Made by a program: the position numbers and the translations under genes
From: a virus
IMG/VR virus record: IMGVR_UViG_3300033978_000480
Span: 1 to 64,000 of that record
Length of the DNA stretch: 64,000 nucleotides
Direction: 5' to 3' (one strand)
The notes under the pieces: generated by a model
The model's database searches: none
Seen by the model: the letters and a program-made list of their open reading frames with translations, nothing else
What the model was told of the DNA's origin: nothing
Shown: one piece after another, positions 1 through 64,000 of the stretch
How the letters are laid out: every line of letters begins with the position of its first letter
Numbering within the stretch: the stretch's first letter is position 1

Positions 1-30
1 ACACAATGTCAAGTTCCGTCGCAAATAAAC

Positions 31-240
31 GTGACGCTCACAGACGAGCAGCGAGAGTCATTGCGGGCGTCCTTGTCAGGCGGTGCAGGAGGCCCGCTGG
101 TTCATCCACCGCAGCCCGCGCTCACCGACGAGGAGCGTGAGGCGATACAGCGGCTGATTGAAGATTACGAACAAGACGGCGAGCCAGCGAGCGCAGTCTG
201 TGTTGCCACGCTGCGTACTTTATTAGAAAGGCTGAAATGA
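31..240 (+). CDS. Small LTDEER-motif protein (possibly 5'-truncated)
   Basis: About 69 residues from a GTG at 31. The reading frame stays open to base 1, so the true start may lie outside the window. The C-terminal half reads LTDEEREAIQRL and ends in LLERLK. This is an acidic, helical small-protein type often seen in phage genomes, and its function is unknown. The same pattern recurs in the gene at 694-906, so the two are probably paralogues. The stop overlaps the next ATG (ATGA), which implies translational coupling. Confidence 0.6.
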   Translation: MTLTDEQRESLRASLSGGAGGPLVHPPQPALTDEEREAIQRLIEDYEQDGEPASAVCVATLRTLLERLK

Positions 241-680
241 ATCCAATTCGAGAAAACACTATTCCGCTCAACGAGTGTCGCAACGGCTGGGTGTATAGAT
301 TGTCCAGTCGAAATCTTGGCTTTGGCGTTTTCGTGCAGGCCAGCAATGGTTTTATCGGCATCCGCGAGAAATTTAATCACAAATATCTATTCACTGAGTA
401 CCACCGTGATACGGGTGTGCCGTTTGGAACAGTGTGCCCCAAGGAAGAACTGGAACCTGCTCCACCCGGTTTAGTATTGAAAGAAAACGGCCCGCTTATT
501 AATGAGGAAAACGGTCGCGTCGTCGTGCTCGAAGCGGGAACGGAATATCCGTCACCGCGAACCTATCGGTACGCCGATACATCAGAGATCTGCGATCCGG
601 GTGAAATTGTGTGGTCGTGCAACCAACCGTTACACGACTATATGTTGTTAGTTGAAAACAAATATTGCAATAAAACATAA
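237..680 (+). CDS. Hypothetical protein
   Basis: 147 residues, starting at an ATG inside the upstream stop (ATGA). No signal peptide, membrane segment or recognised motif is visible. The composition is that of a soluble protein with several Cys (near 63, 117 and 128). It sits between two small LTDEER-motif genes, and I do not recognise its family. The tight coupling and strand agreement support it as a real gene. Confidence 0.6.
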   Translation: MNPIRENTIPLNECRNGWVYRLSSRNLGFGVFVQASNGFIGIREKFNHKYLFTEYHRDTGVPFGTVCPKEELEPAPPGLVLKENGPLINEENGRVVVLEAGTEYPSPRTYRYADTSEICDPGEIVWSCNQPLHDYMLLVENKYCNKT

Positions 681-693
681 AAGAGAAAACGAC

Positions 694-906
694 GTGAGGA
701 GCGACCCCAACGACTGCGACGAGACCGTCCTTTTGACCGCCGAGGTGCGGCGATTGCAGGCGATTATCGCCGCAAGTGATCCTGTACTCACCGACGAGGA
801 GCGGTTCGTCTTGCGAGAGGCGCGAGACTTTTACGCCGACGTTGACGATGTCAGGTGCAACGAAATAGCGGCGGTCATCGACGGGCTGCTGGAGCGCACA
901 AAATGA
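694..906 (+). CDS. Small LTDEER-motif protein
   Basis: About 70 residues. GTG at 694 is preferred because it follows the upstream stop at 680. An in-frame TTG at 652 would add 14 residues and overlap the previous gene. The protein has LTDEERFVLREA, then a short acidic helix, and ends in LLERTK, matching the layout of the protein at 31-240. This suggests a duplicated small gene. Function unknown. Its stop overlaps the next start as ATGA. Confidence 0.6.
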   Translation: MRSDPNDCDETVLLTAEVRRLQAIIAASDPVLTDEERFVLREARDFYADVDDVRCNEIAAVIDGLLERTK

Positions 907-1514
907 ACGCCGACATCCCGACGTTTCGCTGCTGGGTCAGACTTCCGCACATTTCTCGCCGTGACGGTGTTGAGGAAGCGTATGCCTTTGCAGTTCAAAG
1001 CGTTAAGGGGCGGGCGTTAGGATTTCATTGCATGCTCAAGTCAGGTGCGCATTATAGAAACGTGCCGATTCACGCGCTGTCTTTGTACCCCGAAGTTCCA
1101 GAGCGCCGGTTAGGCGATTTGCAACTTTGGGATTGTTTTTCAAGCAAACCAGTTGTCCATGTCTTTGATTACCTCTGCAACCATGAGTGCATCTGCTACT
1201 TGAGAAGCGGCGAACAGGCGGAAGGAACATACCAATTCACTGTAGATTGGCTGCCTGATTCGCGAGAGTCGCCCGGGTTTGTGCTGCGCCCGGAGCAAAA
1301 CAAATGCGCGCATATTATTGCCTTGGCAGATGGCAACATTTGCGCTCTGCCGACAAACCGGATCGCGTGGCGGGATGCGTATTTTATTGGCCGGAACCCA
1401 GACCCGAAGTCGGCAGGATATTTAGTGCAGGATCTTGTCTACCAAGCAGAAGATTCTCGCTGGGATTTCAGCGGAGACGACGGCGGGTATATGTATGAAC
1501 CAAAACAAATCTAA
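903..1514 (+). CDS. Hypothetical protein
   Basis: 203 residues. ATG at 903 is chosen because it overlaps the upstream stop as ATGA; an earlier in-frame ATG at 855 would overlap by 52 bases. It is a soluble protein with scattered Cys. The C-terminal third is rich in Asp and aromatics (SRWDFSGDDGGYMYEP). I do not recognise the family. It ends the first run of coupled genes and is followed by about 105 non-coding bases. Confidence 0.65.
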   Translation: MNADIPTFRCWVRLPHISRRDGVEEAYAFAVQSVKGRALGFHCMLKSGAHYRNVPIHALSLYPEVPERRLGDLQLWDCFSSKPVVHVFDYLCNHECICYLRSGEQAEGTYQFTVDWLPDSRESPGFVLRPEQNKCAHIIALADGNICALPTNRIAWRDAYFIGRNPDPKSAGYLVQDLVYQAEDSRWDFSGDDGGYMYEPKQI

Positions 1515-1572
1515 AAATTGCAACGCTCCGCGCGTTGTTGAATCGTTTGATAACGCAGACATTAAATAATGC

Positions 1573-1594
1573 TGTGTCCGGTATAAACGACACA
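1573..1594 (+). promoter_or_regulatory. Inverted repeat enclosing a TATAAA box
   Basis: TGTGTC and GACACA (6-base arms) flank a 10-base centre containing TATAAA, in the 105-base gap ahead of the gene at 1620. No convincing -35 box lies at the right distance, so promoter activity is uncertain. An operator or a leader hairpin is equally possible. The layout resembles the better-supported promoter at 20,022, where TATAAA also sits in the centre of an inverted repeat. Confidence 0.3.
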
Positions 1595-1619
1595 AACAAA
1601 CACAGGTGAAAGATTCCCT

Positions 1620-2705
1620 TTGAGTGTATTTGATTTTGTTGCGCATGTTCGGCGCTACAAGTTGCGCCCGTGGCGTGTAGCACGCGTTGGTCGACGAATG
1701 TCGCAGACGTTTGCGCAACAATTCGGGCTGCACTTAGATAGCATAAAAAGCTACAAAGTAGTTGTGGCGCGTACAAATGCTGTACGCAATAAATGGGCGA
1801 TGCGGTTGAAAGAACTGGCTTCGAGAAACCTATGGTTTCCGCATTCAAAAAACCTGAACCCGTATTCCGCCGATTTTGACCTTAAAAAATTTACGCTTAC
1901 GTTTCAGCGTTGTTTATTCTGCCGCCCGTCGTATTTGTATTTTTTCTGGAAGCGTACAAAAGTTTTTAGGCCGTGTAACCGATCGTACTTCTGTCCGTTT
2001 TGTTTTGCTCGCGTCAGTCAGGCGCAGTACGTTCACGTGCGCAAAAAAATACGGGCTATTGGCAATCAGAACTCCAGTACGCCACTTATTGCCACATGTC
2101 GCGTAACCAGTCGGTTTTTGCCGGCGCCTGACTTTGATCTGATATCTGGCTGCGACAACGATAAAGTCTCGGAGTACTCGCGGTTGTTATGGGGCGAGTT
2201 ACGGCGAGAGCGTGCCGCGTATCAAAAACTAGTTAAACAATTGAATCGAAAAACGCGCGGATCTATGTGGCGGCTAGTTGTAGTGCCGCAAGACACCGGC
2301 TGGATTATTGAGACGCGTCAATTTCTGTTGCATCAGCCAAAAATAAAGATGCCGTTTGTGCGACCCAAGAATGGCAAAGTGGTGTACCTGAAATCTATCA
2401 AAGCCGCTGTTTGCTATAACCAGTCCGACACAGAATTTTATTTTATGCTGGGGCAGTTCAATCGGTATCCAGTCGAGCTATTGACTGGCTACGCTGAATT
2501 GACCGCGGCATATCTGCGCGCCGTCGACGGGATGCACACTATTTCAGGTACCGGTATTTTTCGCCGGGCTGGGCGGTCGCTTGTTGAGCTTTTCAAAGCG
2601 AGGCACGAAACACATGGCGAAGGCGAGAAGAGGCAGAAAAACAACGTACGCCCAGTACCGGCGGAAAATGCTGCACGACGATCAGCCGTGGCGTCAGCGC
2701 CTTGA
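1620..2705 (+). CDS. Zinc-ribbon protein, possible replication- or DNA-binding protein
   Basis: 361 residues from a TTG with AGGTGAAAG upstream. The N-terminus is strongly basic. Cys98/Cys101 and Cys125/Cys128 form a CxxC...CxxC zinc ribbon (RCLFC and FCPFC), with an extra Cys119, followed by a basic helix (ARVSQAQYVHVRKK). Such ribbons are common in DNA-binding proteins and in some plasmid and phage replication initiators, but no HUH or other catalytic motif is clear. The last 92 bases overlap the next gene, and the basic tail could be an artefact of that overlap. The zinc ribbon is direct evidence; the DNA-related role is inference. Confidence 0.6.
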   Translation: MSVFDFVAHVRRYKLRPWRVARVGRRMSQTFAQQFGLHLDSIKSYKVVVARTNAVRNKWAMRLKELASRNLWFPHSKNLNPYSADFDLKKFTLTFQRCLFCRPSYLYFFWKRTKVFRPCNRSYFCPFCFARVSQAQYVHVRKKIRAIGNQNSSTPLIATCRVTSRFLPAPDFDLISGCDNDKVSEYSRLLWGELRRERAAYQKLVKQLNRKTRGSMWRLVVVPQDTGWIIETRQFLLHQPKIKMPFVRPKNGKVVYLKSIKAAVCYNQSDTEFYFMLGQFNRYPVELLTGYAELTAAYLRAVDGMHTISGTGIFRRAGRSLVELFKARHETHGEGEKRQKNNVRPVPAENAARRSAVASAP

Positions 2706-3801
2706 GTATGTTTGTGCGCAGCTTTTTAACAGCAGTACGTACTATTTTGCCCGCGGCATCGAATTAGACGTAACGCACGTTAAAAAAGTTTTAACTAGCG
2801 AGCGCAGCGTCACGGTTAAATTCTTAGCGCAGGTTTTAAGTCACACGGCTGTTCGAGCTGACTGGTTAATTTGGGGCAACGGCCCTATGCTGTACGCTGA
2901 GACTCCGGGCGTATTATCTGTTCCGGCAGATTTTCAAAGTCTGTACCCGGTTTTTAATACGCTTACTGCAACCATTCCACCGGTGCAAATTATGCCGCTA
3001 GCACCAATAGACACGCACACCGAGTTGTCAAAAAACCATGTTGCAGCAGCAAACGCTATTCACACCGCTCGTTGCGCGAATAGTCGCGTAATGTTGTTTG
3101 TTAGCGCGCCGGCCGTATACGCTGGCGCTGGTATTGTCGCTGCAGACATGTTGCGCAAAAAATACCTCACGTCTGTTTCAACAACCGGCACAGGTTTGCT
3201 GGCTGATATTGAAATGGCTCAAACGCCGCAGACAGTTGATTTGAATTACGTGGCGCGGTTAGCTGCAGGGCAGGGCGTTGGCTATGGCGAAGCTGTTGGC
3301 CGCTGGGCGTTCAATGCAAAAGATATCAAAACGCGCAGTTTGTTCTATACGGCGTATTCGCTTGGTGTGCCGGCTACGGCGCACGTAGAGATGGGCGAAC
3401 TACGCGCGCATACTGGACCGTCGGCCCGCGGCGCTGAGTTAGGCGCGGCTATCGGCGCCGCGAGCTATACCGACTTGCTGGTATTCACAGAACAAGTCCG
3501 GCAGCTGTGTGAAACAACAACCGGCGTGTTCATTTTTGTCGGCGACACTGGCCGCGGCTTGCAGTTGTTCTTGCAGGCTCGCGCAGCAGCTGCAGGAACC
3601 GCAAATGAGTTTATTGCAATTTTTATTGACAGCTACGTTCAACCTGAAACACAAGACTACGTTAAAAGTCAGGGAGGACAAAGCTACACACTGACTGGTA
3701 CATACCGGTCAAACTTGTCAAATCTTTTACGCGCATGCGACGCTATTTTTAGCGGAAAGAATCCACATGATGATCAAACAGCAATTATCGACAATTGTTA
3801 G
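2614..3801 (+). CDS. HTH / deoxyhypusine-synthase-like fusion protein
   Basis: 395 residues from ATG 2614, which follows AGGCACG. An in-frame TTG exists at 2581 and an ATG at 2668. Residues about 45-93 resemble the helix-turn-helix of phage CI-type repressors, ending in DWLIWGNGPM. Residues about 155-380 match the Rossmann-like fold of the deoxyhypusine synthase family: a hydrophobic strand then AGAGIVAADMLRKKY (170-184), STTGTGLLADIE (189-200), SLFYTAYSLGVPATAHVEMG (242-261), and a Gly/Ala-rich GPSARGAELGAA. The family binds NAD and normally transfers an aminobutyl group from spermidine to eIF5A; bacterial homologues may act on other substrates. The Lys-containing catalytic segment of the eukaryotic enzyme was not located, so activity is uncertain. 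A DHS-like gene joined to an HTH domain is unusual for a phage. It overlaps both neighbours. Confidence 0.65.
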   Translation: MAKARRGRKTTYAQYRRKMLHDDQPWRQRLEYVCAQLFNSSTYYFARGIELDVTHVKKVLTSERSVTVKFLAQVLSHTAVRADWLIWGNGPMLYAETPGVLSVPADFQSLYPVFNTLTATIPPVQIMPLAPIDTHTELSKNHVAAANAIHTARCANSRVMLFVSAPAVYAGAGIVAADMLRKKYLTSVSTTGTGLLADIEMAQTPQTVDLNYVARLAAGQGVGYGEAVGRWAFNAKDIKTRSLFYTAYSLGVPATAHVEMGELRAHTGPSARGAELGAAIGAASYTDLLVFTEQVRQLCETTTGVFIFVGDTGRGLQLFLQARAAAAGTANEFIAIFIDSYVQPETQDYVKSQGGQSYTLTGTYRSNLSNLLRACDAIFSGKNPHDDQTAIIDNC

Positions 3802-4912
3802 GAAGTTTTTGAATGATTTTGAAGGCGTAGATACAGCACACAAACTTGTCCTTGCCGCTTGTACGTTAGAGTTATTTCGGCAGGCGCAGACTCCAGAAAA
3901 ACGTGCGCCCTTTTTTCGGGCATTGTCTGAGTTTGCAAAAAATGCTCACGATGTAAATTGGGGCGCTGTTCCGTTTTCGTTTACAAAATACGCGCTGACA
4001 GACGGCCGCCGGGTTGCCGTGGAGTATGGCGCAGATCCCGAGCAGATCGACGACATCTTGATTGAGGCGTTAGCCGTATTTTCAGATTTAATCTGTGACG
4101 GCTTTGCAGATTCGGATGTAAAACCCGAAGCGCTTTTTGACGCCGTTATCGCTGAACTAACAGAAGCAAAAAAGACGCAGACGGTAAAGACAAAATTTAA
4201 TGCTCCCGAGATTCACGCAGAGCGTATGTTGTCGCGAGTATTTAAACCGGCTGAGTTCACAGACGACGTTGCAAAAAAGTCTGGCGCAAGCCTTGTGACC
4301 TTTCGAGACAGTCTCCCAAACGGCGATCCCGGCCCGTCTTTGCGCGGTATCGCGTTTGACAACGGAACGAACCAGTGGCTCGTCTTGCTTGAAACAGGCG
4401 AATTCGTGCGCCGGACGAAAGGCGACGAGTCAATTACGGCCACAAACACGGCTGAAGATTATGCGGCTGTTTGTCCGGCGTTGCTGTTGTTTGTTTACGT
4501 TGCCGCCAAAGAACTACATACGTGGGCGATACTAGACGACGCGCAGTATGACTTCATATCAAAACAAGCTGGCTTTGGGTCGCTCGTTAAACAGCACGCT
4601 GCTGTAGTGGCGCGGCAAGAAATGGTCGCGTCGCTTGAAAACGTTATTGACGCAGCGACCGAAGACGTTAATCTAGGCTTAACTGGTGCCACGGGGCCAC
4701 ACGGCGCGTCCGTTCGATTTGCGGTCCCCGAGACTGATTTCGTAATTGTGCTTGACGCTATGACGTCTACTACAGGCCCATACGTCGTTGCTCGACTTAT
4801 GCAGCATGAGCGTGTCTTAATGCGGTTGGAACACCCGCGGCAATTCTCTACGCGCGGTGTGTATTTGTTCCCGCTTGCCGGCCATGCTGTCTCCCTCACC
4901 GTAATTCACTAA
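3767..4912 (+). CDS. Hypothetical protein
   Basis: 381 residues from ATG 3767, preceded by GGAAAGAA and overlapping the end of the DHS-like gene by 35 bases. The N-terminal third looks helical. The C-terminal half alternates hydrophobic strands and ends in a short beta-rich segment. No catalytic motif or membrane segment was found. It is translationally coupled to the DHS-like gene, so a shared pathway is possible but unproven. Confidence 0.65.
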   Translation: MMIKQQLSTIVRKFLNDFEGVDTAHKLVLAACTLELFRQAQTPEKRAPFFRALSEFAKNAHDVNWGAVPFSFTKYALTDGRRVAVEYGADPEQIDDILIEALAVFSDLICDGFADSDVKPEALFDAVIAELTEAKKTQTVKTKFNAPEIHAERMLSRVFKPAEFTDDVAKKSGASLVTFRDSLPNGDPGPSLRGIAFDNGTNQWLVLLETGEFVRRTKGDESITATNTAEDYAAVCPALLLFVYVAAKELHTWAILDDAQYDFISKQAGFGSLVKQHAAVVARQEMVASLENVIDAATEDVNLGLTGATGPHGASVRFAVPETDFVIVLDAMTSTTGPYVVARLMQHERVLMRLEHPRQFSTRGVYLFPLAGHAVSLTVIH

Positions 4913-4920
4913 GGTATTAA

Positions 4921-5193
4921 ATGACTAACTTTGATTTTGGCGGATTTCTCAATGAAGAAAATCCCTACGTGCACGAAAACGAAGAGTCTGGTTTTGAAGA
5001 GTACTTAACCGTCAAGGCGTTGCTGTGTTTGAAATTTGGCGACGTTCGCGGCGGCGCTATTTATCGCATGCTGACGACGTATGCGAAGCGCGCCACGAAA
5101 GGCATGTCTGGAGAACCCGGTATTTTGTTTAACGGGGAAGGCGGTGAGTTCGTGAGCTTTAACGACAACGCTAGAACCGCTGACGACGAGTAA
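4921..5193 (+). CDS. Hypothetical acidic protein
   Basis: 90 residues, acidic at both ends, with a short basic helical centre (MLTTYAKRATKG). The start is preceded by AAGG at suitable spacing. I do not recognise it. It lies eight bases after the previous stop in the same run of genes. Confidence 0.6.
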   Translation: MTNFDFGGFLNEENPYVHENEESGFEEYLTVKALLCLKFGDVRGGAIYRMLTTYAKRATKGMSGEPGILFNGEGGEFVSFNDNARTADDE

Positions 5194-5234
5194 CTTGCAT
5201 ACCGGTCAAACAACACCGCAAGGAACGCGCATAA

Positions 5235-5828
5235 ATGTATTTGTTCTTCGACACGGAAACAGGTGGTCTAACGCCAGACCATAGCTTGCTGACGTTGTCT
5301 GCAATTGTGACCGACGACAAGTTTAATATCATTCCAACGTTAGGTTTTGATCCCGGCGTGTATGTGCGCGTGAAATACGCTAATTACGTCGTGCATCCAA
5401 AAGCCATGGAAGTCAACGGCATTAAACTAGCTGACAACGACGCAAACGGTTTTACCGTAGCGGAGACAAAAGAAATTTTTGTGTCGTTTATCAAAGAAGC
5501 TTTAGCGACAACTGGCTGCAGAAAATTAATCCCAGCTGGACATAATGTGCCGTTTGATACGCGGTTTGTCCAAGCGCATTTGCTGCCAGAGCGCGACTGG
5601 GGTCTGTACTTCACACATCCGGCTTTTGATACCTGCGCTATTGCGCGGTTGCTGACAGCGGCTAACGTCATTTCTGGCGGCTGCGGCTTGCCGAAGTTGT
5701 GTACCGCTTTTGACATTGATCCCGGAACAGCGCATAACGCCGAAAGTGATAACCTTGCGACCATAGAGCTGGCAAAAAAATTCACGGCTATCGTGCCGCC
5801 GTCATTAAAAAAACGTAGCGGGATGTAG
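5235..5828 (+). CDS. DnaQ-like 3'-5' exonuclease (DEDDh)
   Basis: 197 residues. Exo I is FFDTETGG (Asp6, Glu8), Exo II is HNVPFDTRF (Asp108) and Exo III is HNAESD (His167, Asp172). This completes the DEDDh signature of RNase T/DNA polymerase III epsilon-type nucleases, which remove 3'-terminal nucleotides with two metal ions. The length is that of a stand-alone exonuclease domain. The start is supported by AAGGAA upstream. It could proofread, process RNA ends or act in recombination. The phage polymerase has its own exonuclease motif, so a separate role is likely. Confidence 0.9.
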   Translation: MYLFFDTETGGLTPDHSLLTLSAIVTDDKFNIIPTLGFDPGVYVRVKYANYVVHPKAMEVNGIKLADNDANGFTVAETKEIFVSFIKEALATTGCRKLIPAGHNVPFDTRFVQAHLLPERDWGLYFTHPAFDTCAIARLLTAANVISGGCGLPKLCTAFDIDPGTAHNAESDNLATIELAKKFTAIVPPSLKKRSGM

Positions 5829-5832
5829 CGGT

Positions 5833-5903
5833 TGCCCGATGGTGTAACGGTAGCACAAGAGATTTTGGCTCTCTTAGTCTAGGTTCGAATCCTAGTCGGG
5901 CAT
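5833..5903 (+). tRNA. tRNA-Gln(UUG)
   Basis: A complete cloverleaf can be folded by eye: acceptor TGCCCGA/TCGGGCA, D stem GTGT/GCAC with AACGGTA loop, anticodon stem AGAGA/TCTCT, anticodon TTG, and T arm CTAGG-TTCGAAT-CCTAG. The anticodon reads CAA. The 3' CCA is not encoded; the bases after the acceptor are TTA, so the discriminator would be U. CCA addition would need a nucleotidyltransferase. It is the only tRNA seen in the window. Confidence 0.95.
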
Positions 5904-5943
5904 TACGGAGGCTGACGGTTGAGTTACGGTAAAGGAGTGCGGT

Positions 5944-6216
5944 GTGAGTGACTTTAATTGGTGGACAGCGTTGACGGTGTTTGTGGTCTACGTGTTTTTT
6001 GACATTCTGTACGCGCTGTACGTGATCTGCGTCAGCCGGCAGCAAGCACTAGCCGCGAGCGCTATCAGCGCTGTTTTGTATAGTCTGGGTGCGTACGGTG
6101 TCATGAACTATTTGCACAATCCTTGGTATTTGATTCCACTCGCTGTTGGTGCGTTCATTGGCACCTACATCGCTGTTCGATATATGGGGAATTTTAACTG
6201 CAACAAGGAGGTTTAA
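5944..6216 (+). CDS. Small membrane protein, three predicted TM segments
   Basis: 90 residues from a GTG with a strong AAAGGAG upstream. Hydrophobic stretches at about 8-30, 38-57 and 62-83 suggest three transmembrane helices, leaving a short polar C-tail. No lysis-type dual start or holin signature is obvious. It lies directly after the tRNA. It might be a holin or an inner-membrane host-interaction protein, but the sequence does not decide. Confidence 0.7.
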   Translation: MSDFNWWTALTVFVVYVFFDILYALYVICVSRQQALAASAISAVLYSLGAYGVMNYLHNPWYLIPLAVGAFIGTYIAVRYMGNFNCNKEV

Positions 6217-6217
6217 A

Positions 6218-6472
6218 ATGACTGGCGCTTTTTTGCGCGTTGAGCGCGACGGCAAGTTTGAAAATGTTGAAATTGAACACCTGACAGAAGCAGAACTGGA
6301 AGAAAAGTTTTTAACAAGATCGCCAGAAGAATTGGTGAGCTGGTTAAAACTGATGTGTTACGCACTGCAAAAGGTTGAGCCGCTGTTGGAGCAATTAGAG
6401 CGCGACGGTATTATTCAAAGTATGTCCAAAGAAGAATACGACAAGTTACAGCAGGAAGACGACCTGCGATAA
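6218..6472 (+). CDS. Hypothetical helical protein
   Basis: 84 residues. ATG 6218 is chosen because AAGGAGG lies just upstream; a longer in-frame ORF from 6146 would overlap the membrane protein. It is highly charged and helical (EIEHLTEAELEEKF) with a Glu/Asp-rich C-terminus. No family recognised. It may be a small regulatory or scaffolding protein. Confidence 0.75.
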   Translation: MTGAFLRVERDGKFENVEIEHLTEAELEEKFLTRSPEELVSWLKLMCYALQKVEPLLEQLERDGIIQSMSKEEYDKLQQEDDLR

Positions 6473-6505
6473 TACGCCGCAACCGAAACAACGAATCAAA
6501 CACAA

Positions 6506-7150
6506 ATGTTCGACCCAAATAAAATAACGCAGGTAGAGCTTGCGTTTATTGGCGCGTATGTTTCGGCTATGAAACGTGAATACGCTTTGCTGTATTCTGT
6601 TTTAGACTTGATGGATCCGCGCAACCTAGCAATTAAAGATGTAGTGTCCGCGGCTAAACTGGCGCTCGAACTGCAGACTATGCAAAAGTCGTTTGACGAG
6701 TCGTTGCACACAATAGGAACAAAGCACGGGTCTAAACTGAAATCTATGACAACTGCGCCATCAGCAGACGAGCTGGCGGATTTATTTACGTTGTCGTTTT
6801 TTAAACTAGTCTCGGCTACATCCAGCGGTAAAAAAGACGACGGCTGGTTTAGCGGTGAGCCGGGGGCTATGAAGAAGTTTTTTGCGGCGCTTCAAAACAT
6901 TGAAAATCAAAAATTACCGCAATTGCTTTCTCCGTATTTAGCGGCGGCATTCAAACTATTTGCGCATAACGCAAAGAAGTATCCTCTGAACGACAACCCG
7001 TTAAATCCTTGGATTGTAAATTTACCGCCGCAGACATTTAAGTTCAAAGGACACCTCCTGTACGAAAGCGATCAGGAGGAGTACGAGGAAGACGACGAAG
7101 ATGAAGACGATGATTATTACTACCAATTTGGCGAAGACGACGACAATTAA
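6506..7150 (+). CDS. Hypothetical protein with acidic tail
   Basis: 214 residues. The first 150 appear helical. The last 30 are almost entirely Asp, Glu and Tyr (EEDDEDEDDDYYYQ). Such acidic tails occur in ssDNA-binding or protein-docking proteins and in DNA mimics, but nothing else here identifies it. It lies just upstream of the sbcD/sbcC pair. Confidence 0.6.
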   Translation: MFDPNKITQVELAFIGAYVSAMKREYALLYSVLDLMDPRNLAIKDVVSAAKLALELQTMQKSFDESLHTIGTKHGSKLKSMTTAPSADELADLFTLSFFKLVSATSSGKKDDGWFSGEPGAMKKFFAALQNIENQKLPQLLSPYLAAAFKLFAHNAKKYPLNDNPLNPWIVNLPPQTFKFKGHLLYESDQEEYEEDDEDEDDDYYYQFGEDDDN

Positions 7151-7159
7151 GGTTTTCTT

Positions 7160-8332
7160 ATGACTCCGTTGTTTGTTTTCTGCGCTGATCTTCATTTGGA
7201 AGACGGCGCGTGGTCAACGCGGCCGGGTATCTATGGCGACGCGTACTACAGCTTTAAACAGATTATCGATTACTGCATTGAATATCGCTTGCCGTTGATT
7301 CTGGGCGGCGACGTGCTTGAGAAGAAAAGCAACTCCGCCCGACCTATCGCGAAACTTTGCGAGGGTCTGACGCGCATGCAGTCAGTTGGTCTAGACGTGT
7401 ACTATATTCAGGGTAATCACGAGTATGACCGGAATGCGCCGTGGCTAAGCGTTCATTCGTGGCCCGTGCATATGCACAAGAATACGTACAACATTGGCGG
7501 CGCAAACGTATACGGCCTCGACTGGTTACCAAAGGGCGAGATTCAGACAGCTTTTACGGAAGTCCCAAAAGACACGCACATCTTGATTGTGCATCAGGTC
7601 TGGAAAGACTTCATGGGAAACGTAGGCCGCACCGAGTGCGAGCTGACTGACGTGCATCATGTGCAGACTGTACTGGCCGGCGACTTCCACGTAACAAAGA
7701 CAGTGGAAAGCACGAACGCGCAGGGCCAGCCAATTAAGATGCTTTCGCCCGGCTCTATTTGCATGCAGGACTGCGGAGAAGAAGCCAATAAGTTCTTTTT
7801 TGTAATCGGCGCAAATGACGACGGCACGTTTGAATTTCGACCTGTACCGTTGAAGACCAGACGGTTTCTGGACTACACGGTGAAAGAACAGGAACTGCTC
7901 GATAATCTATGCGCCGGCTATTTGACCAATGATATCAAAGACGCGCGGTCGCAGATGCCGCTACCTGACGAGATCGCCAAGCCGATCGTGCGTATTAAGT
8001 TTAACAAGCAGTTGCCCGACGCGTTTCTAAGACTGACGACAACCATCGGTGACGCAGCGCACGTCTTTTGCGAGGCGCTTACTAACAAGTACGACGTCGA
8101 GAAAAGATCATCAGGCCGCGAGGGTTCTAAGAATGACCTGCTTACGGCCATTGCAGACCTGTTAGGAGAAGACACTGACGCATACAAACTAGCCGCGGCA
8201 ATGTTAAACGCGGACGATGCTGGAAAAGAGCTTGATGTACAGTTTTCTAAGTTTATGACGGGAGAACAAGAAGATGCAGCTCTTGAGACTGGAAGTAAAG
8301 AACTGGGTGCACCACCGCTATCGAGTGTGTGA
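7160..8332 (+). CDS. sbcD: SbcD/Mre11-like nuclease subunit (T4 gp47-like)
   Basis: 390 residues. The calcineurin-like metallophosphoesterase motifs are in order: ADLHLED (about 9-15), GGDVLE (about 48-53), GNHEYD (about 84-89), VHQ and AGDFHV. These bind two Mn ions and cut DNA ends in the Mre11/SbcD family. The C-terminal region is the usual length for capping and SMC-binding parts. The last 59 bases overlap sbcC, as expected for co-translated complex subunits. In T4 the pair gp46/gp47 makes recombinogenic 3' ends and helps degrade host DNA. Confidence 0.93.
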   Translation: MTPLFVFCADLHLEDGAWSTRPGIYGDAYYSFKQIIDYCIEYRLPLILGGDVLEKKSNSARPIAKLCEGLTRMQSVGLDVYYIQGNHEYDRNAPWLSVHSWPVHMHKNTYNIGGANVYGLDWLPKGEIQTAFTEVPKDTHILIVHQVWKDFMGNVGRTECELTDVHHVQTVLAGDFHVTKTVESTNAQGQPIKMLSPGSICMQDCGEEANKFFFVIGANDDGTFEFRPVPLKTRRFLDYTVKEQELLDNLCAGYLTNDIKDARSQMPLPDEIAKPIVRIKFNKQLPDAFLRLTTTIGDAAHVFCEALTNKYDVEKRSSGREGSKNDLLTAIADLLGEDTDAYKLAAAMLNADDAGKELDVQFSKFMTGEQEDAALETGSKELGAPPLSSV

Positions 8333-10427
8333 ATTTACTCGCGGGCTGGTGGCAATCCTTGGCGAAAACGGCTCAGGTAAGAGCAGTCTATTCGGCGCAA
8401 TCCGCTGGCTGCTAACTGGCGAGAATCCAAACTTTGGCGTAAAAGCCGACAACGTTTCGCAATACGCGAAAGAGGGTGAGCCCTCGTACGCGTGTCTTGA
8501 GTTTGAGCATAACGGCCACATTGCCGTTGTAACGCGCCATCTGTTGCCAGAGAAAGAACAGTCCATTTTAACAGTGGACGGTAAAGAAGTCGGTCGCGGT
8601 GACAAGTCAGTCACGGCTGGAATTGAAAAGCTGCTGGGCGTCGACGCCAAGTTCATCAGCCGCTTCATCATTGTGTCGCAGACCGAGATCTTCTCGTTCA
8701 TCGACGACAACCAGACTGATACGGATAAATTTTTTCAGCGATTGTTTAACACCGCAAAGGCTGACAAGTGTCAGGATGCTATCGGCAAGGGTTTGGCGAA
8801 ACTGACAATCCCTGAGATTGTGCAGACGCCCGACGAGTTGGCTGAGCAGCGCGACGACCTTGAGCAGCAAGCAGGTGCGCTATCGGAAAAGATATCAAAA
8901 CTGCCCAACCCCGATGACCTACTGACACTGATGCGCACCGATCAGGGTGTGATTCAGCAATGGGAATCTCGCGAGCGTGCGGCGGGTGAGCTGTCGAAGC
9001 TCGAACACCAGCTTATGCAGCAACAGAAGCAGCTGGACGCTATTACAGCCGCGACATCGCAGTACGAGGCTGATCTGTCGGCGCTGACAGACGCGGCAAA
9101 CGGGCAGGAAGCATCGCATTCAGCTGCGCGGGCCGCGTTGGGGCACTGGGCAAGTTACAAGAGCGTGGAAAAGGCCAAGGCAAAGATGCAGGCCACACGA
9201 GACGAGATTGCGGATGAACGTGCGCGAAATGTAAAGCCAGTAGAGCCCGGGTTGTTGAAAGCAGAAGAGATCCGTCGAGACGAAGACGCTAAACGCCGGC
9301 AGCTCAAAGAAGTTGAGAAGTTTATAGATATGTTCTCAGCCGAAGGCGTCGCCGAGTGCCCAACGTGCCACACACCATCGGCTGCGCTAGCGAAACAGGT
9401 ATCTGATCAGCAGGCTGATATTCCAAATCTGCGCGAGAAAATCAGTGAGCTAGCTAATGCTGCTAGCAAGCAGACGGCGATTGAAAAAGACTGGCAGAAG
9501 TGGCAGATCCGAGAAAAAGAGATCAACGCCAAAGAGCAGCAGCTTATCTCGTCTGAAAACGAGCTGTTGGCTGTCAAGCCGCCCGCGGCCAGCGAAGACG
9601 AGTTGCAGCAGGCTGTTGTGGACTACGAAGAGTTCCAGCGCGTAAAGAAGGAAATTGAGCCTTTGGCGCAGAAATCTCGCGAGGACAAGGCTAAGTTCTC
9701 AGGCGCGATTAACACGATGCACGACCGAAGGAAACAACTTGAGGACGACATCTCTAATATCGACGTAACGCAGTCTGATGCTCATCTGGCGCAGACCCGG
9801 CTTAATAAACTTCAGGAACAATTACGGCAGCGCACAGAACTAGCCGACCAGCGAACTCAGATTTTGTTTGAAAAGAGGCGGGTGGAAGAACAGTACAATA
9901 GTGTTAAAGAACAGGAGCAAGTAGCAGCAAAATTGCGGCGGTGGACCGGTGTAGCGGAGATAGCCCGCGAGGCGTTAAAGAACGCGCCTCGTATGGTAGC
10001 GCAGAGAAACCTTCAACGGCTTGAATCAGCAATCAACGAACTGCTGCAGATTTTCAGAGTGAATTTCGTCGTAAAGGTTGCTACCGATGGAACGCCCACC
10101 TTTATCGCCGAATTCTTCGACGGGCGAAAACAAGTCGCTCAACGATTATCTGTTGGGCAGAAAACGGTCTTGGCTCTTGCGTTTCGAGTCGCCGTCAACG
10201 CCATGTTCGCCGAGGAGATTGGACTGCTTGCACTGGACGAGCCGACTGCGTCTTTGGATCAACCGCGTATTCAGGCTCTCGCGCCTGTTCTAGAAAAACT
10301 GCGAGAGCTATCTACGGCAAAAGGGTTGCAATGTTTACTAGTCACTCATGCCACGAACCTATCCCACCTGTTTGAGTCAGCAATCGAACTAGAAGCGCCG
10401 GAGTTACGCCATGTACAGCGTTCTTGA
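8274..10427 (+). CDS. sbcC: SbcC/Rad50-like ATPase (T4 gp46-like)
   Basis: 717 residues from ATG 8274, with GGGAG upstream. Walker A is GENGSGKSS (30-38). A zinc-hook CPTC (Cys362, Cys365) sits between two long coiled coils. The ABC signature LSVGQK is near 625 and Walker B LLALDEPTASLD near 655. This is the full Rad50/SbcC layout in a short phage version. It partners with the SbcD-like product to process DNA ends. It overlaps both the upstream sbcD and the downstream gene. Confidence 0.95.
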   Translation: MQLLRLEVKNWVHHRYRVCEFTRGLVAILGENGSGKSSLFGAIRWLLTGENPNFGVKADNVSQYAKEGEPSYACLEFEHNGHIAVVTRHLLPEKEQSILTVDGKEVGRGDKSVTAGIEKLLGVDAKFISRFIIVSQTEIFSFIDDNQTDTDKFFQRLFNTAKADKCQDAIGKGLAKLTIPEIVQTPDELAEQRDDLEQQAGALSEKISKLPNPDDLLTLMRTDQGVIQQWESRERAAGELSKLEHQLMQQQKQLDAITAATSQYEADLSALTDAANGQEASHSAARAALGHWASYKSVEKAKAKMQATRDEIADERARNVKPVEPGLLKAEEIRRDEDAKRRQLKEVEKFIDMFSAEGVAECPTCHTPSAALAKQVSDQQADIPNLREKISELANAASKQTAIEKDWQKWQIREKEINAKEQQLISSENELLAVKPPAASEDELQQAVVDYEEFQRVKKEIEPLAQKSREDKAKFSGAINTMHDRRKQLEDDISNIDVTQSDAHLAQTRLNKLQEQLRQRTELADQRTQILFEKRRVEEQYNSVKEQEQVAAKLRRWTGVAEIAREALKNAPRMVAQRNLQRLESAINELLQIFRVNFVVKVATDGTPTFIAEFFDGRKQVAQRLSVGQKTVLALAFRVAVNAMFAEEIGLLALDEPTASLDQPRIQALAPVLEKLRELSTAKGLQCLLVTHATNLSHLFESAIELEAPELRHVQRS

Positions 10428-11352
10428 CGAAAACGTTATTAAACTGCATACAGACGCAACTGGTCATGTCTGGTATTCCACTGGCATGAATCCGCCAGTT
10501 AACTCGCAGCAGCAACTTGATACGTTTTTATTGTCGCCAATAATTGCAGGCATTGGCGTATCCGTGCGTCTTCTCGGTTTACCGCAAAACGCCGAATTAA
10601 TTTGTGCGTTGTATTTGCGGCGCCATAAAAACGAGGTTCGTATTGTTGAAGTGTCCGGGCCAAACATTATGCACTCGCGTGACGAGTTACGAGACCCGCA
10701 TATTGTTTTACAGCGTATGCGTTCGGTTGACATATCTCCAGCCGCGGGTGGTTGGCACGCGGTCTCTGTTCACGACTACCCGACGTACGCCATGTTGGGT
10801 CGAATGATTCGTACGCATTATGCGTTTGACGAAACAGCGCAATCGTATCTCCGACTGCACCCAGCTTATTACGCGTTGAAATTTATCCCAACGCTGTCGG
10901 AGGAGCGTACTGCGTTTTTGTTATCTTTAATCGTAGATCCGCGGTGGTACGTAGATCGGCGCTCGCCCGACCGTGTTGCGAAACTAGAGCTTTATTTAGG
11001 TTTGACGCCGCAGGTTCAGGCACGCGTGTCGGCACCTGACGTGCTGTTAAAACACGGACGTGATTCTCGGTGCGACAGCGTTTTGCGCGCTTGGAAAACG
11101 CAGGCGGCCGATAAAGTGGATCTGCAAGACCCGGCAAATTTTTTGTACCGTATACACAACGCAATTGGCGGCGGAGCAAAAGGCGATTTACGGGCGTCGC
11201 AAGCTTTCATTCGCTACATGCGGTATAACTGGCTTGCTGGTTTAGAAAATCGAGCTGGTGTCAAAGACGGGTTGTTTGCGCCAGAACTATTCTTTAAAAC
11301 ACCAGCGGAAATAGCAACATACAATCAGTACATGAGCAAAAAGCCGCAGTGA
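10411..11352 (+). CDS. Hypothetical protein between SbcC and helicase
   Basis: 313 residues from an ATG inside the end of sbcC (17-base overlap). The first 120 residues are strand-rich; the rest is helical and basic. No nucleotide-binding or nuclease motif was found. Its fixed place in a recombination operon suggests a role in DNA metabolism, which is inference only. Confidence 0.7.
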   Translation: MYSVLDENVIKLHTDATGHVWYSTGMNPPVNSQQQLDTFLLSPIIAGIGVSVRLLGLPQNAELICALYLRRHKNEVRIVEVSGPNIMHSRDELRDPHIVLQRMRSVDISPAAGGWHAVSVHDYPTYAMLGRMIRTHYAFDETAQSYLRLHPAYYALKFIPTLSEERTAFLLSLIVDPRWYVDRRSPDRVAKLELYLGLTPQVQARVSAPDVLLKHGRDSRCDSVLRAWKTQAADKVDLQDPANFLYRIHNAIGGGAKGDLRASQAFIRYMRYNWLAGLENRAGVKDGLFAPELFFKTPAEIATYNQYMSKKPQ

Positions 11353-11355
11353 CGT

Positions 11356-11856
11356 ATGCAGGAAATTACAGTAACTATTCGCTTTAATCGCGTATGTTTA
11401 GGTGCGGCCAAAAAACGTAAACACGGTCAGATCATCTTTTGTTTTGATCGCGACGCTAGTCAGCGTGTTATGTTTTTACCGTCTGCGTGGTTGTCGTGTA
11501 TGCGGTACGCGGCAAAGATCGCTAATCGGCATCATGCGGCGGTAAAGCGTATAGACTGGTGCCCAATCGTGTTGGGTGAGCCAAGAAACGACTGGCGGCG
11601 AACTGTGCTTACAGCAGACGCAGAGTCGGCCAACGTTCGCAGCCACTACGCGCTGCACGAAGCTTTTCGGCCGGGAGACACAGTCGTCTTGTCTGCCGTT
11701 CTTCCAGCTGATATTCCATTGGTTGATTTTGTGCATCTACTAACGTTGGTGGGAAAATATCGCGGATTTTCTCCGTTCAATAATTCGCAGGAAAAGTATG
11801 GGACATTTGAAGTCATATCAGTCGAACCCGTCGCCGGACCCGGGAACGATAACTAG
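11356..11856 (+). CDS. Hypothetical protein
   Basis: 166 residues. The N-terminal part is basic (AAKKRKHGQ). The C-terminal part carries GKYRGFSPF and a short strand, a segment I associate with conserved phage proteins of unknown function. There is no catalytic signature. It lies directly upstream of the UvsW-like helicase, so a DNA-related accessory role is plausible. Confidence 0.7.
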   Translation: MQEITVTIRFNRVCLGAAKKRKHGQIIFCFDRDASQRVMFLPSAWLSCMRYAAKIANRHHAAVKRIDWCPIVLGEPRNDWRRTVLTADAESANVRSHYALHEAFRPGDTVVLSAVLPADIPLVDFVHLLTLVGKYRGFSPFNNSQEKYGTFEVISVEPVAGPGNDN

Positions 11857-11857
11857 C

Positions 11858-13396
11858 ATGATCGCTCAACCTGTTGTAATTAATCGCGTCGGCAATGTTT
11901 TGACGTTGACAGGTTCCGGCAACGCGCCGTTAAACGAAGAATTGATCAAACGCCTAACGCACGACTTGCGGTACTCGCACGTGGAGCAAGTGCACGGGCA
12001 AGCGAAACGCGATCCGATAACCGGGCAGCGTGTGTTCTTTCAGACAAAAGAATACAAATTGTTTCGCGTTGAAAACGGCCACGTTATTGTGCTTAGCGGG
12101 TATTTAGCCCGGATGGTTGCGCGTTTAAAAAAATTAGGTTGTCAGACGTCGTTAAGTGACGCATCGCAACCACGCAAACGACCCGACTGCTACGAGCCGC
12201 AATGGGAAAACTTAACCGGGCGAATTACGTTTCGGCCGCGGCAGGAAGAATGCCTGCAGACGATTAGTCGCGTACCGTGCGGCATTATCAAAGCTGTCAC
12301 GGGCTTCGGAAAAACGACGCTTATTGGCGCGTGTGCGCTGCTGTATCCAAAAGCTAAAATTCACGTTGTCACTAAAAGCGTGGACGTCGCCGAGCGTATC
12401 GTCCGCAGTCTACGTCGCTTGCTTCCAAAGGTTGGTCGAGTCGGTGACGGCTGGAAGCAGTGGGAGCGAGTGACGGTAATTACAGCCGGTAGTTTGGCGC
12501 ACTCAGACGGCGACGCAGATTTTCTGTTTGCGGACGAAGTGCACCAACTCGCGACGATCAATTTTTCAACGGCATTGGCTGCGCGATACAGGAACAGCCG
12601 CAACTACGGTTTGAGTGCTACGCCATATGCGCGCATGGACAACGCACACGCGGTGCTTGAGCCGTTGTTCGGCCCAATGGTGTTTGAGCTGACCTATCAG
12701 CAGGCTGTGGAGCTTGGGCTGGTTGTGCCGGTTCGGGTGAATTGGCTCCCAATGCGGCTAAAAACCAACCCCGCAGAGCGCTACGGCAACCGCGTCGCAA
12801 GAAAACGACACGGCATCTGGACAAACCGGGAGAGAAATGGCATCATCGCCGACGCCGTGCGGGCGTACCCTGAATCTCACCAGATTTTGATACTTGTTGA
12901 GACGATCGAACACGCTGTGCATTTGGGCGCTTTGTTGCCAGAGTTTAAACTTGTTTATGGGAACATGGCGCCTTATGACTGCACCACGTATAAGAAAAAA
13001 GGTTTGTTGCCGCAAAACTACAAACCTCTTTTCGATACTCAAAAACATGATATGCGGTCGCAGTTCGAATCTGGCGAGTTAAAGCGCGTAATCGCAACAG
13101 ACGTGTGGTCCACAGGTGTGGACTTTGAGCAATTAAATGTTTTAGTTCGGGCCGATGACCGTGACAGCGATATCGTTGACGTTCAAGGCCCGGGTCGTGT
13201 CAGCCGTATTTATACGGCACCCGACGGAACTAAAAAAGAATTTGGTGAAGTGTTAGATTGCATGGACACGTTTGACCCGACCTTCTACCGGAAGAGTCTT
13301 GGTCGACGTAATAGCTACAAGCTTCTGGGATGGGAGCAAAATTGGCATGACGCACAGCGCAGTTGGAGAACTAAACACGGAAACGAGGACGAATGA
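11858..13396 (+). CDS. UvsW/D10-like superfamily 2 DNA helicase
   Basis: About 512 residues from ATG 11858, just after the upstream stop. An in-frame ATG at 11798 has a good AGGAA and would add 20 residues, so the start is not settled. Helicase motifs: Walker A VTGFGKTT (about 146-153), box II DEVH (about 225), motif III SATPYAR (about 253) and motif VI QGPGRVSR (about 442). T4 UvsW and T5 D10 helicases unwind branched DNA and support recombination-dependent replication. It sits between the gp46/47-like genes and the replicative helicase. Confidence 0.92.
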   Translation: MIAQPVVINRVGNVLTLTGSGNAPLNEELIKRLTHDLRYSHVEQVHGQAKRDPITGQRVFFQTKEYKLFRVENGHVIVLSGYLARMVARLKKLGCQTSLSDASQPRKRPDCYEPQWENLTGRITFRPRQEECLQTISRVPCGIIKAVTGFGKTTLIGACALLYPKAKIHVVTKSVDVAERIVRSLRRLLPKVGRVGDGWKQWERVTVITAGSLAHSDGDADFLFADEVHQLATINFSTALAARYRNSRNYGLSATPYARMDNAHAVLEPLFGPMVFELTYQQAVELGLVVPVRVNWLPMRLKTNPAERYGNRVARKRHGIWTNRERNGIIADAVRAYPESHQILILVETIEHAVHLGALLPEFKLVYGNMAPYDCTTYKKKGLLPQNYKPLFDTQKHDMRSQFESGELKRVIATDVWSTGVDFEQLNVLVRADDRDSDIVDVQGPGRVSRIYTAPDGTKKEFGEVLDCMDTFDPTFYRKSLGRRNSYKLLGWEQNWHDAQRSWRTKHGNEDE

Positions 13397-14102
13397 GCAC
13401 GCGCTGCTTTCGTCTGATTGGTACAAAGATTTATCGCCCGAGCAACTAACCGCATACGTGCGGTTTCAGTTTATCTATCTAAAAGATCGGGTGTCTGATT
13501 GGGACGCGCCAGCGCATAGCCGCCGAAGACCAGCGTGGGACGGCGGTAAAGATAGTTATGGCGTCAAGCATTCGTCTGCTTGGGCAAAAGCTATCCGGGC
13601 TATAACGGCAGCAGGCGCTAATCCGGGCGTCTGGATTTACGCGCAATTCGCACCCAAAGTTACAGACGCAACGGCGCGGATAACTGATCCGCGGCCCGCC
13701 ATGCTTTATTCGACTAACGCAATGAGCGCGTATGAAAACTTTTGTGTAAACATGCCGGCGATATTGCAGCAACGTTATATGCTGGCCGCTGAAACAATTA
13801 AAATGAGGCTCGCAAGTACAAAAGCGTATGGATTAAATAAAGACGATCAAACACTTTACGTACTTGGCGATGAAAGTTATGTTACTGCTACGCCGTTTTT
13901 TAGACACGCGTTTGCAGCCCTTGCGGGTTGTGAGCGTGCCATTGAGCGGTACCTGTGGTTTGCCGCACTCGAATATGAGGCGTTGCAGCCGCTTTACGAC
14001 CGCACAATAAGTAAAAAACCTGAATTGGCGTGGTGGACCGGGCACGATATGCCCGACGCCGTTTGCGCAATTCGTCAGCATTGGAAAGGTTACAATGCCT
14101 AA
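13347..14102 (+). CDS. Hypothetical protein
   Basis: 251 residues from ATG 13347, with GGGAGC upstream and a 50-base overlap with the helicase. It is rich in Trp and basic residues in its first half and helical in the second. No catalytic motif is visible. It is flanked by two helicases and overlaps the DnaB-like gene by eight bases. A helicase-loader or adaptor role is an attractive guess from position alone. Confidence 0.65.
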   Translation: MTHSAVGELNTETRTNEHALLSSDWYKDLSPEQLTAYVRFQFIYLKDRVSDWDAPAHSRRRPAWDGGKDSYGVKHSSAWAKAIRAITAAGANPGVWIYAQFAPKVTDATARITDPRPAMLYSTNAMSAYENFCVNMPAILQQRYMLAAETIKMRLASTKAYGLNKDDQTLYVLGDESYVTATPFFRHAFAALAGCERAIERYLWFAALEYEALQPLYDRTISKKPELAWWTGHDMPDAVCAIRQHWKGYNA

Positions 14103-15768
14103 ATTTTCGCAAGAACGCGATGTAGAAGTTGATTCGCTAATAACAATGCCAGAAGTCGTTGTGATGGTGCAGTGCTTGCTGCGCTATTCAGCAACGCTGC
14201 GCGATTCAATTGGGCTTGGCCTTGACAGTAGTCATTTTTATGGCGCAAACGAAATGCCGTTTTCGTTTGTTTATTCTGTAGCTGCGCAACTATACAAGCA
14301 GCATGGTGCGTTAACGGCGCAAATGATTATTACAGAGCTGCAAGCTTTACGCGCATCAAATGCGATGTTTATTTCGCCGGAGGCTTTTGAATACCTAACT
14401 GGTCCGACTGGTTTTGTTCAAACAGCTTTTCAGCCGGCGCCTGAAGATCGCATAGCAGCCCGAGCAGAGCGGCAGCACGCCGAGGGTATCTTGCGTCGGT
14501 TTATTCGGGCGCGTGTTATCTCGCCGGCTGTGCAGTCTGTAGTGAATATTGGCGACGGTGTCGTTGACAAAGATCTTGAAACCAAACTACAGGAGCTGAC
14601 GAAGAAAACGCAGGCTGTTTCTTACGTCGGTCAAGATCTTGAAAACGCCGCTAGAATGCCGAACATTGGCGAACCCATTCGGGTACCGCCACCACGCGTC
14701 CCCACCACTATCCGTTGGATCGACGAGTACATCGGCGGTTTTCGCGCAGGCGAGGTTGTTGGTGTGCTAGGCGCTTCTGGTGGTGGAAAGACAACAACGC
14801 TGTCCACGATTGCTGTTCGTATGGCGCAGCAGTTTTCTTTAATGTCTCCGGACAAGATTGCTGTGTATGTTGGTTATGAAGATCCGGCTGAAATAATGAC
14901 GCCGCTCTTTCATTCAGCCGCAGCGCAAATTCCGCGGGCTATGTTTCAAGAGGGTTTTGATCTGTGGAGCAATCTGTCCGATTCAAATAACTTAAAAGCG
15001 TACGACCGCGAATTGCCGATGAATCGTAACGGCGAGATTATTCTTGGCGAACGAGAGCGTTGGCTAGCTGCGCAGCAATGGTTGAATGACCACTTCTGGT
15101 ACCTCGACTTTTCTGTGAACTCTGAGACAGGTGGTCGCGGTAATGGCGGTGTGCCTGAAATTGCTGCCGCGTTGGAGCAGTTATCTGAATCCACCGGCAA
15201 GAAAATTGGGTGCGTGTGCGTTGACTATACTGGCCTCGTGGTTGAGCGTGAGATCCTGTCTGGCCGCTACGGTCGGGCAAACATCGACAATCCGCACAGG
15301 CAGATTAAAAATGTTCCCGATCAGCTGCGAACGATGGTTGCCGGTCCGATGCAGTGCACTGTGGTGTTAGCGCATCAGTTGGCCGGCAATGAAGTTCAAA
15401 ATCTTCCGCCGCATCGGTATGTTGATCATTTAAGCGCTGCCGGTTCAAAAGCTTTTGCTGAGAACTTGCACGCGTGTTTGTGCATCAACAAGTACGACCC
15501 CAAGACGTTTGTTTCGACTATAAACTGGTCGAAGATCCGCGCTAGCCGCCCGGAACGTTCTACGGGACTTGTGAAGATGAACGACACGTACGTTGACATC
15601 GCGCTGGTAAACGACGAATACACTTTGTCTGAGAGCGGCCGCTGCATCCTGCGCCGCGGCGATGTGGCTCCTGTCACGCCAGACGAGGTTGATACGTCAC
15701 GGCCGCGACAGGCTAGCCGGCGTATTATGCCGGTCGATACTTTTGCGAACGATATGATGACCGATTAG
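14095..15768 (+). CDS. DnaB-like replicative DNA helicase
   Basis: 557 residues from an ATG with GGAAAGG upstream. A helical N-terminal region (1-110) corresponds to the DnaB primase-interaction domain. The RecA-like C-terminal domain has Walker A GASGGGKTT (about 226-234) and Walker B GCVCVDYTG (about 370-378), and a later AHQLAGNEVQ segment fits the sensor region. DnaB family members form hexamers that unwind DNA 5'-3' at the fork. The primase gene follows after 11 bases, as is common in phage replisomes. Confidence 0.9.
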   Translation: MPKFSQERDVEVDSLITMPEVVVMVQCLLRYSATLRDSIGLGLDSSHFYGANEMPFSFVYSVAAQLYKQHGALTAQMIITELQALRASNAMFISPEAFEYLTGPTGFVQTAFQPAPEDRIAARAERQHAEGILRRFIRARVISPAVQSVVNIGDGVVDKDLETKLQELTKKTQAVSYVGQDLENAARMPNIGEPIRVPPPRVPTTIRWIDEYIGGFRAGEVVGVLGASGGGKTTTLSTIAVRMAQQFSLMSPDKIAVYVGYEDPAEIMTPLFHSAAAQIPRAMFQEGFDLWSNLSDSNNLKAYDRELPMNRNGEIILGERERWLAAQQWLNDHFWYLDFSVNSETGGRGNGGVPEIAAALEQLSESTGKKIGCVCVDYTGLVVEREILSGRYGRANIDNPHRQIKNVPDQLRTMVAGPMQCTVVLAHQLAGNEVQNLPPHRYVDHLSAAGSKAFAENLHACLCINKYDPKTFVSTINWSKIRASRPERSTGLVKMNDTYVDIALVNDEYTLSESGRCILRRGDVAPVTPDEVDTSRPRQASRRIMPVDTFANDMMTD

Positions 15769-15779
15769 AGGGAGTTGAT

Positions 15780-16850
15780 ATGGCAATGGCCGCACCGAAA
15801 GCGCCACGTGTAGAACCCTTGAACCCTTTTTTATATGGACTGCTCGAACACAAATTCGGAGAAATCAAAATCGCTAACGAAGGCGTCGGCGCCAACGTGC
15901 AGCGATTTTCTGATCCGACCAGAGCTGGGCGCAGCGTTCTGCGCGGCGGCTGGGGTGAGTATTACTGCGTCTGCTGCCCATTCTGCCGCGAAGATCGGCA
16001 CCGCTTATGGATCAACCATACGTACGGCGCCGATTACAGCGAAGGCCGACGAATCGACACCCACCTAGCGTTTTGCTACAACGAAAACTGCTTGGATAAG
16101 GTCGGTCGGCTTGAGCAGCTTGAAGATATGATTTTCGGCGCCGGTCGCCGAATAATGATCAAAGCGCCAATTCGCCCCGCGGCTGCGGAGGTTATTAGAA
16201 CCGCAGCAGAACCGCCGGGAGAGATTCGTTTACTCGACGAGCTGCCGGAGTATCATCCCGCCACGGAGTATCTAATACGGCGCGGGTTTCCAGACATAAA
16301 AGAGCTGGTGGAAAATTTCGGGATCGGCGTATGTACGTCCTATCGCGAAGAAAAATTACGCATCATGAAAGGCCGGCTTTACATCCCGGTCTACTTCAAT
16401 AAACAACTTATTGGCTGGCAGGGCCGTGTAATCGGCGACAACAGCAAGACCGTTAAATACTACAACGGCCTACGAAAAAGTCAGGCGTTATACAACTACG
16501 ACGCAGCAAGCGCGCAAACGTGTGTTGTGGTCGTAGAGGGTGTACCGAGTGTTTGGCGGCTTGGCGCAGCTGGTGTGTGTATTTTCGGCAAGACGCTATC
16601 GGCGTGGCAAACGAACACGATTGTTACAACGTGGGCTGGAAAACCTGTTTTTGTGATGCTCGACCACGACGCTCAAGTTGAATTGGATCAGGCGGTTCAC
16701 ACGCTCTGTCAGCACAACGTTCATGTTGTTCCGGTAATCATGCCAGACGCACGAGATCCCGCGGACTACTCGAAACCAGAACTTTTTGATTTATTGTCGG
16801 CGGCAGCCGACGCTGTCGACGTGTCGGCAGATTTGTCTTTTTTAATGTGA
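15780..16850 (+). CDS. DNA primase with zinc-binding and TOPRIM domains
   Basis: 356 residues with GAGGGAG upstream. Cys66/Cys69 (CPFC) and Cys99/Cys104 form an N-terminal zinc site like the CHC2-type primase finger. The TOPRIM centre shows VVVVEGVPSVW (about 249-259), where the Glu is catalytic, and VMLDHDAQ (about 292-299). The protein is much shorter than DnaG and lacks an evident C-terminal helicase-interaction domain. It is placed between the helicase and polymerase genes. Confidence 0.9.
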   Translation: MAMAAPKAPRVEPLNPFLYGLLEHKFGEIKIANEGVGANVQRFSDPTRAGRSVLRGGWGEYYCVCCPFCREDRHRLWINHTYGADYSEGRRIDTHLAFCYNENCLDKVGRLEQLEDMIFGAGRRIMIKAPIRPAAAEVIRTAAEPPGEIRLLDELPEYHPATEYLIRRGFPDIKELVENFGIGVCTSYREEKLRIMKGRLYIPVYFNKQLIGWQGRVIGDNSKTVKYYNGLRKSQALYNYDAASAQTCVVVVEGVPSVWRLGAAGVCIFGKTLSAWQTNTIVTTWAGKPVFVMLDHDAQVELDQAVHTLCQHNVHVVPVIMPDARDPADYSKPELFDLLSAAADAVDVSADLSFLM

Positions 16851-16856
16851 GGCTTT

Positions 16857-19800
16857 ATGTCTGACGGTATTTCGTTAACACATCGGTTAACGCAGACGTT
16901 GTACGACCTAAACAGCGAAGAGTTTACAGCCGCTGCTTTTCCGCTGATTTCGTTGACTGATCCGGGTATGCCACCACCCGGCCCGGATTTTATTGCGCAT
17001 GCAATCGCGTTAGGCGATGACATTGATGAAACGCAGGCGAAGAAAAGGAAAATTTCTTTTGCCGGTACACATCTGACGAATCTTTACCGCGACGCGCTTT
17101 ATCATCCTGACTTCTACTTGCCGGTAATGCATAAGTCGTCAAAGACACCGCTACCCGCGATGTTTTTGCCGGGGCATATTTGGGGTGGTCGTGGACCTGT
17201 TGAGCAGTTTGGTCCGCGTCAGCGTGCTCGTGTTATGGTGGTTGGAAAGTTTCCCGGTAAATATGAATTGCAGCGGCTCAAGGCTACAGCCGGTCCTGCG
17301 ATGACAGAACTAGCTAAAACGTTGTCTGCTTGCGGTATAACGCCGCAAGAATACTCAAGCTGGTACGTAACGTTTGCTTGTAAAATTGCGCCGCCGGTAG
17401 AAGACCTAACAACGATACCAGCAGCATGGTTTAAAAATTGCGCTATTTTGCTTGAGCAAGAAATCAGGATGGTGCAGCCGGACTACATTCTTTGCTTAGG
17501 CAATGAAGCCACAAAAGCGGTCATGCGCACGACAGGGGCTGTGACTGGTTTGTCTGGGCGTGTTCATGAGATCAGCGCTGTTGACTTAGAAAACAACAAG
17601 CGGTCAATCAAGATGATGTCGGTGCTGCATCCGGCTTTTGTGCTCATAAAGCCGGAAATGACAGAAGACTTTGTTGGGCAGATTCGTCGTTTTGCTTCGC
17701 TGCTCAACAACGAGATCATTGATAACGAGGTTGTTGATCACGCCGACGTTTATACCGAAGCCGGGTTGATTGAAATTGTTGACGAGATGATTTCTGACCC
17801 GGATCCAAACGCCAACATCATTGCTATAGACTGTGAGTGGCACGGAGATTACCCGACGGAGGCCGGCGCGTATTTGCGGACTGTTCAGATATCAAATAAA
17901 GATAAATGGGCCCGCACAATCGTCCTGCGCCACGAAGGCGGTTCTGAGGCTTTTAAACCTAACTTAGATTCCGCCCGGCAACAGTTGATTAGGCTTCTTA
18001 AGAGCACGCCAGAGCGTCACGTGCGCGTTGGCGGGCACTTCTTTCGCGCTGACTTGCCGTGGCTGATTGATTTCGGCGTTGATTGCCGGCCCGAATACGG
18101 CCCGTCACCAGACCACGAAGATCGTACTCATGGCGGGTGGGATACCAGTTTGATGTATCACGCCGTTAATGAGTGTGCGCGTTACGGGCTTGATGAATGC
18201 TCCATGCGTTTTACATCTGCGCCGACGTACTGGGAACCTTTAGATAACTGGAAGAAAAAATATCGGGCTGACAACAAGCTGAAAGCCAGCGAAGTCGGCG
18301 GATACGGAAACTGCCCAGCGCACGTGTTGCACCCATACGCGTCTTACGACGTTGATGTAACTCGTCGCATTGCGATGCGGTTTTACGGGACTGACGGCAC
18401 AGATGGTTTGCTGGGCCGTTCTCCAAATGGGCACGACTGCTGGTTGCCCTACTGGACCGCGCATAACGCTTCTCTAGCGTTTTTGGAGATGGAGATGACT
18501 GGCATGGTCATCGACAGAAATCGGGCAGACGAACTTACGACGCTTTTTATGAACACGCAGGCGCGGCTGCTGGCTGAGATTCAGGAAGAATTGCATTGGC
18601 CTAATTTCAACCCAAAGTCACAGCCGCAGCTGGCTATTGCGTTGTTTGGTCGTTCTTTCGCTGACCGGTATACAAACTCCCCTGAGATTCCAGAAGATGC
18701 TTTGTTGCTTAATTTGCGACCAGTAAAAACAACTGGTAAGCGCCCGGTGTTGTGGCACGAAATGGCCGGCCGCGGCACCAACGCCGAAACAGCAACGCCA
18801 AGCACTGATAAAGAAAGTCTCGGCATTCTTGGTCACGCGAACTCTACGGCTGCAAAGATCCGAGACTACAAGTTTACGAGTCAGGTTCTGCAGTCAGTGC
18901 TGCGCAAGCCAACGGAAAATGAAGACGGGGAGCTTGAGTTAGATGAAAACGGCAATTACACGTATGAGAAGGGTTTGGTCGGTTGTGTCCATGCCGACGG
19001 AAAAGTTCGTACGCACCTTTTCCAGACTAAAGAAACTGGGCGTGCCTCTTCTTCGCGACCGCCGCTTCAAAATCTCAGCTCACGCCGCGAAGACGACTAC
19101 AAGCGCATTCTCGGCAAAGACAGATACCAGCATCCGGTCCGTTCAATTCTACGCGTGCCCGAAGGCTGCGTTGGGATGGAAACAGACCTCACTGGTGCGG
19201 AATTGGCGGTCCTCGCGTGGTTGTCGCAAGATAAAAATATGATTGAGCATGTTCGGCGTAATCTTCTGCCAGAGGATCACCCCGACCATTACGACATCCA
19301 CAGCCAACAGGCCGTGAAAACGTTCCACCTTGACGGCGTCGTTCCGACAAAGCAAGGTATGGCTGACGCCGGCGTGAAGGGTTTGCGAGTAGCCGCCAAA
19401 AATGTGAACTTCGGAATTCCATACGGCCGCGGCCCTGAAGCTTTGGCGCGGCAATGCAAAGAAGAAGGTCACGAGGTAACGGCAGAGCAGTGTCAGGCGA
19501 TGATCGACGCGTACTTCGGCTCATATCCGGGAACAAAAACATTTCTGGCGGAGTGTCGTGCGCGGTCTCAAAATCCGGGTTGGCTCATGGGCCCGTACGG
19601 ACGGCTTCGCCGGTTTATGTCCACGAACGATAAAGCAGTACGCGGCGAACAAGAACGTCAAGCACAGAACTTCCCTATTCAGGGTGGTGTCGCTGACGCG
19701 GTGTCTATTGCGTTAAATAACTTCCATGTTTACCGCCAGCAGCACAACGACATTGATTACAAAATCGCGCTGCAGATTCATGACGCGATTGTTCTCATTG

Positions 19801-20018
19801 TTCCGCTTGAGCACGCTGAGCGAGTCTACAAAGAAGTTATTCCGTACTGCATGATAGATGCTGTCCCGTTTTGGCCGCGAAGACTGGACGGCGCGTTGAT
19901 CAAAAACTCAGGCCCGTACCATTTTGGTATGAGTCGTGACGTCTTTTTCCACTGGGGAGAAAACCTAAAACCCGAAAAATCGCGGGGTTTGGGCGTCGAT
20001 TGGTTTTGTGATCTGTAG
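16857..20018 (+). CDS. Uracil-DNA-glycosylase-like / family A DNA polymerase fusion
   Basis: 1053 residues with GAGG upstream. Residues about 124-285 resemble a family 4-type UDG fold (VMVVGKFPGKYE, PDYILCLGNEA, SVLHPAF). Residues about 320-510 are a 3'-5' exonuclease (IDCEW at 324-328; HFFRADLPWL; YASYDVD). The polymerase follows: motif A METDLTGAEL (about 773), motif B RVAAKNVNFGIPYG (about 843-856) and motif C QIHDAIV (about 972). It would copy phage DNA with proofreading and could also detect uracil. The usual HDE of motif C is HDA here, and the UDG water-activating motif is altered, so glycosylase activity is not certain. Confidence 0.93.
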   Translation: MSDGISLTHRLTQTLYDLNSEEFTAAAFPLISLTDPGMPPPGPDFIAHAIALGDDIDETQAKKRKISFAGTHLTNLYRDALYHPDFYLPVMHKSSKTPLPAMFLPGHIWGGRGPVEQFGPRQRARVMVVGKFPGKYELQRLKATAGPAMTELAKTLSACGITPQEYSSWYVTFACKIAPPVEDLTTIPAAWFKNCAILLEQEIRMVQPDYILCLGNEATKAVMRTTGAVTGLSGRVHEISAVDLENNKRSIKMMSVLHPAFVLIKPEMTEDFVGQIRRFASLLNNEIIDNEVVDHADVYTEAGLIEIVDEMISDPDPNANIIAIDCEWHGDYPTEAGAYLRTVQISNKDKWARTIVLRHEGGSEAFKPNLDSARQQLIRLLKSTPERHVRVGGHFFRADLPWLIDFGVDCRPEYGPSPDHEDRTHGGWDTSLMYHAVNECARYGLDECSMRFTSAPTYWEPLDNWKKKYRADNKLKASEVGGYGNCPAHVLHPYASYDVDVTRRIAMRFYGTDGTDGLLGRSPNGHDCWLPYWTAHNASLAFLEMEMTGMVIDRNRADELTTLFMNTQARLLAEIQEELHWPNFNPKSQPQLAIALFGRSFADRYTNSPEIPEDALLLNLRPVKTTGKRPVLWHEMAGRGTNAETATPSTDKESLGILGHANSTAAKIRDYKFTSQVLQSVLRKPTENEDGELELDENGNYTYEKGLVGCVHADGKVRTHLFQTKETGRASSSRPPLQNLSSRREDDYKRILGKDRYQHPVRSILRVPEGCVGMETDLTGAELAVLAWLSQDKNMIEHVRRNLLPEDHPDHYDIHSQQAVKTFHLDGVVPTKQGMADAGVKGLRVAAKNVNFGIPYGRGPEALARQCKEEGHEVTAEQCQAMIDAYFGSYPGTKTFLAECRARSQNPGWLMGPYGRLRRFMSTNDKAVRGEQERQAQNFPIQGGVADAVSIALNNFHVYRQQHNDIDYKIALQIHDAIVLIVPLEHAERVYKEVIPYCMIDAVPFWPRRLDGALIKNSGPYHFGMSRDVFFHWGENLKPEKSRGLGVDWFCDL

Positions 20019-20021
20019 GTC

Positions 20022-20055
20022 TTGACTCTTCCATTTTGTCTGCTATAAAGCAGAC
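20022..20055 (+). promoter_or_regulatory. Sigma70-like promoter with -10 inside an inverted repeat
   Basis: TTGACT (20022-20027) and TATAAA (20044-20049) are separated by 16 bases in the only gap between the polymerase gene and the next gene. The -10 hexamer is flanked exactly by GTCTGC and GCAGAC, so it sits at the centre of a perfect 6-base-arm palindrome. That is a natural operator position. It likely drives strong separate expression of the gene at 20,099. Confidence 0.65.
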
Positions 20056-20098
20056 ATACCACACGGGCAATTGGGCCCTTAATTAGAAAGGTTTTTTT

Positions 20099-21478
20099 AT
20101 GCCACGTTACAGTGCGCAGAATCTGGCGGCGATTGATCCCGAGTACCGCAAGGCCAACAACATTGGCTCTGGCGGAACCGGAGGTAAGAAAAGCCGTTAC
20201 GCTTACGGCAAGCAGAACAACGTTCTCGTTGCTGCTGGTAAAGAACTTCTTGATAACGGCATGTGCTTGCGCCTGCTTCCGATTTATGCGGAAGGCGGCG
20301 GTGAGCAGCGGGAGTTTGTAAACTTCCGCGAAGGCCGCGGCGGGGTCGCGTTTGGCGACTGGAGCCGTTTGATGACGTGCGCACACTGGGTGGGTAACCC
20401 GGGCGTTTGCTTCATCATTCACGACGGTAACCCCGAAGTGAATCTTTACGACAGCCCGCTGCACGTGCTGCGTAAAGCGGCGTGGGACAACAAGGATACT
20501 CCGGGTATTGGTCGGCTATTTTCGGATCTGCTGTCGAAGAACTTCGTCAGGGATTCGCATATTGGTTCACTCAAGAAGCCTGAGAAGACTTTGTTTATCT
20601 CGGCCAGCGTTGTGTACGTTGACGAGCACGGGCAGGTGGTTTTGGGCGCGTTCTCCGACGACGAGAAGGAGAAGCGCAAGGCACGGATTATTGGTCTGAA
20701 GACCAGTGCGACGCAGGCTATCTACTCTGCGCTTAGTGTCCGTGATGATCAGACGGGTGATTTCGCTAGCGGCGACATGTTGTCGTTTGGCGCGTCGAAG
20801 CTTATTACCTTTCTGCCTGAGAACTACGTCAGTGGCGCTCAGAACGTGATTGCAACGAGTGCTGCAGGTCCGGCAACTTTTCAGTGCCCCAAGTTTGCGC
20901 GCAGCGCAGATAAGGGTGCGCAGTATATTGTCGGTTATCCGCAGTCTCGTAGTGACTTCACGCACTTTGCTGTGCTTCATGACACGTATCAGGGTCAGGA
21001 AGTTATTCTAGAGCCGTACGCTGAAAAGCTTTTGGCTGAAACTCAGTCGTGGGACGACTACCTCTGGGTTCCCAGTTACGAAGAGCAGGCTGAGTTGCTG
21101 TCGACGGCGTTTCCTCGCGAGGCGCTGGACTTTGCGTGGCGTGAGTACCCGGGATACCTACGGGCTATTCCGAAGAATACTTCAACGTTCACGGGCGCAA
21201 ATGTTGACGTCGACGATCTGGAAGAGTCGCACATGGAGCGTCCCGCTCCTGTGCAGAAAGCTCGCGTAGCTCCGAGCGCTAAGCCGCAGCCGGTTGATCC
21301 GCCGGCTCCGTGGGATCCGCAGCCTGAAGCCGAAATCTCTGCAGAGGCCGCGGAGAGCGTTGCGGATATCTTCTCCAGCGCTCCTCCCGCCCAGCCGGCG
21401 GCTTCGCCAGCAGCAGCGCCCAAGCGCGATTCTGCGGACATCCTAGCGCGTGCTAGGGCCCGCGCTGCCGCGAAGTAG
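20099..21478 (+). CDS. Probable single-stranded DNA-binding protein
   Basis: 459 residues with AAAGG upstream. The first 350 residues are a mixed, aromatic-rich globular region. The last 100 are disordered, rich in Pro, Ala and Glu, ending in a short basic helix. There is no catalytic motif. It has its own promoter and a strong terminator and lies between the DNA polymerase and the RecA-like gene. This matches an abundant replication protein such as a gp32-type SSB. Unlike most SSBs, the extreme C-terminus is basic, not acidic. The assignment rests mainly on position and architecture. Confidence 0.4.
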   Translation: MPRYSAQNLAAIDPEYRKANNIGSGGTGGKKSRYAYGKQNNVLVAAGKELLDNGMCLRLLPIYAEGGGEQREFVNFREGRGGVAFGDWSRLMTCAHWVGNPGVCFIIHDGNPEVNLYDSPLHVLRKAAWDNKDTPGIGRLFSDLLSKNFVRDSHIGSLKKPEKTLFISASVVYVDEHGQVVLGAFSDDEKEKRKARIIGLKTSATQAIYSALSVRDDQTGDFASGDMLSFGASKLITFLPENYVSGAQNVIATSAAGPATFQCPKFARSADKGAQYIVGYPQSRSDFTHFAVLHDTYQGQEVILEPYAEKLLAETQSWDDYLWVPSYEEQAELLSTAFPREALDFAWREYPGYLRAIPKNTSTFTGANVDVDDLEESHMERPAPVQKARVAPSAKPQPVDPPAPWDPQPEAEISAEAAESVADIFSSAPPAQPAASPAAAPKRDSADILARARARAAAK

Positions 21479-21488
21479 TTTTTTCTCT

Positions 21489-21545
21489 GGCTCCGGCACC
21501 ACGTTGTTCTCTGGGTACGTGAGTGCCGGAGCCGGGGTTTTAATT
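21489..21545 (+). terminator. Rho-independent terminator
   Basis: An 11-base perfect stem (GGCTCCGGCAC at 21489-21499 with GTGCCGGAGCC at 21523-21533) closes a 23-base loop and is followed by GGGGTTTTAATTATTT. It lies 10 bases after the stop of the putative SSB gene. With the promoter at 20,022 it would define a single-gene transcript. Confidence 0.85.
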
Positions 21546-21607
21546 ATTTGCCGCAACATTTGTTAGGCAAAAGTTGCAATTGAACAGTAACACGCAGAAG
21601 GGAATTT

Positions 21608-22978
21608 ATGGGTAGGAAACGTAAAGAAGAAACAGAAGAAGTAAACATCCACGCACGCAACGGCGAGCACCCGATGTTTACAGAAGTCCTCAAGGCTACC
21701 GCCGAGGATCAGGATCCGCTTATCGGCTTACCGTTGCCGACGCTCGCTGCCCGTTATCTCTTGCAGGCGAACATCTTTCCGCTTAGCCGATTTACGCAGC
21801 TCCGCGGAGAGTTTAGCGCCGGCAAGTCGGCGATGCTTATAGAGATTATGCGCTGGTTCCATGTTTATGGCGGCGGCGCCATTATGATCGACACTGAGAA
21901 CAAGGGTTCTCCGACAATGATGTCGGGCATCTTTGGTCATAACCAGCAGTACATGAATCGTACGCGCGTCGAGACAGCCGCGAGCGTAGAAGAATGGCAG
22001 AAGAAGTACATGGGCTTCTGTCAGGCGATTCACAAGCAGATCGACGCAGACAACGCGCCTGACCGCGTTATCCCTATTTGTATCGGCGTCGACTCTATTT
22101 CGGCTGTTGAGGTTGATAGGCGCGTCGAGAAGGTTGCAGACGAAGGTCATGCGGCCGCAGGTCATCCGTACCTTGCGCGTAACTTGTCGGACTTTATGCG
22201 GACGGCGCTTGTTCCGACGCTGCGACATTACCCGATTGCGCTGGTGGCCACGAACCATCTCAAAGAAGAGATTAACTCAATGGGCTTCGGCCCGCCCAAG
22301 AAGTATGCTCCGGGCGGCGCGAGTCTGGACTATTACCCGACGCTCATTCTTGATATGTCCAAGGCGTCGGCCAAGAACATCACAGGTAGGTACGAGGGTC
22401 AGTCAGTTCGTATCGCAGCGACTAAGAATAATCTCGGCGCTCCCGGGCGGAAGATCGTTGTAAACCTACTCTGGTACAACGAAATCATTGAGGCCAAAGA
22501 CGCCAAGGGTAATGATACTTATAGGAATCAGCAGTTTCATTTCTGGGACTGGCATACGGCATCTATTCGGTTGCTGATGGATCTGCAGACCGGCGACGGC
22601 AAGTTAAGTCCGGGCATGGACCCCAAGCTTCCGGGCTTGATCAAACAGGTCTGTGATCTTGAGTACAAGCACGGCACCAAAAACTCAGATACACCGCTCG
22701 TCTATTCGACGGCGCTTGGCATCACCAAGCAGCAGGCCGTATCGGAAGTTGAGGCTTCCGTAATTCTCGAAGATAACAAAAAGGTTCTGGGCATGCTTCA
22801 CGGCTTGCTTGGAGTCAACGAGTATCTGGTATGCGATCCGGCTCGTCGCTATCGAGAGCAGGTTATGGAAGAGCTGAAAACCCGGCAGATGACCGACGTG
22901 CCTGAACTGATGGCAGCATCAAGCGTGGTTGGCGAAGTGGTGTCGACTGATTTCGATCCTCTTGGACAGGTGGACTAA
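21608..22978 (+). CDS. RecA/UvsX-like recombinase
   Basis: 456 residues, with GAAGGGAA upstream. Walker A is GEFSAGKS (67-74), followed by AIMIDTENKG (catalytic-Glu region). Walker B is CIGVDSIS (about 158-165), and ALVATNHLKEE is near 215-225. This is the RecA/Rad51 core that forms filaments on ssDNA and pairs homologous strands. The region after 300 diverges from cellular RecA, as in other phage recombinases. It fits with the SbcCD-like, UvsW-like and RuvC-like genes nearby. Confidence 0.88.
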   Translation: MGRKRKEETEEVNIHARNGEHPMFTEVLKATAEDQDPLIGLPLPTLAARYLLQANIFPLSRFTQLRGEFSAGKSAMLIEIMRWFHVYGGGAIMIDTENKGSPTMMSGIFGHNQQYMNRTRVETAASVEEWQKKYMGFCQAIHKQIDADNAPDRVIPICIGVDSISAVEVDRRVEKVADEGHAAAGHPYLARNLSDFMRTALVPTLRHYPIALVATNHLKEEINSMGFGPPKKYAPGGASLDYYPTLILDMSKASAKNITGRYEGQSVRIAATKNNLGAPGRKIVVNLLWYNEIIEAKDAKGNDTYRNQQFHFWDWHTASIRLLMDLQTGDGKLSPGMDPKLPGLIKQVCDLEYKHGTKNSDTPLVYSTALGITKQQAVSEVEASVILEDNKKVLGMLHGLLGVNEYLVCDPARRYREQVMEELKTRQMTDVPELMAASSVVGEVVSTDFDPLGQVD

Positions 22979-23325
22979 TGATAAAAGCCGAAGATTGCCG
23001 CGGCTGGTCGCTAATGACATGTTTTGGCGGGCCACTCGACGGTCGCGATATACCGGTCATGGAGCCGGAAAACGTAGAGGAGCTTTACCCAGATATTTAT
23101 TACGAAGCGCCAGCTTTGTTCTATCAAAAAGTGCAGGACGAAAATGGCAATGACGTGTGCCACTGGTATTGCATGTTTCAGCAACCAGACCCGGTTAGAG
23201 CAAATCGCTGGTGGAATTTTTATGCGTATCGCGGCGTTCACGCAGAAGACGCTGACGTTGGTGACATAATTAACTCCAATCCGGTGATCCCGTTGGTATT
23301 TCCGCAGCAGGAAAAGGAGGACTGA
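22978..23325 (+). CDS. Hypothetical protein with GGPLDG motif
   Basis: 115 residues, starting in a TAATG overlap with the recombinase stop. The N-terminal CFGGPLDGRDIPV resembles short phage proteins of unknown role that begin with a GGPxDG turn. A Trp/Tyr-rich core follows (CHWYCMF, NRWWNFYAYRG). No activity can be assigned. Confidence 0.7.
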   Translation: MIKAEDCRGWSLMTCFGGPLDGRDIPVMEPENVEELYPDIYYEAPALFYQKVQDENGNDVCHWYCMFQQPDPVRANRWWNFYAYRGVHAEDADVGDIINSNPVIPLVFPQQEKED

Positions 23326-23510
23326 TGCCAGCCCCGACAGGCATAACGATATCGTTTACAAAAGAAGAGGTAGCGTGGCTGGCGTGGGTTGTGCGTGATG
23401 TACTTGCAACACATCAGTGTGTAGAACCCGGAGAAAGCGCTTGTGACAAAATCATCGAGGCTGAAAAACTACTGCAAGAAACTGCAAAGGTGTTAAATGA
23501 AGGAACCTAA
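23325..23510 (+). CDS. Small hypothetical protein
   Basis: 61 residues with a near-perfect AAGGAGG before the ATG and a one-base overlap with the upstream stop. It appears to be two helices (FTKEEVAWLAWVVRDVL and KIIEAEKLLQETAK). Function unknown. Confidence 0.7.
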   Translation: MPAPTGITISFTKEEVAWLAWVVRDVLATHQCVEPGESACDKIIEAEKLLQETAKVLNEGT

Positions 23511-23709
23511 GTTTGGACGATGGACTCATGTAAATGACCGCCTTCCCGGCCGTGACGAAAAGGTGCTGGCCGCGGATCCTATAACGGGTGAGCAGGTTAT
23601 AGTCACGGGCGGCGAGGTCGCTGCGCGGGCTGAGCTGCTTTTGTGGATGCCGTTGCTGAGCCACTCGGCTATCGGCTCTTGGTTCGACGCCCTGACGTCC
23701 GAGGCTTGA
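23497..23709 (+). CDS. DUF551-like small protein
   Basis: 70 residues from an ATG overlapping the upstream gene by 14 bases. WTHVNDRLPGRDEKVLAAD followed by LLWMPL matches the pattern of DUF551, a short domain frequent in phages (W-x-S-V-x-D-R-L-P ... W-M-P-L-P). Its biochemical role is unknown. Confidence 0.7.
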   Translation: MKEPKFGRWTHVNDRLPGRDEKVLAADPITGEQVIVTGGEVAARAELLLWMPLLSHSAIGSWFDALTSEA

Positions 23710-23710
23710 C

Positions 23711-24289
23711 GTGGATCATCGCGATCAGTTTTTTGGCAATCTGTTCAACGAGTCTGGCGCTGGCGCTGAAGAAATTAGAATTCAGCGCCAGCTCTCGTTT
23801 GAAGAGCGGATTATTAAACGTGTATTTAACGAGTGCGGCGCCAAACGCGCTTTATGGGGTCGGCTCGTAAACGAATGTCGCGACATGACAGGGCATCACA
23901 AATTAAACTTCAACTGGTTTAATGCGGCCTATCGTCAGTTTCCGGGCATTTTATGCGGGAAGCGAATACCGCGACTTCACGAGTTGACCATTGTTGATTT
24001 GTTTAAAAACCCGGATAAGTCAAATAGGCTAGCTAAAGCGATAGCTAAAAATTTGCAGCGTGTTGAGATAGACTGTGCCCGCAATTTTATTTTTGTTTTT
24101 CCTATTGTGCGGACCATGTTTTGCGCGCACAATCTGGAGTTAGAGCGTGGGCCTGATATGTCGTGCGTTCAGTGGCGCGTTGACTTGCGGCGTGAGGGTA
24201 ACGTGCCTACGGCTGCAACCCGTTTGATCGTAGAACCGACCACCACCTTGTTTCGAGCAATCGGTACAGAGTGGTGCGAGGCCGGCTAA
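23711..24289 (+). CDS. Hypothetical protein
   Basis: 192 residues from a GTG with GAGG upstream. It is a mixed helical/strand soluble protein, basic in the middle, with several Cys. No recognised motif. It belongs to a run of unidentified genes after the recombinase. Confidence 0.6.
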   Translation: MDHRDQFFGNLFNESGAGAEEIRIQRQLSFEERIIKRVFNECGAKRALWGRLVNECRDMTGHHKLNFNWFNAAYRQFPGILCGKRIPRLHELTIVDLFKNPDKSNRLAKAIAKNLQRVEIDCARNFIFVFPIVRTMFCAHNLELERGPDMSCVQWRVDLRREGNVPTAATRLIVEPTTTLFRAIGTEWCEAG

Positions 24290-24304
24290 GTAAGGGGTGT
24301 TCTT

Positions 24305-25456
24305 TTGTCTTCGGCGGCGTCTGCTCGTAGCGTTTTTGCGTCTGTGCCTGCATTTTCATTTGCAGCGCACCAGTACGAATCTTGCCGCGATTTCTTAGCT
24401 GCCCGAACTGCGAACACGGAGTCTGTGCCGATTGTAGATGAGTCGCAGCTTTTAATGAGCGCTGACGGCAGAATAGCCGAGAGCGGATATAGGTTTAACT
24501 CAATCGGTTTTCGGGCGTTGGCGTCATATTTGTCTGTCGGCCTTGCGCAACTCTTCAATGAGTTATCTGGCGAGAACGTTAGAAATATCAAAACGCTGGA
24601 TCGGGAGACAGACATTGCCGCGGCGGTAAGCGTTTACAACACGACGCTGCGGGTCAGGTTTGAAGCTCTTCGAGAACGCAGCTTACTGGTAAATCACAAA
24701 GAGCAGACAATCGACGGGTTCTTGGGTCTTGACCACCGCATGCTCGACAACAGTGTTTTTCTTGACACCGTGATTAGCGAACTACAAGCCAAGCAACCCG
24801 GAGTCGAATTTTTTCGCTCTGAGTTGCTGGGTCGAGAGCTGCGCCTTTATTTCATTGACCCGACGACACAACGTTCTGATATCTATTCCGACAAACGCCA
24901 CACGTTTGCCGGCGGTTGGTATTGCGCAAATCGCGAAGACACGGGTAACGCTGTGCGGGCTAATACTTGCTTATACACACGTTTTGGCGTGGCAGTTGAG
25001 CCAGCAAAGGCCGGCGCTCGTTTAAACCACACGGGAGCCGATCTAATTGGCCGCACGGCTATTCTCGTGTCCCGCGCCGCTGATCGAGCTGTAGACATGG
25101 CTCTCGTCGCCAAGCGCGTTAGCGAGCTTTCGCGGCTGTCGCTGGGTCTATCAGACGACAAGGCTACAAATGATGCCGCGTACGAAAAGTGGGCAACGTA
25201 TCTCGCGAAATTCAAAATATATCGCGAAGACGCGTTACAGGTTTTAAAGAATGCGGCGCTTGTTGGTTCAGATTTGGAACCGCGTGACGCATTGACGGTA
25301 TACACCAAGGAGGTTTTAAAAACTCGGACTGCGTATGACCTTTTTTGTTCTATGCTTCGTTGTTCTCGCGGTCACTATCATGTGCTCCGCGATCAATTAC
25401 AGGCTACGGCGTTACAGATATTGCTTCCTGACATCAAAATCAAGAAGCGCAAATAG
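24305..25456 (+). CDS. Hypothetical protein, weak DUF932-like appearance
   Basis: 383 residues from a TTG with AAGGGG upstream. The region LLVNHKEQTIDGFLGLDHR then a Trp/Arg patch and FGVAVEPAKAGA faintly resembles DUF932-type phage proteins. I would not rely on that without a profile search. The C-terminus is basic (KIKKRK). No catalytic residues identified. Confidence 0.6.
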   Translation: MSSAASARSVFASVPAFSFAAHQYESCRDFLAARTANTESVPIVDESQLLMSADGRIAESGYRFNSIGFRALASYLSVGLAQLFNELSGENVRNIKTLDRETDIAAAVSVYNTTLRVRFEALRERSLLVNHKEQTIDGFLGLDHRMLDNSVFLDTVISELQAKQPGVEFFRSELLGRELRLYFIDPTTQRSDIYSDKRHTFAGGWYCANREDTGNAVRANTCLYTRFGVAVEPAKAGARLNHTGADLIGRTAILVSRAADRAVDMALVAKRVSELSRLSLGLSDDKATNDAAYEKWATYLAKFKIYREDALQVLKNAALVGSDLEPRDALTVYTKEVLKTRTAYDLFCSMLRCSRGHYHVLRDQLQATALQILLPDIKIKKRK

Positions 25457-25484
25457 TTTAATTTACCAAGCAAGGAGATAAACA

Positions 25485-26381
25485 ATGGGTAGGAAATCTA
25501 AAGCGGCACTGGCACTTCAGGCCGAGGTTATTGACGCCCGCAATTCGCCGTACATGCCAGATGTAGAAAATCTTACGCCGGCTTTGCAGGACGTTGTATC
25601 TGAAATCGATAACTTGTTTAGCGATATTCAGGTTGCCAGTTTGACTTCGTTTTGGCGTGTCGGTCGTTTGATCACAGAAGTCAAGGGTGATCCCGAACGT
25701 TATCTGACGCCCTCACAGCAGGCTGCCCACGTAGATGGTGCTTCGCTGCTGATATCTATTTTCGCGCCCGTTTATACAGCAGAGCAGCTGCGTGGTGCGG
25801 TGAACTTCTTTGAAAAATATCCCAGTACAGCTGAGATCACCCGACTGCTTGGGTTGCGTTGTCCTGACCGTCCGCGGTGGCGCCTTACGACGTCGCACGT
25901 GCAGCTGCTGTCGCAGATCCCCGACGATAATCAGCGGCACGCGATTGAAGACAAGTGTGCCGAAGAGGCGTACACGGCGCGAACGCTGGCAACTGAGCTG
26001 CAGGAGATGCGCGGTAAGCAGAAGAGCAGCGGCCGCACGCATCAGGCGCCAAAGGGGCTGAAGCAGCAGATCCACGATCTACTGCAGCATCAGCGTCGGT
26101 TTATCGCCCGCTCGGAAGCTCTTTGGTTGTGTGAAAAAAGCGACAACATTTACGACGATATCGTAAATGCCTCGCCGACAAAGCTGGATGAAACGGCTCG
26201 TGGTTATCTGAATGAAGTGTATGAAAACTTCAGCAAGCTTTCAGATATTGTGGCCGACCATGTAGCCATGTGCGCTAAGGTGCAAGAAGAACTTAGCGGT
26301 AGGGAAGAGAACGAAGAAACTGAGGAAGACGGCGACGAGCCGGTTTCTCGTTCGCGGCAGCGTTCCGATATCACACGTTAG
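25485..26381 (+). CDS. Helical protein with DUF1016_N-like pattern
   Basis: 298 residues with AAGGAG upstream. Residues about 50-170 show FWRVGRLITEVKGDPERYL, LRGAVNFFEKYP, then a segment where LTTSHVQLLSQIPDD is followed by ARTLATELQEM. This order resembles the N-terminal DUF1016/YhcG type: a GR-I-E motif, a FY-P motif, then a 'W-SH-LL-I-D' motif. The C-terminal tail is acidic. A DNA-binding role is suggested but not shown. Confidence 0.6.
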   Translation: MGRKSKAALALQAEVIDARNSPYMPDVENLTPALQDVVSEIDNLFSDIQVASLTSFWRVGRLITEVKGDPERYLTPSQQAAHVDGASLLISIFAPVYTAEQLRGAVNFFEKYPSTAEITRLLGLRCPDRPRWRLTTSHVQLLSQIPDDNQRHAIEDKCAEEAYTARTLATELQEMRGKQKSSGRTHQAPKGLKQQIHDLLQHQRRFIARSEALWLCEKSDNIYDDIVNASPTKLDETARGYLNEVYENFSKLSDIVADHVAMCAKVQEELSGREENEETEEDGDEPVSRSRQRSDITR

Positions 26382-26395
26382 TTAAGGGCCTAAAA

Positions 26396-26944
26396 ATGTT
26401 TTCTGTTCGTAATGTTCCTATTGTTATTGAGCCGGGCGTTGGCGCTTTGGAAGCAGAGTTCTTTGTTTCAGATAAGAAAATGGGTAATCGGTGTTTTCCG
26501 CTACAGCTGCAACGTCTTGAAATTACTGAGACGCTCGTAGAGAAGTTACCGTTTATTCCGTCAACGAAGTTTCCGCATACCTTTTCGTTAGTAGCTGATA
26601 TTGACAAATCAGCCGTTCTTGTTATTTATGACTTACTGGGGCGGCTTTCGTGTGTATACACACGCGGCGCCGCTGACGCTGCTTGGGAGCGGTGCGATGT
26701 TGCTGATGAGCATGCCGGTAAAACTGTCACCCAGTTTTCTGTTCGTTTTAACTTTGGTTCGTTAAAAGATCGTGAGTCTTTTTTAGACACCATGGAAAGT
26801 ATGTTAAAAGAAGCAAAGAACGGCAGGGCACCGGCTTCAAAAGATGTAATGAAGGCCATGACTATTTTAAATCGTACGCGAGTGCCTCCGGTTGTGTTGC
26901 CGGTAGCTGTCGCTAGATCTAGTATGCGCCCGGTAAAACTGTAA
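26396..26944 (+). CDS. Hypothetical protein
   Basis: 182 residues with AAGGGCC upstream. The N-terminal 110 residues alternate strands (SVRNVPIVIEPGVGALEAEF), followed by helices. It is soluble, with no motif. It lies next to the glycosyltransferase-like gene. Confidence 0.6.
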   Translation: MFSVRNVPIVIEPGVGALEAEFFVSDKKMGNRCFPLQLQRLEITETLVEKLPFIPSTKFPHTFSLVADIDKSAVLVIYDLLGRLSCVYTRGAADAAWERCDVADEHAGKTVTQFSVRFNFGSLKDRESFLDTMESMLKEAKNGRAPASKDVMKAMTILNRTRVPPVVLPVAVARSSMRPVKL

Positions 26945-26974
26945 CGTTTTAAATCTCGCCGGATGGAGCCGGAT

Positions 26975-27703
26975 ATGGCGGAAGGAACCGCTGACGTTTG
27001 TGTGTGCGTCTTGTTTTACGGCAACGACGCTACATGCTTTAAATTGGCGCAACGCGTTTTAAACGAACCGATGCGGCAATTGGCGCGGCACAACGTAGAG
27101 TTTCGTTTTGGCTGCAATGCAGTCAGTGACGACACACGGCAATTTTTACAGCAGCAGGTTGCAGATACGTTTAAAGGCGCTGTTGTAATTGACTCGGCAG
27201 ATAACGCACAGAAATACCCAATGATGCGGCGGCTTTTTTATACAAAGCCGGTCACAGCCCCGGTGACAGTGTGGTTTGACGATGACTCTTGTTTAGCGCC
27301 AAATAACAATGTCGATAAGTGGTTGCCGCGATTACAGCAGCAATTGCGTTTTCACGCCATGGTCGGGTCTATTTACCGAACCCGTTTGGTTGGCAATCAG
27401 GCGGAGTGGATTAAAAATCAGGCATGGTATTCCGGCAAAGAACCGCAACCGTACGTGCAGCACGCAGCTGGAAGTTGGTGGGCGGCTCAGACGCCAATTC
27501 TGCAGCGCTTTGATTGGCCACCTGACGTAGCTACGCACCGCGGCGTGGACGTTATGTTTGGAGAGTTGTGCCGGCAGCAAGATTTAGTACTCTGCCACTT
27601 TCGCGACGGCGTTTGGATCAACGCGAACGCTGACGGCGTAGAAGCCGCCGGATCTCAACGCGGCAAAGATGAAACACCCATTGGATTTAGTTATCAATCA
27701 TGA
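26975..27703 (+). CDS. GT-A-type glycosyltransferase-like protein
   Basis: 242 residues from ATG 26975, preceded by GGAG. An ATG at 26963 lacks a ribosome site. The N-terminal VCVCVLFYGNDATCF is the first strand-loop of a GT-A fold. VWFDDDSCLAP near residue 90 gives the DxD metal/nucleotide-sugar site, and later Trp-rich and AGSWWAAQTPIL segments fit the acceptor region of GT2-like enzymes. The acceptor (modified DNA base, virion protein or host glycan) is unknown. Confidence 0.65.
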   Translation: MAEGTADVCVCVLFYGNDATCFKLAQRVLNEPMRQLARHNVEFRFGCNAVSDDTRQFLQQQVADTFKGAVVIDSADNAQKYPMMRRLFYTKPVTAPVTVWFDDDSCLAPNNNVDKWLPRLQQQLRFHAMVGSIYRTRLVGNQAEWIKNQAWYSGKEPQPYVQHAAGSWWAAQTPILQRFDWPPDVATHRGVDVMFGELCRQQDLVLCHFRDGVWINANADGVEAAGSQRGKDETPIGFSYQS

Positions 27704-28104
27704 AATTACGGGTTGAACGAGTCGACCTAGATAGAACACGGGCGTCGTGGCCGGAAGGCTTGCCGTTTGAGCCGGCGCTGGTTACCCCTGTGGAAAAAAT
27801 TGGCGGTTCTCGCTGGATTGTTTTGTCCGCGCCCCTGATGCCCGGCGACGACCCGAACTGGGCATATTCAGACAGCGATGAATACTTACGTATCCCGCTA
27901 TTTCCGTACGACCTCAATCCGGCGGCTGACCTTGCAATGGCTTTTATGCTTCAGCTTGGTCTTTCTTGTGCTGCTCGTTTACCCGGTAAAATTTCGCAAT
28001 TTTTTGTTGTGACCGGTAACCCTGTTGCGCTCTTGTATGATTCTGATACAGATATTAATACTGGTATTCGTTATTGGGTTGGTTTTGCAGTAATGCTTTC
28101 ATAA
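27700..28104 (+). CDS. Hypothetical protein
   Basis: 134 residues, ATGA overlap with the glycosyltransferase-like gene. The N-terminal half is basic and strand-rich; the C-terminal half has a hydrophobic segment (ADLAMAFMLQLGLSCAA) that could be buried. No recognised family. Confidence 0.55.
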   Translation: MKLRVERVDLDRTRASWPEGLPFEPALVTPVEKIGGSRWIVLSAPLMPGDDPNWAYSDSDEYLRIPLFPYDLNPAADLAMAFMLQLGLSCAARLPGKISQFFVVTGNPVALLYDSDTDINTGIRYWVGFAVMLS

Positions 28105-28114
28105 AGGAAAAAAA

Positions 28115-28729
28115 ATGGCAAAAGTTGTAGATGCAGTTAGTTGTTCAAATACCGGCTCCACCAACGTTTCCGTTCCGATCAAGATGGATACGTCTGGTCT
28201 TGTCAAAGCTATTCAGATGGCCACGCAATCTCAAACGCAACCGACCATGACGCGTATCAACCCGGCGGATGTAATCAAAGCAGCCGCTGCGCGCATGGAA
28301 GATATGTACACGCGTTTCAATGCTTTGAAGCTAATTGGCGCCGAGCTTCACGGCAAAGCAATGAGTGATCCGGTTCCTGAGTCGTTAAAGATTGAGGAAG
28401 TTACTTTCAAATTCAAAACGGTTAAAGACGGCAAGGAATCTGATTCGACAACTGCCGTCGTAAAAAATGTAATCTGCGTTGGTGACATTGCCAACCTGCT
28501 CTCGACAGAGCTTGGTACGATTATTCTGACGCTGCAGCAGGAAGCTGCGGCAGTCAAAGAAACGGCGAAGAGCACTGAAGAGACGTGCGCTAAGGCGCGC
28601 GAAAGCTGGGAAGCAAATAACCCGGATCGTCGCGTTATCTCGAACGACCAGATTGAAACTCCTGCCGCTCCGCTGGCTAACGCCGGGTCAGTAACACTTC
28701 AGGCGCAAAATGAAACCGGCTCCGTTTAG
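28115..28729 (+). CDS. Hypothetical protein
   Basis: 204 residues with AAAGGA upstream. It is Thr/Ser/Lys-rich at the N-terminus, with a helical or coiled segment at about 140-175. The overall composition resembles virion or scaffold-associated proteins, but nothing identifies it. The downstream gene begins inside its last 20 bases. Confidence 0.6.
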   Translation: MAKVVDAVSCSNTGSTNVSVPIKMDTSGLVKAIQMATQSQTQPTMTRINPADVIKAAAARMEDMYTRFNALKLIGAELHGKAMSDPVPESLKIEEVTFKFKTVKDGKESDSTTAVVKNVICVGDIANLLSTELGTIILTLQQEAAAVKETAKSTEETCAKARESWEANNPDRRVISNDQIETPAAPLANAGSVTLQAQNETGSV

Positions 28730-29561
28730 TTACAAGCGGCTTCGCGAGCGCAGAGATCGAATAACGACAGTTGCATTGCGTCCTTATATTGACGCCAACA
28801 TTGTCGGTGACACCCTACGGGATATGTGTCGCGACATACTGGCTGAGATGCCGGACTCAGTATCGCAGCTGGCGGTGTTCGACTCTGTGCGCGCGTTAGC
28901 CGGCACCAAACTGACGCGTAAAACGGCAAGCGAGCTGGCTTGGCGATTGGCGGGCAATTTAGATAAGTTAACCGCCGGCCAGTGCGTCTTGCCGTGGACG
29001 CGTCAAATCGACGACGAGATTGTTCCGATAATCGTGGAAAATGTACGGCCGTTTAAACGAAAGAATACTCCGGGCTTTATCTTCAATTGTCGTGTCTTGG
29101 CCGGTTCTTCCTGCCCCATGACATTTACGCAATTTCTATCAAAAGCAAGTTGCGGCGCTATATCGCAAAGCATCGGGTTCTCGAAATCTTGGGGTCCGTA
29201 TCCGTACACGTCCGCGTTGCATTTCGTTAATCTTCTATTTTTTGCGCACATAGAAGCTGCCCGTAGCCGCGAATCGCCTTTCTTCTTGAAGGTCAGCGCT
29301 AGCAGTAGCATGATCAAAGAGAACCGCGGCCGCATAGAAGTCCGTACGCGTGCCCGACCGTGTCCTGATCAATACGAGCACGCTTGCGTACACTGCTGGC
29401 TTGGGTACGATCAGTGCGCTTACGCAACACATCCCAGAACCTATGAAAGTCGGCATTGCTCAAATTGCAACGCTGATGGCTTTTTTGATCCCACGGATAA
29501 CGGTTTATTATGCGTTCGTTGTCGGTATAGGGCGGCGCAGCACGTTGAACCCACTCATTGA
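28710..29561 (+). CDS. Protein with C-terminal multi-Cys zinc region
   Basis: 283 residues. The first 200 are basic and helical. The last 65 carry repeated CxxC pairs (CVHC, CSNC, CVRC) plus His, suggesting one or two zinc ribbons. Such tails usually bind nucleic acid or partner proteins. No enzymatic motif. Confidence 0.6.
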   Translation: MKPAPFSYKRLRERRDRITTVALRPYIDANIVGDTLRDMCRDILAEMPDSVSQLAVFDSVRALAGTKLTRKTASELAWRLAGNLDKLTAGQCVLPWTRQIDDEIVPIIVENVRPFKRKNTPGFIFNCRVLAGSSCPMTFTQFLSKASCGAISQSIGFSKSWGPYPYTSALHFVNLLFFAHIEAARSRESPFFLKVSASSSMIKENRGRIEVRTRARPCPDQYEHACVHCWLGYDQCAYATHPRTYESRHCSNCNADGFFDPTDNGLLCVRCRYRAAQHVEPTH

Positions 29562-29572
29562 AAGAAACTTCT

Positions 29573-30208
29573 ATGGCCAGTATTGGATACAGGCAGAAAG
29601 GTGACAGCGGTCCTCTGTATAATCCCGAGCGCGACTACGCGTATGTCACGCCGACGCTGATGGTTCGCGCCATCGAGAATCTTGACGAGAGTGCGCGATC
29701 TGAAGAAGCAAAAATTTGGTATGAGCAGAACAACATATCGCAGGAAGAGATCGTTCAAGTCGCCGAAGCGCTAGCAAATGCGCAGCGCGACTTTATTAAC
29801 GCGGCTGATCCTGTTAGTAGCTTTGAGCAGGCGTTAAACCGGCGCAATTTATTCAACTTTCGTTACCCACTGCGGTTAGCGCTATTCGCGGCGATTGGCG
29901 AAGTATTTTGTGCCGCGTGGTTTAAGGCTGTTAGAGAAGTCTCCGCAATCGGCGAAGATTCTCCTGCAGCCGGCGGCATGGCTCGTTTTTCTTCCGCTGT
30001 TGTGGAGTTCGCTAGGCGCAGCGGTGCGCCCGCCTACAACGCTGACTATATGGCGGAGCATCTCCAGCTTCGTCATGATGTATTGCAGACACGGTTGAAT
30101 CTGGTGTATAAGGAGTTGCAGGCCGCGCAAGACAAACTTGCTGAGTACGCGGCGAAGGAACAACAAACAGCTGCTACACCACCGAGTAAAAAATGGTGGT
30201 TCTGGTAA
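29573..30208 (+). CDS. Hypothetical helical protein
   Basis: 211 residues from ATG 29573; a TTG at 29558 overlapping the upstream stop is an alternative. It is helical, with a moderately hydrophobic stretch (YPLRLALFAAIGEVFCAAW) around residue 95 and a Trp-rich C-terminus (KKWWFW). No recognised family. It lies before the resolvase gene. Confidence 0.6.
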   Translation: MASIGYRQKGDSGPLYNPERDYAYVTPTLMVRAIENLDESARSEEAKIWYEQNNISQEEIVQVAEALANAQRDFINAADPVSSFEQALNRRNLFNFRYPLRLALFAAIGEVFCAAWFKAVREVSAIGEDSPAAGGMARFSSAVVEFARRSGAPAYNADYMAEHLQLRHDVLQTRLNLVYKELQAAQDKLAEYAAKEQQTAATPPSKKWWFW

Positions 30209-30241
30209 TGCGCCAACTTGGTTGTAGCTAGAAAGTAAATA

Positions 30242-30880
30242 ATGCCGAAGTACAGGATGTACAAAGACCCCAAGACATTTGGGGCCAAGCTTGATAAAAA
30301 GCCGGCTGACGCAATCCGATTCCTTGGGCTTGATCTTGGCAGTAACTGCGGTGCGGCTGTTTATGACTTTATCCCCGGTAAAAAAATGCTGCAAGACAAG
30401 CTGCAGCTTTTTCAATGGGATTTGTCTACGCAGGGTTTAGAGTCTGGCGCTGCTCGTTTTGTTCGCCTGCGGGCTTTCTTGAACACTGTGTGCCCTGATG
30501 TTATCGGCTACGAAGACGTAAAATATACGCCGCCCCGCGAGTTTTTTGTAAACAAGAAATTCGGTATTCCTGCTGTGTTATCTCGCGTCGCTACGGCATC
30601 TGAAGTTCTCGGCGGCATGAAGGTCACTGTAGCCACATGGGCCGAAGAAGCCGATTTGCTGGCGCAGGGTTTTGCTATCAGTACGATTAAGAAATTCGCT
30701 ACTGGTAACGGCAAGTCAAACAAGGAAGACATGATTGCGGCAGCGAATAAAACGCTGGGTGCCGCGTTTGACGCAGATAAGTATAAATCCACCGGTATTG
30801 ATAACGTTGTCGACGCTGCGTTTGTATTACTCTTGCTTATTCAGACAACAAACGCCGGACTAATCAATACAAAGAAATAG
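30242..30880 (+). CDS. ruvC: RuvC-like Holliday junction resolvase
   Basis: 212 residues. The RNase H-fold acidic residues are in place: FLGLDLGSNCG (Asp31), GYEDV (Glu91) and IDNVVDA (Asp187, Asp191). The preceding ATGNGKSNKEDM helix resembles that of phage RuvC-like enzymes. These nucleases cut Holliday junctions symmetrically and resolve recombination or packaging intermediates. It completes the recombination set together with the UvsX-, UvsW- and SbcCD-like proteins. Confidence 0.88.
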   Translation: MPKYRMYKDPKTFGAKLDKKPADAIRFLGLDLGSNCGAAVYDFIPGKKMLQDKLQLFQWDLSTQGLESGAARFVRLRAFLNTVCPDVIGYEDVKYTPPREFFVNKKFGIPAVLSRVATASEVLGGMKVTVATWAEEADLLAQGFAISTIKKFATGNGKSNKEDMIAAANKTLGAAFDADKYKSTGIDNVVDAAFVLLLLIQTTNAGLINTKK

Positions 30881-30882
30881 CG

Positions 30883-31527
30883 ATGTCGCGGCCTGACACA
30901 TTTCGAGAAGCCGACGTCATATCTGGCGCTGACGCGATACCGGTAATATCTTTTACGGACGCTCTGAGTCAGCGCGATAACCCGGTAGTTCTTTTTACGC
31001 CGGCGCTTCTTTTCACGCACGGTGGTTTCGACAGAGATCCGGTCATTGAGTTCGACGCGCGCTTTCCAGCCGAGTCGTCAAACTTGCGGCCGTTCTGTAT
31101 CGACCTGACGAGAGATCGAGAATTTTTCTTTAAAGGCTTTGGCAACTTACCGGCGCCCAGTCGGCAAAAAATTATTAACTGGGATAAGCGCGTCTACGGT
31201 ATTGCAGCGGAGCGCAAAGAAGAGTGTTTCGAGTTTCTTGGCGGCATTGCGTTTTCAAATCCAAAAACCGGTGTGTTTGCAAATACGTTCTCGCACGTAA
31301 TACATGTCACAGATCCGACATCGCGCTCAGGGCAGGTACTGGATATAACTGTATTTGGCGTTATGTCTAACGTGGCTGTCGTGTATGTTGAGCAGCGTTT
31401 AAAGGGTCCGGGTATCGTGCGGTCTGTGAGCATGAAGGCGTACAACGCAATACCGAAATCAATTCGTGAGGCCGGATTGCTTGGTGGTTTCACCGGCGAA
31501 GACCCGTTGAGTATGCGAGATAAATAA
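30883..31527 (+). CDS. Hypothetical protein
   Basis: 214 residues, starting two bases after the resolvase stop. Mixed strands and helices, no membrane segment, ending in a short flexible region. The family is unknown. A TAATG overlap couples it to the next gene. Confidence 0.6.
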   Translation: MSRPDTFREADVISGADAIPVISFTDALSQRDNPVVLFTPALLFTHGGFDRDPVIEFDARFPAESSNLRPFCIDLTRDREFFFKGFGNLPAPSRQKIINWDKRVYGIAAERKEECFEFLGGIAFSNPKTGVFANTFSHVIHVTDPTSRSGQVLDITVFGVMSNVAVVYVEQRLKGPGIVRSVSMKAYNAIPKSIREAGLLGGFTGEDPLSMRDK

Positions 31528-31961
31528 TGAGCGATACTGATAACAATGAAACTGTGTCTTCGCCAGTTAAATACTATGCGGTTGTTTTGCATATCGACGG
31601 CACGCTCGCCGCGGAAGAGTTTGAGACGCTGCCGGATTTGGTAGCAAGACTCAAAGCGCTCATAGACCGCGACGTTTCTGTTTTCAGTTTTGCCGGTACG
31701 CGGTTTCATATATCAAAACCGCCGTTCAGACACCTACTTACGGCAGACGGCCCTGTGCCGCTTTTTGATATTCCAAAAGAGAACTTCGAACCCGATGAAA
31801 CTGGGTATCTCGGCGTTGATCCGGCGCACCTAGAAAATCCACCAGAGATTAAATCGCCGACAGTAAACAAGTCGTCTACACCCACTAACGAATTCTTCTC
31901 CGACGACGACGAAAACGTAATAAACGTTTTTGATGGCATTCTGCCAGACCCGGATAGCTGA
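31527..31961 (+). CDS. Hypothetical protein with acidic tail
   Basis: 144 residues. The N-terminal 75 residues look like a small alpha/beta domain (YYAVVLHIDGTLAAEEFETL). The rest is Pro/Asp/Glu-rich and likely disordered. Function unknown. It precedes a 323-base region of uncertain coding content. Confidence 0.6.
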   Translation: MSDTDNNETVSSPVKYYAVVLHIDGTLAAEEFETLPDLVARLKALIDRDVSVFSFAGTRFHISKPPFRHLLTADGPVPLFDIPKENFEPDETGYLGVDPAHLENPPEIKSPTVNKSSTPTNEFFSDDDENVINVFDGILPDPDS

Positions 31962-31976
31962 GCTAAATTTTTTGGC

Positions 31977-32116
31977 ATATGCGGGCATATTTATTGTGTC
32001 CCGTGTTCTTCTGTTTGCCGCGGGCTCAGTTTAAATACGGTAGCAGTATCGCTGCCCGGGGGTTTTATGCTTGCGCGACGTAATTTGTTTTAGGGGGCGC
32101 CCTGTCCGTAGACAGG
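31977..32116 (+). other. Structured non-coding-looking stretch
   Basis: Several inverted repeats lie here: a DNA palindrome ATATGC-GG-GCATAT (31977-31990); a hairpin GGTAGC/GCTGCC (32039-32056) followed by CGGGGGTTTT, which could be a weak terminator; and CCTGTC-CGTA-GACAGG (32101-32116). They lie in the largest gap between confident genes (31962-32284). A terminator plus leader for the 400-residue gene downstream is the simplest reading. Confidence 0.4.
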
Positions 32117-32346
32117 AGACCCTCGACATTAGTCGGATACTCGTGCAATTTTTTGACAAAGACGTCTACGGCGCCTGCGAAGAGATTATCGTAACGCCGC
32201 GGGAATGGACTTTGTTTTCTTCGAAGAATTTCAACCGACGTCCAAGTAGGGACAACGGTATAACCTTGTATGAAGGAGCAGAAAATGAACGGAAAAGAAA
32301 TCGTAAAGATGCAGGCTGCAGGCGTGCAGGCTTTCGATCGCGTTAG
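32071..32346 (+). CDS. Doubtful small ORF
   Basis: An open frame of 91 codons from a TTG that would fill most of the 31962-32284 gap. Residues 17-70 look protein-like (LDISRILVQFFDKDVYG). The start lacks a clear ribosome site, hairpins lie over the first codons, and the last 62 bases overlap the next gene. It may be a real small gene or a leader region. Confidence 0.3.
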   Translation: MRDVICFRGRPVRRQETLDISRILVQFFDKDVYGACEEIIVTPREWTLFSSKNFNRRPSRDNGITLYEGAENERKRNRKDAGCRRAGFRSR

Positions 32347-33487
32347 CGCACGGTGCGAAGGACTCGTAGCCGTGAGCTGGCTGGCCGGAGAAGACCGGAC
32401 GTTCGACGAGAAGTTGCGTCGGTTTGGTGACGTTGTTCGCCCAACCGCGTTAGTTCTTGAGGTTACTCAGTATGGTGGTTTGACGTTATCAGTTGCGATT
32501 GTAAAACCGCAAGATGGTACCCCTGTTTTTGAAACATTAGGCAAGTGGGATTTTAGAGCGCCAATTTCGCCTCGCGGGAAAAAGTCGCAAATGAATCTCA
32601 ACCGGCTAAAGCATCGTTTAAACGCTAAGCGTGCCTGCGATATGCTGCACGTAATTTCTGACTTTGGCTACGCCGACAGGCGCGGCGAAGCTCCAAAGTT
32701 GTCTACGGCAAGGTGGCCGCAAGTTTGGGTTCCGTTTTATACGGGCAGAGAAGTCGTCGACCGTGATCGGTTGACGGCACTGGCTCTTCGGACCGCGCCA
32801 GAGTCTCTTCTGGAAATGCAATGCAGTCGGCTATACGACGAGCTTGTACGGCCAAATGGCGACACTACTTTAGTAGCCGCTGTTATTGCCGATCCAGAAG
32901 ACGTGGCTGATGCAGTCCGTCGTGATCGTGCGCTGGAGGATTTTTCTCCGGTACTTGGTGCCCTAGACCGAAACCCTTTTGTGGGCGTAGATAACTTAGT
33001 TATTTCTTTCCCAAATCCAGCCGGCAAAATTCTAAGCCGCCGTGGAATTGCGGAAATTGATAACCATACGTCGCAAACCGTCGTCGATGAGATTGCAGCC
33101 GAGATTCGTTTAACGATGCCTGATATCGAAATCTCAGAGTCAGAGGTGGCCGAGGCCATTCTTGATACTGACGCGCCGATTCGGGTGGCGGTGGATGTTA
33201 AAACGGCTGTCAACGATATGCCGGATACCGCGGCGTCTATTTTGCGGTATCAGGCTTCTAAGCGAGCGCAGCGGGAGGCTACGGATCAGGAGCTATTTAC
33301 AGCTTTGGCAGATCCGAGTAAACCTTTGGTAATGCACAGGCTCAGCACTATTCAGGTTAACGACATCGCGGCGTGGCAGAACATGCCGCGTCCGTATGCC
33401 GGTGACCTACTAGCGCCCATAGACTGGCAGCCCGCTTACAGGTTTCATACAGCACCTGTCGAGGAAACTACTGCTGAAGTAGTGTGA
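32285..33487 (+). CDS. Hypothetical protein
   Basis: 400 residues from an ATG with an excellent GAAGGAG. An in-frame upstream ATG at 32270 adds five residues. It is a soluble protein with a basic patch at about 95-115 and a long acidic helical region at about 205-300. I recognise no motif. Its strong ribosome site and position after a possible leader suggest good expression. Confidence 0.7.
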   Translation: MNGKEIVKMQAAGVQAFDRVSARCEGLVAVSWLAGEDRTFDEKLRRFGDVVRPTALVLEVTQYGGLTLSVAIVKPQDGTPVFETLGKWDFRAPISPRGKKSQMNLNRLKHRLNAKRACDMLHVISDFGYADRRGEAPKLSTARWPQVWVPFYTGREVVDRDRLTALALRTAPESLLEMQCSRLYDELVRPNGDTTLVAAVIADPEDVADAVRRDRALEDFSPVLGALDRNPFVGVDNLVISFPNPAGKILSRRGIAEIDNHTSQTVVDEIAAEIRLTMPDIEISESEVAEAILDTDAPIRVAVDVKTAVNDMPDTAASILRYQASKRAQREATDQELFTALADPSKPLVMHRLSTIQVNDIAAWQNMPRPYAGDLLAPIDWQPAYRFHTAPVEETTAEVV

Positions 33488-33488
33488 C

Positions 33489-33776
33489 ATGCGCTATTTT
33501 ATCAAACCGCAAAACAACGTTGCGTTATCGTGGCTATTAGACATAGACGCGGTACCGAGCACGTTGCCGTTTTTTCCAGAAAACGGTGATAGCGGTTTGG
33601 TAGTAGCACAGTTAATCTCCGGCAAAATACTCGCAGAAGTATTGCCGACGGCTGGGCATGTCAAGCTGGTATGCGGCGGCGGCGTTCCACTTGGTCGGCT
33701 GTATTTTCGAATTCCGAAAGAACAGCTATACGAAGTGTGTGACGATTTGACGCCAGAATCTTTCGGGGGGCAGTAG
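33489..33776 (+). CDS. Hypothetical protein
   Basis: 95 residues, starting two bases after the upstream stop, apparently a small beta-rich domain (KILAEVLPTAGHVKLVCGG). The final codons form the left arm of the terminator at 33765. Function unknown. Confidence 0.6.
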   Translation: MRYFIKPQNNVALSWLLDIDAVPSTLPFFPENGDSGLVVAQLISGKILAEVLPTAGHVKLVCGGGVPLGRLYFRIPKEQLYEVCDDLTPESFGGQ

Positions 33777-33801
33777 GGCCCAACTACTCCCCCCTTTTTT
33801 T
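33765..33801 (+). terminator. Rho-independent terminator overlapping the preceding gene's 3' end
   Basis: GGGGGG-C-AGTAG (33765-33776) pairs with CTACT-CCCCCC (33784-33794) around a 7-base loop and is followed by seven Ts. This is a strong intrinsic terminator. Its left arm encodes the last residues and stop of the upstream gene. It separates the replication/unknown block from the portal block. Confidence 0.9.
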
Positions 33802-33817
33802 AGCTATTGGAGATTTT

Positions 33818-34759
33818 ATGGACGGTTACGGAGATCCTTCAACGACGCGGCTCGAAAACGGCCGCTCCATGTCCGAGCTTATGCGCGGCGGTGTTAAGGG
33901 TTTGCGTGGTGTCGTTGTTGCGCCGTCAACACCCGGCGGCGTACCGATCAATTTTGACCCGCACGACCGCAGCAAAATTCAAATTAATGTGATCGACCCA
34001 AACGGCTCAAACGTGGGCGGCTTGCGGCTAGACAGCGTAAGCCGAGAGTCCGTAGAGCAGGCAATGGCGCACGCCAAAGAGCAAATACACGGTAATGATA
34101 TCAATTCAATTAGGGAGCGGGCCGCAATGGTATTCGAAGAATTGGCGAAACTGGAGAAATCAAGCGTGCAGCGTGTTCCAGTTAAACAAACCTCATCGCC
34201 ACGCCCGCGCCAAGTAGTCGCGCCAAGAACAGACGATGAGTTTGAGCAGCAGGTTGTGGCCGAGCTGGAAACAGAGTCTGAGCTGCTCGCTGCGGCCCCA
34301 CAACCGCGTCTACCGCCGATTGAGCAGATTGACCGCGGCTACAGTCCTATGGCCGCTTTTGGTCTTAAAAAGCAAGCTATGCAGATTCAAACGCCCGCTA
34401 TAAATCCGGCGCACAAAGCCGGCCCACCGCAGAAATTAGTTTACTTTGAGAAAGAGGGTATTGGGACAGTTCCCGCATTTTTCCATGACGTAATAGTGTC
34501 TATTTCCCGCAAGGAAACCGACAGCACGGAAGAGAGCGGGTTTATTGTACTAATCTACGATTTGCGTTTTGAGCAAAATGCCGCACGCTGGTTTCCGCCC
34601 TCAAACGATCCGTATCAACGCCCGTGGGCAGCCAAGATTAGCGATGATCGGCGTTTATACCTTGTTCATACGACGGGATTTCAGTATGTTTATGATAACC
34701 GCGAGTATTGCATTTTACTCGTTGAGCGGGCCCTTCGGGCGAATTACGACGAGGAATGA
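33818..34759 (+). CDS. Hypothetical protein upstream of portal
   Basis: 313 residues with TTGGAG upstream. Residues 1-100 are a small domain plus helices; 110-190 are a Pro/Gln-rich linker; 195-313 are a strand-rich domain (LVYFEKEGIGTVPAFFHDVIV). Position right before the portal gene suggests a structural or assembly role. That is inference. Confidence 0.65.
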   Translation: MDGYGDPSTTRLENGRSMSELMRGGVKGLRGVVVAPSTPGGVPINFDPHDRSKIQINVIDPNGSNVGGLRLDSVSRESVEQAMAHAKEQIHGNDINSIRERAAMVFEELAKLEKSSVQRVPVKQTSSPRPRQVVAPRTDDEFEQQVVAELETESELLAAAPQPRLPPIEQIDRGYSPMAAFGLKKQAMQIQTPAINPAHKAGPPQKLVYFEKEGIGTVPAFFHDVIVSISRKETDSTEESGFIVLIYDLRFEQNAARWFPPSNDPYQRPWAAKISDDRRLYLVHTTGFQYVYDNREYCILLVERALRANYDEE

Positions 34760-34908
34760 AAATGGAAAAACGTGGTGTCATTAAAGCCGGCCTAACTCCG
34801 CCAGTTGAACAGGACGAGCCGGTATCAAAAAGTCAGGAAAAGCGCGCTACAATCCAGCAGCTGGATGACGACTTACGCAAGCGCGCGGCCGAAGCAGCCA
34901 GTAAATAA
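34756..34908 (+). CDS. Small protein upstream of portal
   Basis: 50 residues (MKMEKRGVIKAGLTPP...) with GAGGA before the ATG and a four-base overlap with the upstream stop (ATGA). The N-terminal half is Pro-containing and the C-terminal half is a charged helix ending in RKRAAEAASK. It fills the gap before the portal gene exactly and looks like a genuine small gene of the head-assembly module. Role unknown. Confidence 0.75.
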   Translation: MKMEKRGVIKAGLTPPVEQDEPVSKSQEKRATIQQLDDDLRKRAAEAASK

Positions 34909-34919
34909 ACGAGGCTCCT

Positions 34920-36866
34920 GTGTCGCTACAACCCACAGCTTCAATGGGCTACAACTCTCTCGGCCGCGGTGCGCAGGCTGACGAGCGGTTCCCAGATCCG
35001 TTTTGTGACATAGCCAGCCTGTCGATGCCTGAGAGCATCCAGTCTGCGCTTCGTTGGACAGAATACATCATGAACGCGAACGGCCCTTATCGGCAGGCCG
35101 TTGATCGCGTTGTGTCTTATTTTATTACCGACGTCGAAGTTAGCGATGTCGGTGAAAATAAAACAGGGCGCGAAGAGAAAGAAAAATATCAGACGTTTCT
35201 TGAAGATACGTTGAGCATAAAGAACGTACTGCATTCCGTAGCCATGGATTACATGACTTACGGTAACTCCTTCACGAGCGTCCTTGTTCCTTTCCGGCGC
35301 TATCTGTCGTGTAAAAAATGCGGCCTTGAGATGCCGCTGGACCGTGTTCATAACTCAAAATCGTGTGCTTTTTCGTGGCAGAACTTTGAATTTCATGCCA
35401 CGTGCCCGAACTGCAAATATGTCGGCCCTTGGAAACACATCGACCGGCGCAGCGGAGATACAGGGCATATAACAGTTAAACGCTGGAGCCCGCACGAAAT
35501 AGATATCTTATGGGATCCGTATACGGGCGAATGCAGCTATGTGTGGAAAATCCCAGAAGACTACCGCAATCTGATTAAAGCTGGTCACCTGCACCACATT
35601 GAACGCGCAAGCTGGGAGATTATTCAGGCCGTCAAGAACGGCCAGAATCTAATGTTTGATAAAGGCGTGGTCTTCCACTTGTCTGAAGATCCGCTGGCCG
35701 GCATGCGCAATCGCGGTTGGGGTATTTCGCGCATACTCGTTAATTTTCGCCAAGCGTGGTATTATCAGATTCTGCAGCGCTACAACGAAGCTATCGCGCT
35801 TGACTACATCATTCCATTCCGCGTCATCACGCCGCAGCCTCGCGGTGGTGACGGACAATCAGCAGACCCAGTCCACACGATTAATCTGTCGAGCTTCACA
35901 GCCCGCGTTAATTCGATGATTCGCGCGCGGCGTACTGACCCGGCGCGCTGGAACGTGCTGCCGTTTCCGGTGAACTATCAGGCCCTTGGCGGCGACGCGT
36001 CTCAATTAGCGCCGCGCGACTTAATTGAGCAGGGCCTTGAAACGTTGCTTAAATGCATCGGCATGCCAGTTGAGCTATTTAACGGTTCGCTGTCGTTCCA
36101 GTCTGCGCCAGCTGCGCTTCGCTTATTTGAGGCAAATTGGAGCCACTTACCGCACAATTTAAATATCTTTTTGAACGAGCTGGTTGGGCAAGTATCGAAG
36201 ATTATGTCGTGGGATCCTGTAAGCGCCCGGCTCGTAAGAGTCACGCACGCCGACGATCTCAACCGTCAGATGGCCAAGCTGCAGCTTATGCAGGGCCAGC
36301 AGATCAGCAAACGCACTGGTCTCAAGAGCGTTGGCTTGGATTACCAAGACGAAGTCAAGCAAATGCTCGAAGAGGAAAAGATCTACGCGGACGAGCAGGA
36401 GCGCATGCAGGTCGAGATGCAGCAGGCTCAGTCGATGAAGGACATGAGCCAATCGCCCGACATGATGATGGGCGCTGGCAATACAGGCGCAAGCGCAACT
36501 GGTATGCCCGCGCCGCCAGCACAGGGTGCACCGGCTGGTGGTCAACCGCAAGCCGGCGCTATGCCGGGACAGGCGCCAAGTCCAGTCGATCAGTTCCTCG
36601 CACAACGTCAGAACTCGCCGAATGTCCCGCGCACGCCGGAAGAATTACAGCAACAAGCGCAGCTGATTGCGAACCAGCTGTTGTCTATGCCGGAGTCGAT
36701 CAAGGACGGCGAGCTGCTCAAACTAAAACGCTCGGACGCCACGATGCACGCACTCGTTACAAGCATTATCGACGACATACGCCAGCAGGCGCGTTCGCAG
36801 GGCGGCGCTATGGTAATGGCGCAGCAATTTGGTCAGGGCCAGCCGCAGGGGGCGCCACCGGTTTAA
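34920..36866 (+). CDS. Portal protein
   Basis: 648 residues from a GTG with GAGG upstream. The layout is typical of portals: an N-terminal region with YRQAVDRVVSYF, a central wing/stem area (WRWSPHEI-like KRWSPHEIDILWDP; IPFRVITPQP), LLKCIGMPVELFNGSLSFQ, and a Gln/Met/Pro-rich C-terminal tail. Portals form a dodecameric ring at one capsid vertex through which DNA is packaged. Unusually, Cys131/Cys134 and Cys162/Cys165 (CKKC, CPNC) form a probable zinc ribbon inside the wing. Confidence 0.85.
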   Translation: MSLQPTASMGYNSLGRGAQADERFPDPFCDIASLSMPESIQSALRWTEYIMNANGPYRQAVDRVVSYFITDVEVSDVGENKTGREEKEKYQTFLEDTLSIKNVLHSVAMDYMTYGNSFTSVLVPFRRYLSCKKCGLEMPLDRVHNSKSCAFSWQNFEFHATCPNCKYVGPWKHIDRRSGDTGHITVKRWSPHEIDILWDPYTGECSYVWKIPEDYRNLIKAGHLHHIERASWEIIQAVKNGQNLMFDKGVVFHLSEDPLAGMRNRGWGISRILVNFRQAWYYQILQRYNEAIALDYIIPFRVITPQPRGGDGQSADPVHTINLSSFTARVNSMIRARRTDPARWNVLPFPVNYQALGGDASQLAPRDLIEQGLETLLKCIGMPVELFNGSLSFQSAPAALRLFEANWSHLPHNLNIFLNELVGQVSKIMSWDPVSARLVRVTHADDLNRQMAKLQLMQGQQISKRTGLKSVGLDYQDEVKQMLEEEKIYADEQERMQVEMQQAQSMKDMSQSPDMMMGAGNTGASATGMPAPPAQGAPAGGQPQAGAMPGQAPSPVDQFLAQRQNSPNVPRTPEELQQQAQLIANQLLSMPESIKDGELLKLKRSDATMHALVTSIIDDIRQQARSQGGAMVMAQQFGQGQPQGAPPV

Positions 36867-36872
36867 TCGCAG

Positions 36873-37916
36873 ATGCGCATTGGTATTTACACACACTATG
36901 CTCACTGCGACGAGGCGTATTTTGCCATACGCCTTGCCGATTTTTTACGTGCGCAAGGCATTGACTGCGGCATTTATTCAGATGCGCCGCCAGCAAAGTT
37001 ACGCACCGCTCACGACGGCGCTGTTTGCCATAAAAAGAAACGCAGCTTTTCTTCGTGGGTCAAAGACTGCTCTACGATTATTTGGACGCACCCACCAAAA
37101 CTAGACACGCTGAGTTACACAAAGCGTTTGGGCATTCGTACGTTTATCGTACCTATGTGGCAGGAACTGTTGCGCCCGTTTCGTAAAGTTCTTCAGCGGG
37201 CGGATCACGTTATTGTGATGAGCGCGGAAGAGCGCGAGCTATTCACAAAGATCTACAAATTAAAAAATGTGACAATGATCCCGTTTGATACGGGGTTGCC
37301 AAATACCAAAAAAACAAAACCCGTCAATCACCGGCAGATAAAGATATTTTTACCGTGGTTTGATAGGAATGCCCGGTGCGCGCATAGCCAGTTTCTCGGC
37401 TTTTTGGGCTATCTGATTGAGCGCATGCCGGACGCCACGCTGACTGTGGCGATTACGTCTAGCCGGTTTTCGCCCGCTATAGCCAAGTTTTTTCAGCGGC
37501 TTGGGCGTAAGACTAGCGGCCGCGTAAAGCTGCTTAGAAACATCCCGCTCTCAAAGCGGCCGGCGCTATACACAGCGCACGACGTTACGCTTTTTCCGGC
37601 AGAATGCGACAACTACGGGTTCTGTAATTTAACGTCAATTAGCTGCGGTACACCGGTGTTGTCTTTTGCCCTGTCGCCCCAAATTGATTTTGTGTACCAA
37701 GATGCAAACGGCGTACTTGTAAAAACTCGTGTAGACTACGACGAAAACGGAGTACCGCACGCAGCGCCAGACTACGAAAAGCTGATGACTGTATTACAAA
37801 CCATGATTGCGGAACCGCTACATATTGATAACTTAAACAAACGCGTGACATATAACCTGACAACTCGGCGCAAATCGTTCGAGCTTGGTTGGCAGACGAT
37901 ATTAAAGCTTGTTTGA
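36873..37916 (+). CDS. GT-B glycosyltransferase
   Basis: 347 residues. An N-terminal Rossmann half begins MRIGIYTHYAHCDEAYFA. The second half carries FPAECDNYGFCNLTS followed by CGTPVLSF, the donor-sugar site of GT4-type enzymes. The usual EX7E signature is EX7N here (ECDNYGFCN), so the second Glu is replaced. It would move a sugar from a nucleotide donor to an unknown acceptor. It lies between the portal and HD-hydrolase genes. Confidence 0.8.
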   Translation: MRIGIYTHYAHCDEAYFAIRLADFLRAQGIDCGIYSDAPPAKLRTAHDGAVCHKKKRSFSSWVKDCSTIIWTHPPKLDTLSYTKRLGIRTFIVPMWQELLRPFRKVLQRADHVIVMSAEERELFTKIYKLKNVTMIPFDTGLPNTKKTKPVNHRQIKIFLPWFDRNARCAHSQFLGFLGYLIERMPDATLTVAITSSRFSPAIAKFFQRLGRKTSGRVKLLRNIPLSKRPALYTAHDVTLFPAECDNYGFCNLTSISCGTPVLSFALSPQIDFVYQDANGVLVKTRVDYDENGVPHAAPDYEKLMTVLQTMIAEPLHIDNLNKRVTYNLTTRRKSFELGWQTILKLV

Positions 37917-37932
37917 GGCATACGGAGATGCC

Positions 37933-38682
37933 ATGAAAAAAATTGAAGGTTCGTCCATCAGAAAGACGTTTGATTTTGCCGTCGCGCATTACGGCGACAA
38001 ACAGACGCACATGGGTGTCAAACTCGTAGATCACTGCAAGCTTGTTGCACGCCAGTCTGAGATCATCGCTCAAAAACTCTATCAAGATGTGCGCGCTGAC
38101 CACCTACCGGACGACACAAAAGACAGCATATCGGCAATTATGCAGGGCGCGCTGCTGCACGACGTTCTTAACGTTAGCGCATGCGCCTTTGAGAATATTG
38201 CAGAAATTTCTAGTGTTCAGATCGCCGCCATGGTCGCAGACATTAGTCGGGATTTCAGGCTTGTAGAAACAAAGCGGGATATGGAGTTTCGCGGGCGGTT
38301 AAGTCAGAGCCCTGTCGGCTCGCAGATTATCGTTGTGGCTGATATTATCTGCACGGCAAAAGACATTCTGCGGAGCTTGAGCGATTCTGGGCTGGCGGCC
38401 GTCCCGAAAGCTAAAAAACTACTGACGCAACTGGACGGCGACTTGCTGGCAATTCACGCGGCTAGTCGGTATTACATGCTGCGCCTTTACGTACACGCTG
38501 CGAGAAACATGCTTGGCGACGTAAGTCAGACAATTAAAACCTGCAGGCACAAAGCGAAACTTGACAAAATCGTAGCTCAAAATACAACCGGTATACGCGC
38601 CAAAGCCGCTGCGGCTGAAAAACAGGCAAATACTAAAAAGAAGAAGGAAGTGCGTTATGCTCGAAAGCGAAGTGTTGAATAA
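37933..38682 (+). CDS. HD-domain hydrolase, SpoT/MESH1-like
   Basis: 249 residues from ATG 37933, with GGAG upstream; an in-frame TTG at 37909 is weaker. The HD tetrad is clear: DHCKLVA (His34), ALLHDVLN (His76, Asp77) and VADIICTAKDI (Asp137). The spacing and the AALLHD / ISRD / ADxxxxxxDI order resemble the (p)ppGpp hydrolase domain of SpoT and MESH1. These remove the 3'-pyrophosphate of the alarmone. The C-terminus is Lys/Arg-rich. Other HD phosphohydrolases (dNTPase, 5'-nucleotidase) remain possible. Confidence 0.6.
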   Translation: MKKIEGSSIRKTFDFAVAHYGDKQTHMGVKLVDHCKLVARQSEIIAQKLYQDVRADHLPDDTKDSISAIMQGALLHDVLNVSACAFENIAEISSVQIAAMVADISRDFRLVETKRDMEFRGRLSQSPVGSQIIVVADIICTAKDILRSLSDSGLAAVPKAKKLLTQLDGDLLAIHAASRYYMLRLYVHAARNMLGDVSQTIKTCRHKAKLDKIVAQNTTGIRAKAAAAEKQANTKKKKEVRYARKRSVE

Positions 38683-38974
38683 GATTCTTGACGATTTCAC
38701 GTCTAGCAATCCTGACATGGCGACAGAGCAGTTGAAGACATTTTGTCAGTATGCCGCTACGTGGCTTGCTTCTCGTGGTGTGGTCGGCGTAGGACACACG
38801 GTCGACGGCATGTCTCTACGATTTGCTGACGGGCAAGAGCTGCTGCTTCTTAGCCCGCCAGAAGTAACTAAGAGCCCCGCGCTGTCAGACGCAGTGGGCA
38901 TCACGGGCAACGCGTCAAAGATAACAAAACCGGTTATTGATTCGCCGAGCTTTAATATCACAGGTCGTCAGTAG
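38657..38974 (+). CDS. Hypothetical protein
   Basis: 105 residues with AAGGAAG upstream; overlaps the HD gene by 26 bases. An N-terminal helix pair is followed by a small beta segment (GVGHTVDGMSLRFADGQELLLLSP) and a flexible Ser/Thr tail. No family recognised. It is coupled to thymidylate kinase. Confidence 0.65.
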   Translation: MLESEVLNKILDDFTSSNPDMATEQLKTFCQYAATWLASRGVVGVGHTVDGMSLRFADGQELLLLSPPEVTKSPALSDAVGITGNASKITKPVIDSPSFNITGRQ

Positions 38975-38984
38975 AGAGGTTTTT

Positions 38985-39590
38985 GTGTTTGTTTGCTTTG
39001 AGGGGATTGACGGCGCTGGTAAATCCACGCAGGCACGTATGCTGCACCAGCGTCTTTTGAATGACGGTGTATCTGCCGCACTTGTTGCCGACCCGGGAAC
39101 AACAAAGATAGGAACTGCAATCAGGCAGATCCTGCTGCACAACGACGACCCCATCTCCCCGGCGGCCCAGATGTTGTTGTTCTCAGCTGCCCGGGCAGAG
39201 CTGGCAACGCACATTAAAAGTTTGCTGTCAGATAACCAGACTGTTATTTGTGACCGCTGGTTGCTGTCTACGCTTGTTTATCAGGGCGAGATAAACAACA
39301 TTTCGGCTGAGCTTATTACGCACATCTTTCGCGAGACATCTGATGTGCGCCCGGACATATGCTTTCTGCTCGACATTGCGCCTGAAGATGCGCAAAAAAG
39401 AATGGGGCAGCCCCGCGACCGGTATGAGCGGCGTTGTTCAGAAGAGCAAAACCGCATGCGGCTAGCCTACACGACGCATGCGCAGCAGCGACCACACGCA
39501 GCTGCCGTGCATCACATCAACGCAGACCGAGATCCAGAAGAGACACATAGCGATATTTATTCTCTTTACAAGCTTGCTCAGTCAGTTTGA
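38985..39590 (+). CDS. tmk: Thymidylate kinase
   Basis: 201 residues from GTG 38985, preceded by AGAGG. Walker A is EGIDGAGKST (6-15). The DR motif is DRWLLSTLVYQG (about 85-96), where the usual DRYxxS has Trp for Tyr. A basic lid (RDRYERR) follows near 145. It phosphorylates dTMP to dTDP. With thymidine kinase at 61,295 the phage could take thymidine through to dTDP, leaving the last step to host nucleoside diphosphate kinase. Confidence 0.93.
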   Translation: MFVCFEGIDGAGKSTQARMLHQRLLNDGVSAALVADPGTTKIGTAIRQILLHNDDPISPAAQMLLFSAARAELATHIKSLLSDNQTVICDRWLLSTLVYQGEINNISAELITHIFRETSDVRPDICFLLDIAPEDAQKRMGQPRDRYERRCSEEQNRMRLAYTTHAQQRPHAAAVHHINADRDPEETHSDIYSLYKLAQSV

Positions 39591-39627
39591 ATAACAGCTA
39601 ACACCACGTGAAAGGACTCACACAACA

Positions 39628-40122
39628 ATGACGATTTCGGCTGCGGCAGAAAAACAGCAAATTGATCGAGATAATTTTGTTCGTAAAACTAAACAACGAG
39701 CGAAATTACGCGAGATAGATTTAGATACCAAAACAGCCGGGTACTTAGAGCTGCAGAATATTTGTGTGGTCCTGCAGCATCTTGCGCAAAAATATGTACC
39801 GAACAGCGCGCAGTCATTTTGTGATTTTGACGCGTTAAAGCACGCTACGCGCTCTCTGCAGCGACTTGGCTCTAGTATAAAAGTAGCCGCGCATCTGGCC
39901 GCGCCGGTTAAAAGCGTAGAAAAAGCCGCCGTGACCAACTCTGTGGAATATCGGACGTTGCGCAATAAATACATTGCGGCGCTTTCAACTATTGCGGATA
40001 TAACTGCTAAAAATACTCCGCCCGGTCACCCCGAGTATCAGCGCGGCGTTCGTGAGGGTTATCGGCGGGCAAGCGACGTGGCTATTTTATTTCTTGAAGA
40101 CATTCAGACTGGAGCTATTTAA
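39628..40122 (+). CDS. Hypothetical protein
   Basis: 164 residues, helical and basic, with an N-terminal coiled segment (AAEKQQIDRDNFVRKTKQ). No motif. It begins the short run that leads into the tail-fibre genes and ends in a TAATG overlap. Confidence 0.6.
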   Translation: MTISAAAEKQQIDRDNFVRKTKQRAKLREIDLDTKTAGYLELQNICVVLQHLAQKYVPNSAQSFCDFDALKHATRSLQRLGSSIKVAAHLAAPVKSVEKAAVTNSVEYRTLRNKYIAALSTIADITAKNTPPGHPEYQRGVREGYRRASDVAILFLEDIQTGAI

Positions 40123-40388
40123 TGGACTATCACCATTTCATAAATCAGCTTTCTGACCTAAATCCGGAAGCAGTATTTTTTGATAACATGGACGCGGCAA
40201 TCGTCGGTATTGGTCGTATCGGCGGCGACGACCCGGTACCGGTTTACAGCAAGTCAAAGATTTACGAAAAATTGTTAGCAGACGGTTTTTCGCTGGAGGA
40301 CGCCCACGAGTATTACTCCGGTAAATTTTTAGCGTTGCGCGCTGGAGCCGCCACGCCCGTAATTATTGAAGATCTGCCGCAGGAGTAA
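40122..40388 (+). CDS. Conserved small phage protein
   Basis: 88 residues. The order EAVFFDNMDAAIVGIGRIG, PVYSKSKIYEKLLADGFS, DAHEYY and a final TPVIIE matches a small protein type I know from phages, of unknown function ('aivGiGr-vYs-G-s-eeA-ey-TP'). It is coupled by TAATG to the upstream gene. Confidence 0.75.
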   Translation: MDYHHFINQLSDLNPEAVFFDNMDAAIVGIGRIGGDDPVPVYSKSKIYEKLLADGFSLEDAHEYYSGKFLALRAGAATPVIIEDLPQE

Positions 40389-40394
40389 ATTGTT

Positions 40395-40697
40395 GTGGCC
40401 ACAGTTGTTATTAATCAGCCCGATCACATAGAATTTAGGAACGTTAATGCAGCCAAATTGCCGGCCGAGTCGCCGACCGTTAGTCTGCAGGCTGGAGATT
40501 GGGACGCCGAAAATTACACCGAAACAGGTATTGTTATCGACGTTTACGGGCCACAGCTTCCGCTTCTTTCGCCGGCAGACGCGCGCAAATTAGCGAAATG
40601 GCTAAACCGCGCCGCCGACGATCTAGACGGCCGTAAGCCGGATAAGAAACGGAAAAATCGCTATCACTCTGATGACGAAGATAACGAGATCTACTAA
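40395..40697 (+). CDS. Hypothetical protein
   Basis: 100 residues from a GTG. A compact N-terminal domain (ATVVINQPDHIEFRN) is followed by a helix with ARKLAKWLNRAADDLDG and a charged tail. No family recognised. Confidence 0.6.
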   Translation: MATVVINQPDHIEFRNVNAAKLPAESPTVSLQAGDWDAENYTETGIVIDVYGPQLPLLSPADARKLAKWLNRAADDLDGRKPDKKRKNRYHSDDEDNEIY

Positions 40698-40709
40698 TAA
40701 GTGCTGGCT

Positions 40710-41303
40710 ATGGCAAATAAGAAAATCTCTGAGCTGCCAGTTAAATCGTCACCTGTCGCAGCCGACATCATTCCGATAGTTGATGCGGCTACGACGCCGT
40801 TCTCTTCAAAACGAACTACGGTCGGCGCCATTGCGTCTGTCGCGGTTGGTTTAATTAGCTCCGGCGGCATTGTCACCGTTCCCGGCGCGACGGGCCCCAC
40901 TGGCGTTGGCGTCACGGGGCCGACGGGTCCTACGGGCCCATCCGTTGTCGGTGCTACGGGCCCGACTGGCCCCTCTGGCGCTGGCTCAAACAACACATAC
41001 GAATTCACCGTCACTTACTCTGGTTCGTCTCCGTCGTCTATTTCAAATCTGCCGACAGGGTGGACGGCCTCTATCGCCGCCAACGACGTCACGATTACGC
41101 ATAATCTGAACAAGGAGATTAAAGACGTAACTTACTGGGGTTACACATCCGGTACAGATTTGTGGCGTGCGCGTTACCCCACGGCCAGCAGCGAACTGAC
41201 GTTAAGCGGCGCGACTAGAAACAGCGCCTTTAAGATTCGTATTTCTAATTCTGTCGTAGCCTGCGACACCAGTGGTACAGCTCGTATCGTTTGCTTCTTT
41301 TAA
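40710..41303 (+). CDS. Short collagen-like tail fibre protein
   Basis: 197 residues. N-terminal MANKKISELPVKSSPVAAD ... KRTTVGAI is a virion-anchor motif shared with the protein at 53,298. About 35 residues of Gly-X-Y repeats (GPTGPTGPS type) are followed by a beta-rich tip with aromatic residues. Such proteins are trimeric fibres with a collagen-like shaft. It is the first of the receptor-binding cluster. Confidence 0.8.
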   Translation: MANKKISELPVKSSPVAADIIPIVDAATTPFSSKRTTVGAIASVAVGLISSGGIVTVPGATGPTGVGVTGPTGPTGPSVVGATGPTGPSGAGSNNTYEFTVTYSGSSPSSISNLPTGWTASIAANDVTITHNLNKEIKDVTYWGYTSGTDLWRARYPTASSELTLSGATRNSAFKIRISNSVVACDTSGTARIVCFF

Positions 41304-41320
41304 CAACGAAAACCTGAGCT

Positions 41321-43117
41321 ATGCCATTTACACCTCCAAAGGTTTTGTTGATACGGCTACGCTCAATGAGCGCAGTGTCGTATTGGAGTGCGGGTGGACC
41401 GTGGAATGGATACGCGTACCGCTGGTCTGCGACGCTTGATGTTTCTCCGCAGCCGCACGGGGATCCAACAACCCCAACCCCGAATTTTTATGACGGTAAT
41501 GATATTAAAGTCGGTGACTACATTGTCACTAGCGGTCAGGGTCGAATCCTAAAAGTATCGGCTATTACGTCTGCCGCCGATACGGTTGTGCAGTGTGTGT
41601 TGGAAGATGAAAACCAACAAAACACACTTTCAAATGAGGGACAAGACGGCGACGGCAGCGTCACATCAGACGTAGACGGCCTGTTATTTGAAACAAAAAA
41701 CGGCTGGCCTATTCTTCATCCGCTGCCTAATTCTTTAAGCGGTAGCTTGCCGCCATATTTCTCCGCCGACGTCATTGCGCGTTTTATGTACACGCGCATC
41801 GACACGGGTGGCGGCGGTAGTTCAACTGTTGGGCCGTCTGGGCCGACTGGCATTACCGGGCCTACTGGTCCAACCGGTGTTGGCGCGAGCGGGCCGACGG
41901 GTCCTACTGGTCCAACCGCCGTCGGCGCCACGGGCCCGACTGGTCCAACTGGTGTCGGAGTTACTGGTGCTACAGGACCTACCGGCGCGTCAGTAAAAAT
42001 TAAAGGTCATCTTGTTCAGTGGCCGCCAAGCTCGTCGCCGCAGTTTGGCGACATGTGGCTTGTACCGACGCCTGTACCAGCTGGTATCCCGTCTAATCTT
42101 AGTGCCGTTGCTGGCGACGGCATCGCGTGGGTAGAGTCTGGTTCGGCCGGCGGCTGGCTAAATCTTGGCCCTATCCGCGGACCGCAAGGCCCGAGCGGCG
42201 CACAAGGCGCTCAGGGTTTGCAGGGCATAAATGGCGTTATGGGTCCCACCGGCCCATCTGGCGTTTCCGCGAACAGTCTGGTGCTTAGTGTAAACGCGCA
42301 AACCGGCGCAGTGTCTTTGCAATCTGATGACATCGCGTTAGATACGGCGATTACGGTAAAAGCTGTAACGCAAGGCAGTTATGCCGACGGCGTTGTTATT
42401 CCAGCTGGCACGCCGTTATCAGATATCATTAAAAATATGCTGCAGGTTCGTGTGCCAGCTACATATACGGCACCTACGCTCACTATTTCAACAGTTAATT
42501 CTCTGGTATTTGAATACGGCGCTACCGTAGCCGGGAACGTAAACTTGACGTGGGCGCAAAATGACGCTGGCGCCGCAACTTCTTTTGCCTACCGCATCGA
42601 CAATACGTTTGTTCAAACTGTCCCGGGTTCTTCTCCCGCGGCGTTTATTTTTTCAGTACCAAACGGCACTGCCGCGTTCACAATGTCTGGGCGGGCTGTT
42701 CACACAGCTGGTGCTCAAAAACCAGACAACTTTGGCAATTTTGTCGATCCGGCAATTCAGGCTGGTACGATATTCACGAGTAACTCGCTGACTTTTACGC
42801 CGCAATATAAGCGTTATTGGGGACTCTCTACGGCCACTAGTATTTCTGACGCGCAAATACTGTCGTTAAACTCCGAGCTATCAGCCACACGCGTTCAAAC
42901 CAGAAACGACTTCCAGCCCGCTAATCAGTACATTTATATTGCGTATCCAGCAGCGTTTGGGCTGGCGACGATTAAATTCAACGGTTATATTTCTACCAGC
43001 GCTTGGGAATTGACAACGCGATCTTTCGTAAATGCTAACTCGTTCTCTGCGTCGTACCATATTTATCGCACAAAATACACGCAGAACTCGCCGGACATTG
43101 ATATTGAGGTGCTGTGA
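41321..43117 (+). CDS. Collagen-like tail fibre protein
   Basis: 598 residues. After a 165-residue beta N-terminal part come Gly-X-Y repeats (about 170-223), then a Trp-containing module ([15 protein letters not shown] ... [10 protein letters not shown]) shared with the 53,298 protein, a second short collagen stretch, and a long beta-rich C-terminal domain with YKRYWGLS, typical of phage receptor-binding tips. It probably forms a trimeric fibre or spike. The downstream gene starts at a TGATG overlap. Confidence 0.8.
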
Positions 43118-43392
43118 TGGGTGCGATTTCTGGCGGCATTAATCTTGGCGCGCCTATTCTGCCCGCGACTACGGAAGATATCTTTCCGACGCATGACGCT
43201 AATTACGGCAAAGGCGGCTACCGCGCTGTGGATAACATTACTTTAAGAAATCAAATACCCTACGCCCGGCGAGAAGTTGGTATGATTGTGCGCACAACTG
43301 ACACCAACATAAATTGGATTTTAAAAGTTAACACTGCGGATCTAGAGCAAGCTGTATGGGTCGAAGAGACACTTGACGGCGGTACTTTTTAA
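43117..43392 (+). CDS. Small tail-fibre-associated protein
   Basis: 91 residues. GGINLGAPILPATTEDIFPT then REVGMIVRTTDTNINWIL resembles small tail-tip proteins found next to fibre genes. The C-terminus TLDGGTF is identical to the end of the giant fibre encoded next. The start overlaps the upstream stop (TGATG). Confidence 0.7.
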   Translation: MGAISGGINLGAPILPATTEDIFPTHDANYGKGGYRAVDNITLRNQIPYARREVGMIVRTTDTNINWILKVNTADLEQAVWVEETLDGGTF

Positions 43393-43401
43393 CTCGTTTT
43401 T

Positions 43402-43432
43402 TTTACTGTAGACCACCGTTGCACGATATAAT
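43402..43432 (+). promoter_or_regulatory. Candidate promoter ahead of the giant fibre gene
   Basis: A consensus -10 (TATAAT, 43427-43432) lies in the 76-base gap. The -35 is poor: TTTACT at a 19-base spacing or TTACTG at 18. The T-run just before (43397-43404) may act as part of a weak terminator for the upstream gene. Confidence 0.4.
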
Positions 43433-43468
43433 CAGATCAGCGCTCACCCCCTAAAATAGGTTGCTACC

Positions 43469-46400
43469 ATGGCCAACACACTTCGGATCAAACGTCGCGC
43501 TTCCGGTAATGCTGGCGCACCTACAACATCGCAGTGCGTTAACGCTGAACTCGCGTTCAACGAAGTTGACGGCATTCTGTACTACGGCAAAGGCGGCTCT
43601 GATACTGCATCGTCGAGCGTCATCGCGATTGGCGCTGAGTTAGGTACTGGCGTCGCGGCGTTTTTGAAGACACCGTCGAGTGCAAATCTTGCTACGGCTC
43701 TGACGGATGAGACTGGTTCTAGCACAGTTGTGTTTTCGAACAGCCCGACGCTTGTAACGCCTAACATCGGCACGCCCTCTGCCGGCACGCTGACAAGTTG
43801 CACCGGCCTGCCTATTAGTAGCGGCGTTTCTGGTCTCGGCAGCGGCGTGGCTGCTTTCTTGGCTACACCGTCGAGTGCAAATCTTGCTACGGCTCTGACG
43901 GATGAGACTGGTTCTAGCACAGTTGTGTTTTCGAACAGCCCGACGCTTGTAACGCCAAACATTGGCACGCCCTCTGCCGGCACGCTTACAAGCTGCACCG
44001 GCCTTCCCATCAGTACGGGTGTCTCTGGTCTTGGCACTGGCGTCGCCACGTTCTTGGCTACGCCGACTAGTGCTAACCTAGCATCGGCGCTTACAGATGA
44101 AAGCGGTAGTAGCAAAGTCGTTTTTTCGACCAGCCCGACGTTTACCACTAGCGTGTTAACCGACAGCACTACGCTCGGCGTATTCGACACAACGGCGACA
44201 ACAATCAATGCTTTCGGCGCCGCTACAACTGGCAACATCGGCTACGACGGAACAGACACCAGCGCGACGAATATTTCTACGGGCGCGGCGGCGAGCACCA
44301 AAGTAAAAACGATTAATATCGGTACCGGTAGCGCAGCAGGCTCGACTACGAACGTGGTTATTGGGTCGGTTTCCGGTACAAGTTCCGCGCGAATTTTGAG
44401 CACTTTAAAAGTTGGCTCGAACGAAGCCAATTTACCCGGCAAAATCGATGTTGAGTATAACGACGGCGGCGGCTACTTGTTCCGCGTCGGTACGAATAAC
44501 AGAGTAGACATAAATTCACCGTTGTACTTAGGTACGCCCAGCGGCGGCGGCGCCACGTTAATCGACATGCAGTCCGGGTCTACCGGTATCCCCGGCGATA
44601 GCAGCAAAATATTAATCGGCGGCATTACCATAGACTCCGCCGGCCACACGGTTGCCGTTGACACATACAAAGGCGCTATTTCTGGGTGCGTCTGGCAGGG
44701 CGACGCAATTGGCGCCACATATGGCGGCACCGGGCAATCCAGTTACGCAACTGGCGACTTGGTGTACGCGTCTGCGTCGAACACTCTCAGCAAACTTACA
44801 AAGCCTGCGTCGGCTACGTCAGTGCTGCAGATGACATCGGCCGGCGCGCCTTCATGGAACGCAGCAACCGGAACCGGCAGCGTTGTATTTTCTACCAGCC
44901 CGGCGTTCACAACCAGCGTCACTACGGCAAGCACGACGTTCGCTGTGTTTAACACAGCAGCCACGACAGTCAACGCGTTTGGCGCCGCGACCGCGCTCAG
45001 CGTGGGCGCCAGCTCCGGCACGACAACGATCAACAATAACTTGGCTGTCACTGGTAACCTGACGATCAACGGCACAACGACTACCGTCAACTCCACTACG
45101 GTAACGATTGACGATCCAATTTTTACCATCGGCGGAGACACGGCGCCGGCAACAGACGACAATAAGGACAGGGGTATTGAATTCCGTTGGCACAACGGTA
45201 CGGCGCCCAAAATTGGTTTCTTTGGATTCGACGACAGCACCGGCAAGATGACCTTTATCCCAGACGCCACGAACACGAGCGAAGTGTTCTCTGGCACGTT
45301 GGGTACAATTGACGTCGGCGCCGTGCATATTAGCGGGTCGCAGATTGCGGCTAGCAACCTTAGCAACGGCGTAACAGGTTCGGGCAGTGTCGTGCTGGCG
45401 AGCAGTCCGACGCTAGTAACACCGGCCCTTGGCACTCCTTCGTCCGGTACGCTTACTAGTTGCACCGGCTTACCTATCAGCACGGGTGTTTCTGGTCTCG
45501 GAGCTAACGTGGCTACGTTCTTGGCCACGCCGACCAGCGCCAATCTTATTAGCGCCGTATCGGACGAGACTGGTTCCGGTTCGTTGGTGTTCGCCACCAG
45601 CCCAACACTGGTAACTCCGAGCATTGGTGTAGCCACGGGTACGTCTTTTAATGGCCTTACTGGTTTAAGCAACGCAACTCCGGTTGTAGACGGTACGGCC
45701 GCTGTTGGCACCGCCACCACCGCCGCGCGCGCTGACCACGTACATCCTACAGATACCAGCCGTGCCGCTACGTCCGGCACACTGGCTCAGTTTGCGGCTA
45801 CTACGTCGTCGCAACTTGCCAGTGTCATCAGTGACGAGACAGGTTCCGGGTCGCTAGTATTTGCCACCAGCCCGACGCTGGTAACACCTACGCTTGGCGT
45901 GGCCAGTGCGACGAGCGTCAATAAGGTCGCAATCACAGCGCCGGCTACTAGTGCCACGCTCACGATCGCCGACGGCAAAACACTGACAGCGAACAGGTCG
46001 CTGACTTTTACCGGTACCGATAGCACAACGATGACGTTCCCATCGGCAAGCACGACTGTTGCTGGGTTGGGCACGGCGCAGACGTTTACTGCTGCAAATA
46101 CATTTAGTTCAACGCTTCAGGTAGGTGGCAGCGCAAGTTTTAATAGCACCGTGTTTATTGCCCCGCAAAATGAAGTGCCAGCACAAAACGGCGTTTTTAT
46201 TGTTGCCGGTTCTGGTGATACGCAGGGGCTTTACATCACACACGGCGCCCCGGGCAGCGACGCCATTAGAATTCTGCCCGCAGAAACCGGAATGACTAGT
46301 AACGCCGCGGTTACCATCACTACGCCGCAGTCCGGGCTTATTGGGAATACGACGCTTACACTGCCAACGTCAACTGGTCGTCTTGCAACAATTGACGAAG

Positions 46401-48763
46401 TAAACGCTGCCGTTACCGCGGCTATCGGTTATTCAACCAGCTCAACCGACGCGCGCACCGCGTGCGTCGCGGCCACAACAACCAATATCACGCTGTCAGG
46501 TACGCAAACTATCGACGGCGTTTCCGTAGCTGTCGGCAACCGCGTACTTGTAAAAAACCAAACAACCGGCGCAAACAACGGGATTTACGTTGTCGCCGCC
46601 GGAGCGTGGTCACGCGCCACGGATGCCGATACTTCTGGGGAAGTAACTACCGGTATCTATACGTTTATCTTGAACGGCACAACTAACGGCAATAAAACGT
46701 TTACGCTTACTACAACCGGCACTATTACGCTGGGCACTACAGATCTTACGTTTGCTAATTTGGCCGCCGACGCAATAGTTACTGCTGGTACAGGTTTAAC
46801 TCGCAGCCGCACCACACTATCGTTGACTGCTGGCGTAGTGGCGACTGGAACATACCGCAGCGTGACGGTCGATACGTATGGCCGCGTCACCGCAGGTACA
46901 ACACCGACGACGTTTACTGGCTACGGGATCAGCGACACAAGCGCAAATCTTGCTGCGGCTATCACAGACGAGACTGGCTCTGGTTCGCTGGTATTCGCCA
47001 CCAGCCCGACGCTTGTGACGCCCAACATTGGTGTCGCTACTGGTACGTCTTTTAATAGCATTACTGGTTTAAGCAGCACAACGCCTGTTGTAGACGGTAC
47101 GGCTGCTGTCGGCACCGGTACAACGGCAGCCCGTGCCGATCACGTACATCCGACTGACACTAGTCGCGCTGCTACGTCCGGTACGCTAGCCCAGTTTGCG
47201 GCTACTACATCAGCGCAACTTGCCGGCGTTATTAGTGACGAGACTGGTTCCGGGTCGCTAGTATTTGCTACCAGCCCAACCCTCGTGACGCCTGTTCTTG
47301 GAACGCCATCCTCTGGTACGCTTACCAGTTGCACCGGGCTTCCAATCAGTACGGGCGTCTCTGGTCTTGGTACTGGTGTCGCCACGTTCTTGGCGACTCC
47401 GTCTAGTGCAAATCTTGCCAGTGCGCTTACAGACGAGACAGGTTCGGGCAAAGTAGTTTTTGATACGAGCCCGCAGTTCACGACCAGCGTGACGACCGGC
47501 AGCACAACTTTTGCTGTGTTTAACACAGCAGCCACGACAGTCAACGCGTTCGGCGCAGCAACAGCTATTAATCTTGGTGCTAGCACTGGCACCACGACGA
47601 TCAACAATAATTTGACCGTTGCGGGCAACCTGACGATCAACGGCACAACAACCACGCTTAACACGAACACCTTAACTGTTGACGATAAAAATATCGAAAT
47701 CGGCGCTGTAGCTTCGACAACTGTTACGGGTACAGTGACTGCCGGTTCAGCGGTAGTTACAAGTCTATCGAGCACTAAAGATATTACAGTCGGCTCGGCA
47801 TTTACGGCCAGTTCGGGTTTTGCTGGCGTTACCGTTCCGGCGAGTACGACAGTTGCGTCGATCGATAGTGCGACGCAGCTTACGCTCAGCGCCGCGCTGA
47901 CTGGTACCGGTTCTTCCACGGTTGCTACTGCGAGCATTGGCGGCGCCACAGACACTACAGCAAACCTTGGCGGCATTACGCTCAAGGGCACCAGCGATAA
48001 GACGATTATCTGGGACAGCGCAAACTCAAACTGGACCAGTAGCGAAAACTGGAATATCGCCAGCGGCAAAGTATTTAAGGTCAATAATGTTCAGGTGCTT
48101 TCAGCGACGGCGCTTGGTAGCACTGTAGTTGGTTCCTCGCTTACGAGTGTCGGCACTATTAGCTCAGGTACATGGAACGGATCTGCAGTAACTGTTGCTT
48201 ACGGCGGCACTGGTTTAACTTCTGCTATTACGGGTCTGCTTAAAGGCAACGGTAGCGCGTACAGTGCGGCCACAGCTGGCACTGACTACGTCATAGGCGG
48301 CACCACGACAGTCGGTAAGCTGATTACGCAAGCGTCGGTCACTACTGGCGCTTCGTTGCAAATTACTGCCATGACTGCTGCTCCCAGCGCGCCTGTCGCT
48401 GGCGATCTTTGGAACAACGCCGGCTCGTTAAGGTTCTACAACGGTGCCGAGAAAACGATTGCCTTTACCGACAGCACTATCACCGGTAACGCGACAAACG
48501 TTACTGGAACGGTCGCTATCGGGAATGGCGGTACTGGGCAGACAAGCGCCAGCGCCGCTTTTAACGCCCTGTCCCCGGTCACCACGCTTGGCGACCTGAT
48601 TTACGGCAGCGGCACAAATACGAATGCTCGGCTGGCCGGTAATACAACCACGACCAGACGAGTTTTGACCCAGACAGGTACCGGCACCGTATCTGCCGCG
48701 CCTGTGTGGGTTGATCAGTGCACAATTGTCGCTGACTGCACCCTCGACGGCGGCACGTTCTAA
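43469..48763 (+). CDS. Giant repetitive tail fibre protein
   Basis: 1764 residues, the longest gene. The N-terminal MANTLRIKRRASGN ... NAELAFNEVDGILYYGKGG is a fibre anchor also found at 49,000. The body is built from modules of about 65 residues (SANLATALTDETGSS, SPTLVTPNIGTPSAGTL, CTGLPISTGVSGLG) that are widespread in phage tail fibres. It also carries two GNLTINGTTTT segments, two PVVDGTAAVGT...ARADHVHPTD segments and a VLVKNQTTGANNGIYVV domain. It ends in TLDGGTF. No enzymatic domain was seen. It is likely a long trimeric adhesion fibre, and its DNA repeats could recombine. Confidence 0.9.
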   Translation: MANTLRIKRRASGNAGAPTTSQCVNAELAFNEVDGILYYGKGGSDTASSSVIAIGAELGTGVAAFLKTPSSANLATALTDETGSSTVVFSNSPTLVTPNIGTPSAGTLTSCTGLPISSGVSGLGSGVAAFLATPSSANLATALTDETGSSTVVFSNSPTLVTPNIGTPSAGTLTSCTGLPISTGVSGLGTGVATFLATPTSANLASALTDESGSSKVVFSTSPTFTTSVLTDSTTLGVFDTTATTINAFGAATTGNIGYDGTDTSATNISTGAAASTKVKTINIGTGSAAGSTTNVVIGSVSGTSSARILSTLKVGSNEANLPGKIDVEYNDGGGYLFRVGTNNRVDINSPLYLGTPSGGGATLIDMQSGSTGIPGDSSKILIGGITIDSAGHTVAVDTYKGAISGCVWQGDAIGATYGGTGQSSYATGDLVYASASNTLSKLTKPASATSVLQMTSAGAPSWNAATGTGSVVFSTSPAFTTSVTTASTTFAVFNTAATTVNAFGAATALSVGASSGTTTINNNLAVTGNLTINGTTTTVNSTTVTIDDPIFTIGGDTAPATDDNKDRGIEFRWHNGTAPKIGFFGFDDSTGKMTFIPDATNTSEVFSGTLGTIDVGAVHISGSQIAASNLSNGVTGSGSVVLASSPTLVTPALGTPSSGTLTSCTGLPISTGVSGLGANVATFLATPTSANLISAVSDETGSGSLVFATSPTLVTPSIGVATGTSFNGLTGLSNATPVVDGTAAVGTATTAARADHVHPTDTSRAATSGTLAQFAATTSSQLASVISDETGSGSLVFATSPTLVTPTLGVASATSVNKVAITAPATSATLTIADGKTLTANRSLTFTGTDSTTMTFPSASTTVAGLGTAQTFTAANTFSSTLQVGGSASFNSTVFIAPQNEVPAQNGVFIVAGSGDTQGLYITHGAPGSDAIRILPAETGMTSNAAVTITTPQSGLIGNTTLTLPTSTGRLATIDEVNAAVTAAIGYSTSSTDARTACVAATTTNITLSGTQTIDGVSVAVGNRVLVKNQTTGANNGIYVVAAGAWSRATDADTSGEVTTGIYTFILNGTTNGNKTFTLTTTGTITLGTTDLTFANLAADAIVTAGTGLTRSRTTLSLTAGVVATGTYRSVTVDTYGRVTAGTTPTTFTGYGISDTSANLAAAITDETGSGSLVFATSPTLVTPNIGVATGTSFNSITGLSSTTPVVDGTAAVGTGTTAARADHVHPTDTSRAATSGTLAQFAATTSAQLAGVISDETGSGSLVFATSPTLVTPVLGTPSSGTLTSCTGLPISTGVSGLGTGVATFLATPSSANLASALTDETGSGKVVFDTSPQFTTSVTTGSTTFAVFNTAATTVNAFGAATAINLGASTGTTTINNNLTVAGNLTINGTTTTLNTNTLTVDDKNIEIGAVASTTVTGTVTAGSAVVTSLSSTKDITVGSAFTASSGFAGVTVPASTTVASIDSATQLTLSAALTGTGSSTVATASIGGATDTTANLGGITLKGTSDKTIIWDSANSNWTSSENWNIASGKVFKVNNVQVLSATALGSTVVGSSLTSVGTISSGTWNGSAVTVAYGGTGLTSAITGLLKGNGSAYSAATAGTDYVIGGTTTVGKLITQASVTTGASLQITAMTAAPSAPVAGDLWNNAGSLRFYNGAEKTIAFTDSTITGNATNVTGTVAIGNGGTGQTSASAAFNALSPVTTLGDLIYGSGTNTNARLAGNTTTTRRVLTQTGTGTVSAAPVWVDQCTIVADCTLDGGTF
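43670..43956 (+). repeat. Exact 92-base direct repeat inside the giant fibre gene
   Basis: Bases 43670-43761 recur identically at 43865-43956, a 195-base (65-codon) period. More diverged copies of the same module appear near 45,340, 45,800, 46,950 and 47,250. Synonymous positions are also identical in the exact pair, implying recent duplication or gene conversion. Confidence 0.9.
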
Positions 48764-48773
48764 GGAATTAACA

Positions 48774-48932
48774 ATGCAATTTAACGTGTCCGTACAGGGC
48801 AGGCCGTATAAAACAATAGAAGCCCCCAATACAGGGGCTGCTTTATCTATGGTGGCGGAAGACATCGCGGCCGGGTTAGTCCCCGACCTCGACCCCAGCG
48901 CCGATCAAAATATTACCATTGTTCCGGCCTAA
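48774..48932 (+). CDS. Small hypothetical protein
   Basis: 52 residues from ATG 48774, with AAGGA upstream and 10 bases after the fibre stop. It reads as a tiny beta-alpha domain (MQFNVSVQGRPYKTIEA, then AALSMVAEDIAAG), common as an accessory product next to fibre genes. Function unknown. A promoter follows it. Confidence 0.7.
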   Translation: MQFNVSVQGRPYKTIEAPNTGAALSMVAEDIAAGLVPDLDPSADQNITIVPA

Positions 48933-48938
48933 TTTGAC

Positions 48939-48967
48939 TTGTCAGGTTTTTAGCTCGGGTGTAGTAT
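48939..48967 (+). promoter_or_regulatory. Sigma70-like promoter
   Basis: TTGTCA (48939-48944) and TAGTAT (48962-48967) are separated by exactly 17 bases, in the 67-base gap before the fibre gene at 49,000. It may drive the second half of the fibre cluster. Confidence 0.6.
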
Positions 48968-48988
48968 AGCGAGAACTATTTCGCTATA
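48965..48988 (+). repeat. Inverted repeat at the promoter start site
   Basis: TATAGCGA (48965-48972) and TCGCTATA (48981-48988) form perfect 8-base arms around an 8-base centre. It overlaps the -10 box and the expected start site, so it could be an operator or a 5' hairpin on the transcript. Confidence 0.6.
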
Positions 48989-48999
48989 CGGGTCTTATC

Positions 49000-49506
49000 A
49001 TGGCCAACACGATTCTTCTAAAGCGTAACAGCACCGCAGCCGCGCAGCCCACAGCCGGCCAACTAGCCGTTGGCGAACTGGCTATCAATACAGCCGACGG
49101 CCGGTTGTTCGCCAAGAACTCTGCCAACGCTGTGGTGAATCTCCCGGTGTCGAGCATTAGCGGGCAGGCTATTACGCCGTCTTCTGTCGGGGCTACCGGT
49201 AATGTTTCAGGCAGCACTTTAACTTCCACCGTGGCAACAGGCACTGCGCCGCTCAGTGTGACATCGACGACTGCCGTTACGAACTTAAATGCTGATACCG
49301 TAGACGGCCAGCACGCGAGTGCATTTGCCACATCGGCCCATACGCACGGCAGCGTTACCAGCGACGGTAAAATCGGTTCGACCACCGGGCAGGTAATTAC
49401 AACGGGCGCGGCCGGTGTGCTGCAAGCCTCTGCGACCATACCAGCCGCAAACCTGCCCGCTCCGCAGCGGCTCTCTTCTTATTGCTCTGGCCTTTTCTTT
49501 GGGTAA
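49000..49506 (+). CDS. Short tail fibre protein
   Basis: 168 residues. MANTILLKRNSTAAA ... AVGELAINTADGRLF is the same anchor type as in the giant fibre. A Thr/Ser/Ala beta stretch with VDGQHASAF and AHTHG (a common fibre motif) follows, then an aromatic C-terminus. Probably a short tail fibre. Confidence 0.8.
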   Translation: MANTILLKRNSTAAAQPTAGQLAVGELAINTADGRLFAKNSANAVVNLPVSSISGQAITPSSVGATGNVSGSTLTSTVATGTAPLSVTSTTAVTNLNADTVDGQHASAFATSAHTHGSVTSDGKIGSTTGQVITTGAAGVLQASATIPAANLPAPQRLSSYCSGLFFG

Positions 49507-49509
49507 ACA

Positions 49510-49881
49510 ATGGCTGCACCAAATCTACAGGCTCCGACAACAGTCACTGGCAAAACGACGTATTTGTCTTTGTCCGCAACAACTGAAACGACGCTGCTGT
49601 CAAACGCGGCGGCAAGTAACAAAGCGTTGCGTATCGCTAACTTAACAGTGGCGAATAAATCTACTACCACAAGCGCGTCAATTGCAGCAAAAATCTACAC
49701 GGCTGCGAGCGCCGGTACGGGCTATTCTTTAGCCGCTACGGTGACTGTACCTGTAGGCGCTGTTGTTATCTTAATCGGCAAAGAAAATCCGGTGTGGCTG
49801 GAAGAAGACAAGCGCATCACAGTTACAGCCGGCACAGCAAATATTCTTGACGTTGTTTGCTCGTATGAAGAGGTTGCATAA
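49510..49881 (+). CDS. Putative virion structural protein
   Basis: 123 residues. A beta-sandwich-like sequence (TTYLSLSATTETTLLS, LRIANLTVANKSTTTSASI, GAVVILIGKENPVWLEE) resembles small virion proteins often located beside tail genes. No enzymatic motif. A TAATG overlap couples it to the LamG protein. Confidence 0.65.
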   Translation: MAAPNLQAPTTVTGKTTYLSLSATTETTLLSNAAASNKALRIANLTVANKSTTTSASIAAKIYTAASAGTGYSLAATVTVPVGAVVILIGKENPVWLEEDKRITVTAGTANILDVVCSYEEVA

Positions 49882-51860
49882 TGCCCCGCCCGTCTGGTGG
49901 TTATGCTGCTGGGTACGTGACGCCCGTACTGAGTTCTAATGCGGCTGTGGGAGTGTGGACGCCGCGCGATGTATACGCCAATCGAGCCGCCGGTACGTGG
50001 CCTGTTGAGGGCACGGCTACGCCAGCGTTCTCGACTGTTGGCTACACGCGACTGTGGGGTTTAACCACAAAATCTTCTGGGCTGGTCACGGGTACGGCCG
50101 CAACCGACACCGGTCGGTATAACGTGAAATGGTGGGACAACACTATTACAAACCATCTTTCCGGCGGCACATTTAGCAAAGCAGCCGCGGGTGGCTATCG
50201 CGCGTTTGAGATTTATCCGGTGCGGCAAACACTCACTTCCGCGTCTAGCAATGCGGTTTTAGCCTACAAAAACGGCTATAACGTCACTATCGACACCGGG
50301 CAGAGTAAGTTCGGCGGCGCAAGCGCTTCTTTTGGCGGCAACGGCGACTATCTCAGGACATCTGTTGCGTTTAACTACTCATCAAACTTCACGATAGAGT
50401 TTTGGTTTCGGCGATATGCCTCGGGCAGCGGTCAGGCCCCTACGTTTTACGAAGCCGGTGATATTCAAGGCGGTCAGGGCGGCTTGCATATTTATTATTT
50501 AAACGGTCAGATGCAGGTTAGCGACGGAATCGCCCCGGGCATCTCTGGCGGGTCAATTCCGGCGTTAAACACGTGGGTACATATTGCCCTAGTGCGGAAC
50601 AACGGCACAAATACGTTGTACGTTGACGGCACCAGTGTTGGAACGAGCACGCAAGATTACGCGGCGCAGATAACAAATAACATCATCTCAATCGGCGGCG
50701 CCCCAAACTACAGTTTTTATATCCACGGCTGGATCGACGATTTTCGGCAAACGCAAGCCGCTGTTTACACAGCCAATTTTACGCCGCCTACGGCAGCCCT
50801 CACCGCGATTACTAACACAGCGCTCCTGTACAACTTTAATACAGACTTTGACTCTATACCGTTCGGACAGTTTGACGGCTTTGACGTGTCGTCTAACAAC
50901 ATCACCAAGTTGCGAGGAGAAAGCCTCATAATCGACCGCGGACCGGGCTTCAATCAGTCGGTATACATGTATATCGGGTATCCGCATTATGGTTATGGGT
51001 ATGTGCCACAGTGGGTTCCCGGTCCAGCAGAATTTGCAAGTTTGAAAAACAATGATCTTGCAGCCGCTGATTTGGACCAGTTCTACACAGACCTCGGCGC
51101 CAGCAACGCCGGTGTTTTGAGCGTGCAGGGCAACCCCGGCATATCAGCCGACACGCCATCTATAGCCACAGCGAAAGGCTATACGGTGTTTGGCAGCGTG
51201 CCTCCGGCTACGACATTGCTTTTAAATTGCGAGGGGGCAAATAACGGAACCACGATTACAGACTCTAGCGTAACAGCGCAGACTATTCGCCGCCTCCACA
51301 CCGGCAGCACTGCTCCCGTTACCAGCACAACGCAGTTTAAGTATGGTTCGTCTTCGGTTCTTTTTAACGGCAACAACTGGCTGGACAACTTAAACGGCAA
51401 TTCGGCTAATGTCTTGGGTACCGATAATTTTACTGTAGAAATGTGGGTGTACTTAGCGTCTCGGGGAACGGTGACGCCAATCTTTGAGTTAGACCAATAC
51501 ACTGCTGGTATTTTGTGGCGCGTAGGCAGCAGCGTAGATAGTCTTTGGATCAAAAACAACCAATACAACTGGTCGCCGGCTACGCACGTTCCTTTAACGA
51601 CATGGACGCACGTGGCGCTTGTCAGAGAGAACGATAATGTGCGCGTATACGCAGGTGGGGTGCAGCGGCTGTCTGTCAACTTACCTGCAAACACGTTAGT
51701 TGGCACAGCGGGCAAAATAGTTATCGGCGCGTCTACGCATGATAATTACACTACCCGTATGACCGCCAACAGTTATCTTGACGACATCCGGCTGACACGC
51801 GGACTTGCTCTTTACACGGGCACCTTCACGCCGCCGACGGCGCAACTTACGGCACTATAA
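49881..51860 (+). CDS. Tail adhesin with two LamG/concanavalin-like domains
   Basis: 659 residues. Two related domains are visible. The first (about 130-310) has FTIEFWFRRY, TWVHIALVRNNGTNTLYVDG and IDDFRQTQAAVYTANFTPP. The second (about 445-655) has FTVEMWVYL, TWTHVALVRENDNVRVYAGG and LDDIRLTRGLALYTGTFTPP. This is the laminin-G/concanavalin lectin pattern, used by phages to bind host glycans. A Tyr-rich stretch (YIGYPHYGYGYVPQW) links them. Confidence 0.85.
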   Translation: MPRPSGGYAAGYVTPVLSSNAAVGVWTPRDVYANRAAGTWPVEGTATPAFSTVGYTRLWGLTTKSSGLVTGTAATDTGRYNVKWWDNTITNHLSGGTFSKAAAGGYRAFEIYPVRQTLTSASSNAVLAYKNGYNVTIDTGQSKFGGASASFGGNGDYLRTSVAFNYSSNFTIEFWFRRYASGSGQAPTFYEAGDIQGGQGGLHIYYLNGQMQVSDGIAPGISGGSIPALNTWVHIALVRNNGTNTLYVDGTSVGTSTQDYAAQITNNIISIGGAPNYSFYIHGWIDDFRQTQAAVYTANFTPPTAALTAITNTALLYNFNTDFDSIPFGQFDGFDVSSNNITKLRGESLIIDRGPGFNQSVYMYIGYPHYGYGYVPQWVPGPAEFASLKNNDLAAADLDQFYTDLGASNAGVLSVQGNPGISADTPSIATAKGYTVFGSVPPATTLLLNCEGANNGTTITDSSVTAQTIRRLHTGSTAPVTSTTQFKYGSSSVLFNGNNWLDNLNGNSANVLGTDNFTVEMWVYLASRGTVTPIFELDQYTAGILWRVGSSVDSLWIKNNQYNWSPATHVPLTTWTHVALVRENDNVRVYAGGVQRLSVNLPANTLVGTAGKIVIGASTHDNYTTRMTANSYLDDIRLTRGLALYTGTFTPPTAQLTAL

Positions 51861-52606
51861 TGATTTTCTATTACGGCACGCCAAAGTACTCTGTCGCGCT
51901 GAACGCTAAAGTCGGCTCAAGCAGTATGGCGCGGGCGATTATTGAGCAGTTTTATCCGCGGCAAGATTGGTTGATACGTACCGCGGCGTACCCAGAAGGC
52001 AAATCTCCTGAAACTGAACAGTGGCATTGGCTGTGCGGCGGCTCGCCCACGCCGCCAAAGCCTGTAGTGCTACTCGTGCGTGACCCGGTTGCTCGTTTTG
52101 TGTCCGCGTGCCAGCAAGTAAACATTAAACCCAGCAATGTCCAAAACGCTATAGACTCAATTATCGATGACGTCCAATGTCATCGCGTCAGGCCAGAAAA
52201 TTTATCCGACGAACAGTGGCGTAAGCAGTCGGACTACGCACAGCGACAAAATACTCGGATGGGGCAGCATATGATGGCGCAAGGAAAAAAGCCGCCCCGT
52301 TTTGGCTTCCTGCGCGACAACGTACACTTTCTTCATCAACACGAATACGCCGTAGGCCCGACGACTTGTTTTCAGTTTCCTCGGGATATGAAAGCCGCTT
52401 GGGAGTTTCTTGAGATTGCGGCGCCAATACCGGAAGCGAACAAAGCGCGCCGAAAAAAAGCCGTGTTAACAGAAGAACAAGAAACTGCTGTGCGGTTGTA
52501 CTACTCGGCAGACCAGCAATTATTTGATAACATTACTGAGCCGGGTTATGTGTTTATCCGCGACGCATCGCTGGCGCCAGCACTGGCAACAACGGCCGAT
52601 CTTTGA
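51860..52606 (+). CDS. Sulfotransferase-like protein
   Basis: 248 residues, TAATG-coupled to the LamG adhesin. Residues 15-22 (NAKVGSSS) match the 5'-phosphosulfate loop of PAPS-dependent sulfotransferases. VVLLVRDPVARFVSA (69-83) matches the 3'-phosphate-binding motif RDPxxRxxSA. Spacing and length fit the carbohydrate-sulfotransferase type. The substrate may be a glycan on the virion or the host surface. No signal peptide, so it would act in the cytoplasm. The motif match is good, but the family should be confirmed with a profile. Confidence 0.65.
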   Translation: MIFYYGTPKYSVALNAKVGSSSMARAIIEQFYPRQDWLIRTAAYPEGKSPETEQWHWLCGGSPTPPKPVVLLVRDPVARFVSACQQVNIKPSNVQNAIDSIIDDVQCHRVRPENLSDEQWRKQSDYAQRQNTRMGQHMMAQGKKPPRFGFLRDNVHFLHQHEYAVGPTTCFQFPRDMKAAWEFLEIAAPIPEANKARRKKAVLTEEQETAVRLYYSADQQLFDNITEPGYVFIRDASLAPALATTADL

Positions 52607-52639
52607 TTTTAAACGCTATTTTTAAACAAAGGGCTAACC

Positions 52640-52978
52640 ATGAGCGTGCTCGACCCAGAAACATCCCCAATCATCGACCCGGCTACTCGCATTGCCAACC
52701 AACTTAAACAAAACGCCCGCAATATATTTCGCAATATTACGGCGTCTTTCTCGCACAACGCCAAGATTTTTTGGCAGAACTCAGATGCAACCCCGCAGGA
52801 AATCGCCGCGGCACTAGGCACCGATGGCGTTGAACTTTTTCAGTTGCACGCCAAACTCGGCGAATTGCTGTATTCGATAAAACCCGAAGTTACTACTGCC
52901 ACTATGGCTATCGTGGGCGAGTCTACGTACAACGAAGACGGTTCTGTGACTATCGGCGCGCCGGATGAAACGGTGTAA
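52640..52978 (+). CDS. Hypothetical virion-region protein
   Basis: 112 residues with AAAGGG upstream. It is helical (NQLKQNARNIFRNITASFSHNAKIFW) with an LGTDGVELFQLHAKLGELL segment, a pattern seen in small proteins encoded beside phage tail genes. Role unknown. Confidence 0.65.
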   Translation: MSVLDPETSPIIDPATRIANQLKQNARNIFRNITASFSHNAKIFWQNSDATPQEIAAALGTDGVELFQLHAKLGELLYSIKPEVTTATMAIVGESTYNEDGSVTIGAPDETV

Positions 52979-52980
52979 AA

Positions 52981-53250
52981 ATGTTGTTAGCTATAGCCGC
53001 ATTCTTTTTAGGTTTTTCAGTTAGTTTTATCGGCGTTAAATTGCGGAGCTGGTTTTTTGTACGGCGTTTTTCTGTGTTAAAAAGCGGGCGGTTTTATAGC
53101 CTGCGGCGCACCCGCGTTTTACGCTATAAAACGCGTAAACATATACCGTACCGCGGCTATTCTATTAGTTCGCGGTTTTGGCGTTCATTTGCGGCGATAG
53201 ATTATTTAGACACGCATATCGACTTAGACGAGTCAACGTTTCGGGGCTAA
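52981..53250 (+). CDS. Small basic membrane-anchored protein
   Basis: 89 residues. One N-terminal hydrophobic helix (LLAIAAFFLGFSVSFIGV) is followed by a very basic, aromatic region. It could be an inner-membrane protein with a cytoplasmic basic tail. Lysis function cannot be assigned. No ribosome site is clear, so confidence is moderate. Confidence 0.5.
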   Translation: MLLAIAAFFLGFSVSFIGVKLRSWFFVRRFSVLKSGRFYSLRRTRVLRYKTRKHIPYRGYSISSRFWRSFAAIDYLDTHIDLDESTFRG

Positions 53251-53251
53251 A

Positions 53252-53296
53252 TATGCTATTTTAGATGGCGTGACGTTTGCCTGCAGGGATAGCATA
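53252..53296 (+). repeat. Inverted repeat ahead of the collagen-like fibre gene
   Basis: TATGCTAT (53252-53259) and ATAGCATA (53289-53296) are perfect 8-base arms 29 bases apart. The right arm ends two bases before the start codon, so in RNA it could hide the ribosome site (AGGGAT). As DNA it could be an operator pair. Confidence 0.5.
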
Positions 53297-53297
53297 A

Positions 53298-55472
53298 ATG
53301 GCCAAGAAACGTATTTCAGATCTGCCCGCGAAGGGCATTCCTGATCAGAATGACTTGCTGGCCATTGTTGACCAGCAGGAAGCTCTTCCGACGACGAAAA
53401 AAACAACCGTCGGAAACTTACTCGCGGCTTTAAATATCTTAACGGTTGGTCCTACGGGGCCAACGGGACCATCTGGCGCAGCTGGCTCAGTCGGCGCAAC
53501 AGGGCAAACAGGTCCGACAGGTGTATCAGGCGCTTCGGGTGAGGTTGGCGGTAAGGGGACCACAGGTGCTACTGGTCCAACAGGTGCAACTGGCCCAACT
53601 GGTCCAGTAGGTGCAAACGGTCTTGTTGGACCTACTGGCGCTACTGGACCGACAGGCGTCGGCACAACGGGTCCTTCTGGTCCGTCTGGCCCGTCTGGCG
53701 GTAAAGGTTCAACCGGGCCTACCGGTCCAACAGGTGTAGGTACAACAGGCCCCACGGGCCCGAGCGGCGTTGGTGGTTCTACCGGCCCGACTGGTCCGAC
53801 TGGCCCACAAGGCGAGCGTGGTTTTGCCGGATCTTCTGGCTTACAAGGTTTATCCGGCCCAACTGGCTTGACAGGTCCGACCGGTCCAACTGGCGTAACA
53901 GGTCCGTCTGGTCCCGTTGGTCCGAGCGGCGTCACTGGTGCAACTGGTCCTACCGGCCCGGCTGGTCCGTCTGGTGCGCAGGGCGAAGTTGGCCCAAGCG
54001 GCACTCAAGGTATACAGGGTATACAGGGTATTCAGGGTCTTAACGGAACCCAAGGCCCGAGCGGCACACAGGGTTTGCCGGGTAGTAACGGCGCTGTTGG
54101 CGCAACTGGCCCGACCGGCGTTGGTGTTACTGGTCCGACTGGTCCGACAGGCGTAACTGGCCCTACTGGTCCGACAGCTGTTGGTGAAACAGGACCTACG
54201 GGACCAACTGGTGTAACCGGCGATACTGGACTAACAGGCCCAACCGGCCCATCTGGTTCGACTGGCCCTACAGGCCCGACTGGTGTATCTGGTGTTGGTT
54301 TTAATTTTCTAGGGCAGTGGGTAACTGCAACTGCTTATGCCGTAAACGACGTCGTTACGTTTAACGGCAGTTCGTATATTGCCATTAGTTCTGTTCCGTC
54401 GGGTTCTAACTTTTTACCGTCGGCAACGCCTACGCGTTGGGCGGAGCTAGCAATTCGCGGCGCTTCTGGTCCGAGCGGCCCAACAGGCCCGTCTGGTTCA
54501 GCTGGCCCCACTGGTCCGACAGGCGAAGTAACCACAGGCCCAACTGGACCTACTGGCCCCACCGGCCCAACCGGACCCACCGGCCCAACCGGACCCACAG
54601 GTTTAAGTGTCGTATTTCGCGGTACTGCATCTTCGTGGCCGCCGACTGGTACGATCGCTGTTGGCGATATTTGGATCGTAGGCGACGCCGCTGCCGATGA
54701 CGATGATCTTCCAGCAAACGCTGTTGCTGGAACTGGTCTTTACTGGAATGGCTCCACGTGGGTAAACATTGGCCAGATTAGAGGCGCGATCGGCGTTACA
54801 GGCCCGACCGGCCCAGTAGGAACAACAGGCGACCGCGGCCCATCTGGCCCGTCAGGTCCCACCGGCCCGACTGGTGTTAGCTTTACAGGCCCAAGCGGCC
54901 CAAGCGGTTCTGCTGGCGCAGCTGGCCCGTCTGGTCCGTCAGGGCCTTCTGGCGCTGCGGGCCCGTCTGGTCCGTCAGGCGCGCAAGGCGGAGTAGGTCC
55001 GTCTGGTCCGCAGGGTCCAAACGGTGAGCCCGGCACGCCGGGAGCTTCTGGCGCTCGCGGAACTGACGGATCAACTGGCCAGACGGGGCCAACAGGCGTT
55101 ACTGGTCCAACTGGTCCGACAGGTGTAGTAGTTACCGGACCAACCGGACCAACTGGACCAACGGGCTCATTTGCAATCGCGCAAGATATTATTAGCGTAG
55201 CCACTAATCGCACACTAACGGCGACCGACGCTGGTAAAGTAATTTGGTGCATCAACACCGTACCGATTACGCTCACAATTCCGGCTAGTGGTTTTGCTGT
55301 TGGCACTAACATCGATATCGTTCGCGGTTCTGCCGTAGTTGCAATTGTCGGTGCATCTGGCGTGTCAGTATTTGGTACGCCGGGTTTAAATCTGCGCGCG
55401 CAATATAGCTCTGGTAACTTACTGCAGCTCGCCAGCCAGTCGTGGTTGTTTGCCGGTGACACAACAATTTGA
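53298..55472 (+). CDS. Large collagen-like tail fibre protein
   Basis: 724 residues. N-terminal [14 protein letters not shown] ... [12 protein letters not shown] is the same anchor type as at 40,710. Gly-X-Y repeats (mostly GPTGPTG, GPSGPSG) cover about 51-335, 393-440 and 503-635. Between them lie a chitin-binding-like module ([17 protein letters not shown] ... TRW) and the Trp module shared with the 41,321 protein. The C-terminal 85 residues are a beta domain of the type found at the ends of many phage fibres ([14 protein letters not shown] ... [13 protein letters not shown]). Trimerisation through the collagen-like shaft is expected. Confidence 0.9.
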
Positions 55473-55478
55473 TTTGTT

Positions 55479-56468
55479 ATGCGCGGCAAAATAGGCATAC
55501 GTTACAGCCGAATCACTGACGCTGAAACACGCAGCACTTACTTAAAAGCGCACGTGTTAATTTTGCCGTTACTTACCGGCGTTAGATTCACGCACGCGTC
55601 GGCAAATATTCTCGCACTCGCTGTTACGACAAACGCAAGATTAACGCACGCGTCTGGAAATATTCTTACGTTACCGGCCCCGGCAGGCGCGAGATTCACG
55701 CACGCGTCTGGAAATATTCTTACGCGCGGTAAGACCGGCGCAAGAATGACGTACATGGGTCAAAACATTTTGACCCGCAACACTCAAAATGCCGCAAGTA
55801 GATTGACGTACGCAACAGCTAGTATTCTTGTAAGAACGGCAGTTGCTTCAAACACCAACTTGACATATGCAACAACGAATATTCTTGTACGAGAAATATT
55901 AAGTCCCAAGCTGCGCGTGACCGATCTTACTGTTGACGTATTTACCTATACGCCCGACTTGCCGATTATTCAATTACCGTCATTTGGCATAGATACCTTA
56001 ACCTGCGAAAACCCGGCAGAAACTGTAAGAACAACATCGCTGCGTGTAGATGCGTTGGCTTTTGCCGGCTTAGCGCCAACTGTTCGCGCAACTGACTTTG
56101 GTGTAGATTTACTCGTATTCACACCAGACCTGCCGATTATCCAACTACCGGCGCTTGGTGTTGATACTTTGACGCGTGAAAACCCGGCAGCAAAGATAAA
56201 TATAACCGCGCTAAACGTAGATCTATTTGTATTTGTGACGGCGCAGCCAATTGTTGAAATCGCGTCGTTGAGCGTAGATACTTTGGCGTTTATGCCGCCA
56301 TTGCCGACTATTTCTTTGCCGTCTTTTACCGTGGAAACGCTAACCTACGAAATAGCCACACCTACTTTAAAGACTGCCGCGCTAAACATAGACGCTTTAA
56401 CGCGTGTCACACCAGCGGCAGAATCCCGCGTATCAGGACTCGTGGTCGATGTGCTTGTCATAAATTAG
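55479..56468 (+). CDS. Protein made of 18-19-residue tandem repeats
   Basis: 329 residues, repeat-built after the first 33. About six repeats follow x-A-R-x-T-H-A-S-x-N-I-L (for example [13 protein letters not shown]). They are followed by about ten of the type P-x-x-R-x-T-x-L-x-V-D-x-L-x-F. All have a period of 18-19 residues with hydrophobic positions in register, suggesting a beta-solenoid or fibrous shaft. There is no signal peptide and no cysteine pattern. I do not recognise the repeat family. It lies in the fibre cluster, so a structural or adhesive virion role is likely. Confidence 0.75.
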
Positions 56469-56485
56469 AAAAAATGCGGTATACT
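56455..56485 (+). promoter_or_regulatory. Possible promoter ahead of the lectin-like pair
   Basis: TTGTCA (56455-56460) and TATACT (56480-56485) are 19 bases apart, slightly too long for a good sigma70 promoter. The -35 lies in the end of the repeat gene. Weak candidate. Confidence 0.35.
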
Positions 56486-56513
56486 TGTATTCCAACCATT
56501 CGCGAGGTGTTTT

Positions 56514-57731
56514 ATGGCGCTGCTTTTTTTTGAAGGTTTTAATCGCTCGTTTGACGGCCAAGATCCTACGCCAATCTACGCCGGTAACTGGGCTTTAACT
56601 CCCGTCACGTCTGGCGGTTCAACTTATACACCTCAATTTGGGCATACGCCCACTAAAAGAACTGGCTCTGGTTCTTTGTATTTGCCGTCAAACATCGGCG
56701 CCGGCAACAGCGCGCAGTGTTATGCCGAATGGAGCATCGGCACACAAGCCAACAAAACGCTTTATTTTGGTTTTGCCGGGTACAACTTTTACACCGGTTA
56801 CGACTCTGACCCTACAGCGTCACCGTATGCCGCAACGCTTTTGCGATTTTATAGCAGCGGCGGTTCTGAGCGCTTTCGCCTCGACCTTGAAATCGACACA
56901 ACGATTGCAAACGCCCTGAACGTAAACGTTAAAAATTCTAGCGGTACAACACTGGGCTCGTTTATTTATAACGACATTTACGATAACCCTAGCTATAGCC
57001 CCGCAAGAAGTTTTGGTCGTGATAAGGTGTACAGTACAACGTATACTGACGTGTGGGGCTACTTTGAGGTAAAAATTACAACCGGCGCTACTGTAAATAA
57101 TATCGAAGTGCGTGCGAACGGTATTGCCCTTCAAACATCTTCAAGTCAAACGTTTATTTCAGTGCCGTCTTCATCGCCTACTAACGACATCGGTAAAATT
57201 CGTTTTTATGCAAATGAAACAGCCGACCAGTACATTGACGATCTTTATCTACTGGACAACGCTTCCGGATTAAATACTTGGCTAGGCCCGACCGTGCGTG
57301 TGTATAGCCCGAACCTATACACCACAAACGACGATGTCTCAACAGCAACCGATCAAGAATGGACAGCTGTTGGTACGCTTTCTCTTGGCTCTCACAATCC
57401 AGATTCAGACTACCTAACGACAAAGCTGCCGAATAAATCGCAGTTATATGTTTTAGACAGCGCTGACGGCTTGTTCTCAATGCCCGAAGAAAATACCGTG
57501 GCTGCTGTTCAGATCCGGTCTACGGCCCGCGAAACAAGTTTGCCCGCAGCGTACAAGCAAGTGTTTAAACCAAATACTGCCGGGTCAACAACGGATGTAG
57601 TCACCGTAAACACAAACGCGTACTATGAGAGCAAAGCCACGCTTTTGATAAACAATCCAGCGACAACAACAAGTTGGACGATTGCTGATTTAGAAACGGC
57701 GCATTTTGGTATCAAATCAGTTGCTCGTTAA
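56514..57731 (+). CDS. Concanavalin-like tail protein, copy 1
   Basis: 405 residues with GAGG upstream. It starts MALLFFEGFNRSF and has a jelly-roll-like first 240 residues ending DQYIDDLYLLDNASGLNTWLG (split: YIDDLYL, then GLNTWLGP), followed by a C-terminal beta domain. The protein at 57,745 shares this plan and these motifs, so the pair is a tandem duplication. It is probably a glycan-binding tail protein. Confidence 0.75.
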   Translation: MALLFFEGFNRSFDGQDPTPIYAGNWALTPVTSGGSTYTPQFGHTPTKRTGSGSLYLPSNIGAGNSAQCYAEWSIGTQANKTLYFGFAGYNFYTGYDSDPTASPYAATLLRFYSSGGSERFRLDLEIDTTIANALNVNVKNSSGTTLGSFIYNDIYDNPSYSPARSFGRDKVYSTTYTDVWGYFEVKITTGATVNNIEVRANGIALQTSSSQTFISVPSSSPTNDIGKIRFYANETADQYIDDLYLLDNASGLNTWLGPTVRVYSPNLYTTNDDVSTATDQEWTAVGTLSLGSHNPDSDYLTTKLPNKSQLYVLDSADGLFSMPEENTVAAVQIRSTARETSLPAAYKQVFKPNTAGSTTDVVTVNTNAYYESKATLLINNPATTTSWTIADLETAHFGIKSVAR

Positions 57732-57744
57732 ACACAGGTGAACT

Positions 57745-59196
57745 ATGGCGCTTATTTTCTGTGAAGGCTTTAACGAATTTCGCACCATCAACTCGGCGTA
57801 CTACCCGCAGTTAGATGAGTGGACAGTTACCGGCTCAAATCTTTTTAATAACCCTCGTTCTGGTGCATATGCGTTTGGACTTTACAGCGCAAACACTACT
57901 CAAGGTAAATTGCAGTTAGATTTGGCCGCGTTTGGCGGTCCTCACACAGGTAAAAAACTGTATGTCGGTTTTGCTGTTGATAATTTGTCCAGTTTAGGCG
58001 GCGTGGATGCGGGCACAACGGCTCCGCGGCGTTTAGTTACTTTTTTAAACGCGGCTGGCGCAGAGGTTTTGCAAATTGATGTAAAAAAAGAAGCGACAAT
58101 AACCGACCTAAACATGAAATTTACTGTGGCGCAAGCGGGTGCGCAGTTTGCCGAGTATACGCTGTCTGGTTTTTTTCCGGGTATAGAATATTTAACCGGA
58201 GGAAGTGCGCCGCAACAAGTTTTTAGAGATTATTTGTACATCGAGTTTGAAATTGATTTGGTCAATAAAACTTTTGCGTTGCGCGTTGAGGGCGTACCGA
58301 AAAACGTCACAGGCACAAGCAGTAATTTATCCAATTTCCCAACCACGATTAGCAACATTTCAACGCTTCAATTTCACGGCACGCGCGGAGTTGATACTTA
58401 TATCGATGATTTCTACGTTGCCGATTCTCTTGCGGCGAGCAGTTTGCAAGCTACGTTAAGTGTCGGCTCAAACATCGTAACTTTAAAAAATGGCGGCTCA
58501 ACACTTGGTTTAGCAGTCGGTCAAACTATTAGTTTGTCGTCTGGTAGCGCTGGCGCATTTGGTACGCCCGCCGCGCCAGATACGCTAGCTATTGCGAGTA
58601 TTAGCGACAGCACGCGTTTTGTCGTTAATGCTAACCACGTAACGGCCGGCGCTGTAACGTTTAACGTTATTGACCCGGTCGGTACAGGTTTGAACACGTG
58701 GTATGGCCCGTGCCGTGTACATACGCCCGCTTTAAATGGTGATAACTTTTTGGACAGTAACGATATATGGTCGGCCAACGGTAATACAAAACTAGACAAC
58801 AATGATTACGACGCAACCGGTTCTTATGTAGTGAGCGGCACGGTAGGCAAAAAACAGTTAATCTCTTGTTCTACGACGCCAACTAACGGCTTTGGGTCAA
58901 TTACGATCGGCGAAGAGGAATACATTGCGGCCGTGCAGTTGAACACAGTTATCCGTAAAACAAACCAAGACACAGCCATAAAGCCAATATACAAATCCGC
59001 AACAAACACGTATCATGACGTTGGTGCCGGCATCAACCTCAGCGGGACAGCAGATTTAAACTACAAAACGCGCCTGTTCGTCATTCCCAAAAACCCAGCG
59101 ACAAACGCTACGTGGGAACTCGCCGCAATTGTTGACGGGTCGTCTGCAAATGCAATTAACAATGGTTTTGGCGTTGAGCTTATAGCGCCAACTTGA
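57745..59196 (+). CDS. Concanavalin-like tail protein, copy 2
   Basis: 483 residues with AGGTGA upstream. It begins MALIFCEGFNEF, has YIDDFYVADS near 215, then an extra Gly/Ser-rich beta insert (about 230-310) absent from copy 1, then GLNTWYGPCRVHTP and a C-terminal domain like that of copy 1. Divergence between the copies suggests different glycan targets. Confidence 0.75.
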   Translation: MALIFCEGFNEFRTINSAYYPQLDEWTVTGSNLFNNPRSGAYAFGLYSANTTQGKLQLDLAAFGGPHTGKKLYVGFAVDNLSSLGGVDAGTTAPRRLVTFLNAAGAEVLQIDVKKEATITDLNMKFTVAQAGAQFAEYTLSGFFPGIEYLTGGSAPQQVFRDYLYIEFEIDLVNKTFALRVEGVPKNVTGTSSNLSNFPTTISNISTLQFHGTRGVDTYIDDFYVADSLAASSLQATLSVGSNIVTLKNGGSTLGLAVGQTISLSSGSAGAFGTPAAPDTLAIASISDSTRFVVNANHVTAGAVTFNVIDPVGTGLNTWYGPCRVHTPALNGDNFLDSNDIWSANGNTKLDNNDYDATGSYVVSGTVGKKQLISCSTTPTNGFGSITIGEEEYIAAVQLNTVIRKTNQDTAIKPIYKSATNTYHDVGAGINLSGTADLNYKTRLFVIPKNPATNATWELAAIVDGSSANAINNGFGVELIAPT

Positions 59197-59217
59197 TTTT
59201 AACTCGCCGCTATTTTT

Positions 59218-59874
59218 ATGGCTTACTTAACCACTATAAACGGTAAATTACGTATAGACTGGGCCGCGAGCACACTCATACTTTCTGAGAGTGAAAAAGA
59301 GCCGTGCTGCTGTTGTACGGCCGGTTGTGTTATAACGACTATTACGCTTATTCGCCCAATTGTTTGGCCGGGCGTGGCGCGTTGCGCAACTGGTTGGTTA
59401 AAATACGAAGATGTAAGTTCTCATCCTGCAAACTGCCGATCAAACACAGAGTGGCGTTTAATAAATTTGCCGACTTGCGAAATAGTTGCATCGGGAAAAA
59501 TTGAAAACGGTAAATTGACGGGATTAAAAGACCGCGCATGTTATCCAATGCCATACTGGGAAGGGGCAACACCATGCCCGCCCCCCGGCCCTATTACTTT
59601 TTCCAGCCTTCTGTGGCTGCCGCTCGCTTTTTTTGCTTACGCAGCAAATTTTTTGGACATTGAAACTTTAATTGCACTTCTTGGTAGTTCTATGGTTGCC
59701 CTTCATTGCGACGGTGACCTGTCATGCCGCTATGTGCTTCAATTACAAACTGCATGCAAAAAAGATGGCGAGTTGCTTTGGCCTGAGCCAAATCCGTGCG
59801 TACGACAACTACCAAATCACGGCGGCGGCGGCATTCCACGGGATGGCGGCGGCGGTGATTTCCCGGTGCCTTAA
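59218..59874 (+). CDS. Cysteine-rich protein
   Basis: 218 residues with about 15 Cys, including four in a row (PCCCCTAGC, 29-37). One hydrophobic stretch (SSLLWLPLAFFAYAANFL) at about 127-145 may be a membrane segment. The C-terminus is Gly/Pro-rich (GGGGIPRDGGGGDF). Zinc or iron-sulfur binding is possible. No recognised family. It sits directly after the lectin-like pair. Confidence 0.6.
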   Translation: MAYLTTINGKLRIDWAASTLILSESEKEPCCCCTAGCVITTITLIRPIVWPGVARCATGWLKYEDVSSHPANCRSNTEWRLINLPTCEIVASGKIENGKLTGLKDRACYPMPYWEGATPCPPPGPITFSSLLWLPLAFFAYAANFLDIETLIALLGSSMVALHCDGDLSCRYVLQLQTACKKDGELLWPEPNPCVRQLPNHGGGGIPRDGGGGDFPVP

Positions 59875-59876
59875 TC

Positions 59877-60515
59877 ATGGAAAACAATAGTGGCGAAGAT
59901 GACCGCGTTACAGTTACTCGCGATCAATTTTTTGATCTCATGCGCGGCGACCTAAAACTGCTAAGAAAACTACTGTGTTTGTGCCGGTACTTTTTATCGT
60001 GCAACATTCAAGATCAGATATTTAATGCGTTGTTGGCGCAATCTGAAATAGAATTGACTGAAAAAGTTCAGCGGTTTTTCTTGTTTTTTGCGGCAGCGGC
60101 AATTGATCCTGCGCAAAACATTGACGACATTCCCGTGAATGTTTTTTTGCCGCCATTACCCGAGCGCGAATGTTTGTTTGCGCGTAATGGTATTTTCATA
60201 GATACAAAAGCGTGTTTTCAAACTAGAGACGTGCCGTTAAATACTGTGACGCCTTTTAAATCTGTGCGTAACACATATTTTTTACTAGAGCACGCACACG
60301 AAGCGCTTGAAATGAGTTGTCAACTGCGGCTTCGGCAGTTAGCGTATTTGCAGAATAACAAACCGGATATCATTATTGAAGAAATTGACTCTGTCGCGCA
60401 TGTAATTGAAATGACTGCAGATGCGCAACTAACCGAGGCGCAAAAAATCATTTTTGAAATTGGCGGTTATGCCTACAACAAAAGCAAAATGTATGGCGAC
60501 ATGCTTGAGCACTAA
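59877..60515 (+). CDS. Hypothetical helical protein
   Basis: 212 residues, mostly helical and hydrophobic-rich (LKLLRKLLCLCRYFL; VQRFFLFFAAAAID), ending in an acidic region with helices. Starts two bases after the previous stop. Function unknown. An AT-rich hairpin follows the stop. Confidence 0.6.
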   Translation: MENNSGEDDRVTVTRDQFFDLMRGDLKLLRKLLCLCRYFLSCNIQDQIFNALLAQSEIELTEKVQRFFLFFAAAAIDPAQNIDDIPVNVFLPPLPERECLFARNGIFIDTKACFQTRDVPLNTVTPFKSVRNTYFLLEHAHEALEMSCQLRLRQLAYLQNNKPDIIIEEIDSVAHVIEMTADAQLTEAQKIIFEIGGYAYNKSKMYGDMLEH

Positions 60516-60536
60516 AACACCATTTTGTGGTGTTTT
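60514..60536 (+). terminator. Possible weak bidirectional terminator
   Basis: AAAACACCA (60514-60522) and TGGTGTTTT (60528-60536) are perfect 9-base arms around TTTTG, followed by a long A-run. As RNA it gives a short GC core with U-rich 3' arm. It overlaps the stop of the upstream gene, and the next gene begins eight bases later. Termination is unproven. Confidence 0.4.
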
Positions 60537-60543
60537 AAAAAAA

Positions 60544-61302
60544 ATGCACGCGCAGGGTTTGTTCACGCACATGCCCTTTGTCGTAAATCCCGAAATTTTA
60601 CTTTTCTCCCTCGGTTGTTCGAATCCGCATTTTCCAAGTAAAGATTGGCGAGTCGGCTATATCGACGCGCGCACACAAACATGGCGTTTGTTGGACACCG
60701 GTTTGCCGGCGGGCACAGTAGAGTGTTCCCCGACAGCCTACATAGATTTTGCAACCAACAAAATAGTCGTTTGTTTTTTGGCCAGCACGCCCGCGTGCCC
60801 GACATATTTCATGTATAAGATGGTCGGCAATTCGTGGGATTCGCTATGCGGCGCTTTCGCAGTTGGCACGCCAACCTATCACGGTTTTGTAAATAACGAA
60901 TTGTTTGTAACCAGCCGGTTTTTTCCAAATAACGATATTCACATTCGTATAGAAACTAGAACCGGGCGCATAACGCGACTTGCGGCGTTGTCGCAATACA
61001 TCCACAAAATTTCGTATGTCTCTGAGCAGCCGACAAAAATAATTGTGTCGTTGCAGAAAAAAGAGAACCCCAGACACGCTAAAGAACTGCTACTAGACAC
61101 GGCCGATTATTCTACAGTTCATGTGATTCGTCAGCGGCAACATAAGTTGTATAAAGCGTCGTTGTATGAAAACATGATACTTTACGGCAAAAAATTGCGC
61201 GGCTTTGACGAGCGGCAAATTTGTGGTAACACGTCTCGCGTGCAATTTGACCCGAGTCCGCTACATTGTCATTTAGTAAAATTACCCACGAAAAATGGCT
61301 AA
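60544..61302 (+). CDS. Hypothetical beta-rich protein
   Basis: 252 residues from ATG 60544; ATG 60571 is an alternative, and an ORF open from 60454 overlaps the upstream gene. Regularly spaced strands (VGYIDARTQTWRLLDTG; FYMYKMVGNSWDSL-like YFMYKMVGNSWDSL) suggest a beta-propeller or sandwich. No catalytic motif. Its end overlaps thymidine kinase. Confidence 0.6.
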   Translation: MHAQGLFTHMPFVVNPEILLFSLGCSNPHFPSKDWRVGYIDARTQTWRLLDTGLPAGTVECSPTAYIDFATNKIVVCFLASTPACPTYFMYKMVGNSWDSLCGAFAVGTPTYHGFVNNELFVTSRFFPNNDIHIRIETRTGRITRLAALSQYIHKISYVSEQPTKIIVSLQKKENPRHAKELLLDTADYSTVHVIRQRQHKLYKASLYENMILYGKKLRGFDERQICGNTSRVQFDPSPLHCHLVKLPTKNG

Positions 61303-61876
61303 ACTCTACTTTCGGCACGGAACCGTCAGCAGCGCCAAAACCCTGAATCTTCTTGCCGCGGCGCACAACTACCGGCAACGCGGCAAAAAGATTTTGTTAC
61401 TTAAACCAGCCGTCGACACGCGGTTTGGTTTGGGCGTAATCAAAACACGGGCTGGCTTAGAGCTAACCGCTGATATTGTCGTGGCGCCGGATGTACCGTT
61501 ATCTTTTACGGAAGAGCAGCTGGGCGCTGTTTGCGTCCTCGTTGACGAGGCGCAGTTTCTGCCTGTTTCCGCTATTGATTACCTTCACAGCGCGGTTGTG
61601 ATAAACCGGGGTATTCCGGTAATCTGTTACGGTTTACGGACGGACTTCAGAACGGTATTGTTTCCGGCGGCGAAACGCTTACTGGAACTCGCCGACAGTA
61701 TTGAAGAAATCAAAACTATTTGTCATTTTTGCTTGCGCAAAGCGATCTTTAATCTTAAGCTTCTCGACGGTAAGGCCACCCTCGCCGGTCCGTCTGTTGA
61801 ATTAGGTTGCGAAGAAAAGTATCTTCCTGTCTGCGCCGCGTGTTATGCAGAGCAACACAGAACAACCGATCACTAA
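61295..61876 (+). CDS. tdk: Thymidine kinase (TK1 type)
   Basis: 193 residues. N-terminal KLYFRHGTVSSAKT is the P-loop, with Ala where most members have Gly (SGKT). KILLLKPAVDTR, CVLVDEAQFL (about 84-93) and CYGLRTDF follow. The zinc site uses CHFC and CAAC. It phosphorylates thymidine to dTMP and pairs with the thymidylate kinase at 38,985 for salvage. Starts inside the end of the upstream gene. Confidence 0.95.
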   Translation: MAKLYFRHGTVSSAKTLNLLAAAHNYRQRGKKILLLKPAVDTRFGLGVIKTRAGLELTADIVVAPDVPLSFTEEQLGAVCVLVDEAQFLPVSAIDYLHSAVVINRGIPVICYGLRTDFRTVLFPAAKRLLELADSIEEIKTICHFCLRKAIFNLKLLDGKATLAGPSVELGCEEKYLPVCAACYAEQHRTTDH

Positions 61877-62240
61877 CGAGATCGTACAAGTAGTTGAACA
61901 ACCAGCGGCTGCGGCAAGGACGCCCGGCCCGGTTGATATTTTCGCTGCCGGCGGCGTTGTTTTCTTCGCCGCCGTGTTTTTTCTGTGGTTCTTTTTTGAA
62001 CACCTAGAAACACAGCGAATGCTAGCTGATATGCGCCGACGAGCAGAAGCCCGAAGGTTGCAAAACACGCTAATGTCTGCCGATCTCTTGGTGGTAATCG
62101 CCGAGCAAGAGCGCGCGCGGCTTTCTCGCGTGCGACTTGAAAATATTGCGGCAGCTGAAAAAGCGGCCGCGGTGTCTGCCGCTGTAGCAAACGTGCCCGA
62201 CCAGTCTTCAAAACGTCGAAGAATTTTCAAGCTCTACTAG
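61845..62240 (+). CDS. Single-pass membrane protein
   Basis: 131 residues starting within the end of thymidine kinase. One strong transmembrane helix (GGVVFFAAVFFLWFFF, about 36-51) is followed by a long charged, probably coiled-coil tail. The C-terminal end is SSKRRRIFKLY, echoed by the next gene. A spanin-like or membrane-anchoring role is possible but not shown. Confidence 0.65.
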   Translation: MQSNTEQPITNEIVQVVEQPAAAARTPGPVDIFAAGGVVFFAAVFFLWFFFEHLETQRMLADMRRRAEARRLQNTLMSADLLVVIAEQERARLSRVRLENIAAAEKAAAVSAAVANVPDQSSKRRRIFKLY

Positions 62241-62248
62241 GAGAAAAT

Positions 62249-62443
62249 ATGGCCGCCCGCGTTCCGACACCGACACTGAAAGAAATAGCTGAGCGCGCCA
62301 AAGCGATCCGCGCAACGTGGACGCCGCAAGAAAGAAAAAAGAAATGCGTTTATTCAACAGATGTGCGATATACGCCGATGTCGGAAAATGTGTTTTCGGA
62401 TAGCATTGGGCCAAGTTCCCGCCGCATTCAAAAACTCTATTAG
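62249..62443 (+). CDS. Small basic protein
   Basis: 64 residues with an AGGAG ribosome site overlapping the upstream stop. The N-terminal half is a helix (LKEIAERAKAIRATWTPQE). The C-terminus is SSRRIQKLY, like that of the upstream membrane protein. Function unknown. Confidence 0.7.
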   Translation: MAARVPTPTLKEIAERAKAIRATWTPQERKKKCVYSTDVRYTPMSENVFSDSIGPSSRRIQKLY

Positions 62444-62451
62444 GATCTAGT

Positions 62452-62886
62452 ATGTCTTGTTGCCAAAATAAAACCGGCAAAAAAATTGAAAAGCTGCAGT
62501 TGCCGCCGCTGGTATACGACGTTGCTGCAAACCTCGTCACCACGCTATGCGATCTCGTAAATGCGGGTATAAAGACACTACCAGACACGCTCACCGTTAC
62601 AGAGCTTATGTTAGTGCTGCAATCGTTAGTTCAAAAGAATGATGAGCTGCAGCGCAAAGTAGACGAACGTAAAAGTCCCGCGGTGACTACAGCCGGCGCT
62701 GCGGTGAACGTAGCATTTGGGCCTAACAATGCATATGTGCTATCAATGCCCGTCACACCTGCCGCGTGCGACGAGCTAGCTGAGCAGTTTGACGCAATAG
62801 CTCAGCGACTCCGGCAAGCCGCTAGATCAAATATGTTTGACTGTGAACACCAGCAGATTTTATTTCCGTTTGTAGATTGCGCCTGA
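62452..62886 (+). CDS. Hypothetical protein
   Basis: 144 residues with AGGAT upstream overlapping the previous stop. It starts MSCCQNKTGKK; the middle looks helical (YDVAANLVTTLCDLVNAGIK). No family recognised. Confidence 0.6.
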   Translation: MSCCQNKTGKKIEKLQLPPLVYDVAANLVTTLCDLVNAGIKTLPDTLTVTELMLVLQSLVQKNDELQRKVDERKSPAVTTAGAAVNVAFGPNNAYVLSMPVTPAACDELAEQFDAIAQRLRQAARSNMFDCEHQQILFPFVDCA

Positions 62887-62912
62887 CGTCATCTGCCACC
62901 AAAGGACTGGTC

Positions 62913-64000
62913 ATGTCGAAGCCAACGCTGCACCTTATTGGTATCTTTCACACGATTCACAATCAGGCGTACTCGCATTGCGCGTTTACCGGGAAAGCAC
63001 TGCGCTTTTCTAAAATGATGCAGATGCGCGGCTACCCGGTAGTCGAGTATGCCAACGAGGGCAGCGAAAGCGAAGCACGAGAAAAGATCGTTATCTTGTC
63101 GCGCAAAGAGCTGCAAGAAATGACGGGCGAACGAAAAAAGACAGATTTTTATGCGGATCTTGCCACTGTCGGCACGCCGCACCATACAGAGTTTGAGTCG
63201 CGCCTAGTGTCTTTTATGAAGCATCGGGTACAGCCCGGCGACATTATTTGCCATCCGTTTGGTCACGCGCATTCAAGACTGCTCAATGACTTCCCGAAGA
63301 ACCTGCACGTTGAGACCGGCATTGGCTACCCGACGCTGGTAGACGGGACGATTAAGATATTTGAAAGCTACGCGTGGCGGCACTACCACGCCGGCAAAGA
63401 CGGTCGCGAGGGCAGCAACTATGAATGGGTTATTCCAAACTATTTTGATATCAATGACTGGCAACCCAGTTTTGCTCCCGGTTCTTATTACGCTTTTCTT
63501 GGGCGTATTGGGGCGCATAAGGGTCTGAACACGCTGCTGGAGATTGCGCGGCACCTGCCTGAAGGCGGCCCGAAAATCGTGTTGTGCGGGCAGGGCGACC
63601 CGACGCCGTGGCTGCACCCAAACATCGAGTACCGCGGACCAATTTCTGGTACAGCGCGCAGCGAGTATATGCGCAACGCGATCTGTTCTCTCATGCCCAC
63701 CACGTTCATCGAACCATTTGGCGGATCTGGCGTTGAGGGCCTAATGTGTGGCACGCCGCTGATTACGACAGACTACGGCGCCTTTGCCGAAACCGTACAG
63801 CACGGTTTCAATGGCTTCCGCTGCAAAACGCTCGAAGACTGGCTCGAAGCTCTGGAGGCCGTGACGCAGCTAGACCGCGCTGCTGTGTCCAATGCAGCCA
63901 GAGAAACCTACAGCCTTGAAGCGTGCAGCAAACGCTACGATGACGCGTTTGAAAAAATACACCAGCTGTACGATAAAGGCTGGTACACGCTGTCAGAAAA
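62913..64000 (+). CDS. GT-B glycosyltransferase (3'-truncated by the window)
   Basis: At least 362 residues from ATG 62913, with AAAGGA upstream; the frame is open at base 64000. The GT-B second domain is clear: AFLGRIGAHKGLNTLL, KIVLCGQGDP, then EPFGGSGVEGLMCGTPLI with an intact EX7E (Glu-x7-Glu), and GAFAETVQHGFNGF. This is the GT4 type. With the enzymes at 26,975 and 36,873 it makes three glycosyltransferase-like genes in the window. Acceptor unknown. Confidence 0.9.
   Translation, partial: MSKPTLHLIGIFHTIHNQAYSHCAFTGKALRFSKMMQMRGYPVVEYANEGSESEAREKIVILSRKELQEMTGERKKTDFYADLATVGTPHHTEFESRLVSFMKHRVQPGDIICHPFGHAHSRLLNDFPKNLHVETGIGYPTLVDGTIKIFESYAWRHYHAGKDGREGSNYEWVIPNYFDINDWQPSFAPGSYYAFLGRIGAHKGLNTLLEIARHLPEGGPKIVLCGQGDPTPWLHPNIEYRGPISGTARSEYMRNAICSLMPTTFIEPFGGSGVEGLMCGTPLITTDYGAFAETVQHGFNGFRCKTLEDWLEALEAVTQLDRAAVSNAARETYSLEACSKRYDDAFEKIHQLYDKGWYTLSE

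Follow-up and report, generated by a model that had tools for sequence, protein, structure and literature searches.

The window analysed here is the whole 64,000-nucleotide stretch, positions 1 to 64,000 of a 157.5-kb virus record (IMG/VR IMGVR_UViG_3300033978_000480). An intact open reading frame (ORF) from an ATG at 2614 to a stop at 3801 encodes a 395-aa protein in which an HTH domain is fused to a domain with the deoxyhypusine synthase (DHS) fold, and every motif that an earlier sequence-only reading had quoted for this gene was present. The fusion ORF overlaps the zinc-ribbon ORF upstream (1620-2705) by 92 bp and the ORF downstream (3767-4912) by 35 bp, confirming the overlapping three-gene unit proposed in that reading. 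The features of the locus are as follows.

1620-2705, plus strand: zinc-ribbon protein gene, first of the unit and upstream of the fusion; start at TTG 1620 or a nearby codon
2614-3801, plus strand: HTH-GSU2086 fusion gene, 395 aa (ORF, profile and model evidence)
2614-2679, plus strand: basic N-terminal tail, residues 1-22 (low pLDDT; K/R-rich)
2683-2898, plus strand: CI/XRE-type HTH domain, residues 24-95 (PHROG and PDB profile matches, model)
2770-2793, plus strand: probable recognition helix, residues 53-60 (helix in the model; role by analogy with CI-type repressors)
2935-3756, plus strand: complete GSU2086-type DHS-fold domain, residues 108-381 (profile-profile comparison and Foldseek)
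3238-3243, plus strand: site between residues 209 and 210 where a loop of about 19 residues (GQFGLWxETG in cellular proteins) is missing (alignment with the cellular family)
3274-3291, plus strand: retained QGVGYGE motif, residues 221-226 (its E226 is shared by all 23 fusions and by 99% of the cellular homologues)
3370-3411, plus strand: retained P253...G261...H266 segment (all three residues in all 23 fusions)
3640-3645, plus strand: site of a deleted loop with the cellular YYFRPxKT motif, at about residues 343-344 (alignment with the cellular family)
3767-4912, plus strand: g3767, third gene of the unit, 381 aa, function unassigned; conserved beside the fusion in related phages
4921-5193, plus strand: g4921, small conserved gene after the unit, 90 aa, function unassigned; recurs in related phages
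7160-8332, plus strand: SbcD-like metallophosphoesterase gene, used as synteny anchor

Profile searches, alignment-based ones included, matched no known family for either the zinc-ribbon protein or g3767. The zinc-ribbon gene holds a position common to the related phages and the phage contig G319, and residues C94, C112, C118 and C121 (counted from 1641) were invariant among 16 phage homologues. Comparison of g3767 with the small ORF beside GSU2086 in G319 and its relatives was not significant (E 0.046, probability 1%). At 5235-5903, in the interval that separates the fusion unit from SbcCD, an RNase T-like exonuclease gene has tRNA-Gln(ttg) directly after it. Repetitive collagen-like tail-fibre proteins with many PHROG tail matches are encoded at 41321-43117 and 53298-55472.

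The AlphaFold model of the fusion protein, computed from 23 phage homologues, had a mean pLDDT of 83 and a pTM of 0.73, and showed an alpha/beta domain preceded by a basic tail, the five helices of the HTH (residues 24-87) and a linker modelled with low confidence. The first 30 residues contain 10 K/R against 2 D/E. The helices of the HTH span residues 24-38, 42-48, 53-60, 68-77 and 82-87, the third being the probable recognition helix. Profile searches matched the HTH to PDB entry 4ich (E=6.6e-6), to 434-type and other CI repressors (E ~0.2) and to a PHROG family (7e-5); Foldseek matches of the fusion to phage HTH proteins were weak (best E 8.8e-3). The profiles and the model thus support the five-helix HTH with recognition helix expected of a CI/XRE regulator, in agreement with the CI-type HTH suggested earlier.

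We then considered the second domain. Its NCBIfam match was GSU2086 (NF052581; E=2.8e-27), at 96 bits below the family cut-off of 250 bits, and Pfam gave no family, with no DS match at E up to 1. When the fusion was aligned by hhalign with 40 cellular GSU2086 proteins (E=1.9e-37, probability 99.95), the alignment spanned cellular residues 1-322. Because it covers the cellular protein end to end, N-terminal segment included, it was a complete protein to which the HTH became fused. Every one of the 17 sequences in a mixed phage and plasmid alignment matched GSU2086; only five matched the DHS model, weakly, and weak TIGR00321/PRK02492 matches occurred in a few members. The 50 best Foldseek matches in the PDB were all DHS, AgrE/ArgZ or LOR/SDH proteins (best E 6.5e-6, probability 1.00), none of an unrelated fold. 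The DHS fold itself was supported at probability 1.00 and E ~1e-5, with TM scores of 0.35-0.42 for the full-length query. A model of a cellular GSU2086 homologue (pLDDT 94) had the same PDB neighbours as the fusion. Against viral structures (BFVD), no match passed 1e-3, and the best were mostly HTH proteins. The DHS-like assignment of the sequence-only reading therefore stands for the fold but not for the family, since the nearest family, as judged by profiles, is GSU2086 and not DHS.

A genome scan found 276 GSU2086 relatives, of which 80 were kept for analysis, from Acidobacteria, Planctomycetes, Chloroflexi, Armatimonadota, deltaproteobacteria, Clostridia and others. These cellular proteins are stand-alone and 306-339 aa long, except for one of 214 aa. 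Of the 80, 71 had a PfkB/HldE-like kinase, HAD or SIS (GmhA-like) gene within 6 kb, and two plasmid relatives had the same kind of neighbours. In Geobacter, hldE and gmhA flank GSU2086, and similar fitness defects on electrodes were seen for all three genes (PMC5585712). These kinase, HAD and SIS neighbours, together with the Geobacter placement, tie the family to heptose/sugar-phosphate metabolism. GSU2086 is related to the ornithine-cyclodeaminase domain of AgrE/ArgZ, is linked to heptose-pathway genes and appears to be a so far neglected enzyme in sugar pathways of the heptose type. Across the cellular loci (L048-L127), it was widespread in bacteria beside HAD, PfkB/HldE and SIS genes.

Next, we compared the fusions with the 41 near-invariant residues of cellular GSU2086, 22 of which are kept in the window protein. 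In cellular numbering, G143, E146, P176, G184, H189, G200, Y204, D206 and G226 were kept in all 23 fusions; H67, E110, F121, G122, D186, P232, N244 and R284 were lost in all 23, and H98, E101, E233, K237, K287 and H307 in nearly all. The His-Asp-x-Glu of cellular GSU2086 reads A-D-I-E in the window protein and is variable in its relatives, and the L019/L022 branch has lost the Gly-rich first half of the DHS-fold domain. The NAD contacts of PhoDHS include Thr101, Ala102, Gly103, Glu107 and Asp214 (PMC7432094). These five were the alignable contacts, in an alignment extended by hand to reach Asp214: Thr101 corresponds to T191 and is kept, Ala102/Gly103 to G192/T193, Glu107 to A197 and Asp214 to G261. 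The NAD pocket anticipated by the sequence-only reading was thus retained at one position of five (T191). Cellular GSU2086 also differs from DHS at most of these positions, and the NAD-side strand largely preserves Thr191 and Asp198. The loop in which the DHS catalytic lysine (K329 in human) would be expected is deleted relative to cellular GSU2086; this placement of the lysine is presumed rather than taken from a tool alignment. Since the NAD contacts are mostly changed and the presumed catalytic-lysine loop is absent, an NAD-using effector or protein-modifying enzyme, as had been suggested, is unlikely. We take this pattern to mean that the original catalysis was lost and that selection now maintains a different function; the retained residues could be structural only.

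With SbcD as anchor, 42 related phage loci were found, and the order zinc-ribbon gene, HTH-GSU2086 fusion, g3767 and g4921 recurred in about 25 of them, so that a search of other phages did recover the three-gene neighbourhood. The fusion proteins were 27-56% identical over their length. A further scan added three fusion records. In all, about 29 phage records carry the fusion, almost without exception between a zinc-ribbon gene and a gene of unassigned function, with one copy per genome tested. Wherever it could be estimated, dN/dS was 0.03-0.22 in both domains, indicating that both are under strong purifying selection. The fusions formed a single clade (SH-aLRT 99). No HTH-GSU2086 fusion occurred among 297 genomes of one bacterial phylum or in 80 cellular loci, and a bacterial origin of the fusion itself was rejected on these grounds. 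In one related record of 79.7 kb (L035), the zinc-ribbon and g3767 homologues are adjacent, about 25 bp apart (L035:2657-4759), and the fusion gene is missing; because both neighbours remain, the gene is dispensable at least there. Four different queries gave no direct phage match in INPHARED. Genomes of this phage lineage are about 200 kb, and among the matches listed no INPHARED record exceeds about 26% identity to its family A DNA polymerase. The group is remote from named phages.

An unfused form of the gene was found at this locus in one metagenomic contig, G319 (L159). Its GSU2086 protein, detected with the cellular alignment, is stand-alone and intact, scoring 311 bits (above the 250 cut-off) and holding 39 of the 41 residues. 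G319 is colinear with window 7.2-36.9 kb, with more than 15 genes in the same order from SbcD (36% identity) through DNA polymerase (44%) as far as a late gene at window 34920 (60%). The locus in G319 has the flanking genes of the fusion locus and consists of a zinc-ribbon gene, GSU2086, a small ORF without assigned function, a full-length HldE and SbcD, and its zinc-ribbon homologue matched that of the window at an hhalign E of 2e-9. Aligned starts place the GSU2086 start probably at codon 21 (L159 position 5989), where the overlap with the zinc-ribbon gene would be 11 bp. The nucleotide-sugar cluster of this contig (L159:482-9369) comprises RmlA (over its cut-off), a dTDP-glucose-4,6-dehydratase-like gene, GSU2086 and HldE, with no GmhA-like gene; the first two lie upstream of the zinc-ribbon/GSU2086/HldE locus. 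A viral scan with the G319 SbcD matched only itself.

A second phage lineage, G316, has a stand-alone GSU2086-like protein (L155:7351-8376, near 139.4-140.4 kb), found with the fusion profile, which scored 238 bits, just below 250, and holds 31 of the 41 residues. This copy is far from the zinc-ribbon-HldE-SbcD locus of G316; both G316 and G317 keep the zinc-ribbon gene and HldE ahead of SbcD. In the basal fusion phages L033 and L034, HldE immediately follows g3767. Full-length phage HldE genes (heptose kinase plus adenylyltransferase) were located at L033:6318-7811, L034:6948-8462, L043:7662-9119 and L044:7530-9158, all at the same locus before SbcD and scoring 187-250 bits against the HldE model. 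No HldE was found in fusion phages with records near 200 kb, and no GmhA-like SIS gene in any phage tested. Heptose/sugar-phosphate genes are absent from the window record; HldE adjoins the fusion unit in L033/L034 and lies one ORF from the intact gene in G319. In the tree, the stand-alone phage copies fell between the fusions and the cellular proteins, and support for a joint viral origin was only moderate (SH-aLRT 87). The most economical history would have an HldE-GSU2086 sugar module at the locus, followed by HTH fusion with loss of the original catalysis, and later by loss of HldE.

We consider it somewhat more likely than not that the protein began as a phage enzyme of the heptose pathway, gained an HTH and turned into a DNA-binding regulator that responds to a ligand, has no catalytic activity and is probably an oligomer. 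On this reading, an HTH of CI/XRE type, together with its basic tail, was added to the N-terminus of a GSU2086 protein encoded between the zinc-ribbon gene and SbcCD. The enzyme domain would then have lost its presumed catalytic loops and most active-site-like residues, while the core and the residues of the pattern GxGYGE...P...G...H...G...Y.D were retained. The tetramers formed by DHS enzymes have D2 symmetry (PMC7432094), and tetramerisation of this type could present the HTHs in pairs. The fusion may thus bind phage or host DNA as an oligomer and act as a transcriptional regulator, with the retired enzyme domain supplying oligomerisation and probably still binding a small ligand that tunes DNA binding. 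The ligand would perhaps be the original sugar-phosphate or a nucleotide, a heptose-pathway metabolite being the first guess. This agrees with the metabolite-sensing regulator that the sequence-only reading had listed among its options. The architecture, fold, homology, loss pattern, purifying selection and conserved locus with an unfused relative were directly established, and the ligand and the target promoters are the least certain parts of the regulator reading. The operator search covered the region ahead of the unit in the window and the whole record; it gave no palindrome in the former, no over-represented dyad in the latter and nothing above chance, and a promoter scan did no better than shuffles. 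In close relatives, a TAATG junction overlapping the start of the zinc-ribbon gene points to another ORF ahead of it, and the promoter may therefore be located before that ORF.

A narrower version of the regulator reading, in which the fusion senses the host lipopolysaccharide precursor pool through a heptose-phosphate or ADP-heptose-type metabolite in the retired GSU2086 pocket and switches phage genes, is in our view speculative and unlikely. If true, the change from viral metabolic enzyme to regulator could be traced directly, since phages existing today would represent each of its stages: unfused, fused with HldE retained, and fused with HldE lost.

Other explanations were weighed against the same evidence. 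The loss of the presumed catalytic loops, the basic tail, the lack of an operator in our searches and the constant company of the same two proteins without known family would also suit a DNA-organising or scaffold protein. There, the DHS fold would only supply the tetramer known from DHS enzymes (PMC7432094), binding no ligand, and the HTHs would bridge or package phage DNA or recruit the zinc-ribbon and g3767 proteins. We consider this possible though somewhat improbable, as the polar residues E226, H266, Y285 and D287 are kept in all fusions and nearly all cellular enzymes; this points to a pocket common to both, though the residues may instead be structural. An enzyme of altered chemistry, held on DNA by the HTH and using NAD or a nucleotide to modify a sugar-phosphate, nucleotide or host protein, for example in counter-defence, is quite doubtful. 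It can draw on the NAD-dependent DHS, AgrE and LOR/SDH relatives, on the largely kept Thr191 and Asp198, and on the stand-alone phage copies, which look catalytically intact; but no fusion retains H67, E110, D186, P232, N244 or R284 and almost none H98, E101, E233, K237, K287 or H307, the PhoDHS contacts Glu107 and Asp214 are not kept, and the L019/L022 branch lacks the Gly-rich first half of the domain.

A genuine deoxyhypusine or homospermidine (SpeY-like) synthase acting on polyamines or a translation factor would account for the fold and for the few weak TIGR00321/PRK02492 matches. Its score of 11.9 bits against a TIGR00321 cut-off of 304, the changed NAD contacts and the deleted loop led us to reject this very improbable explanation. 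That the gene is a decaying pseudogene or a chance ORF is hardly conceivable: many enzyme-family residues are indeed lost and L035 lacks the gene, but the frame is open in about 29 records, the retained residue set is sharp, and dN/dS of 0.03-0.22 in both domains argues against a chance ORF. Conservation and dN/dS led us to reject this explanation too.

GSU2086, the DHS fold and XRE HTHs have all been described individually; none of the libraries and papers searched contained them combined. The DHS fold was not found in viruses in INPHARED or among BFVD structures, and a published BLASTP search found no SpeY homologue in viruses (PMC9992855). If the regulator reading is right, the DHS fold would be seen in a new role, serving a DNA-binding protein as its effector or scaffold, and related phages would hold a rare enzyme-to-regulator series at one locus, with a likely starting form, an intermediate context and an end form. 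The results also link large uncultured phages to heptose metabolism and flag GSU2086 as an uncharacterised protein tied to a widespread heptose pathway.

Among known systems, the GSU2086 family (NF052581) is closest: the whole domain aligns end to end, and GxGxGE, P...T.HV..G....H, G...Y.D and G310 are kept. Its members, however, are highly conserved stand-alone proteins (~320 aa) of bacterial heptose/sugar-phosphate operons, whereas the phage form carries an HTH and two loop deletions. The C-terminal ornithine-cyclodeaminase domain of AgrE/ArgZ and the LOR/SDH protein 3c2q share the fold, and their His-Asp-x-Glu motif is common to cellular GSU2086; the fusion lacks the arginine dihydrolase part of AgrE/ArgZ, and A-D-I-E replaces the motif in the window protein. 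Deoxyhypusine synthase and the homospermidine synthase SpeY likewise have the DHS fold (Foldseek probability 1.00), but the fusion falls below the cut-off and keeps neither the NAD contacts nor the presumed catalytic-lysine loop. CI/XRE phage repressors share the HTH fold and a WLxxGxGPM ending, whereas the second domain of the fusion appears to be a retired metabolic enzyme rather than a LexA/S24-type peptidase or another known CI C-terminal domain. Regulators derived from metabolic enzymes or folds include RpiR with its SIS domain, NagC of the ROK kinase family and BirA; to our knowledge, the DHS fold has not been described before as part of an HTH regulator. The fusion resembles RpiR, NagC and BirA in joining an HTH to a metabolic fold, and differs from them in that the HTH-DHS-fold fusion was found here only in phages.
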